Assembly (NCBI RefSeq): GCF_001419745.1
Contig: NZ_LIRJ01000072.1
Coordinates: 1 to 35,723, forward strand
Direction: 5' to 3'
DNA from: Streptomyces silaceus
GTDB lineage: Bacteria > Actinomycetota > Actinomycetes > Streptomycetales > Streptomycetaceae
Length of the DNA stretch: 35,723 nucleotides
Positions 1-35,723 of this stretch are shown piece by piece. The position numbers and the translations under genes are program-made. Each line of letters opens with the position of its first letter. Positions within the stretch are counted from its first letter, which is position 1. Under the pieces are notes generated by a model. The model saw only the letters and a program-made list of their open reading frames with translations, made no database searches and was not told the origin of the DNA.

Positions 1-1231
<1,231 letters not shown>

Positions 1232-1250
1232 GCTCTCGTAGCCACGTAGT

Positions 1251-1299
1251 TACGTACGTCCTCGCACCCGGTCCCGTACCGTGTGCGGGGACGTACGTA
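1251..1299 (+). terminator. Hairpin after eno, probable terminator or attenuator
   Basis: Arms at 1251-1267 and 1283-1299 pair over 17 bp with one G-U wobble (TACGTACGTCC and its complement at the outer end). The 15-nt loop has a further 4-bp inner stem (CGGT/ACCG). It begins 19 nt after the eno stop and ends 31 nt before the ftsB start. There is no T-tract, as is usual in Streptomyces, so termination and partial attenuation are both possible. Confidence 0.7.
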
Positions 1300-1330
1300 C
1301 GTTGACGCGCTGCGCCGGGGAGGCGGAACC

Positions 1331-1810
1331 ATGCCCAAGGCCGGGACCAAGGACCGGTTCTCCACGGCTACCCGCCTGCGGCTGCTCGGCGAGCAGACCG
1401 CCGAGCGTGTCTACCGCTCCCAGACCAAGCGCCAGGCCCGCCGCTCCCGCCTCACCGGCCGCGCGGCGCTCCTCGCGCTCGTGCTCTGCTCGCTGGTCGT
1501 GGCGCTCGCGTACCCGATGCGGCAGTACGTCTCGCAGCGCGCCGAGATCGACGACCTGCGCCGGCAGAAGGCCGAGCGCCAGGCGGACGTCGAGAAGCTG
1601 CGCGACGAGAAGGCCCGCTGGCAGGACGACGCGTACGCGGAGCAGCGCATCCGGGACCGCCTGCACTATGTGATGCCGGGCGAGACCGGCTTCACGGTGA
1701 TCGACCCCGCGGCGGCGAAGAGCCGGCGCACGGACCAGGGTGCGGCCTCGCGCCCCTGGTACTCGAACGTCTGGGACGGCGTCGACAAGGCCGACCGCCC
1801 CGACGACTGA
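1331..1810 (+). CDS. Septum formation initiator, FtsB/DivIC family
   Basis: Bitopic cell-division protein expected to act with FtsL and FtsQ at the septum. The 159-residue product has a basic cytoplasmic N-terminus (RSQTKRQARRSRLTGR), one membrane helix at about residues 38-57 (ALLALVLCSLVVALAYPM), an extracytoplasmic coiled coil with heptad-like charge at about 60-92, and the family signature YAEQRIRDRLHYVMPGETGF. The C-terminal tail is polar and probably disordered. The start at 1331 was chosen because GGGGAGG lies 7 nt upstream; an in-frame ATG at 1283 lies inside the preceding hairpin and has no ribosome site. Neighbours eno and DUF501/ppx match the mycobacterial order around Rv1024. Confidence 0.9.
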   Translation: MPKAGTKDRFSTATRLRLLGEQTAERVYRSQTKRQARRSRLTGRAALLALVLCSLVVALAYPMRQYVSQRAEIDDLRRQKAERQADVEKLRDEKARWQDDAYAEQRIRDRLHYVMPGETGFTVIDPAAAKSRRTDQGAASRPWYSNVWDGVDKADRPDD

Positions 1811-1833
1811 CCCACGGACATGGAAAGACAGGC

Positions 1834-2376
1834 ATGCACACGCCTCCGCCGCCCACCCCGCGCACCGAGCCGACCGACGCCGACGTCGAGGCCTTCAAGC
1901 AGCAGCTCGGCCGTCCGCCGCGCGGGCTGCGGGCCATCGCGCACCGCTGCCCCTGCGGGCAGCCGGACGTCGTCGAGACCGCGCCGCGCCTGCCGGACGG
2001 GACGCCCTTCCCGACGACGTACTACCTGACGTGTCCGCGGGCCGCCTCCGCGATCGGCACGCTGGAGGCGAACGGCGTCATGAAGGAGATGTCGGAGCGG
2101 CTCACGACGGACCCCGAGCTGGCCGCCGCGTACCGCAAGGCGCACGAGGACTACATCGCGCGCCGCGACGCCATCGAGGTCCTTGAGGGCTTCCCGAGCG
2201 CGGGCGGCATGCCGGACCGCGTGAAGTGCCTGCACGTCCTGGTCGGCCACTCCCTGGCCGCGGGCCCCGGCGTGAATCCGCTGGGCGACGAGGCCCTCGC
2301 GATGCTCCCGGAGTGGTGGGCGAAGGGCCCGTGCGTGACGCCGTGCGGGGCGGCCGAGGACGAGGTGGCCGAGTGA
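1834..2376 (+). CDS. DUF501 domain protein
   Basis: Conserved actinobacterial protein of unknown function, 180 residues, predicted cytosolic with no membrane segment. Family landmarks are RCPCGQPDVV near residue 47, TYYLTCPRAASAIGTLE near residue 65 and the C-terminal VKCLHVLVGHSLAAGPG followed by NPLGDEAL. The spaced cysteines and histidines (CPC, TCP, KCLH, GH, PCVTPC) could form a metal site, which is inference. The last four bases overlap the GTG start of the Ppx gene (GTGA), so translational coupling is likely. This DUF501-ppx pairing is conserved with mycobacterial Rv1025-Rv1026, which suggests a shared but undefined role. The ribosome site GGAAAGA is weak. Confidence 0.92.
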   Translation: MHTPPPPTPRTEPTDADVEAFKQQLGRPPRGLRAIAHRCPCGQPDVVETAPRLPDGTPFPTTYYLTCPRAASAIGTLEANGVMKEMSERLTTDPELAAAYRKAHEDYIARRDAIEVLEGFPSAGGMPDRVKCLHVLVGHSLAAGPGVNPLGDEALAMLPEWWAKGPCVTPCGAAEDEVAE

Positions 2377-3314
2377 CCCGCGTCGCCGCCATCGACTGCG
2401 GCACGAACTCGATCCGCCTGCTCGTGGCGGACGCCGACCCGCTGACCGGTGAGCTGGTCGACCTGGACCGCCGCATGGAGGTCGTCCGCCTCGGCCAGGG
2501 CGTGGACAAGACGGGCCGCCTCGCCCAGGAGGCGCTGGACCGCACCTTCGCGGCCTGCCGCACGTACGCCGAGGTGATCAAGGAGCACGGCGCCGAGCGC
2601 GTCCGCTTCGTCGCCACCTCCGCGTCCCGCGACGCCGAGAACCGCGACGACTTCGTCCGCGGGGTCCTGGACATCCTGGGCGTCGAGCCGGAGGTCATCA
2701 GCGGCGACCAGGAGGCGGAGTTCTCCTTCACGGGCGCGACCAAGGAGCTGACCGGCCGCGACGACCTCGCGAAGCCGTACCTGGTCGTGGACATCGGCGG
2801 CGGCTCCACGGAGTTCGTGGTGGGCACGGACCGCGTCGGTGCCGCCCGCTCCGTCGACGTGGGCTGCGTCCGCATGACCGAGCGCCACCTCGTGCGCGAC
2901 GGCGTCGTCACCGACCCGCCGACCCGCGAGCAGCTCGACGCGATCCGCGCCGACATCGACGCCGCGCTCGACCTGGCCGAGGAGACGGTGCCGCTCCGGC
3001 AGGCCCGCACCCTCGTCGGCCTCGCGGGCTCGGTGACCACCGTCGCCGCGATCGCGCTGGGCCTGGAGACCTACGACTGGTCGGCCATCCACCACGCGCG
3101 GATCCCGCGCGAGCAGGTCGCCGCCATCGTGGACCGGCTGTCGCGCGCCACGCACGACGAGCGCGCCGCGATCCCGGTGATGCACCCGGGCCGGGTGGAC
3201 GTCATCGCGGCGGGCGGGCTCGTCCTGCTCGGGATCATGGAGCGGATCGGCGCCGAGGAGGTCGTCGTCAGCGAGCACGACATCCTGGACGGCATCGGCT
3301 GGTCCATCGCCTGA
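2373..3314 (+). CDS. Ppx/GppA-family phosphatase (exopolyphosphatase type)
   Basis: Predicted cytosolic enzyme of the sugar-kinase/Hsp70/actin ATPase fold that hydrolyses inorganic polyphosphate or pppGpp. The 313-residue length fits the short actinobacterial type without the C-terminal HD domain. Visible motifs are the N-terminal phosphate loop AIDCGTNSIRLLV, the catalytic-region sequence ATSASRDAENRDDF, EVISGDQEAEFSF, the second phosphate loop VVDIGGGSTEFVVG and GLAGSVTTVAAI. GTG at 2373 overlaps the DUF501 stop, and the N-terminus VTRVAAIDCGTNS matches the family. A strong hairpin follows. The substrate cannot be told from sequence alone; mycobacterial relatives differ in polyphosphate activity. 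Confidence 0.93.
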   Translation: MTRVAAIDCGTNSIRLLVADADPLTGELVDLDRRMEVVRLGQGVDKTGRLAQEALDRTFAACRTYAEVIKEHGAERVRFVATSASRDAENRDDFVRGVLDILGVEPEVISGDQEAEFSFTGATKELTGRDDLAKPYLVVDIGGGSTEFVVGTDRVGAARSVDVGCVRMTERHLVRDGVVTDPPTREQLDAIRADIDAALDLAEETVPLRQARTLVGLAGSVTTVAAIALGLETYDWSAIHHARIPREQVAAIVDRLSRATHDERAAIPVMHPGRVDVIAAGGLVLLGIMERIGAEEVVVSEHDILDGIGWSIA

Positions 3315-3342
3315 GTCCCGCCGTGCGACCCTCGCCCGAAAC

Positions 3343-3377
3343 CCTTCGCCCGCGGCCATGTGGCCCGCGGGCGAAGG
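3343..3377 (+). terminator. Hairpin terminator after ppx
   Basis: CCTTCGCCCGCGG (3343-3355) pairs with CCGCGGGCGAAGG (3365-3377) over 13 bp around a short loop that can itself close with CCA/TGG. It lies 28 nt after the ppx stop and probably ends the eno-ppx transcription unit. Confidence 0.8.
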
Positions 3378-3763
3378 CCTTTGGGCCCCCGTCCGAGAGG
3401 GCCAATGGGGCCTTCGGCGACAGGCCGTCGGAAAAGTTCGTGAAGTTCTTCACAAGGAATTCGGCCCTGATGGGCGAGGTTCGGGGGTGTGTGACCGCCG
3501 AAAGAGGGTTCCGGGGGCTCCCGGGGGTGTGTCCGGGATGCTTCGGGGGTGTCACGGGAGTGTGGCACGCTCCGGTGGTCCACTCCGTGAGAGGCCTCAG
3601 AGCGGCAGCTCACAAGGGGTGAGCAACGACTCGCGTTTCACCGTGGTTCCCATGCGGCGCCATGACCTCCGTCACGTGGGCGGCGAAGTGTAGCAGAGCC
3701 CCTGTGCGTCCTTGTGAAGGGGCGCACGAGCGACCCCCGCCGGGCAGGTGGATACTCGATGGC
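3378..3763 (+). other. Long non-coding region upstream of ndh
   Basis: About 390 bases with no convincing gene. It contains the Rex-like operator described separately and three direct copies of CGGGGGTGT (3482-3490, 3522-3530, 3544-3552). A weak second Rex-like half site, TGTGAA at about 3712, lies nearer the gene. I could not assign a convincing -35/-10 pair for ndh. Confidence 0.5.
3439..3454 (+). promoter_or_regulatory. Rex redox-sensor operator (ROP) upstream of ndh
   Basis: CGTGAAGTTCTTCACA matches the streptomycete Rex operator pattern TGTGAA-N4-TTCACA at 11 of 12 fixed positions. Rex is a Rossmann repressor released from DNA by a high NADH/NAD+ ratio, and ndh is a known member of its regulon in S. 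coelicolor. The site is about 310 bp upstream of the ndh start, so a distant promoter and long leader are implied. The match is seen in the sequence; control by Rex is inferred. Confidence 0.8.
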
Positions 3764-5167
3764 ATGAGCACCACGGAGCGTCCCAGGATCCTCGTAGTAG
3801 GCGGTGGGTACGTAGGCCTGTACGCAGCTCGGCGCATCCTCAAGAAGATGCGCTACGGAGAGGCGACCGTCACGGTCGTCGACCCCCGGTCGTACATGAC
3901 CTACCAGCCCTTCCTCCCCGAAGCCGCCGCCGGCAGCATCTCGCCTCGGCATGTCGTCGTCCCGCTGCGACGCGTACTGCCGAAGGCCGAGGTTCTCACC
4001 GGCCGGGTCACCACCATCGACCAGGACCGCAAGGTCGCCACGATCGCCCCCCTCGTGGGTGAGGCGTACGAGCTGCCTTTCGACTACCTCGTCATCGCGA
4101 TGGGCGCGGTCTCCCGCACCTTCCCGATCCCCGGTCTCGCCGAGCAGGGCATCGGCATGAAGGGCATCGAGGAGGCCATCGGCCTGCGCAACCACGTCCT
4201 CGAGCAGCTCGACAAGGCCGACTCCACGACCGACGAGGAGGTCCGCCGCAAGGCGCTGACCTTCGTCTTCGTCGGCGGTGGCTTCGCCGGAGCCGAGACG
4301 ATCGGCGAGGTGGAGGACATGGCCCGCGACGCGGCCAAGTACTACACCAACGTGAAGCGCGAGGACATGCGCTTCGTGCTCGTCGACGCCGCGGACAAGA
4401 TCCTCCCCGAGGTCGGTCCGAAGCTCGGCCAGTACGGCAAGGAGCACCTGGAGAGCCGCGGGGTCGAGGTCTACCTCTCGACGTCGATGGACTCCTGCGT
4501 GGACGGCCACGTGGTCCTCAAGAACGGCCTCGAGGTCGACTCCAACACCATCGTGTGGACCGCGGGCGTCAAGCCGAACCCGGCGCTGTCCCGCTTCGGT
4601 CTGCCGCTGGGCCCGCGCGGCCACGTCGACACCCAGACGACCCTCCAGGTCCAGGGCACCGACTACATCTGGGCCGCGGGCGACAACGCCCAGGTGCCGG
4701 ACCTCGTCGGCCGCAAGGCGGGCAACGAGAACGCCTGGTGCCCGCCGAACGCCCAGCACGCGCTGCGTCAGGCCAAGGTCCTCGGCGACAACGTGATCTC
4801 CGGCATGCGGGGCTTCCCGCAGAAGGAGTACAGCCACGCCAACAAGGGTGCGGTCGCCGGTCTCGGCCTGCACAAGGGCGTCGCGATGATCGTCATGGGC
4901 AAGATGAAGATCAAGCTCAAGGGCCGTCTCGCCTGGTACATGCACCGCGCGTACCACGGCATGGCGATGCCGACGTTCAACCGCAAGATCCGCGTCTTCG
5001 CGGACTGGACGCTCGCCATGTTCCTCAAGCGCGAGGTCGTCTCCCTCGGTGCCCTGGAGGCGCCGCGCGAGGAGTTCTACGAGGCGGCCAAGCCGGCGCC
5101 GAAGCCGCCGGTCGCGGCCGAGCCGTCCCCGGCCGTGAAGGCCGAGGAGAAGGCCAAGGCCTCCTGA
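3764..5167 (+). CDS. ndh: Type II NADH dehydrogenase (NDH-2), FAD-dependent
   Basis: Peripheral membrane flavoenzyme that passes electrons from NADH to menaquinone without pumping protons. The 467-residue product has the N-terminal FAD dinucleotide fold ILVVGGGYVGLYAARRILK, a second Rossmann motif for NADH at FVFVGGGFAGAETIGE, the family stretch YQPFLPEAAAG near the flavin, and the late FAD motif YIWAAGDNAQVPD. The C-terminal third (MKIKLKGRLAWYMHRAYHG onward) is basic and amphipathic, consistent with membrane attachment. The last 25 residues are a Pro/Ala/Lys/Glu tail with no family function known to me. ATG at 3764 gives the expected N-terminus MSTTERPRILVVGGG. The Rex operator upstream fits a role in NADH balance. 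Confidence 0.95.
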   Translation: MSTTERPRILVVGGGYVGLYAARRILKKMRYGEATVTVVDPRSYMTYQPFLPEAAAGSISPRHVVVPLRRVLPKAEVLTGRVTTIDQDRKVATIAPLVGEAYELPFDYLVIAMGAVSRTFPIPGLAEQGIGMKGIEEAIGLRNHVLEQLDKADSTTDEEVRRKALTFVFVGGGFAGAETIGEVEDMARDAAKYYTNVKREDMRFVLVDAADKILPEVGPKLGQYGKEHLESRGVEVYLSTSMDSCVDGHVVLKNGLEVDSNTIVWTAGVKPNPALSRFGLPLGPRGHVDTQTTLQVQGTDYIWAAGDNAQVPDLVGRKAGNENAWCPPNAQHALRQAKVLGDNVISGMRGFPQKEYSHANKGAVAGLGLHKGVAMIVMGKMKIKLKGRLAWYMHRAYHGMAMPTFNRKIRVFADWTLAMFLKREVVSLGALEAPREEFYEAAKPAPKPPVAAEPSPAVKAEEKAKAS

Positions 5168-5187
5168 CCTCGCGTCACTGATCCACC

Positions 5188-5233
5188 CCGAAGGGGGCCG
5201 TCCGCCATCCGTGGTGCGGGCGGCCCCCTTCGG
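5188..5233 (+). terminator. Hairpin terminator after ndh
   Basis: Arms 5188-5205 and 5216-5233 (CCGAAGGGGGCCG... and its complement) form an 18-bp stem with one G-U pair around a 10-nt loop. It starts 21 nt after the ndh stop. Confidence 0.85.
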
Positions 5234-5269
5234 CGTGCCCGCACGCGCTTCGGCGTCCCCGCCCGCAAG

Positions 5270-5288
5270 TAGATGTCACCCACATCTA
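5270..5288 (+). promoter_or_regulatory. Inverted repeat upstream of cfa, candidate operator
   Basis: TAGATGT-CACCC-ACATCTA is a perfect 7-bp inverted repeat with a 5-bp spacer, followed by TTTTG. It is AT-rich against its surroundings, lies downstream of the ndh terminator and about 140 bp before cfa, so an operator is more likely than a second terminator. The binding protein is unknown. Confidence 0.4.
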
Positions 5289-5427
5289 TTTTGCCGTTCC
5301 GTGACGCGAAAGCGGGACTGCGCGCCGGGTTCTTTGGTGTTTACGTGGTGTTGGACCGTTCCGGGCCTTGTTCCCCGCGCTCTCAACTCCGGTCGAGCAG
5401 GGGAGACCCCATTCGGAGGTGTGCGCC

Positions 5428-6735
5428 ATGCAGGACGCCGCATCGCGGCTGAAGAACCTCGCCGAGCAGCTCATGGGAGCCCCGCTGCCGGTACGTATCC
5501 GCGCCTGGGACCACTCGGAGGCGGGCCCTCCGGGCGCCCCCACCCTCGTCGTACGCAACCGGCGCGCCCTGCGCCACCTGCTGTGGAAGCCGGGCGAACT
5601 GGGCCTGGCCCGCGCCTGGGTGGCCGGCGACCTGGACGTCGACGGCGATCTGTACACGGCGCTGGACGCGCTGGCGGAGTTCATCTGGGAGCGGGGGCCG
5701 GAGCAGGACGGGAAGGGCAGGAGCCTGCGGCAGTCGCTGCGCGACCCGGAGGTCCGCGCCGCCGCCCGCTCCCTGCTCGCCCTCTCCGCGCCCTTCCTGC
5801 GGCCGAGCCCGCCGCCGGAGGAGATGCGCGGCCACCGCCGACTCCACCTGCACACCAAGGGCAGCGACAAGCAGGCCATCAGCCACCACTACGACGTCGG
5901 CAACGACTTCTACGAGCTGGTGCTCGGCCCGTCGATGGTCTACTCGTGCGCGTACTGGGAGTCGCCCGACGGCACCCTGGAGGACGCCCAGCGCGACAAG
6001 CTCGACCTCGTCTGCCGCAAGCTCGGCCTGCGGCCCGGCATGCGGCTGCTCGACGTCGGCTGCGGCTGGGGCTCCATGGCGATCCACGCGGCGCGCGAGT
6101 ACGGCGTGGGCGTCGTCGGCGTCACCCTGTCCCGGGAGCAGGCCGCCTACGCCAGGAAGCGGATAGCCGACGAGGGCCTCACGGACCGGATCGAGATCCG
6201 CGTCCAGGACTACCGCGACGTACGCGACGGGCCGTACGACGCCATCAGCTCCATCGGCATGGCGGAACACGTCGGCGCCGAGCGCTACCTGGAGTACGCG
6301 AGCGACCTGCACGCCCTCCTCAAGCCCGGCGGGCGGCTCCTGAACCACCAGATCGCCCGGCGCCCGCAGGCCGACGAGTCGGCGTACACGGTCGACGAGT
6401 TCATCGACGCGTACGTCTTCCCGGACGGCGAGCTCGCGCCCGTGGGGACCACGGTCGGGATCCTGGAGCGGGCCGGGTTCGAGGTGCGCGACCTGGAGTC
6501 GATCCGCGAGCACTACGCCCTCACGCTGCGCCGCTGGGTCGCGAACCTGGAGGCGCACGGGAAGGAGGGCCGGCGGCTCACCTCGGCGGGCCGTGCCCGG
6601 GTCTGGCGGCTCTACATGGCCGCCTCCGCGCTGGCCTTCGAACACAACCGCATCGGCGTCAACCAGGTCCTGGCGGTGAAGACCCCGGAGAGCGGCGCCT
6701 CGGGGCTGCCGCTGCGGGCGAGGGACTGGCGGTAG
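5428..6735 (+). CDS. Cyclopropane-fatty-acyl-phospholipid synthase family methyltransferase
   Basis: SAM-dependent enzyme expected to add a methylene across unsaturated acyl chains of membrane phospholipids. The 435-residue length is usual for the Cfa family. The N-terminal lipid-binding region holds LRHLLWKPGELGLARAWVAGDLDVDGDLY. The catalytic domain has HYDVGNDFYELVLGPSMVYS (around residues 152-171), the SAM motif LLDVGCGWGSMAIHAA, VTLSREQAAYA, SSIGMAEHVGAERY and a C-terminal YALTLRRWVANLEAH. ATG at 5428 follows GGAGGT with 7 nt spacing; an in-frame GTG at 5419 overlaps that ribosome site and is less likely. It stands alone between two terminators. Related S-adenosyl methyltransferases (for example branched-chain-forming ones) cannot be excluded. 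Confidence 0.92.
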   Translation: MQDAASRLKNLAEQLMGAPLPVRIRAWDHSEAGPPGAPTLVVRNRRALRHLLWKPGELGLARAWVAGDLDVDGDLYTALDALAEFIWERGPEQDGKGRSLRQSLRDPEVRAAARSLLALSAPFLRPSPPPEEMRGHRRLHLHTKGSDKQAISHHYDVGNDFYELVLGPSMVYSCAYWESPDGTLEDAQRDKLDLVCRKLGLRPGMRLLDVGCGWGSMAIHAAREYGVGVVGVTLSREQAAYARKRIADEGLTDRIEIRVQDYRDVRDGPYDAISSIGMAEHVGAERYLEYASDLHALLKPGGRLLNHQIARRPQADESAYTVDEFIDAYVFPDGELAPVGTTVGILERAGFEVRDLESIREHYALTLRRWVANLEAHGKEGRRLTSAGRARVWRLYMAASALAFEHNRIGVNQVLAVKTPESGASGLPLRARDWR

Positions 6736-6754
6736 GCCCCGGCGCCGTACGCAC

Positions 6755-6796
6755 GGGAAGGGCCCCGGACGAGGAATCTCGTCCGGGGCCCTTCCC
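6755..6796. terminator. Bidirectional terminator between cfa and the ABC permease
   Basis: A perfect 19-bp stem (6755-6773 with 6778-6796, outer sequence GGGAAGGGCCCCGG) closes a GAAT tetraloop. It sits 19 nt after the cfa stop and 17 nt after the convergent ABC permease stop, so it can serve both genes. Confidence 0.9.
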
Positions 6797-6813
6797 ACGT
6801 CACCCGAGCGGAG

Positions 6814-9324
6814 CTACTCCGCCTTGATGGCCTGCAGCGGGTTGAGCCGCGCGGCGCTGCGCGCCGGCCACATCGCCGCGAGGACGCCCACCAGGGCCGC
6901 GATCCCGAGGAAGATCGCGATGCGGCCGAACGGGATCTCCATCGCGTACGTGGACACGCTGCTGGAGATCGAGTCGCCCGCGACCCAGCCGAGGAACAGG
7001 CCGAGGCCGATGCCGAGAACCGCGCCGAACAGCGAGATCAGGACCGCCTCGATCCGGACCATCTGCTTGACCTTCGCGCGGTCCAGGCCGATGGCCCGCA
7101 GCATGCCGATCTCGTGCTTCCGCTCGAAGACCGACATGGCCAGGGTGTTGATGACACCGAGCACCGCGATCAGGATGGCCATCGCCAGCAGGCCGTACAG
7201 CATGTTCAGGAGCATGTTGATGCCGCCCGCGACCGCGTTGCTGATCGCGTCCTTGTCCTGGATGGTGATGGCGGGGTTGTCGCCGAGGGCCTTGACGATG
7301 GAGTTCTCGGCCCGGTCGGAGGCGCCGCCCTTCATCTTCACCAGGACCTGCTTGTCGACGACCTTGTCGAGGTGCGGGTCGACGACGGAGGTGGGGGCGA
7401 AGACGCCGCTGAGCATCTCGTTGGACTCGTAGACGCCGGCGACCTTCAGCTCGACCGTCTTCTTGTCGTCCTCGAACTTCACCGGGAAGGTGTCGCCGAC
7501 CTCGAGGCCCTTGTCCTTGGCGGTGTCGGCATCGACCAGCGCGCCGCCGTCCTTGAGACCGGCCACCGAGCCGCTGGTGAAGTCCAGGCCCACCAGGTCG
7601 CCGAAGGTCTTCGGGTCGACGCCGTTGACCGTGCTGAAGCTGCCGTCGACCTCGCCGTAGGCGCTGCGCAGCGGGCTGCTCGCCTCGACCTCGGGGAGCT
7701 TGTCCAGCTTCTGGCGGACCTCGGGGGTCAGGGACTCGTAGTTCGCCATGGAGACGCTGTAGTCGGCCTTCATGGAGCCCGCGGCCATCTTGTTGATGGC
7801 GCTGCCCATGGAGGTGGCGACGACCGTCATCGCGGTGATGAGGGTGAGGCCGATCATCAGGGCCGCGGCGGTGGAGGCCGTACGGCGCGGGTTGCGCACC
7901 GAGTTCAGGCGCGACAGCTTGCCGGTCACGCCGAACGGCTTCAGGAGCGGCGCCGAGGCGGCGATGAACGGGCGGGACAGCAGCGGCGTGAGGACGATGA
8001 AGCCGACGAGCATCACGGCCGCGCCACCGGCCACCGCGTAGTTGTCGTCCATGAAGAGCATCGGCACGCCGATGGCGACGATGAGCGAACCGATGGTGTT
8101 GCGCACGACCAGACCGCGCGTGGTCGGCGTCGCGTGGACGCTGTTCATCGCGGCGACCGGCGGGATCTTCGCGGCGCGGCGGCCCGGCAGCCAGGCGGCC
8201 AGCATGGTCACGACGACACCGATGACGAGCGCGGAGAGCACGGTCGTCGGACCGATGACGAGCGGTCCGTCGGGCAGCGAGGCGCCGCCGGAGTTCATCA
8301 GGGCCTCCAGGCCGACGGCCACGCCGATGCCGAGCGCGAAGCCCGTGACGGCGGCGACCAGGCCGACGAGGAACGCCTCGATGAGGACGGAGCGCGTCAC
8401 CTGGCGGCGCGAGGCGCCGACGGCCCGCATGAGCGCGAGCTCCTTGGTGCGCTGCGCGACCAGCATGGTGAAGGTGTTGGCGATGATGAAGATGCCGACG
8501 AACAGCGCGATGCCGGCGAAGATCAGCAGGACCTGGCTCATCGAGCTGGTCTGCTGCTCGATCATCCGCTCCTGGTCGGCGGAGAGCTGGGAGCCGGTGA
8601 CGGCGTCCGTGTCCTTGGGCAGGATCTTCTCGACCGAGCTCTTGAGCGCCGACTCGGAGGTGCCCGCGGCGGCCTTCACGTCGATCTCGTCGTACTCGGT
8701 CTTGTTCAGCGCCTTCAGCGCGGTGCCGTTGTCCAGGACCACCAGGCTGCCGCCCGCGACGACGCTGCCGTCGGAGGTGTCGAAGATGCCGCTGACCTTC
8801 GCGGTGCGGACCGGGCCGTCGGTGGAGTAGCGGACGTTGTCGCCGACCCGGAAGCCGGTGCGCTCGGCGGTCCGGCTGTCCAGGGCGATGTCACCGGCGG
8901 ACTTCGGGGCGGCGCCCTTCACGAAGTCGTAGCGCGGGTCCTTGCCGTCCTTGCCCGGGTAGAAGTTGGTGCCGGTGGTGCCCCACTCGCCGCCGACCAG
9001 CTTGCCGTCCTTGTCGGCGAGCGCGGTGAAGCCGGAGACGGAGCCGATGGCGGAGTCGGCGCCGGGCAGCGCGGCGGCCTTCTTCAGGAGGCCGTCGGTG
9101 AGGCGGCCCGGCTGCTTGTCGGCGTCGACGGGGACGCCGTCGGGCTGGATGGCGACGGAGACGTGGTCGAAGCTCTTCGCCGACTTGTTCTTGTAGGCGT
9201 TGCCGAAGGTGTCGGTGAAGACCAGGGTGCCGGAGACGAACGCGACGCCGAGCATGACGGCGAGCACGGTCATCAGCAGCCTGGCCTTGTGCGCGAGCAC
9301 GTTGCGCAGGGCGGTACGGAACAT
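6814..9324 (-). CDS. ABC transporter permease, FtsX/MacB type, two FtsX domains
   Basis: Large inner-membrane subunit (836 residues) of an exporter or lipoprotein/peptide-handling ABC system. Residues about 15-40 form the first membrane helix, followed by an extracytoplasmic MacB-like periplasmic-core region. Next come a first FtsX domain (helices near FAGIALFVGIFIIANTFTML, with the coupling motif QRTKELALMRAVGASRRQV), an internal helix pair, a second extracytoplasmic region, and a C-terminal FtsX domain with ERKHEIGMLRAIGLDRAKV. This duplicated architecture is typical of actinobacterial fused permeases. ATG at 9324 was preferred over TTG at 9333 because the only ribosome site (AGGA) abuts the TTG. 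The ATPase partner is encoded just upstream. The substrate is unknown. Confidence 0.93.
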   Translation of the reverse strand: MFRTALRNVLAHKARLLMTVLAVMLGVAFVSGTLVFTDTFGNAYKNKSAKSFDHVSVAIQPDGVPVDADKQPGRLTDGLLKKAAALPGADSAIGSVSGFTALADKDGKLVGGEWGTTGTNFYPGKDGKDPRYDFVKGAAPKSAGDIALDSRTAERTGFRVGDNVRYSTDGPVRTAKVSGIFDTSDGSVVAGGSLVVLDNGTALKALNKTEYDEIDVKAAAGTSESALKSSVEKILPKDTDAVTGSQLSADQERMIEQQTSSMSQVLLIFAGIALFVGIFIIANTFTMLVAQRTKELALMRAVGASRRQVTRSVLIEAFLVGLVAAVTGFALGIGVAVGLEALMNSGGASLPDGPLVIGPTTVLSALVIGVVVTMLAAWLPGRRAAKIPPVAAMNSVHATPTTRGLVVRNTIGSLIVAIGVPMLFMDDNYAVAGGAAVMLVGFIVLTPLLSRPFIAASAPLLKPFGVTGKLSRLNSVRNPRRTASTAAALMIGLTLITAMTVVATSMGSAINKMAAGSMKADYSVSMANYESLTPEVRQKLDKLPEVEASSPLRSAYGEVDGSFSTVNGVDPKTFGDLVGLDFTSGSVAGLKDGGALVDADTAKDKGLEVGDTFPVKFEDDKKTVELKVAGVYESNEMLSGVFAPTSVVDPHLDKVVDKQVLVKMKGGASDRAENSIVKALGDNPAITIQDKDAISNAVAGGINMLLNMLYGLLAMAILIAVLGVINTLAMSVFERKHEIGMLRAIGLDRAKVKQMVRIEAVLISLFGAVLGIGLGLFLGWVAGDSISSSVSTYAMEIPFGRIAIFLGIAALVGVLAAMWPARSAARLNPLQAIKAE

Positions 9325-9355
9325 GGGAGTCAAGTCCTGATGGAGGGAGAAGGGG

Positions 9356-9392
9356 GCGCCCCGAAGGGGCGCGGGGAACTGCGCGACCGGCC
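9356..9392. repeat. Dispersed GC-rich intergenic repeat, copy A
   Basis: A small hairpin, GCGCCCC-GAA-GGGGCGC (9356-9372), runs into a conserved flank GGGGAACTGCGCGACCGGCC. The 27 bases 9366-9392 differ at only one position from copy B at 20919-20945. It lies in the 112-base gap between the ABC ATPase and permease genes. From memory, elements of this kind recur in streptomycete intergenic DNA; the function is not known to me. Confidence 0.7.
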
Positions 9393-9436
9393 ACGGCGTG
9401 CCCGCGGGCGAAGGGCCCGCGGACGTGGCACGACGC

Positions 9437-10207
9437 CTAGCTGGTCCGCCCCTTCGCGTCGAAGTGCTTCATCCGGTCGAGCACCCCGTCCGCCGTCGGC
9501 CGGATCATCTCGTCGACGATCCGCCCGTCCGCGAGGAAGATGACGCGGTCGGCGTAGGAGGCGGCGACGGGGTCGTGGGTGACCATGACGACGGTCTGGC
9601 CGAGGCCCCGCACGGAGTTCCGCAGGAAGCCGAGGACCTCCGCTCCGGAGCGCGAGTCGAGGTTTCCGGTCGGCTCGTCGCCGAAGATGATCTCCGGCTG
9701 CGAGGCGAGCGCGCGGGCCACGGCCACGCGCTGCTGCTGTCCGCCGGAGAGCTCGGTGGGCCGGTGGCCGAGCCGGCCGGAGAGGCCGACCATCTCGATG
9801 ACCTGCTCCAGCCACTGCTTGTCCGGCTTGCGGCCCGCGATGTCCATCGGCAGCGTGATGTTCTCCAGGGCCGTCAGCGTCGGCAGCAGGTTGAACGCCT
9901 GGAAGATGAAGCCGATCTTGTCCCGGCGGAGCTTGGTGAGCTGCTTGTCCTTGAGGGTGGACAGCTCGGTCTCGCCGATCCGCACCGACCCGGAGCTGAA
10001 GCTGTCGAGCCCGGCGACGCAGTGCATCAGCGTCGACTTTCCGGAGCCCGAGGGGCCCATGATCGCGGTGAACTCGCCCTGCCCGAAGTCGACGGAGACC
10101 CGGTCCAGGGCGACCACCTGGGTCTCGCCCTGTCCGTACACCTTGGAGAGATCCGTGGCGCGCGCGGCCACGGCGGTGGCGCGGGCGGCGAAGGGGGTGG
10201 TGGTCAC
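9437..10207 (-). CDS. ABC transporter ATP-binding protein, LolD/MacB type
   Basis: Cytosolic ATPase (256 residues) that drives the FtsX-type permease encoded next. All motifs are present in order: Walker A GPSGSGKSTLMH near residue 49, Q-loop in FIFQAFNLLPTLTALENI, ABC signature LSGGQQQRVAVARALA, Walker B IIFGDEPTGNLDS and H-loop VVMVTHDP. GTG at 10207 gives VTTTPFAARATAVAARATDLSKVYG and follows an AGGAG ribosome site about 10 nt away; an upstream extension has no family similarity I recognise. It is transcribed first, then the permease after a 112-base gap that holds a repeat. No two-component genes adjoin it, so an antibiotic-sensing role cannot be claimed. Confidence 0.94.
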   Translation of the reverse strand: MTTTPFAARATAVAARATDLSKVYGQGETQVVALDRVSVDFGQGEFTAIMGPSGSGKSTLMHCVAGLDSFSSGSVRIGETELSTLKDKQLTKLRRDKIGFIFQAFNLLPTLTALENITLPMDIAGRKPDKQWLEQVIEMVGLSGRLGHRPTELSGGQQQRVAVARALASQPEIIFGDEPTGNLDSRSGAEVLGFLRNSVRGLGQTVVMVTHDPVAASYADRVIFLADGRIVDEMIRPTADGVLDRMKHFDAKGRTS

Positions 10208-10616
10208 GGGGCGGTGCTCCTGTCGGGACGACGAGTGGGGACGTACTCCATCCTGCTGGCCGATCAGCGCCGTGTAGTCAGTCGCTGTTCCGGTTCCGGG
10301 GGCCCTCTCCAGTCGGACCCACAGGGCCCGTGTCATACCTGGGGATGACGGCGGTCCCTGAGGAAAGGAGGACGCCGGCCCCGGGAACCGGGCCACGGAG
10401 GGGGGAACTATCGGGCGGCTAAATTCCGTCATTCCGTGCAGAGGGCCCCGAGGAGGGACGGGAGTGGGGAAAGGCCTCCGGCAAGTACCGATGGCGCGTA
10501 CCTGCGGCTGATGCACCCTCAGACGTCAATAAAATAAGACAACATCGGGAAGTCCTTCCGCTGTTCGGGGGATGCCTCCCGATAGGGTCGAATCCTCGAC
10601 GCGGAGCCCATGGCCT
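10208..10616. other. 409-base non-coding region between ABC operon and bldA
   Basis: No gene is supported here. It should carry the outward promoter of the ABC operon and the promoter of bldA. An imperfect palindrome, GTCATACCTGGGGATGAC (10332-10349, 7 of 9 base pairs), lies about 125 bp before the ABC ATPase start and may be its operator. The 60 bases before bldA are unusually AT-rich for this genome (CAATAAAATAAGACAACATC from about 10528). Confidence 0.5.
10544..10588 (+). promoter_or_regulatory. Candidate bldA promoter region
   Basis: TAGGGT at 10583-10588 fits the streptomycete -10 pattern TAGNNT and would start transcription about 23 nt before the mature tRNA. No good -35 box was seen at the usual spacing. 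An inverted repeat ATCGGGA (10544-10550) / TCCCGAT (10577-10583) touches the -10 box, and GGAAG-TC-CTTCC (10548-10559) lies between; either could bind a regulator. Confidence 0.45.
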
Positions 10617-10699
10617 GCCCGGATGGTGGAATGCAGACACGGCGAGCTTAAACCTCGCTGCCCCTCGGGGGCGTGCCGGTTCGAGTCCGGCTCCGGGCA
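10617..10699 (+). tRNA. bldA: tRNA-Leu, anticodon UAA (UUA decoder), bldA
   Basis: Type II tRNA of 83 bases. The acceptor stem GCCCGGA (10617-10623) pairs with TCCGGGC (10692-10698), with discriminator A at 10699 and CCA not encoded. The anticodon stem GCGAG/CTCGC closes the seven-base loop CTTAAAC, giving anticodon TAA. A long variable arm (GCCCC/GGGGC) and the T-arm GCCGG-TTCGAGT-CCGGC complete the cloverleaf. In Streptomyces the only tRNA reading UUA is bldA, needed for aerial growth and much antibiotic production because TTA codons are rare and concentrated in such genes. I saw no in-frame TTA codon in the protein genes of this window. Confidence 0.97.
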
Positions 10700-10736
10700 C
10701 ATCCGCTGCTCTCTCTCCGCTCCTCCCGATCATGGA

Positions 10737-10760
10737 GACGTGCGTTTCTGACGGCACGTC
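10737..10760. terminator. Small hairpin between bldA and the pobR-like gene
   Basis: GACGTGC (10737-10743) pairs with GCACGTC (10754-10760) around a 10-nt loop. It may end the bldA transcript or the convergent regulator transcript; the stem is short. Confidence 0.4.
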
Positions 10761-10796
10761 AACTCAGGTGTTCCATGGCGGTGTTGGTGACCACTT

Positions 10797-12473
10797 CTAG
10801 GGCGTGCGCACGCTGTTGAAGCGTGCCGCGGTGTGCAGGTCGGCCTCGATCGCCGCCGCCGTCGCGCGCAGCTCGGGGAGCAGGGCGTCGCGGGTGTCGG
10901 CCAGGGGGGCGGTGCCCGCGTGCTGGGCGATGTTCAGGGCGGCGACCACCCGGCCCGCCGCGTCCCTGACCGGGACGGCGACCGAGCGCAGGCCCTCCTC
11001 CAGCTCCTGGTCGGCCGTGGCGTGCCCGTCGGCGGCGGCCCGCTCCAGGACGCGGGCCAGCTCGGCGGGGTCGGTCACGGTGTGCGGGGTGAGGGCGCGC
11101 GGGGGCGCGGCGGCGATCCGGCGGGCGCGCTCGGGGGCCGGGAGCCCGGCGAGCAGGACCCGGCCCATGGCGGTGGCGTACGCGGGGAAGCGGGTGCCGA
11201 CCGTGATGTGGACGCTCATGACGCGGACGGTCGCCGCGCGCGCGACGTACAGGATGTCCGTCCCGTCGAGGACCGTGACCGACGCCGACTGGTGGACGCG
11301 GTCGGTCAGTTCGCGCAGGTGCGGCTCGGCCAGCTCGGCGAAGGAGAGCCGGGACAGGGCGGCGTGGCCCAGCTCCAGGATGCGGGGGAGGGGCCGGTAG
11401 AGGTGGCCGTCGTGGGCGGCGTACCCCTCGCGCACCAGGGTGTGCAGGCAGCGCCGCGCGGTGGCCCTCGGCAGCCCGGCGGACGCGGCGAGCGCGGTCA
11501 GTGGCAGCCCGTCGCCCCGGGCCCCGCCCAGCGCCCGCAACACGTCCAGGCCCCGCGCCAGCGACTGCAGGAAACCGGGGCCGAGCTCTTGTTTGGCGGT
11601 GGTGGGGGTCCCGGGTTCCGGGAAGGGCGCCTCCCGGATGGGGGTGGCGGTAGCGGTGGTCCCGGGTTCCAGGAGGACCGCCTCCCCGGTGGAGCCGGTC
11701 TCCCGTCCGTCCAGTTCCTCCAGCTCCCGCGCCTCCTCCCGCAGCCGCGGCAGCATCGCCTCCGCCAGGCCGTCCGCCGTGTGCCTGCTCGTGTGGCTCA
11801 CCACCGACAGGGCGTACCGGACGCGGCCCGTGGTGTCGCGGACCGGGACCGCCACCGCGATCAGGCCCGGCTCGATCAGCTGGTCGTCCAGGGCCCAGCC
11901 CGTCTCGCGCGAGCGGGCCACGCGCGCCGCGAGGTCCGGGGCGGCGGGCGCGGGCCCCGGCGGCAGCGCGGGGAAGGCGGCCCCGGCGGGCCCCGCCGCC
12001 ACCCGCGCCCGCCACGCCGCCCACTCCCGCGCGTCCCACGCGTCCGCGAACAGCGCGCCCGGCGCGCACCGCTCGGGCGGCAGCAGGTCCCCGATGCGGA
12101 AGGCCACCGACATCGCGCGCCGCCGCGCCGCCTGCGTCACGAAGCGGACGCCGTCGCCGTCCGGCACGGCCAGGGACACCGACTCGTCCAGCTCGTCCGC
12201 GAGCCGCGCGGTGCGCGCCGCCACCTCGCCGGTCAGGCCGCTGGCCGCGAGGTAGGCGTTGCCCAGCTCCATGAGGCGGGGGGCCAGGCGCAGCTCCTGG
12301 CCGCGCACGCGGACGTACCCGAGCCGGACCAGGGTCGCCACGACCCGGTCGACCGTGGAGCGGGCCAGCCCCGTCGCGCGGACGAGGTCGCCCGCGCGGG
12401 CCCCCTCCTCCAGGGTGAGCGCCCGCAGGACGGCGAGGCCGCGCTCCAGGGGACGTACCGACTCTTCCGCCAT
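10797..12473 (-). CDS. pobR: Tandem IclR-family repressor of 4-hydroxybenzoate catabolism (PobR type)
   Basis: 558-residue regulator made of two complete IclR proteins in one chain, about twice the usual 250-280 residues. Half one starts at VRPLERGLAVLRALT, with helix-turn-helix ATGLARSTVDRVVATLVRLGYV and an effector domain to about residue 250. A Pro/Thr/Glu-rich linker follows, then half two with helix-turn-helix SAGLPRATARRCLHTLVREGYA and a well-preserved PcaR-like effector domain (RVMSVHITVGTRFPAYATAMGRVLLAG). S. coelicolor PobR is such a double IclR protein, repressing pobA and released by 4-hydroxybenzoate. Here the gene is divergent from pobA, which supports that role. ATG at 12473 gives MAEESVRPLERG, the usual IclR N-terminus. 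Its first effector domain is more divergent from standard IclR than the second. Confidence 0.9.
   Translation of the reverse strand: MAEESVRPLERGLAVLRALTLEEGARAGDLVRATGLARSTVDRVVATLVRLGYVRVRGQELRLAPRLMELGNAYLAASGLTGEVAARTARLADELDESVSLAVPDGDGVRFVTQAARRRAMSVAFRIGDLLPPERCAPGALFADAWDAREWAAWRARVAAGPAGAAFPALPPGPAPAAPDLAARVARSRETGWALDDQLIEPGLIAVAVPVRDTTGRVRYALSVVSHTSRHTADGLAEAMLPRLREEARELEELDGRETGSTGEAVLLEPGTTATATPIREAPFPEPGTPTTAKQELGPGFLQSLARGLDVLRALGGARGDGLPLTALAASAGLPRATARRCLHTLVREGYAAHDGHLYRPLPRILELGHAALSRLSFAELAEPHLRELTDRVHQSASVTVLDGTDILYVARAATVRVMSVHITVGTRFPAYATAMGRVLLAGLPAPERARRIAAAPPRALTPHTVTDPAELARVLERAAADGHATADQELEEGLRSVAVPVRDAAGRVVAALNIAQHAGTAPLADTRDALLPELRATAAAIEADLHTAARFNSVRTP
11607..11689. 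repeat. Direct duplication inside the interdomain linker of pobR
   Basis: GGTCCCGGGTTCC occurs at 11607-11619 and again at 11658-11670, 51 bases apart, and the similarity continues for about 15 more bases on each side. In protein terms the linker contains EPGTTATATP and EPGTPTTAK as paired blocks. The 51-base period is a multiple of three, so the frame is kept. Confidence 0.7.
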
Positions 12474-12536
12474 CGCGCCGCGCTCCTCGTGCCGTGCCGT
12501 GTTTCCGGTCCCGCGAAAACGGGTGCCGCACGACCG

Positions 12537-12594
12537 TTGACAGCGCACAGGCCCGGCCCGAGACTCCCGTCAGCACATTATGAACGAAAGTTCA
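12537..12594 (+). promoter_or_regulatory. pobA promoter with candidate PobR operator
   Basis: A consensus -35 box TTGACA at 12537-12542 is followed after 17 bases by GAGACT (12560-12565), an acceptable -10. Just downstream lies TGAAC-GAAA-GTTCA (12581-12594), a perfect 5-bp inverted repeat in a locally AT-rich patch, and another GAAC half site follows at 12600-12603. Position near +10 fits a roadblock-type repressor site. Assignment to PobR is inferred from the divergent gene order. Confidence 0.65.
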
Positions 12595-12641
12595 CCAGGC
12601 GAACAAGACAGGTGAGCAAGACCGAGCCGAAGGGGCGATCG

Positions 12642-13829
12642 ATGCGCACCACCGTCGGGATCATCGGGGCGGGACCGGCAGGGCTCCTCCTGGCCCGCCT
12701 CCTGCACAACGCCGGCGTCGACTCCGTCGTCCTGGAGAGCCGCGACCGCGCCTACGTCGAGCGGCGTCAGCGCGCCGGAATCCTCGAACAGGGCACCGTC
12801 GACGTGCTGCGCGCGGCCGGCGCCGGGACCCGCATGGACCGCGAGGGCCTTCCGCACGACGGCGTCGAGCTCCGCTTCGACCGCCGCAGGCACCGCGTCG
12901 ACCTCCCCGCCCTGACCGGCGGCCGCGCCGTCACCGTCTACGCCCAGACCGAGGTCTGCAAGGACCTCATCGCGCTCCAGCTGGCGGACGGCGGCCCGCT
13001 GCTCTTCGGGGCGGAGGCCCTCGCCGTGGAGGACGCCACCACCGACAGCCCCCGGATCCGCTTCCGGCACGAAGGGCGCGAGGACACCCTCGTCTGCGAC
13101 TACGTGGTCGGCTGCGACGGCTTCTGGGGCGTGGCCCGCACGGCGGTGCCGAAGGACGTCTCCCGGATCTTCGAGCGCGGCTACCCCTACAGCTGGCTCG
13201 GCATCCTCGCCGACGTGCCGCCCTCGCACGACGAACTGGTCTACGCCCGCCACGACCGCGGCTTCGCCCTCCTGTCCATGCGCTCGCCGACCGTCACGCG
13301 CGCCTACCTCCAGGTCCCCGAGGGCACGGACGCCGCCGACTGGAGCGACACGGAGATCTGGGACGAGCTGGACCGCCGCCTGGAGACCGACGACCCGGCG
13401 TGGACGCTGCGGCGCGGGCCCGTCACCGCCAAGTCCGTCACGCCCCTGCGCAGCCACGTCCACGAGCCCATGCGCCACGGCCGGCTCTTCCTCGCCGGCG
13501 ACGCCGCGCACATCGTCCCGCCGACCGGCGCGAAGGGCCTGAACCTCGCGGTCGGGGACGTCGTCACCTTCGCCCGCGCCCTGCTCCGGTACCGCGACAC
13601 GGGCGACCCGGGGCCCCTGGACGCGTACTCCGAGACCTGTCTGCGCCGCGTCTGGCAGGCCGAGCGCTTCAGCTACGCGATGACGACCATGCTCCACCGC
13701 GCCCCCGACGCCACCGGCTTCGACGACCGCATCCAGCGCGCCCGGCTCGACCGGATCACCACCGCGCGCTCCGCCGAGGCCGACCTCGCCGAGGCCTACA
13801 CCGGATTCCCCCTGGACCCGCAGGACTAG
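12642..13829 (+). CDS. pobA: 4-hydroxybenzoate 3-monooxygenase
   Basis: FAD-dependent aromatic hydroxylase that converts 4-hydroxybenzoate to protocatechuate, feeding the beta-ketoadipate pathway. The 395-residue length equals the family norm. The N-terminal FAD motif is VGIIGAGPAGLLLARLLH, followed by the PobA-typical RRQRAGILEQGTVDVL. The substrate pocket shows FALLSMRS, where the spaced Ser and Arg match the carboxylate-binding pair of the Pseudomonas enzyme. The second FAD motif is LAGDAAHIVPPTGAKGLNLA. ATG at 12642 follows AAGGGG; an in-frame GTG at 12612 has a poorer ribosome site. A PcaK-type transporter gene follows 12 bases later, and a PobR-like gene is divergent. Induction by 4-hydroxybenzoate is therefore likely. 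Confidence 0.96.
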   Translation: MRTTVGIIGAGPAGLLLARLLHNAGVDSVVLESRDRAYVERRQRAGILEQGTVDVLRAAGAGTRMDREGLPHDGVELRFDRRRHRVDLPALTGGRAVTVYAQTEVCKDLIALQLADGGPLLFGAEALAVEDATTDSPRIRFRHEGREDTLVCDYVVGCDGFWGVARTAVPKDVSRIFERGYPYSWLGILADVPPSHDELVYARHDRGFALLSMRSPTVTRAYLQVPEGTDAADWSDTEIWDELDRRLETDDPAWTLRRGPVTAKSVTPLRSHVHEPMRHGRLFLAGDAAHIVPPTGAKGLNLAVGDVVTFARALLRYRDTGDPGPLDAYSETCLRRVWQAERFSYAMTTMLHRAPDATGFDDRIQRARLDRITTARSAEADLAEAYTGFPLDPQD

Positions 13830-13841
13830 AAGGAAGAGCCC

Positions 13842-15194
13842 GTGAACCCACCTGAGCGCACCTTCCGATCCGTCGCCCCCGTCATAGGCCTGTGCTGGCT
13901 CGTCGTCTTCTTCGACGGCATGGACGTCAACATCTACGGCGCGGTCATGCCGCACCTCATCGACGACGAGGGCCTCGGCTTCACCGCCTCCACCGCCGGC
14001 ACCGTCGGCTCCTGGACCACCTTCGGCATGCTGATCGGCGCCCTGTGCTGCGGCACCCTCACCGACTGGGCCGGGCGCAAGCCGATGGTGACGGGCAGCG
14101 TCGTCCTCTTCTCGCTGGGCTCCGCGCTGTGCGCGCTCGCGCCGAGCGCCGCCGTCTTCGGCGCCGGACGCTTCGTCTCCGGGCTCGGGCTCGGCGGGCT
14201 CATGCCGATCGGGCTCGCGATCGTCGCCGAGTTCGCCCCGCCCCGCCGGGCCGCGCTCGCCACCGGCCTGATGATGACCTCGTACCACGCGGGCGGCATG
14301 GCGGCGACGGGCCTCGGGCTCGCGCTCGGCCCCGACCACGGCTGGCGCGTCGTCTTCTGGACCGGCGTGATCCCCGCACTCGTCGCCGTCCCGCTGGTCC
14401 TGAGGTGGCTGCCCGAGTCGCCCGGCGTGCTGCTCGCCAAGGGGCGCGCGGAGGAGGCGCGGGCGGTCGCCGCCCGCTTCCGGCTGCCGGAGCCGGCGCC
14501 CGCCGAGGCCCCCGAGGCCGGCGCCAAGGGCCGCCTCGCCGCCGTCGCCTCCCTCTTCGGGCCCGGCCTGCGCCTGGCGACGCCCCTGATGTGGACCGCG
14601 TCCTTCGCCGGGCTGCTCCTGGTCTACGGGGTCTCGACCTGGCTCCCCGAGCTGATGCGCGCCTCCGGCTACTCCCTGTCCTCCTCCGTCACCTTCCTGA
14701 TGGTGATCAACGCGGGCGGCATCGTCGGCATGCTCGTCGCCGGGCGCACCGCCGACCGCTTCGGGGCGGTGAAGGTCTCCGCGGTCTGGTTCCTGCTCAC
14801 CGCGTGCGGCGCCTTCCTGCTCAAGGCCCACCTGCCGCTCGGCGTGGCCTACGCCATCGTCTTCGTCACCGGCATCTGGCTCTTCTCCGCGCAGGTCATG
14901 GTGTACGCGGCCGCTCCCGCCGTGTACACGCCCGCCCAGCGGGCCACGGGGCTCGGCTGGGTCACCGGCGTCGGCCGCACCGGGGCGGTCGTCGGGCCCT
15001 GGCTCGGCGGGGCGGTCGTGGCGGGCGGCAACGCCTCGCTCGGCTTCACCACCTTCGCCGTCGCCGCGGTCCTCGGCGCCGTCGCCGTCTCGCTCGTGCC
15101 ACTCGCGCGGCGCAACGATTCCGATCCGGGAACAGTACGGGCCGTCCCGGGCGTTCTCCGTCACAGTGAGGGAAAGATCCTCCCCAAGCACTAG
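13842..15194 (+). CDS. MFS aromatic acid:H+ symporter, PcaK-like
   Basis: Twelve-helix plasma-membrane transporter (450 residues) of the AAHS branch of the major facilitator superfamily, expected to import 4-hydroxybenzoate or protocatechuate. The branch mark FFDGMDVNIYGAVMP, with its membrane aspartates in helix 1, is present. So is the loop 2-3 motif TDWAGRKPMVTGS and its copy TADRFGAVKVS after helix 8. The central cytoplasmic loop (about residues 195-235) is Ala/Pro/Glu-rich. The GTG start at 13842 has AAGGAAGAG just before it, and the gene lies 12 bases after pobA, so the two are almost certainly one operon. The C-terminal tail (GTVRAVPGVLRHSEGKILPKH) is longer than usual. Confidence 0.9.
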   Translation: MNPPERTFRSVAPVIGLCWLVVFFDGMDVNIYGAVMPHLIDDEGLGFTASTAGTVGSWTTFGMLIGALCCGTLTDWAGRKPMVTGSVVLFSLGSALCALAPSAAVFGAGRFVSGLGLGGLMPIGLAIVAEFAPPRRAALATGLMMTSYHAGGMAATGLGLALGPDHGWRVVFWTGVIPALVAVPLVLRWLPESPGVLLAKGRAEEARAVAARFRLPEPAPAEAPEAGAKGRLAAVASLFGPGLRLATPLMWTASFAGLLLVYGVSTWLPELMRASGYSLSSSVTFLMVINAGGIVGMLVAGRTADRFGAVKVSAVWFLLTACGAFLLKAHLPLGVAYAIVFVTGIWLFSAQVMVYAAAPAVYTPAQRATGLGWVTGVGRTGAVVGPWLGGAVVAGGNASLGFTTFAVAAVLGAVAVSLVPLARRNDSDPGTVRAVPGVLRHSEGKILPKH

Positions 15195-15261
15195 GCTCAT
15201 CCCTTTGCCTACGCATTACTCTTGAACCCGAGGCCACACACGGTGGCCGTGGAGGAGTGAA

Positions 15262-16173
15262 ATGAGGAGCAGTAACCCGGTCTTCTCGCGACGGGGGTTC
15301 AGCCGCGACAACGGCTTCGCCGGCTTCGGCCAGCAGCCGCAGGCCGGGGGACCCGTTGGCGCGACCCAGACCCAGCAGGGCAACCCGTACGCCGGGCAGC
15401 AGGCCCCCGCGGGCAACCCCTACGCGACGAATCCGTACGCCCAGCAGGACGCGCAGTACGGCGCGCCGCAGGCGCCCGTAACGACCGCCGGCCGCATGAC
15501 GATGGACGACGTCGTCATGCGTACCGCCACCACGCTCGGCACGCTCGTGGTCACGGCCGCGCTCGCCTGGGCGCTGCTGCCGGTGGACGACGCCAACATC
15601 AGCAAGTCGTACGGCATCGCGATCGGCGCCGGCCTCATCGCGATGGTGCTCGGCCTCGTCCAGGCCTTCAAGCGCAAGGCCTCGCCCGCGCTGATCCTCC
15701 TGTACGCCGCTCTGGAGGGTGTCTTCCTCGGCGTCGTCTCCAGCGTCGTCGACAACCGCATCGCGAGCGGCGCGGCCATGCAGGCCGTCCTCGGCACGAT
15801 GGCCGTCTTCATCGGCGTCCTCGTGGCGTACAAGGCGGGTTGGATCCGCGTCAACCGTCGCTTCTACGGCTTCGTGATGGCCGCGGCGATGGGCTTCCTG
15901 CTGCTGACCGCCGTGAACCTGCTGTTCATGGTCTTCGGCGGCGGTGACGGCCTCGGCTTCCGCAGCGGTGGCCTCGGCATCGTCTTCGGCATCGTCGGCA
16001 TCCTGCTCGGCGCGTGCTTCCTGGCCCTGGACTTCAAGCAGGTCGAGGACGGCATCGCCTACGGCGCGCCGAAGGAAGAGGCGTGGCTCGCCGCGTTCGG
16101 TCTGACGATGACCCTCGTCTGGATCTACATGGAGTTCCTGCGCCTGATCGCGATCTTCTCGGGCAACGACTGA
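15262..16173 (+). CDS. Bax inhibitor-1 / YccA family integral membrane protein
   Basis: 303-residue protein with a long cytosolic Gln/Asn/Pro/Tyr-rich N-terminus (about residues 20-80, with NPYA and NPYAQQ repeats) and about seven membrane helices from residue 92 onward. The actinobacterial family marks are MTMDDVVMRTATTLGTLVVTAALAW (92-residue region, here quoted in part), LQAFKRKASPALILLYAALEG in similar form, and the late VEDGIAYGAPKEEAWLAAFG and VWIYMEFLRLIAIF. Relatives leak calcium or protons; the function in Streptomyces is unknown. ATG at 15262 follows GGAGGAG. The gene is monocistronic, with a strong terminator downstream. Confidence 0.9.
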   Translation: MRSSNPVFSRRGFSRDNGFAGFGQQPQAGGPVGATQTQQGNPYAGQQAPAGNPYATNPYAQQDAQYGAPQAPVTTAGRMTMDDVVMRTATTLGTLVVTAALAWALLPVDDANISKSYGIAIGAGLIAMVLGLVQAFKRKASPALILLYAALEGVFLGVVSSVVDNRIASGAAMQAVLGTMAVFIGVLVAYKAGWIRVNRRFYGFVMAAAMGFLLLTAVNLLFMVFGGGDGLGFRSGGLGIVFGIVGILLGACFLALDFKQVEDGIAYGAPKEEAWLAAFGLTMTLVWIYMEFLRLIAIFSGND

Positions 16174-16190
16174 CGGGTCGGCTGATCTGC

Positions 16191-16230
16191 CGAAGGGCCC
16201 GCGGACCGGAACCGGTCCGCGGGCCCTTCG
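16191..16230. terminator. Terminator after the Bax inhibitor-1 gene
   Basis: A perfect 18-bp stem (16191-16208 with 16213-16230, outer sequence CGAAGGGCCCGCGG) closes a four-base loop and is followed by CCGTTTCG. It begins 17 nt after the stop and can also serve the convergent DUF4287 gene ending at 16269. Confidence 0.9.
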
Positions 16231-16268
16231 CCGTTTCGTGTGAGGAATTGACGGGGGGAGTCGCGTGG

Positions 16269-16499
16269 TCAGCGGAGTTTGCGGGCGGCCCGCCTGAGGT
16301 CGTACTCGTGGATGATCGCCTTCGCGTGACCGTACGCGAGGTTGTGTTCGGCGCGGAGCCAGCTGACCTTCTCCTCGAAGCGGAAGAGAGAGGGTCCTTC
16401 GTCCACGGCGCGCAGCCAGTCGGCGACTTCACGACCGGTGCAGTGGGGGATTCGTGCGAGCAGGTTGCGGTGGGTCTCCTCGGAGAAGACTTGGGACAT
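16269..16499 (-). CDS. DUF4287 domain protein
   Basis: Small 76-residue protein with the DUF4287 pattern: a helical N-terminus (SEETHRNLLARIPHCTGREVADWLRAVDEG) and the C-terminal FEEKVSWLRAEHNLAYGHAKAIIHEYDLRRAARKL. The H-x-L-(A/S)-x-G-H-A-x-A stretch is the usual core. No membrane segment is visible and the function is unknown. The ATG start at 16499 has GGAGG 7 nt upstream, a good ribosome site. The gene is single and convergent with the Bax inhibitor-1 gene. Confidence 0.88.
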   Translation of the reverse strand: MSQVFSEETHRNLLARIPHCTGREVADWLRAVDEGPSLFRFEEKVSWLRAEHNLAYGHAKAIIHEYDLRRAARKLR

Positions 16500-16564
16500 C
16501 GGCGCCTCCGGACGCGTCGCGATGTGTTCCGGCCTTCACGACACCGTGCCTGAGCGTGGGGGCG

Positions 16565-16595
16565 TTGGCAACAGTCGCGGAAAGGCGCATAAGGT
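16565..16595 (+). promoter_or_regulatory. Promoter of a probable leaderless gene
   Basis: TTGGCA (16565-16570) and TAAGGT (16590-16595) are placed 19 bases apart; CATAAG at 17 bases is an alternative reading. Transcription would begin about 7 bases later, exactly at the GTG start at 16602. No ribosome site fits before that GTG, so a leaderless message is likely. Confidence 0.5.
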
Positions 16596-16601
16596 CGCGG
16601 G

Positions 16602-16913
16602 GTGCTCGATACGACGCCTTTGACGGCCGCAGTGGACCATTTCGCCGATCGCCTGCGGGCCGCCCCGCAGAGCCGCCTGCAGCGCGGCGCGGCGAGCGAA
16701 GCACTCGCCCTGGCCAGGGAGTTGGCGGTGCGCACGCAGCGCATCGAGGAACCGGACACGCCGCCGCGCGAGATGCCCGACGCGGGCATGTTCGCCGCCG
16801 CCGACCAGATCACCGTCGCGGGCCGCGACCTGGCCCTGGTCCTGCGCGACGAAGCGGAACTCCAGGACGCGCTGCGGCTGGTGGCCGAGGCGCAGAAGCG
16901 GGCCGGGGTCTAG
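16602..16913 (+). CDS. Conserved hypothetical helical protein, probably leaderless
   Basis: 103-residue, mostly alpha-helical, acidic cytosolic protein (LDTTPLTAAVDHFADRLRAA at the start, DQITVAGRDLALVLRDEAELQDAL later). I do not recognise a named domain. The GTG at 16602 sits at the expected transcription start of the promoter just upstream and lacks a ribosome site. Its TAG stop shares the palindromic CTAG (16910-16913) with the TAG stop of the convergent membrane-protein gene, so the two genes meet with no spacer and no terminator. Codon use is normal for the window, so it is probably a real gene. Function unknown. Confidence 0.75.
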   Translation: MLDTTPLTAAVDHFADRLRAAPQSRLQRGAASEALALARELAVRTQRIEEPDTPPREMPDAGMFAAADQITVAGRDLALVLRDEAELQDALRLVAEAQKRAGV

Positions 16914-17431
16914 CCCTCCCGGCGGGGCTCGGCGTACCAGCGGCGGTGGACCAGCGGTTCGACCGCGAGGACCGCGGCGCCCGCCACCGCGCCCACCAGG
17001 AGCGAGGGGGCGCCGCCGCCCGTCATCCACGAGCCCGCGCACGCCGCCGCGACGACCGGGGCGCGCAGCAGGGTCAGCGGGCCGAGGCCGACGACCATGG
17101 CGAGGGTGCTCGCGCGGAACGGCAGGACGAAGTACCCGGCGAGCGTGGCCAGGACGACCGCCGCGTACGCCGCGAGCGGGACCAGGAAGCCGACGGCGCC
17201 GTCGGACAGCGCGCCGTACACGCGGTCCGTGCCGGCCGCGCCGAGGAGCAGTGCGCAGGCCGTCGCGGCGGGCGCGAGCAGCAGGGCGGCGCCGACCGCC
17301 AGACCGCGCAGCCCGGCCCGCACGTTGGCGCGGCCCTTGCGGATGCGGGCGTCACGTCCGGCGAAGGCGCGGAAGCCGCTGAAGGCCGCGTCGGCCAGGC
17401 CGAGGGCCAGGAGCGGCAGGGCGGGGTTCAT
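16910..17431 (-). CDS. Unassigned integral membrane protein, coupled to methyltransferase
   Basis: 173-residue hydrophobic protein with about five helices: residues 1-12, 45-68, 80-105, 110-135 and 145-160 approximately. A conserved-looking cytosolic stretch AFAGRDARIRKGRANVRAG follows helix 1, and the C-terminus is basic (HRRWYAEPRREG). I do not recognise a family. The ATG overlaps the stop of the methyltransferase gene (TCAT at 17428-17431 on the plus strand), so the two are translationally coupled. The neighbour suggests a shared pathway, perhaps modification of a lipid or membrane-delivered compound, but that is inference from position only. Confidence 0.8.
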   Translation of the reverse strand: MNPALPLLALGLADAAFSGFRAFAGRDARIRKGRANVRAGLRGLAVGAALLLAPAATACALLLGAAGTDRVYGALSDGAVGFLVPLAAYAAVVLATLAGYFVLPFRASTLAMVVGLGPLTLLRAPVVAAACAGSWMTGGGAPSLLVGAVAGAAVLAVEPLVHRRWYAEPRREG

Positions 17432-18399
17432 CGCGGGGGCCCGTCGGTGAACCGGCCGGTGGCGCCCGGGTGTTCGGCGGGCAGGAGGTCCTCGGGGCCG
17501 GCGAGGCGGCGGGCGGCGCGGCCCAGGGCGCGGCGCAGCGGGCCCTCCAGGTGCGGGCGGATGCCGAGGACCGGGCGCAGGGTGGTGCAGAAGGGGTTGG
17601 CGAGGCCGCGCGGCTCGTAGACCAGCGCGCGCATGCCGGGGACCGTGGCGGCCCGCACCAGCGTCTCGTCGGAGTGGGCGCGGCGGGCGGAGGCGACGCC
17701 GTCGTGGCGGCCCAGCGGGTGGCGCATGCGGGCCCGGTGGTAGACCCAGGCCCCCAGGGGCGCGAGCGGGGTCGCGGCGATGTCGTAGTGGCAGAAGGCG
17801 AGCGCGGGGGAGGCGGCCTGGACCCGGAAGAACTCCGGGAGGGCCGGGCCGCGGAAGTGGTGCAGCACGCCGGTCGAGACGTAGACGGTGGCGGCCTCCG
17901 GCAGGTCGAAGGCGTTGCCGTGCACGAAGCGGCAGTCCAGGCCCTCGGCGCGGGCCAGGCGGTCGGCCTCCCCGGCCAGGGCGGCGTCCAGGTCGACGCC
18001 GACGAGTTCGACGTCGGGGCCGAGCGCGCCGGTGGCCGCGAGGCGCCGGACGAGGTAGCCGAGGCCGCAGCCGACGTCGACGAGACGCAGGGGGCCGGGG
18101 GCGCCGCTCGCGCGGGCGGCGTCGAGGAGCGGGCCGAGCAGGTGCAGCAGCCGGTCGCCGATGCGGAGTTCCTCGCTCAGGCGCTGCATCTCGGTGTGGA
18201 CGCGGATCAGCAGCCGGTCCACGGCGTGCGGGTCGAGAGTGCCCTCCCGGTCGGCGGGCAGCCGCTCCACGATGCGGGCGCCGCGGGCGTCACCGGCCTC
18301 GGTCAGGCGGTGGACCACGTCGGCGCGGCGCACGGGCAGCCGCTCGCCGCTGCGCGGGTCCGAGGCCGTGATCAGGTCGGATATCTCCAGGTGGGGCAC
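17428..18399 (-). CDS. Class I SAM-dependent methyltransferase, substrate unknown
   Basis: 323-residue cytosolic enzyme. Residues 1-105 form an N-terminal helical region (HLEISDLITASDPRSGERLP onward). The Rossmann domain has motif I LRLVDVGCGLGYLVRRLA at about 103-120, an acidic end of strand 2 in ELVGVDLDAAL, a motif resembling FVHGNAFDLPEAATVYVSTG, and HHFRGPALPEFFRV after it. The C-terminal third is rich in Arg and Pro, with no recognised domain. The GTG at 18399 has no ribosome site; instead TAGGGT lies 7 bases upstream, indicating a leaderless message. It is coupled by a 4-base overlap to the membrane-protein gene downstream. No neighbour betrays a substrate. Confidence 0.82.
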   Translation of the reverse strand: MPHLEISDLITASDPRSGERLPVRRADVVHRLTEAGDARGARIVERLPADREGTLDPHAVDRLLIRVHTEMQRLSEELRIGDRLLHLLGPLLDAARASGAPGPLRLVDVGCGLGYLVRRLAATGALGPDVELVGVDLDAALAGEADRLARAEGLDCRFVHGNAFDLPEAATVYVSTGVLHHFRGPALPEFFRVQAASPALAFCHYDIAATPLAPLGAWVYHRARMRHPLGRHDGVASARRAHSDETLVRAATVPGMRALVYEPRGLANPFCTTLRPVLGIRPHLEGPLRRALGRAARRLAGPEDLLPAEHPGATGRFTDGPPR

Positions 18400-18406
18400 G
18401 GGGGAG

Positions 18407-18412
18407 ACCCTA
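18407..18412 (-). promoter_or_regulatory. -10 box of a leaderless methyltransferase transcript
   Basis: Read on the minus strand this is TAGGGT, a full match to the TAGNNT -10 pattern, ending 7 bases before the GTG start at 18399. The bases between (CTCCCCC) cannot act as a ribosome site. No clear -35 box was seen. Confidence 0.5.
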
Positions 18413-18438
18413 GCCGCGCCCCTGGCGGGGTGCGCCGC

Positions 18439-19284
18439 TCAGACCGAGGCGATGACGCGGTCGGCCAGGATGTAGATGTTCTCCGCGCCGCACTCGAAGG
18501 TCAGCGCGTACGCGCCGGAGATCCCGGAGCCGCCGAGCAGGAACGGGGTCTGGCCCTCGCGCAGCGCGGTGGCGAGCAGCTCCGCGGTCTCGCGGTGGCC
18601 GGGCGTCATGCACAGCGTCGTGCCGTCCGCGAAGACGTACACGTCCAGGGTGCCCAGCGGGCCGGGCCGGACGTCGGCGAGGGCGGTGCGGGCGACGGCC
18701 AGCTCCTCCAGGCAGGCGACCGTGCGCTCGTGGTCGCCGTGCGCGTCGGAGGCCGGGCTCTGCACCGGCACGAAGTCCGGGTGCGAGGGGTGCCGGCGCC
18801 GGGCCGCTGCCAACTCCGGGGAGTCCCCGGCGAATTCGTCGGCGGCCGGCTCCACGGAGGGCTCGATCACCGGCTCCAGGCTGTCCGCCTCCAGACCGGC
18901 GAAGTCGGCCTGGCGCGGCAGGAACAGCTCGTCGGCGATGCCGTCCGGGATGCCGGGCAGACCGCTGAGGAGCGAGGGCCCGTCCGCGCCGTCGCGGGCC
19001 TCCTGGGCGGCCCAGAAGGCGCGGGCCTCGGCGAGCTCGCGCTCCCGTTCCTCGGCGAGCGCCTCGGCCACGGCCGCGCGTATGTCATCGGTGTCCACGG
19101 TGGTGCGGGCGCCCGGCACCGTGGGGTGCTGGCCGCTCGCGGCACGGCTGTCGGCCAGCTCGGTGCGCAGGGCTGTTATCTCAGCGAGCTGCTTCCGCAG
19201 GCCGTGCACTGCGTGCAGGGCGGCGGCGCCCACGACCGTGGCAGCGGCCGTGGAGAGCAGCAGGGCAAGAGGCAAGGCGCTCAC
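18439..19284 (-). CDS. Membrane-anchored hypothetical protein
   Basis: 281-residue protein with one N-terminal membrane helix (LPLALLLSTAAATVVGAAALHAV, residues about 4-26), then a coiled-coil-like stretch (LRKQLAEITALRTELADS) and a long acidic, Ala/Glu-rich linker. The compact C-terminal domain runs from about residue 185 to 281 (TVACLEELAVARTALADVRPG, DVYVFADGTTLCMTPGHRET, GAYALTFECGAENIYILADRV). I do not recognise the C-terminal domain. The GTG start at 19284 follows GGGAG. The gene lies alone upstream of the methyltransferase gene, 39 bases away on the same strand. The orientation of the anchor was not determined. Function unknown. Confidence 0.8.
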   Translation of the reverse strand: MSALPLALLLSTAAATVVGAAALHAVHGLRKQLAEITALRTELADSRAASGQHPTVPGARTTVDTDDIRAAVAEALAEERERELAEARAFWAAQEARDGADGPSLLSGLPGIPDGIADELFLPRQADFAGLEADSLEPVIEPSVEPAADEFAGDSPELAAARRRHPSHPDFVPVQSPASDAHGDHERTVACLEELAVARTALADVRPGPLGTLDVYVFADGTTLCMTPGHRETAELLATALREGQTPFLLGGSGISGAYALTFECGAENIYILADRVIASV

Positions 19285-19432
19285 TGACGTACTCCCGGTT
19301 TCAAGTCGACCCCCGACTTCCTACATCAGCTTGAAGCCTGCACGATCCGCCTGTCAGTGCATTACGTCACGAATTGGACAGGTCTTTCGGCCCGGGGTTT
19401 ATCCACAGATGCGCTCTGAGCTGGGCATATGC

Positions 19433-19469
19433 ATCTCCCCCAGGAGATAGGTCACATCCTGGGGGAGAT
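19433..19469 (-). terminator. Terminator after the thiolase gene
   Basis: ATCTCCCCCAGGA (19433-19445) and TCCTGGGGGAGAT (19457-19469) form a perfect 13-bp stem with an 11-nt loop, about 65 bases beyond the thiolase stop. The surrounding 250 bases (19285-19533) hold no gene; they should also include the promoter of the upstream-reading gene that starts at 19284. Confidence 0.75.
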
Positions 19470-19533
19470 TGGGTCACGAACAGATGCAGAGACAGAGCGT
19501 CAGTTCTGCGAACTGTGTGTCAGCGGTGACGGG

Positions 19534-20754
19534 CTAGCTCAGGCGCTCGATGACCATGGCCATGCCCTGGCCGCCGCCCACGCACATCGTCTCCAGGCCG
19601 AACTGCTTGTCGTGGAACTGGAGGGAGTTGATGAGCGTGCCGGTGATGCGCGCGCCGGTCATGCCGAAGGGGTGGCCGACGGCGATGGCGCCGCCGTTGA
19701 CGTTCAGCTTGTCGATGTCGACGCCCAGGTCGCGGTAGCTCGGGATCACCTGGGCGGCGAAGGCCTCGTTGATCTCGACGAGGTCGATGTCGTCGATGGT
19801 GAGGCCGGCGCGCCGGAGGGCCTGCTTGCTCGCCTCGACCGGGCCGAGGCCCATGATCTCGGGGGAGAGGCCGGTGACGCCGGTGGAGACGACGCGGGCG
19901 AGCGGGGTGAGGCCCAGCTCGCGGGCCTTGGTGTCGCTCATGATCACGAGGGCGGCGGCGCCGTCGTTCAGCGGGCAGCAGTTGCCGGCGGTGACCAGGC
20001 CGTCGGGGCGGAAGACGGGCTTGAGGCCCTGGACGCCCTCCATGGTCACGCCCGCGCGCGGGCCGTCGTCCTTCGAGACGACCGTGCCGTCCGGGGTGGT
20101 GACCGGGGTGATCTCCCGCTCCCAGAAGCCGTTCTTGATGGCCTGCTCGGCGAGGTTCTGCGAGCGGACGCCGAACTCGTCCATGTCCTGGCGGGTGACG
20201 CCCTTGAGGCGGGCGAGGTTCTCGGCGGTCTGGCCCATCGCGATGTACGCGTCCGGGATCAGGCCGTCCTCGCGCGGGTCGTGCCAGGTGGAGCCCTCGG
20301 ACTCGGAGACGGCCTTGGTGCGCGCCTCGGCCTCGGCGAAGAGCGGGTTGTGGGTGTCCGGGAGGCCGTCGCTGGTCCCCTTCACGCTCCGGGACACCAT
20401 CTCGACGCCCGCGGAGATGAAGACGTCGCCCTCGCCGGCCTTGATGGCGTGCAGCGCCATGCGCGTGGTCTGCAGGGACGAGGAGCAGTACCGCGTGATC
20501 GTGCAGCCGGGGAGGTGGTCCATGCCCATCTGCACGGCCACGACGCGGCCGAGGTTGTGGCCCTGCTCGCCGCCGGGCAGGCCGCAGCCGAGCATCAGGT
20601 CGTCGATGTCCTTGGGGTCGAGCCCGGGGACCTTGGCGAGGGCGGCCTCGATGATCGTGGCGGTCAGGTCGTCCGGCCGCAGGTCCTTCAGCGACCCCTT
20701 GAAGGCGCGGCCGATCGGGGTGCGGGCGGCGGAGACGATCACGGCTTCGGGCAT
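19534..20754 (-). CDS. Acetyl-CoA acetyltransferase (thiolase)
   Basis: Cytosolic thiolase, 406 residues, condensing or cleaving acyl-CoA units in fatty-acid or amino-acid breakdown. The active-site cysteine lies in [16 protein letters not shown] (residue about 90). The conserved C-terminal blocks are [26 protein letters not shown] with the catalytic histidine, and [16 protein letters not shown] with the second cysteine. Residues [20 protein letters not shown] form a standard N-terminus, so ATG at 20754 was chosen; GGAG lies 7 nt before it. Chain-length preference cannot be told. A TetR-type palindrome about 105 bases upstream suggests control by an acyl-CoA or fatty-acid sensing regulator. 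Confidence 0.95.
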
Positions 20755-20855
20755 CAGGGCGCTCCAGGGTTGCTTCGTGGCATGCGGACCGTTTGGGAAG
20801 TTACCCGCACGTAGCACGAAGGTCACCGGTACGGGCATGTGATGCGGGCCGCATT

Positions 20856-20873
20856 TTACTAAGCGCTTGCTCA
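20856..20873 (-). promoter_or_regulatory. TetR-type palindrome upstream of the thiolase
   Basis: On the minus strand the site reads TGAGCAAGCGCTTAGTAA. The central AAGCGCTT is a perfect 8-bp palindrome, and the outer half TGAGCAAGC is of the AGCAAGCGCTTGCT kind found before acyl-CoA metabolism genes under TetR-family control. It overlaps TAAAAT, a possible -10 box, about 100 bases before the thiolase start. No regulator gene adjoins it. Confidence 0.5.
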
Positions 20874-20912
20874 GGCCGGGGGTGTGGAGGCGCGGCGCGG
20901 GGCGGGGTGGAC

Positions 20913-20945
20913 CGCCCCGGGGCGCGGGGAACCGCGCGACCGGCC
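20913..20945. repeat. Dispersed GC-rich intergenic repeat, copy B
   Basis: The palindrome CGCCCCGGGGCG (20913-20924) runs into GGGGAACCGCGCGACCGGCC. Bases 20919-20945 match copy A (9366-9392) at 26 of 27 positions; the GAA loop of the copy A hairpin is missing here. It lies in the 308-base gap between the thiolase start and the SGNH hydrolase stop. Confidence 0.7.
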
Positions 20946-20980
20946 CCCACCGGCCCGCAGGGACGGACGACCGGATGCCC

Positions 20981-21079
20981 CCTCAGGACGGCAGCGGCGC
21001 GCCTCCGTGCGGCAATGGCGCCTCAGGACGCCCGCGGCGCGCCTCCGTGCGGCAATGGCGCCTCAGTGCGGCAACGGCG
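20981..21079. repeat. 40-bp tandem repeat overlapping the 3' end of the SGNH gene
   Basis: Two 40-base units (20981-21020 and 21021-21060) differ at only three positions around the sequence CCTCAGGACG. A partial third unit begins with CCTCA at 21061 and resumes with TGCGGCAACGGCG. The partial unit contains the TGA stop and the last codons (Leu-Pro-His) of the SGNH hydrolase on the minus strand. Together with copy B of the dispersed repeat it fills most of the gap 20755-21062, in which no gene is supported. Confidence 0.85.
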
Positions 21080-22085
21080 ACGGCTCCGGCGTCTGGATGC
21101 GCCGGCGCCGCCGACGCTTGAGGAGGGCCCACGGACCCCGCGGTCCGGTGGGCATCGCGGCGGTGACCTCCGTACCGCCCTCCGAGGCGGCCTGCGCCGC
21201 CGCGCGGGCCACGGGAAGGAAGCCCTCGCGCCGCGAGACGTCGGGGCGCTCCTCCTCCGGCCACAGCCCGAGCGCCGCGCACAGCGTCGGCAGGACCGCC
21301 ATGGCCGCCGTCGCGTACCCCTCCGCCGAGGGGTGGTAGTTGTCGGGGCCGAACAGCTCCCGGGGGTTCGCCGCGAACTCCGGGCCGAGCAGATCGCCCA
21401 GCGACACCGTGCGCCCGCCCTGCTCGACCACGCCGATCGTCTGCGCCGCGGCCAGCTGCCGCGAGACCCGGCGGGCCAGCCACCGCAGCGGCTGGTAGAC
21501 GTTCTCGACCGTGCCGAGGTCGGGACACGTGCCGACGACCACCTCCGCGCCGACCGTGCGCAGTCTGCGCACCGCGGCGGACAGACAGCGCACCGACCGC
21601 GTCGGCGGCATCCGGTGCGTCACGTCGTTCGCCCCGATCATCACCACGCACACGTCCGGCACCCAGTCCGGGTCCGAGAGGATCAGCGTGACCTGCCGGT
21701 CCAGGTCGTCCGACTGGGCGCCGGGCAGCGCCACGTTCCGCAGGTCGACGGGGCGCTCGGCGACCGCGGCGAGCCCGGAGGCGAGCAGCGCCGCCGGGGT
21801 CTGCCGGGCCCGGTGCACGCCCTGCCCGGCGGCCGTGGAGTCCCCGAGCATCGCGAACCGCACCGGTTCGGCGGGCGCGGGCCTGGCCGGCTGATCGGCG
21901 AACGCTCTGCCGTAGCGGCCGTCGGCGCGCGGCGGATCCGCGCGCTCGCCGTTGCCCACGTTGCGTTTGGCCAGCTGCACCTCGGCGAGCACCACGCCCA
22001 CCGTGGCGGCCCCGAGGAGGCCGATGCCTCCGCCGCCGTATGCCGCGCCCGCTGCGATCCGCCGTGCCACCCTCGCCCTCGACAT
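21063..22085 (-). CDS. SGNH/GDSL-family hydrolase, membrane-anchored
   Basis: 340-residue lipase/esterase-type hydrolase. Residues about 8-36 (a Gly/Ala-rich helix, IGLLGAATVGVVLAEVQLA) look like an uncleaved membrane anchor or signal. The catalytic blocks are in order: FAMLGDSTAAGQG with the nucleophile Ser (block I), LPGAQSDDL, MIGANDVTH (block III, Gly and Asn of the oxyanion hole) and DNYHPSAEGYATAA with catalytic Asp and His (block V). A basic run KRRRRRRIQ lies near the C-terminus. The ATG at 22085 was preferred because GAGGAGGTGG precedes it; a GTG at 22127 would add 14 residues without a ribosome site. It is divergent from cystathionine beta-synthase. The substrate is unknown. Its last codons lie in a tandem repeat. 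Confidence 0.9.
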   Translation of the reverse strand: MSRARVARRIAAGAAYGGGGIGLLGAATVGVVLAEVQLAKRNVGNGERADPPRADGRYGRAFADQPARPAPAEPVRFAMLGDSTAAGQGVHRARQTPAALLASGLAAVAERPVDLRNVALPGAQSDDLDRQVTLILSDPDWVPDVCVVMIGANDVTHRMPPTRSVRCLSAAVRRLRTVGAEVVVGTCPDLGTVENVYQPLRWLARRVSRQLAAAQTIGVVEQGGRTVSLGDLLGPEFAANPRELFGPDNYHPSAEGYATAAMAVLPTLCAALGLWPEEERPDVSRREGFLPVARAAAQAASEGGTEVTAAMPTGPRGPWALLKRRRRRRIQTPEPSPLPH

Positions 22086-22189
22086 GCCCCGCAGCCACCT
22101 CCTCGTAGCCGTATCGCCGTCATCCACTCATTGCCCCGTAAGCACGGTCGGCCAATCGCAAGCGGAGGTGAACGGATGAGCCGGACCCT

Positions 22190-22195
22190 TAGGCT
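22190..22195 (+). promoter_or_regulatory. -10 box of the cystathionine beta-synthase promoter
   Basis: TAGGCT fits the TAGNNT -10 pattern. It predicts a leader of about 38 bases containing GGAGA before the GTG start at 22240. No TTGACA-like -35 box was found at 17-18 bases. Confidence 0.4.
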
Positions 22196-22239
22196 GACCG
22201 CACCAATTCGTCGCACTACATCGCAGCCCGGAGACAACG

Positions 22240-23631
22240 GTGCAATTCCACGACTCGATGATCAGTCTCGTCGGCAACACCCCGCTGGTGAGGCTCAACA
22301 ACGTGACCGCGGGCATCCAGGCGACCGTCCTGGCCAAGGTCGAGTACTTCAACCCCGGCGGATCCGTGAAGGACCGCATCGCGCTGCGCATGATCGAGGC
22401 GGCCGAGCAGAGCGGGGAGCTGAGGCCCGGCGGCACCATCGTCGAGCCGACCTCCGGAAACACCGGAGTCGGTCTCGCCATCGTGGCCCAGCAGAAGGGC
22501 TACAAGTGCATCTTCGTCTGCCCGGACAAGGTGTCCCTCGACAAGATCAACGTCCTGCGCGCGTACGGCGCGGACGTGGTGGTCTGCCCCACGGCCGTCG
22601 ACCCCGAGCACCCGGATTCGTACTACAACGTCTCCGACCGCCTCGTGCGCGAGACCCCCGGGGCCTGGAAGCCCGACCAGTACAGCAACCCGAACAACCC
22701 CCTCTCCCACTACCACTCCACCGGCCCCGAGCTCTGGGAGCAGACGGAGGGGAAGATCACCCATTTCGTCGCGGGCATCGGGACCGGCGGCACCATCTCG
22801 GGTACGGGCGGCTATCTGAAGGAGATCTCCGAGGGCAGGGTCACCGTCGTCGGTGCCGATCCCGAGGGCTCCGTGTACTCCGGCGGCTCCGGCCGGCCCT
22901 ATCTGGTCGAGGGCGTCGGCGAGGACTTCTGGCCGACCGCGTACGACCGGAACGTGACGGACGAGATCATCGCGGTGTCCGACAAGGACTCCTTCCAGAT
23001 GACGCGGCGCCTGGCCAAGGAGGAGGGGCTGCTCGTCGGCGGTTCCTGCGGCATGGCGGTCGTGGCGGCGCTGCGGGTCGCCGAGCGGCTCGGCCCGGAC
23101 GACGTCGTGGTGGTGCTCCTGCCCGACTCCGGCCGCGGCTACATGAGCAAGATCTTCAGCGACGAGTGGATGAACGACTACGGCTTCCTGGAGCAGGCCG
23201 GCGACCAGCCGGACGTCGGCGACGTGCTGCGCCGCAAGGAGGGCGGCGAGCTGCCCTCGCTGGTCCACATGCACCCCGAGGAGACGGTCGGCGAGGCCAT
23301 CGAGGTCCTTCGCGAGTACGGCGTCTCGCAGATGCCGATCGTGAAGCCGGGCGCCGGTCACCCGGACGTGATGGCGGCCGAGGTCATCGGCTCGGTCGTG
23401 GAACGCGAACTGCTCGACGCCCTCTTCGCGCAGCGCGCCTCGCTCTCCGACCCGCTGGAGAAGCACATGTCGGACCCGCTGCCGCAGGTCGGCTCCGGTG
23501 AGCCGGTGGCGGACCTGATGTCGGTGCTCGGCGGCGCGGACGCGGCGATCGTCCTGGTCGAGGGCAAGCCGAAGGGCGTCGTCAGCCGCCAGGACCTGCT
23601 CGCCTTCCTCGCGGAGCAGCAGGGGCAGTGA
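22240..23631 (+). CDS. Cystathionine beta-synthase
   Basis: PLP enzyme of transsulfuration that joins homocysteine and serine to cystathionine. 463 residues: a catalytic fold-type II domain (1-320) and two C-terminal CBS domains (about 330-460). The PLP lysine is in NPGGSVKDRIALRM near residue 43. Phosphate and substrate loops are PTSGNTGVGLA and GTGGTISGTGGYLKE; GSCGMAVVAALR and LPDSGRGYMSKIFSDEWM complete the domain. The tandem CBS repeats begin at MHPEETVGEAIEVLREYGV and end VVSRQDLLAFLAEQQ. No haem-binding extension is present, as usual in bacteria. The GTG at 22240 follows GGAGA. Cysteine synthase is the near alternative, but it lacks the CBS tail. Confidence 0.95.
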   Translation: MQFHDSMISLVGNTPLVRLNNVTAGIQATVLAKVEYFNPGGSVKDRIALRMIEAAEQSGELRPGGTIVEPTSGNTGVGLAIVAQQKGYKCIFVCPDKVSLDKINVLRAYGADVVVCPTAVDPEHPDSYYNVSDRLVRETPGAWKPDQYSNPNNPLSHYHSTGPELWEQTEGKITHFVAGIGTGGTISGTGGYLKEISEGRVTVVGADPEGSVYSGGSGRPYLVEGVGEDFWPTAYDRNVTDEIIAVSDKDSFQMTRRLAKEEGLLVGGSCGMAVVAALRVAERLGPDDVVVVLLPDSGRGYMSKIFSDEWMNDYGFLEQAGDQPDVGDVLRRKEGGELPSLVHMHPEETVGEAIEVLREYGVSQMPIVKPGAGHPDVMAAEVIGSVVERELLDALFAQRASLSDPLEKHMSDPLPQVGSGEPVADLMSVLGGADAAIVLVEGKPKGVVSRQDLLAFLAEQQGQ

Positions 23632-23838
23632 CCCGGCAGGGGGGAGGCGGGCCGCCCGCGCGGGCCGGAGCCTTGGGGTGAACTTCGCGGAAGTGGTACG
23701 AGCGCGACACGTCCGCGCAGCACCCGCTTAACACGGCTCCGGCACAGTGGGGTTCATCGGCGTCAGGAACTCCGGAGCGGCTCCCGGACCTCCACCGACG
23801 CCCGGACGCGGCCTGGCCCTGACCCGGTGCGCGTCCCT

Positions 23839-23895
23839 CGCGGGGACCGCCGTCGTCCCGCCCCCTGGGCAACCGGGGGTGCGGCGGTCCTCGCG
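23839..23895. terminator. Long hairpin between cbs and the convergent membrane gene
   Basis: CGCGGGGACCGCCG (23839-23852) pairs with CGGCGGTCCTCGCG (23882-23895) over 14 bp with one mismatch. A second inner stem CCCCC/GGGGG lies inside. It ends 13 bases before the stop of the minus-strand gene at 23909. The rest of the gap 23632-23838 holds no supported gene. Confidence 0.65.
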
Positions 23896-23908
23896 ACTGC
23901 CTTCCGGC

Positions 23909-24325
23909 TCAGTCGTCCCACTCCGACGTGCGGTCCTTGCGGCGGCCGAAGCGGGCGCCGCGGACCGAGTGCACGGCGTTCACGCCGAAGATGCCGGCCC
24001 AGGTCACGACGAGGCCCGTCAGGCCCGCGTTGACCGCGCCGATCGCGGACAGCGGGACCGCCAGGATCAGCGAGATGACGCCGAAGCCGAAGCGCTCGCT
24101 CCAGGAGTCCACGGCGCTGCCGGGGGAGCGGGCGCCGCGGGCGACGACCATCTGCTGTTCGGCCAGGTGACGGCGCATACGGCGGTCGATCGTGCCGTCC
24201 AGGCGCTGCTCGACCTTCCCGAGGAAGGAGTCGACCAAGGCGGAGTCGTACTCTTCGCCGAGTTCCCTGCGCGCGTGCAGGGTGGCGTCGAGTTCCTTCT
24301 TGAGTTCCGCGTCACGGGCTTCCAT
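23909..24325 (-). CDS. Small membrane protein, unassigned
   Basis: 138-residue protein. The first 70 residues form a charged helical region (ARDAELKKELDATLHARREL, SFLGKVEQRLDGTIDRRMRRHLAEQQM). Two membrane helices follow (about 79-98, FGVISLILAVPLSAIGAVN, and 101-121, LTGLVVTWAGIFGVNAVHSV) and a basic tail. I recognise no named domain. The ATG at 24325 lies 11 bases after the NCS1 transporter stop on the same strand, so it is probably the second gene of that operon; the ribosome site (GAAG) is weak. Similar two-helix proteins occur widely in actinobacteria without assigned function. Confidence 0.78.
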   Translation of the reverse strand: MEARDAELKKELDATLHARRELGEEYDSALVDSFLGKVEQRLDGTIDRRMRRHLAEQQMVVARGARSPGSAVDSWSERFGFGVISLILAVPLSAIGAVNAGLTGLVVTWAGIFGVNAVHSVRGARFGRRKDRTSEWDD

Positions 24326-24336
24326 ACCGCTTCACG

Positions 24337-25764
24337 TTACGGCGCCGGAGCCTGTGCCGCGGTGGGGCTAACCCCCCTTTCCGGTCGGGGCCCGTCCCCC
24401 GGGGCGGGCGCGTTCCGCCGGGCCAGCGCCCAGTACAGCACCGCGGGCACCACGAGCCCCACGATCCACGAGACGTCCGCGCCGCCCAGCGGCTCGACCA
24501 GCGGGCCGGTGTAGAAGTGCGTGACGAGGAACGGCAGCTGGGCGAGGAGCCCGACGCCGTAGACGACCAGCGCGTCCCAGCGCCAGGCGCCGTAGCGGCC
24601 GCGCGGGTCGAAGAGCGCGGGGATGTCGTACCGCTCGCGCGAGATCAGGTAGTAGTCGACGAGGTTGATGGCCGACCAGGGCGTGAAGAACGTCAGCAGG
24701 AACAGCAGGAAGTCCTTGAAGGACGTCAGGAAGCTGTCCTTGCCGAGCAGCGCGACCGCCGTGCCCGCCACCATGATCAGGGCGATGTAGGCGGCCCGGC
24801 CGCGCGGTCCGAGCACCTTCTGGCCGCGGAATCCGCTGATGCTCGTGACCATCGACATGAAGCCGCCGTAGGTGTTGAGCACGTTGATGGTCAGCTTGCC
24901 GAGCGCGATCACGAAGTACAGGAACGACGCGATCAGGCCGGTGCCGCCGAGGCCGACGACGTAGCCGACCTGGTCGGCGAGGAACTTCTCGCCCGCGCTC
25001 GCCGCCACGAGCACGCCGAACGTCATCGACCACTGCGAGCCGACCGCCGAGCCCGACAGGGTCCACCAGAACGTGGCCCGGCCCGATGTCGTACGCGGCA
25101 GATAGCGCGAGTAGTCCGCGACGTACGGCCCGAAGGCGAGCTGCCAGGACGCCGAGAGCGAGACGGCGAGCAGGAACATCGGCAGGTCGAAGTGCGCGTC
25201 GGACAGGAGCGCGGAGAGGTCCACGCGGTCCAGGAGGCGGATGCCGAGGTAGACGAAGGCGAGCGCGCAGATCGCGCTCGCCACTCGGCCGAGCGCGTGG
25301 ATGACGCGGTAGCCGACGGCCGCCATGACGGCCGTGACCACGGCGAAGATCACGATGCCGGTGGTGTCGTCCGTGTGCGTGAGCTCGGCCGTGGCCTGTC
25401 CGGCGAGCACGCTGCCGCTCGCGAAGAAGCCGACGTACATCAGGATGACCAGGAGCAGCGGGACGACCGCGCCCTTGACGCCGAACTGGGCGCGGGACTG
25501 GATCATCTGCGGCAGGCCGAGCCGGGGGCCCTGCGCCGAGTGCAGCGCCATCACCGCGCCGCCCAGCAGATTGCCCAGCACGAGGCCCACGATCGACCAG
25601 ACCACGTCCCCGCCGAAGACGACGGCGAGGCCGCCCGTGACGACCGCGGTGATCTGGAGGTTGGCGCCGAGCCAGAGCGTGAACTGGCTGAACGCGGTGC
25701 CGTGCCGTTCGTCGTCCGGGACGACGTCGATGGAGCGCCGCTCCACCAGGTCTTCGGCTGCCAT
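24337..25764 (-). CDS. NCS1-family permease (nucleobase/hydantoin/cation symporter)
   Basis: Plasma-membrane symporter with about 12 helices, 475 residues, of the purine-cytosine permease branch of NCS1. The N-terminal cytosolic part (SIDVVPDDERHGTAFSQFTLWLGANLQ) is typical, as are GPRLGLPQMIQSRAQFGVKG in the first intracellular loop, FGPYVADYSRYLPRTTSG and FFTPWSAINLVDYYLISRE. Known members carry cytosine, allantoin, hydantoins, or vitamins. ATG at 25764 has GGGGAG 8 nt before it. It is divergent from the ammonia-lyase-like gene and shares its intergenic region, so it may import that enzyme's substrate. Proximity to hut genes makes histidine-related compounds possible; this is inference. Confidence 0.9.
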   Translation of the reverse strand: MAAEDLVERRSIDVVPDDERHGTAFSQFTLWLGANLQITAVVTGGLAVVFGGDVVWSIVGLVLGNLLGGAVMALHSAQGPRLGLPQMIQSRAQFGVKGAVVPLLLVILMYVGFFASGSVLAGQATAELTHTDDTTGIVIFAVVTAVMAAVGYRVIHALGRVASAICALAFVYLGIRLLDRVDLSALLSDAHFDLPMFLLAVSLSASWQLAFGPYVADYSRYLPRTTSGRATFWWTLSGSAVGSQWSMTFGVLVAASAGEKFLADQVGYVVGLGGTGLIASFLYFVIALGKLTINVLNTYGGFMSMVTSISGFRGQKVLGPRGRAAYIALIMVAGTAVALLGKDSFLTSFKDFLLFLLTFFTPWSAINLVDYYLISRERYDIPALFDPRGRYGAWRWDALVVYGVGLLAQLPFLVTHFYTGPLVEPLGGADVSWIVGLVVPAVLYWALARRNAPAPGDGPRPERGVSPTAAQAPAP

Positions 25765-25809
25765 GCCGTCCGCTCCCCTCGTGCTCGCGGGCCGGAGCGC
25801 CTTGCCCGG

Positions 25810-25855
25810 CTGCATATGGTCATGCAGAGTTCTTGCTGTCTGAATAAGTTGTCAA
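25810..25855 (-). promoter_or_regulatory. Promoter of the NCS1 gene with overlapping inverted repeat
   Basis: On the minus strand TTGACA (25855-25850) and AACTCT (25831-25826) are 18 bases apart, predicting a start near 25819. The inverted repeat CTGCAT-ATGGTC-ATGCAG (25810-25827) straddles that start, where a repressor would block transcription. TATTCAGA lies in the spacer (25846-25839) and recurs at the hutU promoter. The RpiR regulator encoded nearby is the obvious candidate binder. Confidence 0.5.
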
Positions 25856-25928
25856 TGCTCCGGCGTAAATCTCCGGCACCAAGTGGTCGATGACTGAGAC
25901 GGGATGTCTGGTTGAGGAGGAAAAGCGC

Positions 25929-27503
25929 GTGAAGTCGTCTCGTATCGCGGACAGCGCCGCCGCCGGCGCGGGAGCGGCGGCAGAAGTCGTCGTCCTGGAC
26001 GGCCGGGGCCTGCGGGTCGCCGACGTCGTACGCCTGGCCGGATCCGCCGCCCGGCCCGTGCCCGCCACCGACGGCATGAAGCGCGCCGAGGACTCCTGGA
26101 ACGCCGCACGCGAGATCGCCGCCTGGGGCCGCGTCTACGGCCGCTCCACCGGCGTCGGCGCCAACCGCAACGAGGACGTGCCCACCGAGGCCGCCGCCGA
26201 CCACGGCCTCAGGCTGCTGCGCTCGCACGCCGGGGCCATCGGCGCCGAACTGCCCGCCCGCCAGGTCCGCGCGATGCTCGCGGTCCGCGCCAATCAGCTC
26301 CTCGCGGGCGGCGCCGGACTGCGGCCCACCGTCGTCACCGCCCTCTGTCAGGCCCTGGAGACCGGCGCCCATCCCGCCGTCAACGAATTCGGCTCGGTCG
26401 GCACCGGCGACATCGCCGCCCTCTCCCAGCTCGGCCTCGCCCTCGCCGGCGAGCACCCCTGGCGGGGCGCCGGCACACCCCCCGAGCCCCAGCCGCTCGA
26501 CAACAACGACGCCCTCGCCCTGATCAGCAGCAACGCCCTCACCCTCGGCCAGTCCGCGCTCGCCCTGCACGAGCTGCGCGGCCTGATCGCCGCGACCCAG
26601 GTGGTGGCCGCGCTGTCCCTGACGGCGGTCGACGGCTCCTACGAGGCGTACGCCCTGCCCGTCCACGAGGCGCGCCGCCACCCCGGCTCGTACGCCGTCG
26701 CCGCCCGCATGCGGCGCCTGACCGGCGCCCCCGACCGGCCCACCCCGCCGCTCGGCCGCATCCAGGACCCCTACGGCTTCCGCTGCCTGCCGCAGATCCA
26801 CGGCCCCGCGCACGACGCGGCGAACGCCCTGGAGGACGTCCTCACCGTCGAGATCAACGCGGCCGCCGAGAACCCGCTGATCTGCCCCGAGGACCTCGCC
26901 GCCTACCACCACGGCGGCTTCTACCTCGCCCAACTCGCGCTGGCCCTGGACCACTTCAGGCTCGCCGTGACACAGGTCGCCCGCCTGTCCACCTCCCGCC
27001 TCTCCACCCTCAACGAACCGGCCTTCACCCGCCTGCGGCCCTTCCTCGCCGACGGCGAGACGGCCTCGTCGGGCGTGATGATCCTCGAATACGCGGCCGG
27101 GGCGGCCCTCGGCGATCTGCGCGCGTTCTCCGCGCCCGCCTCCCTCGGCCACGCGGTGCTCTCGCGCGGCGTCGAGGAGCAGGCCAGCTTCGCCTCGCTC
27201 GCCGCCCGCCAGACACTGCGCGCCTGCGCCGCGTTCCGGCTTGTGGTGGGGTGTGAACTGGTCGCCGCCGTAAGGGCGTTGAACCAGCGCGAACTGCGCT
27301 TCGAGCGCGACGTCCCGCTCGCGCGCGCCCATGAACTCGCCTCCGCCGCACTGGATCCGGAGCTCGCGGACCGGCCGCTGACGGATGATGTGACGGCGGC
27401 GGCCGGGCTGCTCGACCGGTTCACCGAACTGTGGGCGGCTCTGGGCGGCGGGCACACGACGGCCGCCGGGCGACCGGGCGCGCCGAAGGACCGGGTGTGG
27501 TGA
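25929..27503 (+). CDS. Histidine/aromatic ammonia-lyase homologue with non-canonical MIO triad
   Basis: 524-residue member of the HAL/PAL/TAL superfamily, probably cytosolic and tetrameric. Retained active-site elements are the catalytic tyrosine in YGRSTGVG (residue 70), Ser-His at 99-100 as in histidases, Asn202 in SSNALTLG, QDPYGFRCLPQ with Tyr282 and Arg285, and the late glutamates in VEEQASF. The cofactor site, normally GSVGASGDLAPL, reads GSVGTGDIAAL (155-165): one residue is missing and the Ala-Ser-Gly triad that cyclises to MIO becomes Gly-Thr-Gly. It may use a threonine-derived cofactor, be inactive as a lyase, or do another reaction. The GTG at 25929 follows GAGGAGG by 8 nt. RpiR follows and the NCS1 gene is divergent. 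I would not call it hutH without tests. Confidence 0.82.
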   Translation: MKSSRIADSAAAGAGAAAEVVVLDGRGLRVADVVRLAGSAARPVPATDGMKRAEDSWNAAREIAAWGRVYGRSTGVGANRNEDVPTEAAADHGLRLLRSHAGAIGAELPARQVRAMLAVRANQLLAGGAGLRPTVVTALCQALETGAHPAVNEFGSVGTGDIAALSQLGLALAGEHPWRGAGTPPEPQPLDNNDALALISSNALTLGQSALALHELRGLIAATQVVAALSLTAVDGSYEAYALPVHEARRHPGSYAVAARMRRLTGAPDRPTPPLGRIQDPYGFRCLPQIHGPAHDAANALEDVLTVEINAAAENPLICPEDLAAYHHGGFYLAQLALALDHFRLAVTQVARLSTSRLSTLNEPAFTRLRPFLADGETASSGVMILEYAAGAALGDLRAFSAPASLGHAVLSRGVEEQASFASLAARQTLRACAAFRLVVGCELVAAVRALNQRELRFERDVPLARAHELASAALDPELADRPLTDDVTAAAGLLDRFTELWAALGGGHTTAAGRPGAPKDRVW

Positions 27504-27513
27504 GGGGAACGGT

Positions 27514-28347
27514 ATGAGTGACAGTCCTGCGGCACGGCTGCAAGTGCTCTTCGAGGGGCACCGGCTCACGCCCACGCAGCGCCGCATCGCGCACTGCATG
27601 GTGCGGCGGGCGGCGGACGTGCCCTTCCTCTCCAGCGTCGAGCTGGCCGAGCTCGCCGGGGTGAGCCAGCCCTCGGTCACGCGGTTCGCGGTGGCGCTCG
27701 GCTTCGACGGCTACCCGGCGCTGCGCAGACACCTGCGGGACGTGGCGCCCGCGGAGGCGGCCGGCGGCGACGAGCTGAACGAGTACCAGCAGGCCGTCGA
27801 GGCGGAGATCGCGAACCTGCGGCACCTGGCGGAGGTCCTCGCGGACCCGGCGCCGGTCGAGCGGGCCGGACGGCTCCTCGCCGCCTCCCGCCCGCTGCCG
27901 GTCCTCGGCCTGCGGGCCGCCGCCTCCCAGGCGTACGGCTTCTCGTACTTCGCCGCCAAGGTCCACCCCGACGTGCGCCTCCTCGACGAGGGCGGCACGA
28001 TGCTCGCCGACCGCGTCGACGCGGCGGTACGGGCGGGCGCCACGGCCCTGCTGTGCTTCGCCCTGCCCCGCCACCCCCGCGAGGTCGTCGACGCGCTGGC
28101 CTACGCGCGCTCGGCGGGCCTCACGGTGGTCACGGTCGCCGACTCCGCGTTCGCGCCGGTCGCCGCGCACTCCGACCTCCTCCTGCCGGCCGCGGTCGGC
28201 ACGGGCCTCGCCTTCGACACGGCGTGCGCGCCGATGCTGCTCGGGCGGGTGCTCCTGGAGGCCATGTGCGACGGACTGCCGGACGCGCAGGCGCGCCTGG
28301 AGGAGTTCGACGTACGGGCGGCGGCGCGGGGCCTGTTCGTGGAGTGA
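27514..28347 (+). CDS. MurR/RpiR-family transcriptional regulator
   Basis: 277-residue DNA-binding regulator. The N-terminal winged helix-turn-helix (about residues 12-80) contains LTPTQRRIAHCMVRRAADVP and the recognition region LAGVSQPSVTRFAVALGFDGY. The C-terminal SIS domain (about 110-255) is a sugar-phosphate-isomerase fold that usually binds a phosphorylated or related small ligand (LPVLGLRAAASQAYGFSYF, VTVADSAFAPVAAHSD). ATG at 27514 follows GGGGAAC. It starts 11 bases after the lyase-like gene and is likely co-transcribed with it. It is the local candidate for control of the lyase-like gene and the divergent NCS1 gene, possibly through the inverted repeat at 25810-25827. Confidence 0.93.
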   Translation: MSDSPAARLQVLFEGHRLTPTQRRIAHCMVRRAADVPFLSSVELAELAGVSQPSVTRFAVALGFDGYPALRRHLRDVAPAEAAGGDELNEYQQAVEAEIANLRHLAEVLADPAPVERAGRLLAASRPLPVLGLRAAASQAYGFSYFAAKVHPDVRLLDEGGTMLADRVDAAVRAGATALLCFALPRHPREVVDALAYARSAGLTVVTVADSAFAPVAAHSDLLLPAAVGTGLAFDTACAPMLLGRVLLEAMCDGLPDAQARLEEFDVRAAARGLFVE

Positions 28348-28380
28348 GCCGCACGTCCGCGGGCGGGCCCGGCGCTCCGC

Positions 28381-29742
28381 TCAGTCCTCGCCCCGCGTCT
28401 TCAGGACCACCTTGTTGACCACCCACAGCCCGATCCCGATGGCGATCAGGACACCGGCGCGGATGTAGACCTCCGCGGGGCGGTCCGCCAGCGGGCTCGC
28501 GAGGATCAGGGCGGTGACCGCGCCGAGCACCGGCAGCACCGTCGGCGTACGGAAGTGCTTGTGGTCGACCGGGTCGCGGCGCAGCACCAGGACCGCCACG
28601 TTGACCACGGCGAACACGCACAGCAGCAGGAACGCGGTGGTGTCGCCGAGCCCCTCGATCTCGCCGGTGGAGACCAGGCCGATCGCGAGCAGCGAGACGA
28701 AGACGATGCCGACGATCGGGGTGCGGCGGCGGGGCAGGACGCGGCCCATGGCGCGCGGCAGGATGCGCTCGTTGGCCATGCCGTAGCAGAGCCGCGAGGC
28801 CATCATGATGTTGATCAGCGCCGAGTTGGTGACCGCGAACAGGGCGATCAGGGCGAAGAGTTTGTGCGGGAAGTCGACGCCGCCGGCCTTCACGACCTCG
28901 AGGAGCGGCCCGCTCGACCCCTCCAGGGTCTTGGAGTCGACCAGCAGGGACGACGCCAGCGCGACCAGGACGTAGATCGTGCCGGTCACCGCGACGCCGA
29001 TGAAGATCGCGCGCGGGAACGTACGGACCGGGTCCTTGGTCTCCTCGGCCATGTTCACCGAGTCCTCGAACCCGACGAAGGCGAAGAAGCCGAGGGCCGT
29101 GGCTCCCAGCACGCCGGTCATCAGGGCGTATCCGCTGCCGTCCGTCTCGAACTCGGTGAGGCGGGAGGGCTCGCCGTCGCCGCTCAGGACGGCGTACGCG
29201 CCGATCGCGAGGATGATCACGAGTCCGGTCAGCTCGACGAGCGTGAGGACCACGTTCGTCTTCACCGACTCCGAGACGCCCCGCATGTTCAGCGCCGCGA
29301 GCAGCACGATGAAGGTGATCGCGATCAGGGTCGGCGGCAGCGCGTCGTTCGTCAGCTCGCCGAGGTAGTCGCCGCTGAAGGCGCGGGCGGCGGCGCTCGC
29401 GGACGAAAGACCCGAGCACATCACCATGAAGGCGATGATGAAGGTGAGGAACGGCGTCTTGAACGCCTTCTGCGTGTAGAGCGCGGCACCGGCCGCCTTC
29501 GGGTACTTGCCGACCAGTTCGACGTACGACGCGGCCGTCAGGATCGCCACGACGAAGCCGATCAGGAACGGCAGCCACAGCGCGCCGCCGACCTTCCCCG
29601 CGACCTTGCCGGTGGTGGCGTAGATGCCGGTGCCGAGGATGTCGCCGATCACGAACAGGATCAGCAGCTTGGGGCCGATGGCGCGGTGCAGCGCCGGTTC
29701 TTCGGCCGGTGGTGCGGTGGTGGACGTGTCGGACGTCGTCAC
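28381..29742 (-). CDS. APC-superfamily amino acid permease
   Basis: 453-residue integral membrane transporter with about 12 helices, of the amino-acid/polyamine/organocation superfamily. The first helix carries the substrate-binding Gly-rich break GDILGTGIYATTGKVAG, helix 6 has the conserved ALGFFAFVGFEDSVNMAEE (Glu pair typical of the cationic-amino-acid branch), and ANERILPRAMGRVLPRR is the usual loop 8-9 motif. The GTG at 29742 has GGGGAGG about 5 nt before it; an upstream in-frame ATG at 29793 is less likely. The PLP-enzyme gene lies upstream on the same strand, 120 bases away, so they may form one unit. The context suggests histidine or a related amino acid as substrate, which is inference. 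Confidence 0.9.
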   Translation of the reverse strand: MTTSDTSTTAPPAEEPALHRAIGPKLLILFVIGDILGTGIYATTGKVAGKVGGALWLPFLIGFVVAILTAASYVELVGKYPKAAGAALYTQKAFKTPFLTFIIAFMVMCSGLSSASAAARAFSGDYLGELTNDALPPTLIAITFIVLLAALNMRGVSESVKTNVVLTLVELTGLVIILAIGAYAVLSGDGEPSRLTEFETDGSGYALMTGVLGATALGFFAFVGFEDSVNMAEETKDPVRTFPRAIFIGVAVTGTIYVLVALASSLLVDSKTLEGSSGPLLEVVKAGGVDFPHKLFALIALFAVTNSALINIMMASRLCYGMANERILPRAMGRVLPRRRTPIVGIVFVSLLAIGLVSTGEIEGLGDTTAFLLLCVFAVVNVAVLVLRRDPVDHKHFRTPTVLPVLGAVTALILASPLADRPAEVYIRAGVLIAIGIGLWVVNKVVLKTRGED

Positions 29743-29862
29743 AGGAGCCTCCCCCGAGAACGGGCCTGGAGGGAGGGTCTGCCCGTGATCCACGTCACCA
29801 TGCGCGAGTTGAGGAAGCTCAGAGCCTCCGGAGGGCGGGCCTCGGCGGCCCGGCCCCGGGCG

Positions 29863-31281
29863 TCAGAGGTCGCGCAGCGCGTCCCGCTCCGCGCCGCCGC
29901 CCGCCTCCGCCACGATCGCGTCGAGCGTCTGCGGCTCGCGCACGGTCGCGAAGCGCACGCCCTCGCCGGTCGCGGACGCCGCCGCCGAGAAGCCGTAGAC
30001 GCCGGGCCTGGCAAGGCTGTTGTACGAGTAGTGCTGCGCGAAGTAATAGGCGCCGGTGTCCAACGCCGCCGCGTAATCGCCCTGTTCGAGCAGCGGCAGC
30101 GGGCGGTTCTCGGCGAGCAGGTCGCCCGCGAAGCAGGCCGGGCCCGCGATGTCCTGGCCGACGGCGGGCCCGCTCTTGGGCCGCCCCTTCGCGTCGTACG
30201 CGGCGATCCGCAGCGGCCACGACGCCGGGGCGTACACGGTCCGGGTCGCCACCTGCACGCCCGCGTGCGTCACCGCGATCGGCCGGCCGCCCGCCTGCTT
30301 CGCGTACTCGACGAGGGCGAGGACCGTGCCGTGCTTGGCGAGCAGCGAGCGGCCGAACTCGGTGACCAGGCCGTACCGCCCGTCCAGCAGCCCCGGCACG
30401 CGGGCCTTGAGGCGGCGCGCGTACTGCGCGTGCGTCGGACTCTCCTCGTCCGAACCGAAGTTGACGGGCAGGCCGCCGCCGATGTCGACCGTGTCGACCT
30501 GCCGCCGCCCGGCGCGTTCGTTGATCTCCTCGGCCAGTTCGTACGTCGCCCCGACGCCCCGCACCATCATCTCCAGGGGCATGCCCTGCGACCCGGAGTG
30601 CGCGTGCAGCCGGGTCAGCCACGGCCGCTCCAGGAACGCCCGGACCACCCACTCCCGCGCACCCTCGTCGCGCAGCGGCACCCCGAACTTGGAGGTGGGC
30701 GTCGCCGTCGACAGCGCGCCGATGGAGCCGCCGCCGATCTGCGGGTTGACGCGGATGCCGACGGGGGAGCGGGACGGGGCCGACTGGACCATCGCGTCGA
30801 TGCGGGCCAGCTCCTGCGGGTTGTCCGCGTTCACGGCGATGCCGAGCGCGAGCGCCTCCCGCAGCTCCGCCCGGGTCTTGGCGGGCGAGTCCAGGACGGT
30901 GTCGGCGGGCGCCACCCCGGCGGCCCGCGCCAGGGCCAGCTCCCCGGGGCTCGCCACCTCGGCGCCGATCCCCGCCGAGCGCAGCAGCCGCAGGACCGGC
31001 ACGAGCGGGGTCGCCTTGACCGCGAAGGCGTGCAGGACGGGGGTGCCGGGCGGGGTGACCGCCTCGAAGGCGGCGCGCAGGGCGGCGGCGCTCGCGCGGA
31101 TGCCGGTGATGTCGAGCAGGCCCGCCACGGGGGCGGCGGGCCCGACGATCCCCTGTTCGACGGCGGCGCGGACGGCCAGGTCGCGGCGGGCCGCGGAGTC
31201 CGCGCCCGTGCCCGCGGCGGCCTCCGGCGGGATGACCTGCGTCCGGTCCGGTTCCTGGTGGTGTTCCTCGGCGTGCCCCAT
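29863..31281 (-). CDS. Fold-type III PLP enzyme, diaminopimelate/ornithine decarboxylase-like
   Basis: 472-residue cytosolic enzyme with an alanine-racemase-like barrel followed by a decarboxylase-type beta domain. PLP lysine at residue 89 (HAFAVKATPLV). The core has SKFGVPL near 197, the His of LHAHSGSQGM (226-234), Gly-rich phosphate loop VDIGGGLPVNF (266-275) and the TEFGRSLLA motif (307-315). The second active-site segment is GPACFAGD (380-387), where diaminopimelate decarboxylases have GPxCESxD; the Cys and Asp remain but the Glu-Ser is lost, so the substrate is probably not diaminopimelate. Late Tyr residues DTGAYYFAQHYSYNS close the pocket. It resembles the Y4yA-like branch, from memory. 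The ribosome site before ATG 31281 is poor. It is divergent from hutU. Confidence 0.85.
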   Translation of the reverse strand: MGHAEEHHQEPDRTQVIPPEAAAGTGADSAARRDLAVRAAVEQGIVGPAAPVAGLLDITGIRASAAALRAAFEAVTPPGTPVLHAFAVKATPLVPVLRLLRSAGIGAEVASPGELALARAAGVAPADTVLDSPAKTRAELREALALGIAVNADNPQELARIDAMVQSAPSRSPVGIRVNPQIGGGSIGALSTATPTSKFGVPLRDEGAREWVVRAFLERPWLTRLHAHSGSQGMPLEMMVRGVGATYELAEEINERAGRRQVDTVDIGGGLPVNFGSDEESPTHAQYARRLKARVPGLLDGRYGLVTEFGRSLLAKHGTVLALVEYAKQAGGRPIAVTHAGVQVATRTVYAPASWPLRIAAYDAKGRPKSGPAVGQDIAGPACFAGDLLAENRPLPLLEQGDYAAALDTGAYYFAQHYSYNSLARPGVYGFSAAASATGEGVRFATVREPQTLDAIVAEAGGGAERDALRDL

Positions 31282-31341
31282 GTGATCCAGCCAATCACCC
31301 GGCGGGTGGGCCCGCTGGCGTACTCGCGCATTCGTTCGCTA

Positions 31342-31377
31342 TTGACTAGTCCTATTCAGAACTTCAGGATGTGAATA
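31342..31377 (+). promoter_or_regulatory. hutU promoter with inverted repeat
   Basis: TTGACT (31342-31347) and CAGGAT (31365-31370) are 17 bases apart and each differs from consensus at one base. TATTCA (31353-31358) and TGAATA (31372-31377) form an inverted repeat flanking the -10 box, a likely repressor site. The palindrome GACTAGTC overlaps the -35 box. TATTCAGA (31353-31360) is shared with the NCS1 promoter. Confidence 0.65.
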
Positions 31378-31429
31378 ACAAGGTCACAGCGAGCAAGCTC
31401 ACAGCAGCTTCATGCGAGGAGGCATCGCC

Positions 31430-33094
31430 ATGTCAGGACCCCGCCCCGTTCGAGCGCCGCGCGGTACGGAACTGAGCGCCCTGGGATGGCAGCAGGAGGC
31501 CGCCCTCCGGATGCTCCAGAACAACCTCGACCCCGAGGTCGCCGAGCACCCCGACAAGCTCGTCGTCTACGGCGGCACCGGCAAGGCGGCCCGCGACTGG
31601 CGCTCCTTCGACGCGATGGTCCGCACGCTGCGGACCCTGAAGCAGGACGAGACGATGCTGGTCCAGTCGGGCCGTCCCGTCGGCGTCATGCAGACCCACG
31701 AGTGGGCCCCGCGCGTCCTGATCGCCAACTCCAACCTGGTCGGCGACTGGGCGAACTGGGAGGAGTTCCGCCGCCTGGAGCAGCTCGGCCTCACGATGTA
31801 CGGCCAGATGACGGCCGGATCCTGGATCTACATCGGCACGCAGGGCATCCTCCAGGGCACCTACGAGACGTTCGCGGCCGTCGCCGCCAAGAAGTTCAAC
31901 GGCACCCTGGCCGGGACGATCACCCTCACCGCCGGACTCGGCGGCATGGGCGGCGCCCAGCCGCTCGCCGTCACCATGAACGACGGCGTCGCCCTGTGCA
32001 TCGACTGCGACCCGCGCGCCATCGAGCGCCGCATCGAGCACAAGTACCTGGACGTGAAGGCCGACTCCCTGGAGCACGCCCTCCAGCTGGCCGTCGAGGC
32101 CCGCGACGCCCGCCGCCCCCTCTCCATCGGCCTGCTCGGCAACGCGGCCGACCTGCTGCCCCGCATGCTCGCGGAGTCCGCCCCGATCGACATCGTGACG
32201 GACCAGACCTCCGCCCACGACCCGCTCTCCTACCTGCCGACCGGCGTCGACTTCGACGAGATGCAGTCGTACGCCGCCAAGGACCCGGCGGGCTTCACGA
32301 CCCGCGCCCGCGAGTCGATGGCCACGCACGTCGAGGCCATGGTCGGCTTCATGGACGCGGGCGCCGAGGTCTTCGACTACGGCAACTCGATCCGCGGCGA
32401 GGCCCGGCTCGCGGGCTACGACCGGGCGTTCGCGTTCCCCGGCTTCGTGCCCGCCTACATCCGTCCGCTGTTCTGCGAGGGCAAGGGCCCCTTCCGCTGG
32501 GCGGCGCTGTCGGGCGAGGCGTCCGACATCCACAAGACGGACAAGGCGATCCTCGACCTCTTCCCGGAGAACGAGTCCCTGCACCGCTGGATCAAGATGG
32601 CCGGCGAGCGCGTCCACTTCCAGGGCCTGCCCGCCCGCATCTGCTGGCTCGGCTACGGCGAGCGGGACCGCGCCGGCGAGCGCTTCAACGACATGGTGGC
32701 GTCCGGCGAGCTCCAGGCCCCCCTCGCCATCGGCCGCGACCACCTGGACTGCGGCTCGGTCGCCTCGCCGTACCGCGAGACGGAGGCCATGCTCGACGGC
32801 TCCGACGCGATCGCCGACTGGCCGCTCCTGAACGCGATGGTGAACGTGGCCTCGGGCGCCTCCTGGGTCTCCCTCCACCACGGCGGCGGCGTCGGCATGG
32901 GCCGCTCCCTCCACGCGGGCCAGGTCTCGGTGGCCGACGGCACGAAGCTGGCGGGCGAGAAGATCCGCCGCGTCCTGACGAACGACCCCGGCATGGGCGT
33001 CATCCGGCACGTCGACGCCGGGTACGACATCGCGGAGTCGGTGGCCGACGAGAAGGGCGTACGGGTTCCGATGCGGGAGGGCGAGACGGCGTGA
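31430..33094 (+). CDS. hutU: Urocanate hydratase (urocanase)
   Basis: Second enzyme of histidine breakdown: converts urocanate to 4-imidazolone-5-propionate using tightly bound NAD+. The 554-residue length is the family norm. Residues [11 protein letters not shown] near the N-terminus, the NAD-binding region [17 protein letters not shown] and [25 protein letters not shown], and the family signature [18 protein letters not shown] (with the active-site cysteine) are all visible. The start at 31430 has GAGGAGG 7 nt upstream, better than an in-frame ATG at 31412. It has its own promoter and overlaps the next gene by GTGA. No oddity seen. Confidence 0.98.
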
Positions 33095-34365
33095 GCGACC
33101 AGCCCCCCGCGGCCGGCGACGCACCCGCCCGCCCCACCGGACAGGCCCCGTCCTTCCAGGAGATGTGGCGGGACCTGAAGCCCATCGGCCGGGACAGGGA
33201 CAGCGGAGGCTACCGCCGCTACGCCTGGACCGGCGCGGACACCGACTGCCGCGCCTGGTTCAAGGCACAGGCGGAGACCCGCGGCCTCACCTACGAACTG
33301 GACCGCAACGGCAACCAGTGGGCCTGGCTGGGCGACCCGGCCGCCGGGGACGCCGTCGTCACCGGCTCCCACCTGGACTCCGTCCCCGACGGCGGCGCCT
33401 TCGACGGCCCCCTCGGCGTCGTCTCGTCCTTCGCCGCGCTGGACGAACTCCGCTCCCGGGGCGCGGAGTTCACCCGCCCCCTGGCGATCGTCAACTTCGG
33501 CGACGAGGAAGGCGCCCGCTTCGGCCTGGCCTGCGTCGGCTCCCGCCTCACCGCGGGGCAGCTGACCATCGAGGCCGCGCACAGGCTCCGCGACGGCGAC
33601 GGCGTCTCGCTGCCGCAGGCGATGGAGGCGGCGGGCTACGACCCGTACGGCATCGGCGCCGACCCCGAACGCCTCGCCCGCATCGGCGCGTTCGTCGAGC
33701 TGCACGTGGAACAGGGGAGGGCGCTGGACCTGTCCGGCGACCCCGTCGGCATCGCCTCCGCCATCTGGCCGCACGGCCGCTGGCGCTTCGACTTCCGGGG
33801 CGAGGCCAACCACGCGGGCACGACCCGGCTCGTCGACCGCCGCGACCCGATGCTGTCGTACGCGGAGACGGTGCTCGCGGCCCGCCGCGAGGCCGAACTC
33901 GCGGGCGCGGTCGCGACGTTCGGCAAGATCTCCGTGGAGCCGAACGGCGTCAACGCCATCCCCTCGCTCGTGCGCGGCTGGCTGGACTCGCGCGCCGCCG
34001 ACCAGGCGACCCTCGACACCGTCGTCACCGGCATCGAGAAGGCCGCCCGCGAGTACGCGGAGCGGCACGGCATCGACCTCGACGTCGTCCGTGAGTCCTT
34101 CACGCCGGTCGTCGAGTTCGAGGACGCGCTCCGCGACGAGCTGGGCTCGATCCTGGGCGCCCGCGCGGAGCGCCCGCTGCCCGTCCTCGGCACGGGCGCC
34201 GGACACGACGCGGGTATTTTGTCCGGCTCGATCCCCACCGCCATGCTGTTCGTACGGAACCCCACGGGCGTCTCGCACTCCCCGGCCGAGCACGCCGCGG
34301 AGGACGACTGCCTGGCAGGGGTGACCGCACTGGCCGACGTACTGGAAGGGCTGGCGTGCAGGTGA
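33091..34365 (+). CDS. M20-family amidohydrolase (allantoate amidohydrolase-like) in the hut operon
   Basis: 424-residue di-metal hydrolase of the AllC/hydantoinase-carbamoylase family. Metal ligands are visible at His94 ([12 protein letters not shown]), bridging Asp105 (GAFDGPLGV), Glu139/140 ([11 protein letters not shown]), His205 ([10 protein letters not shown]) and a late histidine in [10 protein letters not shown]. The lid/dimer domain has [18 protein letters not shown], with the substrate-binding His and Arg. GTG at 33091 overlaps the hutU stop; the downstream hutF overlaps its end. Relatives are annotated as allantoate amidohydrolase. Inside a hut operon with HutF, which yields N-formylglutamate, it could instead hydrolyse N-formylglutamate to glutamate and formate in place of HutG. 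That is inference. Confidence 0.92.
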
Positions 34366-35723
34366 CGAGGGACGAGCGGGCAACGACGTACTGGCTGGAG
34401 CACGCCTGGCTCGACACGAACGTCGAGCCGGGCGTCGCGGTGGACGTGAGCGGCGACCGCATCACCGCGGTCCGCACGGGTGTCGACGCGCCGCCGCCCG
34501 GCGCGACGGTGCTGCGCGGACTGACGCTGCCCGGCCTCGCGAACGCGCACTCGCACGCCTTCCACCGGGCCCTGCGCGGCACCGTCCAGGTGGGCTCCGG
34601 CACGTTCTGGACGTGGCGCGAGGTCATGTACGCGGTGGCGGACCGCCTCACCCCCGAGACGTACCACGCGCTCGCGCGGGCCGTGTACGCGGAGATGGCG
34701 CTCGCGGGCATCACGACGGTCGGCGAGTTCCACTACCTGCACCACGGGCCGGGCGGCGCCCCCTACGCCGACCCCAACGCGATGGGCGAGGCCCTGATCC
34801 GGGCGGCGGCGGACGCGGGCGTCCGCATCACGCTCCTCGACACGGCGTACGTGGCCTCGGGGCTCCTCTCCGAGACGCGCGGCGAGCCGCCCAACCGCCA
34901 TCAGCTCCGCTTCTCCGACGGCACCACGGAGGCGTGGGCCGAGCGGGCGTCGCTCCTCAAGGACCGGGACCACGCGCGCATCGGCGCCGCGATCCACTCC
35001 GTGCGGGCCGTGCCCGCGGCGCAGTTGGGCGTGGTGGCGGAGTGGGCCTCGGCGCGCCGGGCCCCGCTGCACGTGCACCTCTCCGAGCAGACGGCGGAGA
35101 ACGACGCGTGCCGGGCGGTCCACGGCCGCACGCCGACGCAGCTGCTCGCCGACCACGGGGTGCTCGGCGCGCGCACCACGGGCGTGCACAACACCCACCT
35201 CACGGACGAGGACATCGCGCTGCTCGGCGGCTCGACCACGGGCACGTGCATGTGCCCGACGACGGAACGGGACCTGGCCGACGGCATCGGCCCCGCCGTC
35301 GCCCTCCAGCGGGCCGGCAGCCCGCTCTCCCTGGGCAGTGACAGCCACGCGGTGATCGACATCCTGGAGGAGGCCCGCGCGATGGAGCTGAACGAACGCC
35401 TCCGCTCGCACACGCGCGGCCACTGGACGGCGGCGGCGCTGCTGCGCGCGGCGACGGCGGACGGCCACGCGGCGCTCGGCTGGCCGGACGCGGGCGTCCT
35501 GGAGCCCGGCGCGCTGGCCGACCTCACGACGATCGCGCTGGACTCGGTCCGCACGGCGGGCCCGGTGCCGCGCCTCGCCGCGGAGACGGCGGTCTTCGCG
35601 GCGACGTCGGCGGACGTCCGGCACACGGTGGTCGGGGGACGCCATGTCGTACGCGACGGCACCCACACGCTGGTGGAGGACGTCCCGTCGGCCCTGGCGG
35701 AGGCGGTGGCGGCCCTCAGAGAC
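34356..35723 (+). CDS. hutF: Formimidoylglutamate deiminase, 3' end outside window
   Basis: Amidohydrolase-superfamily zinc enzyme converting N-formimidoyl-L-glutamate to N-formyl-L-glutamate and ammonia. 456 codons are visible and the stop is not in the window; the family is about this long, so little is missing. Metal ligands: His-x-His in GLANAHSHAFHRALRG, His in PLHVHLSEQTAEN, and Asp in LGSDSHAVIDILEEAR; VHNTHLTDED holds the catalytic histidine. GTG at 34356 has GGAAGG 6 nt before it; GTG at 34362 (overlapping the upstream TGA) is an alternative with poorer spacing. It is coupled to the M20 gene. The next gene expected from other Streptomyces is imidazolonepropionase. Confidence 0.94.
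   Translation, partial: MQVTRDERATTYWLEHAWLDTNVEPGVAVDVSGDRITAVRTGVDAPPPGATVLRGLTLPGLANAHSHAFHRALRGTVQVGSGTFWTWREVMYAVADRLTPETYHALARAVYAEMALAGITTVGEFHYLHHGPGGAPYADPNAMGEALIRAAADAGVRITLLDTAYVASGLLSETRGEPPNRHQLRFSDGTTEAWAERASLLKDRDHARIGAAIHSVRAVPAAQLGVVAEWASARRAPLHVHLSEQTAENDACRAVHGRTPTQLLADHGVLGARTTGVHNTHLTDEDIALLGGSTTGTCMCPTTERDLADGIGPAVALQRAGSPLSLGSDSHAVIDILEEARAMELNERLRSHTRGHWTAAALLRAATADGHAALGWPDAGVLEPGALADLTTIALDSVRTAGPVPRLAAETAVFAATSADVRHTVVGGRHVVRDGTHTLVEDVPSALAEAVAALRD

What the first reader, a model, noticed from the sequence alone, without database searches (positions are those of the whole stretch)
25929..27503. Ammonia-lyase homologue whose MIO triad is Gly-Thr-Gly with a one-residue deletion
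Seen directly: the DNA codes GSVGTGDIAAL where histidases have GSVGASGDLAPL. The other active-site residues (Tyr70, Ser-His 99-100, Asn202, Tyr282, Arg285, late Glu) are kept, so the protein does not look like a dying pseudogene. Known: the triad Ala-Ser-Gly autocyclises to the electrophilic MIO group used by all characterised HAL, PAL and TAL enzymes; first-position variants exist, but the serine is the dehydration source. Inference: either a threonine-derived methyl-MIO forms, or the fold has been turned to MIO-free chemistry on a histidine-like substrate (Ser-His selectivity pair).
Basis: partly seen in the sequence, partly recalled or inferred. Interest (0 to 1): 0.8.

Follow-up and report, generated by a model that had tools for sequence, protein, structure and literature searches.

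The report
Cofactor-free lyase for histidine betaine
A Streptomyces-like genome encodes a relative of histidine ammonia-lyase that lacks the triad from which such enzymes build their catalytic group; it is predicted to work without that group, splitting trimethylamine from histidine betaine (hercynine), which would open a little-known route by which soil bacteria feed on this compound.

Summary
The gene at 25929-27503 encodes GSVG-T-GD, one residue shorter than the GSVG-AS-GD loop of MIO enzymes. It is no sequencing error: 120 of 120 nearest homologues share it; dN/dS is about 0.2. Ergothionase (6s7j, GEGD), reported to lack MIO, has the same short loop. Short-loop proteins also carry Val in TGVG (52 of 53) and Ser for HAL's Asn195 (51 of 53); long-loop ones never do (0 of 47). 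One tree branch separates the groups. Betaine-type importer genes lie beside 15 of 20 short-loop lyases outside the window's clade, against 0 of 41 canonical ones, and beside 61 of 80 Streptomyces loci of the clade. In the window and several distant loci, canonical urocanate hydratase, formimidoylglutamate deiminase and an amidohydrolase lie nearby. Best reading: an MIO-free trimethylamine-lyase acting on hercynine and making urocanate. MIO-free is strong, betaine elimination likely, hercynine inferred. The window itself lacks the importer and keeps an NCS1 permease. Nothing was assayed. The papers searched named no hercynine lyase.

The parts
25929..27503 (+). MIO-less lyase gene (524 aa, GTG start; in-frame ATG at 25890)
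   Evidence: ORF; PF00221 365 bits, below the hutH equivalog cut-off 279 vs 539; AF2 pLDDT 90.6, Foldseek best match ergothionase 6s7j
26391..26411 (+). shortened MIO loop GSVG-T-GD (residues 155-161; Thr159 at 26403-26405)
   Evidence: gapless against ergothionase SSIGEGD; 7 residues vs 8 in canonical enzymes
26148..26159 (+). TGVG (residues 74-77), Val76 in place of Phe of HAL TGFG
   Evidence: GVG in 52 of 53 short-loop and 0 of 47 long-loop rows
26523..26537 (+). ISSNA (residues 199-203), Ser200 in place of HAL's MIO-contacting Asn (role recalled), with Asn202 two positions later
   Evidence: Ser in 51 of 53 short-loop rows, Asn in 47 of 47 long-loop rows
27087..27092 (+). Glu387-Tyr388; Tyr388 aligns with Lys384 of ergothionase
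   Evidence: Lys in 15 of 15 ergothionase-clade rows and in one other row (L121_13189); EY in the window clade
25811..25833 (.). conserved palindrome-like element TGCATATGGTCATGCA + GAGTTCT, likely operator
   Evidence: its GTCATGCA core lies upstream of the lyase in 64 of 80 Streptomyces loci
24337..25815 (-). NCS1-family permease, divergent from the lyase; possible importer in this genome
   Evidence: PF02133 190 bits; TIGR00800 129 bits, below its 353 cut-off; found in 17 of the 80 Streptomyces loci by ORF clusters
27514..28347 (+). RpiR/MurR-family regulator directly downstream of the lyase
   Evidence: PF01418 43.5 bits; cluster c8 found in 48 of 80 Streptomyces loci
31412..33094 (+). hutU, canonical urocanate hydratase
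   Evidence: TIGR01228 899.9 bits vs cut-off 375; fails thiourocanate hydratase NF058530 (647 vs 930)
33091..34365 (+). AllC/HydC-like amidohydrolase (probably N-formylglutamate or N-carbamoyl-type step)
   Evidence: NF006770 666 bits vs 372; fails ErtE NF058540 (274 vs 520)
34362..35723 (+). hutF, formimidoylglutamate deiminase (runs to the contig end)
   Evidence: NF006681 693 bits vs 362; TIGR02022 547 vs 413; GTG at 34362

Best explanation
The gene encodes a PF00221 lyase whose sequence lacks the Ala-Ser-Gly triad, and it likely acts without any MIO group, splitting trimethylamine from hercynine (histidine betaine) to give urocanate. Shown: the shortened loop and its companion changes (Val in TGVG, Ser for HAL's Asn195) are conserved and shared with ergothionase, and urocanate hydratase, an amidohydrolase and HutF lie about 4-8 kb downstream. 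Shown for relatives: a betaine-type ABC importer is usually next to such lyases. Inferred: an alpha-trimethylammonium group cannot form the MIO-amine adduct and is already a good leaving group, so the enzyme needs only to bind the betaine and take the beta proton (Tyr70, His100, Arg285 and Glu416 are kept). Inferred: urocanate then enters the ordinary Hut route to glutamate, and the RpiR protein controls the gene through the palindrome upstream. In this genome the importer genes are absent from the contig, so uptake may be by the adjacent NCS1 permease, or the substrate may be the cell's own hercynine, since an EgtD homologue is encoded.
For: MIO-free: loop aligned gapless with ergothionase GEGD, which lacks MIO (PMC13405746 passages); signature partition of 53 short-loop and 47 long-loop rows; one branch (SH-aLRT 96) separates 43 from 37 rows with the trait columns removed; Foldseek's best match is ergothionase, narrowly. 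Betaine: importer (ATPase, permeases, SBP of ProV/ProW/OpuC/EgtU type) complete beside 61 of 80 Streptomyces loci; importer genes beside 15 of 20 other short-loop lyases in Actinomycetota and Rhizobiaceae, against 0 of 41 canonical ones (Fisher p 2e-10). Imidazole product: canonical HutU in the window, L118, L121 and L128, all failing the thiourocanate hydratase cut-offs; the Arthrobacter plasmid L118/L188 carries HutF, AllC-like, importer x4, HutU and lyase together. Not ergothioneine: ergothionase Lys384 is Tyr here, and the SBP aligned to EgtU carries Phe and Tyr at two positions that make EgtU ergothioneine-specific, as do most SBP hits by pattern. Source: EgtD homologue in the same genome, 382 bits vs cut-off 290.9. 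Purifying selection: dN/dS 0.17-0.21 in 5 comparisons.
Confidence: 0.6

Rival explanations
1. It is an ergothionase: it eliminates trimethylamine from ergothioneine (or an S-oxidised or S-methylated form) to give thiourocanate.
For: Same shortened loop, TGVG-type and S-x-N signature as ergothionase, and Foldseek's top match. Importers of this general type include the ergothioneine importer EgtU. The genome encodes EgtD, a step of ergothioneine synthesis.
Against: Lys384, found in 15 of 15 ergothionase-clade rows, is Tyr here. The protein falls in a different clade. Neighbouring hydratases are canonical HutU and fail the thiourocanate models. The SBP aligned to EgtU lacks two EgtU determinants. 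The amidohydrolase fails the ErtE cut-off.
Confidence: 0.15
2. It is an MIO-free lyase for another aromatic betaine (tyrosine, tryptophan or N-methylated histidine betaine), and the nearness to hutU is only synteny.
For: Short-loop relatives with betaine importers occur with CoA transferase, hydratase and dehydrogenase (L117, L182) or with flavin monooxygenases (L183), so the family is not restricted to imidazoles. The 54-58% identical Streptomyces paralogues (L122, L124, L126) have importer genes but no HutU in range.
Against: Distant relatives L118 (with its extension L188), L123, L128 and L129 carry lyase, importer, HutU and HutF close together. The Ser-His pair of histidases is kept.
Confidence: 0.14
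3. Gly-Thr-Gly cyclises to a methyl-substituted MIO and the enzyme is an unusual histidine or aromatic ammonia-lyase.
For: Thr is conserved in 120 of 120 nearest homologues and 117 of 120 of the Arthrobacter-query set; fold and most HAL active-site residues are kept.
Against: The loop is one residue short. The position is Ile in L120, Gln in L127-L129, Ala in L151 and Glu in ergothionases with the same companion changes. HAL's Asn is Ser. The same genome already encodes canonical CSGD lyases.
Confidence: 0.04
4. It is a non-catalytic relative that serves as a binding or regulatory protein.
For: The triad of the parent family is absent; the gene is next to a regulator.
Against: Tyr70, His100, Arg285 and Glu416 are invariant across 73 aligned sequences including ergothionases; strong purifying selection; importer linkage in relatives.
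Confidence: 0.04

Closest known systems
Ergothionase (ergothioneine trimethylamine-lyase), Treponema denticola, PDB 6s7j/6s7q
   Same: PF00221 fold, MIO loop one residue short (GEGD), GVG instead of GFG, S-x-N instead of N-G-T, conserved Tyr, His, Arg, Glu; reported to lack MIO
   Different: 25% identity; Lys384 replaced by Tyr; GTGD instead of GEGD; separate clade; neighbours point to urocanate, not thiourocanate
Histidine ammonia-lyase HutH (TIGR01225)
   Same: Fold, Tyr70, Ser-His pair, Gln-Asp-Pro-Tyr, Arg285, Glu416; same product is inferred
   Different: No Ala/Cys-Ser-Gly triad, Ser for HAL's Asn195, score 279 vs cut-off 539; betaine importer neighbours in relatives
EgtU ergothioneine importer and glycine-betaine (ProX/OpuC) importers
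   Same: The importer beside the relatives has ATPase, two permeases and SBP of this class
   Different: The SBP aligned to EgtU has Phe for Gly244 and Tyr for Phe293, as do most SBP hits by pattern, so it is not of the ergothioneine-specific type; no importer in the window

Membership tests
MIO-dependent histidine ammonia-lyase (HutH) | Ala/Cys-Ser-Gly triad in an 8-residue G-S-V-G-x-S-G-D loop | tested here: not met
   GSVGTGD, 7 residues
MIO-dependent histidine ammonia-lyase (HutH) | Asn of the NGT motif that contacts MIO (role recalled) | tested here: not met
   Ser200 in that column; Asn in 47 of 47 long-loop rows
MIO-dependent histidine ammonia-lyase (HutH) | hutH equivalog score | tested here: not met
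   TIGR01225 279.1 bits vs cut-off 539.15
MIO-dependent histidine ammonia-lyase (HutH) | PF00221 fold | tested here: met
   PF00221 365 bits vs 27.3; TM 0.82-0.90 to HAL structures
Ergothionase | Shortened loop without a Ser/Ala triad, with GVG and S-x-N | tested here: met
Ergothionase | Lys384 (recalled as one of the essential residues) | tested here: not met
   Tyr388 in that column; Lys in 15 of 15 ergothionase-clade rows and one other row, L121_13189
Ergothionase | Groups with ergothionases in a tree | tested here: not met
   Separate starred clades; same side of the MIO/no-MIO branch (quick tree)
Ergothionase | Thiourocanate hydratase nearby | tested here: not met
   The HutU proteins tested (window, L118, L121, L128) pass TIGR01228 and fail NF058530 and NF058531
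Ergothionase | Releases trimethylamine from ergothioneine | not testable with these tools
   Needs an enzyme assay
EgtU-type ergothioneine importer (neighbour in relatives) | Gly244 and Phe293 of the binding pocket | tested here: not met
   Phe and Tyr in the SBP (L010) aligned to EgtU. By pattern, Phe at the Gly244 place in 57 of 79 SBP hits, Tyr in 1, 21 not matched; PEY in 68 of 79, 11 not matched. Determinants from PMC9732360 passages
MIO-free betaine lyase (proposed wider group) | Linked betaine-type ABC importer | tested here: inconclusive
   Met for 61 of 80 Streptomyces loci and 15 of 20 other short-loop loci, not met in the window

The most novel reading that the evidence does not exclude
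The lyases without MIO are one old branch of the histidase fold, specialised in betaines. They eliminate trimethylamine from aromatic amino-acid betaines without any cofactor and plug the products into whatever route fits: Hut enzymes for histidine betaine, CoA enzymes or flavin oxygenases for others. The window's member is a hercynine lyase that would let ergothioneine-making actinomycetes recycle or scavenge hercynine; many of its relatives are annotated as histidine ammonia-lyases.
Probability: 0.5. Interest if true: 0.78.

Novelty: new variant of a known kind. Interest (0 to 1): 0.64.

Why it matters
Ergothionase has been treated as a rare exception: PMC13405746 (passages) calls it restricted to a limited number of genera and far less prevalent than choline TMA-lyase, and notes that divergent homologues were not counted. 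The evidence here suggests that it is one member of a widespread, often misannotated MIO-free group recognisable by a simple three-part sequence signature, and that the missing cofactor goes with betaine substrates. If true, it would give a first step for hercynine catabolism, link the ergothioneine precursor to histidine breakdown and trimethylamine release in soil, and warn that PF00221 proteins named histidine ammonia-lyase are sometimes something else. It also offers a clean test of why MIO is needed for ammonia but not for trimethylamine as leaving group.

Tried and rejected
Methyl-MIO from Gly-Thr-Gly: rejected as the main reading because relatives with the same companion residues have Ile, Gln, Ala or Glu at the Thr position.

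Frameshift or base error: rejected, 120 of 120 nearest homologues agree. A wider pattern found the motif in 71 of 80 Streptomyces loci; the 9 that it missed were not looked at further.

Displaced Ala-Ser-Gly: none found.

Ergothioneine as substrate: kept as a rival, lowered by Lys384, HutU type and SBP pocket.

HutU linkage by itself is weak evidence: 28 of 38 canonical controls also have HutU in range. The importer linkage is what discriminates.

Literature: searches. Two of them returned no paper; none of the titles listed by the others names a hercynine lyase, but several lists were capped (for example 12 of 928 papers, 10 of 77). The library holds open-licence PMC papers only, so this does not show that none exists. 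The two ergothionase papers I asked for were not held; what I say about the essential residues of ergothionase and about the role of HAL Asn195 is recalled. For PMC13405746 and PMC9732360 I saw passages only.

Choices that shape counts: the 40 control loci were picked by hand in the order of the list, mostly hits lying at least 8 kb from a contig start, and several suitable rows were skipped; 38 turned out canonical and 2 short-loop. An importer hit needed 230 bits for the ATPase or 80 for permease or SBP; canonical plasmid locus L184 has an ABC ATPase at 175 bits, under that line. Nine plasmid hits of 60 listed (812 records in all) were fetched by hand: six short-loop and three canonical (L184, L185, L186). 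The short-loop locus L102 was not fetched with flanks and is not in the 20. The canonical HAL genes inside the L123 and L129 clusters were not counted as controls, because they share the cluster with a short-loop lyase. Twenty of 100 rows (19 near-copies and L121_13189, a degenerate paralogue) were dropped before the tree. The importer references included proteins from L117, L118 and L128 themselves; one search found the importer in those loci with Streptomyces references alone.

Full report
WHAT IS THERE. The gene runs from GTG 25929 to 27503 (524 aa), preceded by GAGGAGG; an in-frame ATG lies at 25890. It is a PF00221 protein (365 bits) but scores far below the hutH equivalog cut-off (279 vs 539). 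Residues 155-161 are GSVGTGD. Pairwise dN/dS against five orthologues is 0.17-0.21; a sixth comparison was not computed because the chosen stretch held a stop. The genome has other PF00221 genes with full-length loops (C92 and C269 CSGD, C545 TSGD), so this is probably not the housekeeping histidase.

IT IS NOT UNIQUE. All 120 nearest homologues have GSVGTGD. 70 of 150 genomes of the genus have a match at E <= 1e-60, more distant relatives of 46-59% identity included. Distant relatives (33-58% identity, and 40% for two found later) in Actinomycetota have GTGD, GIGD, GTAD, GQAD, GAGD or GASD; Rhizobiaceae plasmids have GSVGYLIA or GAGD.

NEIGHBOURS SAY BETAINE. In the 80 Streptomyces loci, a ProV/ProW/OpuC-type importer is usually divergent from the lyase. 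All three kinds of gene lie within 6 kb in 61 of 80; of the other 19, 11 have none, 6 one kind and 2 two kinds, and some are cut by contig ends. The ATPase (of L006) is of the betaine/proline/choline class (TIGR01186, 306 bits, just under its 327 cut-off) and the SBP (of L010) is closest to EgtU and ProX structures. Outside that clade I examined 20 short-loop loci; 15 have importer genes: L092 (ATPase only, short contig), L117, L118, L120, L122-L129, L182, L183 and L187. L116, L119, L121, L142 and L151 do not. Among canonical loci, 0 of 38 controls and 0 of 3 plasmid loci have one within the 7-8 kb flanks at the chosen thresholds; Fisher p is 2e-10, with hand-picked loci. The plasmid record annotates the L182 genes independently as opuA, opuBD, opuBD and opuC.

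NEIGHBOURS SAY UROCANATE. Downstream in the window are hutU (31412-33094), an AllC-like amidohydrolase (33091-34365) and hutF (from 34362 to the contig end). HutU passes the urocanate hydratase cut-off and fails both thiourocanate models; the amidohydrolase fails ErtE and HutF passes. HutU is in 59 of 80 Streptomyces loci, 3.1 to 9.4 kb from the lyase. Among distant relatives, L118 (Arthrobacter plasmid) has AllC-like, importer x4, HutU and lyase, with HutF beyond. L123, L128 and L129 combine lyase, importer, HutU and HutF, and L121 has HutU, AllC-like and HutF without importer. HutU of L118, L121 and L128 passes the canonical model and fails the thiourocanate models. HutU in range is no mark of the short loop: 28 of 38 canonical controls have it too. 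It tells the likely product, not the leaving group.

WHY HERCYNINE RATHER THAN ERGOTHIONEINE. Lys384 of ergothionase is present in 15 of 15 ergothionase-clade rows and otherwise only in the degenerate L121_13189; the window has Tyr388 there. The role of Lys384 is recalled, not read. The published pocket of EgtU needs Gly244 and Phe293 (PMC9732360 passages); the SBP of L010 aligned to EgtU has Phe and Tyr there. By pattern, the Phe motif was found in 57 of 79 SBP hits and a Tyr at that place in 1, with 21 unmatched; PEY was found in 68 of 79, with 11 unmatched. The genome encodes EgtD, the hercynine synthase, so hercynine is a likely native metabolite.

MECHANISM (INFERRED). MIO reacts with the substrate amine or ring to turn ammonia into a leaving group. 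A trimethylammonium group has no free electron pair and is already a good leaving group, so a betaine lyase can do without MIO. Tyr70, His100, Arg285 and Glu416, invariant in 73 aligned sequences that include ergothionases, remain for binding and proton abstraction. The product urocanate would then be used by HutU.

WHAT DOES NOT FIT. The window lacks the importer, and the genome's best ATPase matches are 62 and 65% identical. The lyase here is next to an NCS1 permease, as in L017 and L018, which also lack the importer. Thr159 is conserved near the window for reasons unknown. Several short-loop relatives must have other substrates. Nothing was assayed.

VERDICT. Observation confirmed; MIO-free about 0.93; betaine elimination about 0.8; hercynine about 0.6.

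Noticed in passing
window 25811-25833; upstream of the lyase in 64 of the loci L006-L085: A strongly conserved palindrome-like element, CTG(T/C)ATAnCGTCATGCAG followed by AGTTCT and TGAATAGnTTGTCAA (core found in 64 of 80 Streptomyces loci); it overlaps the listed ATG of the NCS1 permease, so that gene probably starts further in.
   Followed up: partly
L117 7968-9515, L182 6881-8422, L187 7001-8389: Rhizobiaceae plasmid lyases with GSVGYLIAT(S/A)H in place of the MIO loop, next to a betaine importer; in L117 and L182 also an acyl-CoA transferase, a hydroxyacyl-CoA dehydrogenase and an enoyl-CoA hydratase (L187 is not annotated). Perhaps a tryptophan- or tyrosine-betaine route.
   Followed up: partly
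L183 390-8476: Sinorhizobium plasmid lyase with GSIGAGDL beside a betaine-type importer, two flavin-dependent oxidoreductases and an ornithine-cyclodeaminase-like enzyme; substrate unknown.
   Followed up: partly
L142 8387-9778 and L151 7954-9360: Two further short-loop lyases (SSVGASDL and GSVGAGDL) in actinobacterial genomes without an importer in range; different substrates likely.
   Followed up: no
L121 11912-13189 (- strand): A PF00221 paralogue with AVGAAGE in the MIO loop, LAGAP for LNGT and a Lys at the ergothionase Lys384 column, beside another short-loop lyase and HutU; looks degenerate or repurposed.
   Followed up: no
L122, L124, L126: A second Streptomyces short-loop lyase (54-58% identical to the window's), whose open frame is 592-656 codons long and matches the window protein in two pieces; the SBP gene is adjacent and the other importer genes about 7 kb away, with no HutU in range.
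   Followed up: no
L002 (G000:C545): Another PF00221 gene of the same genome with a Thr-Ser-Gly triad (GSLGTSGD), a first-position variant of the MIO triad.
   Followed up: no
window 29863-31281 (-) and 28381-29793 (-): A lysA-like PLP decarboxylase (204 bits vs cut-off 298) and an amino acid permease between the regulator and hutU, found by ORF clusters in 52 and 15 of the 80 Streptomyces loci.
   Followed up: no
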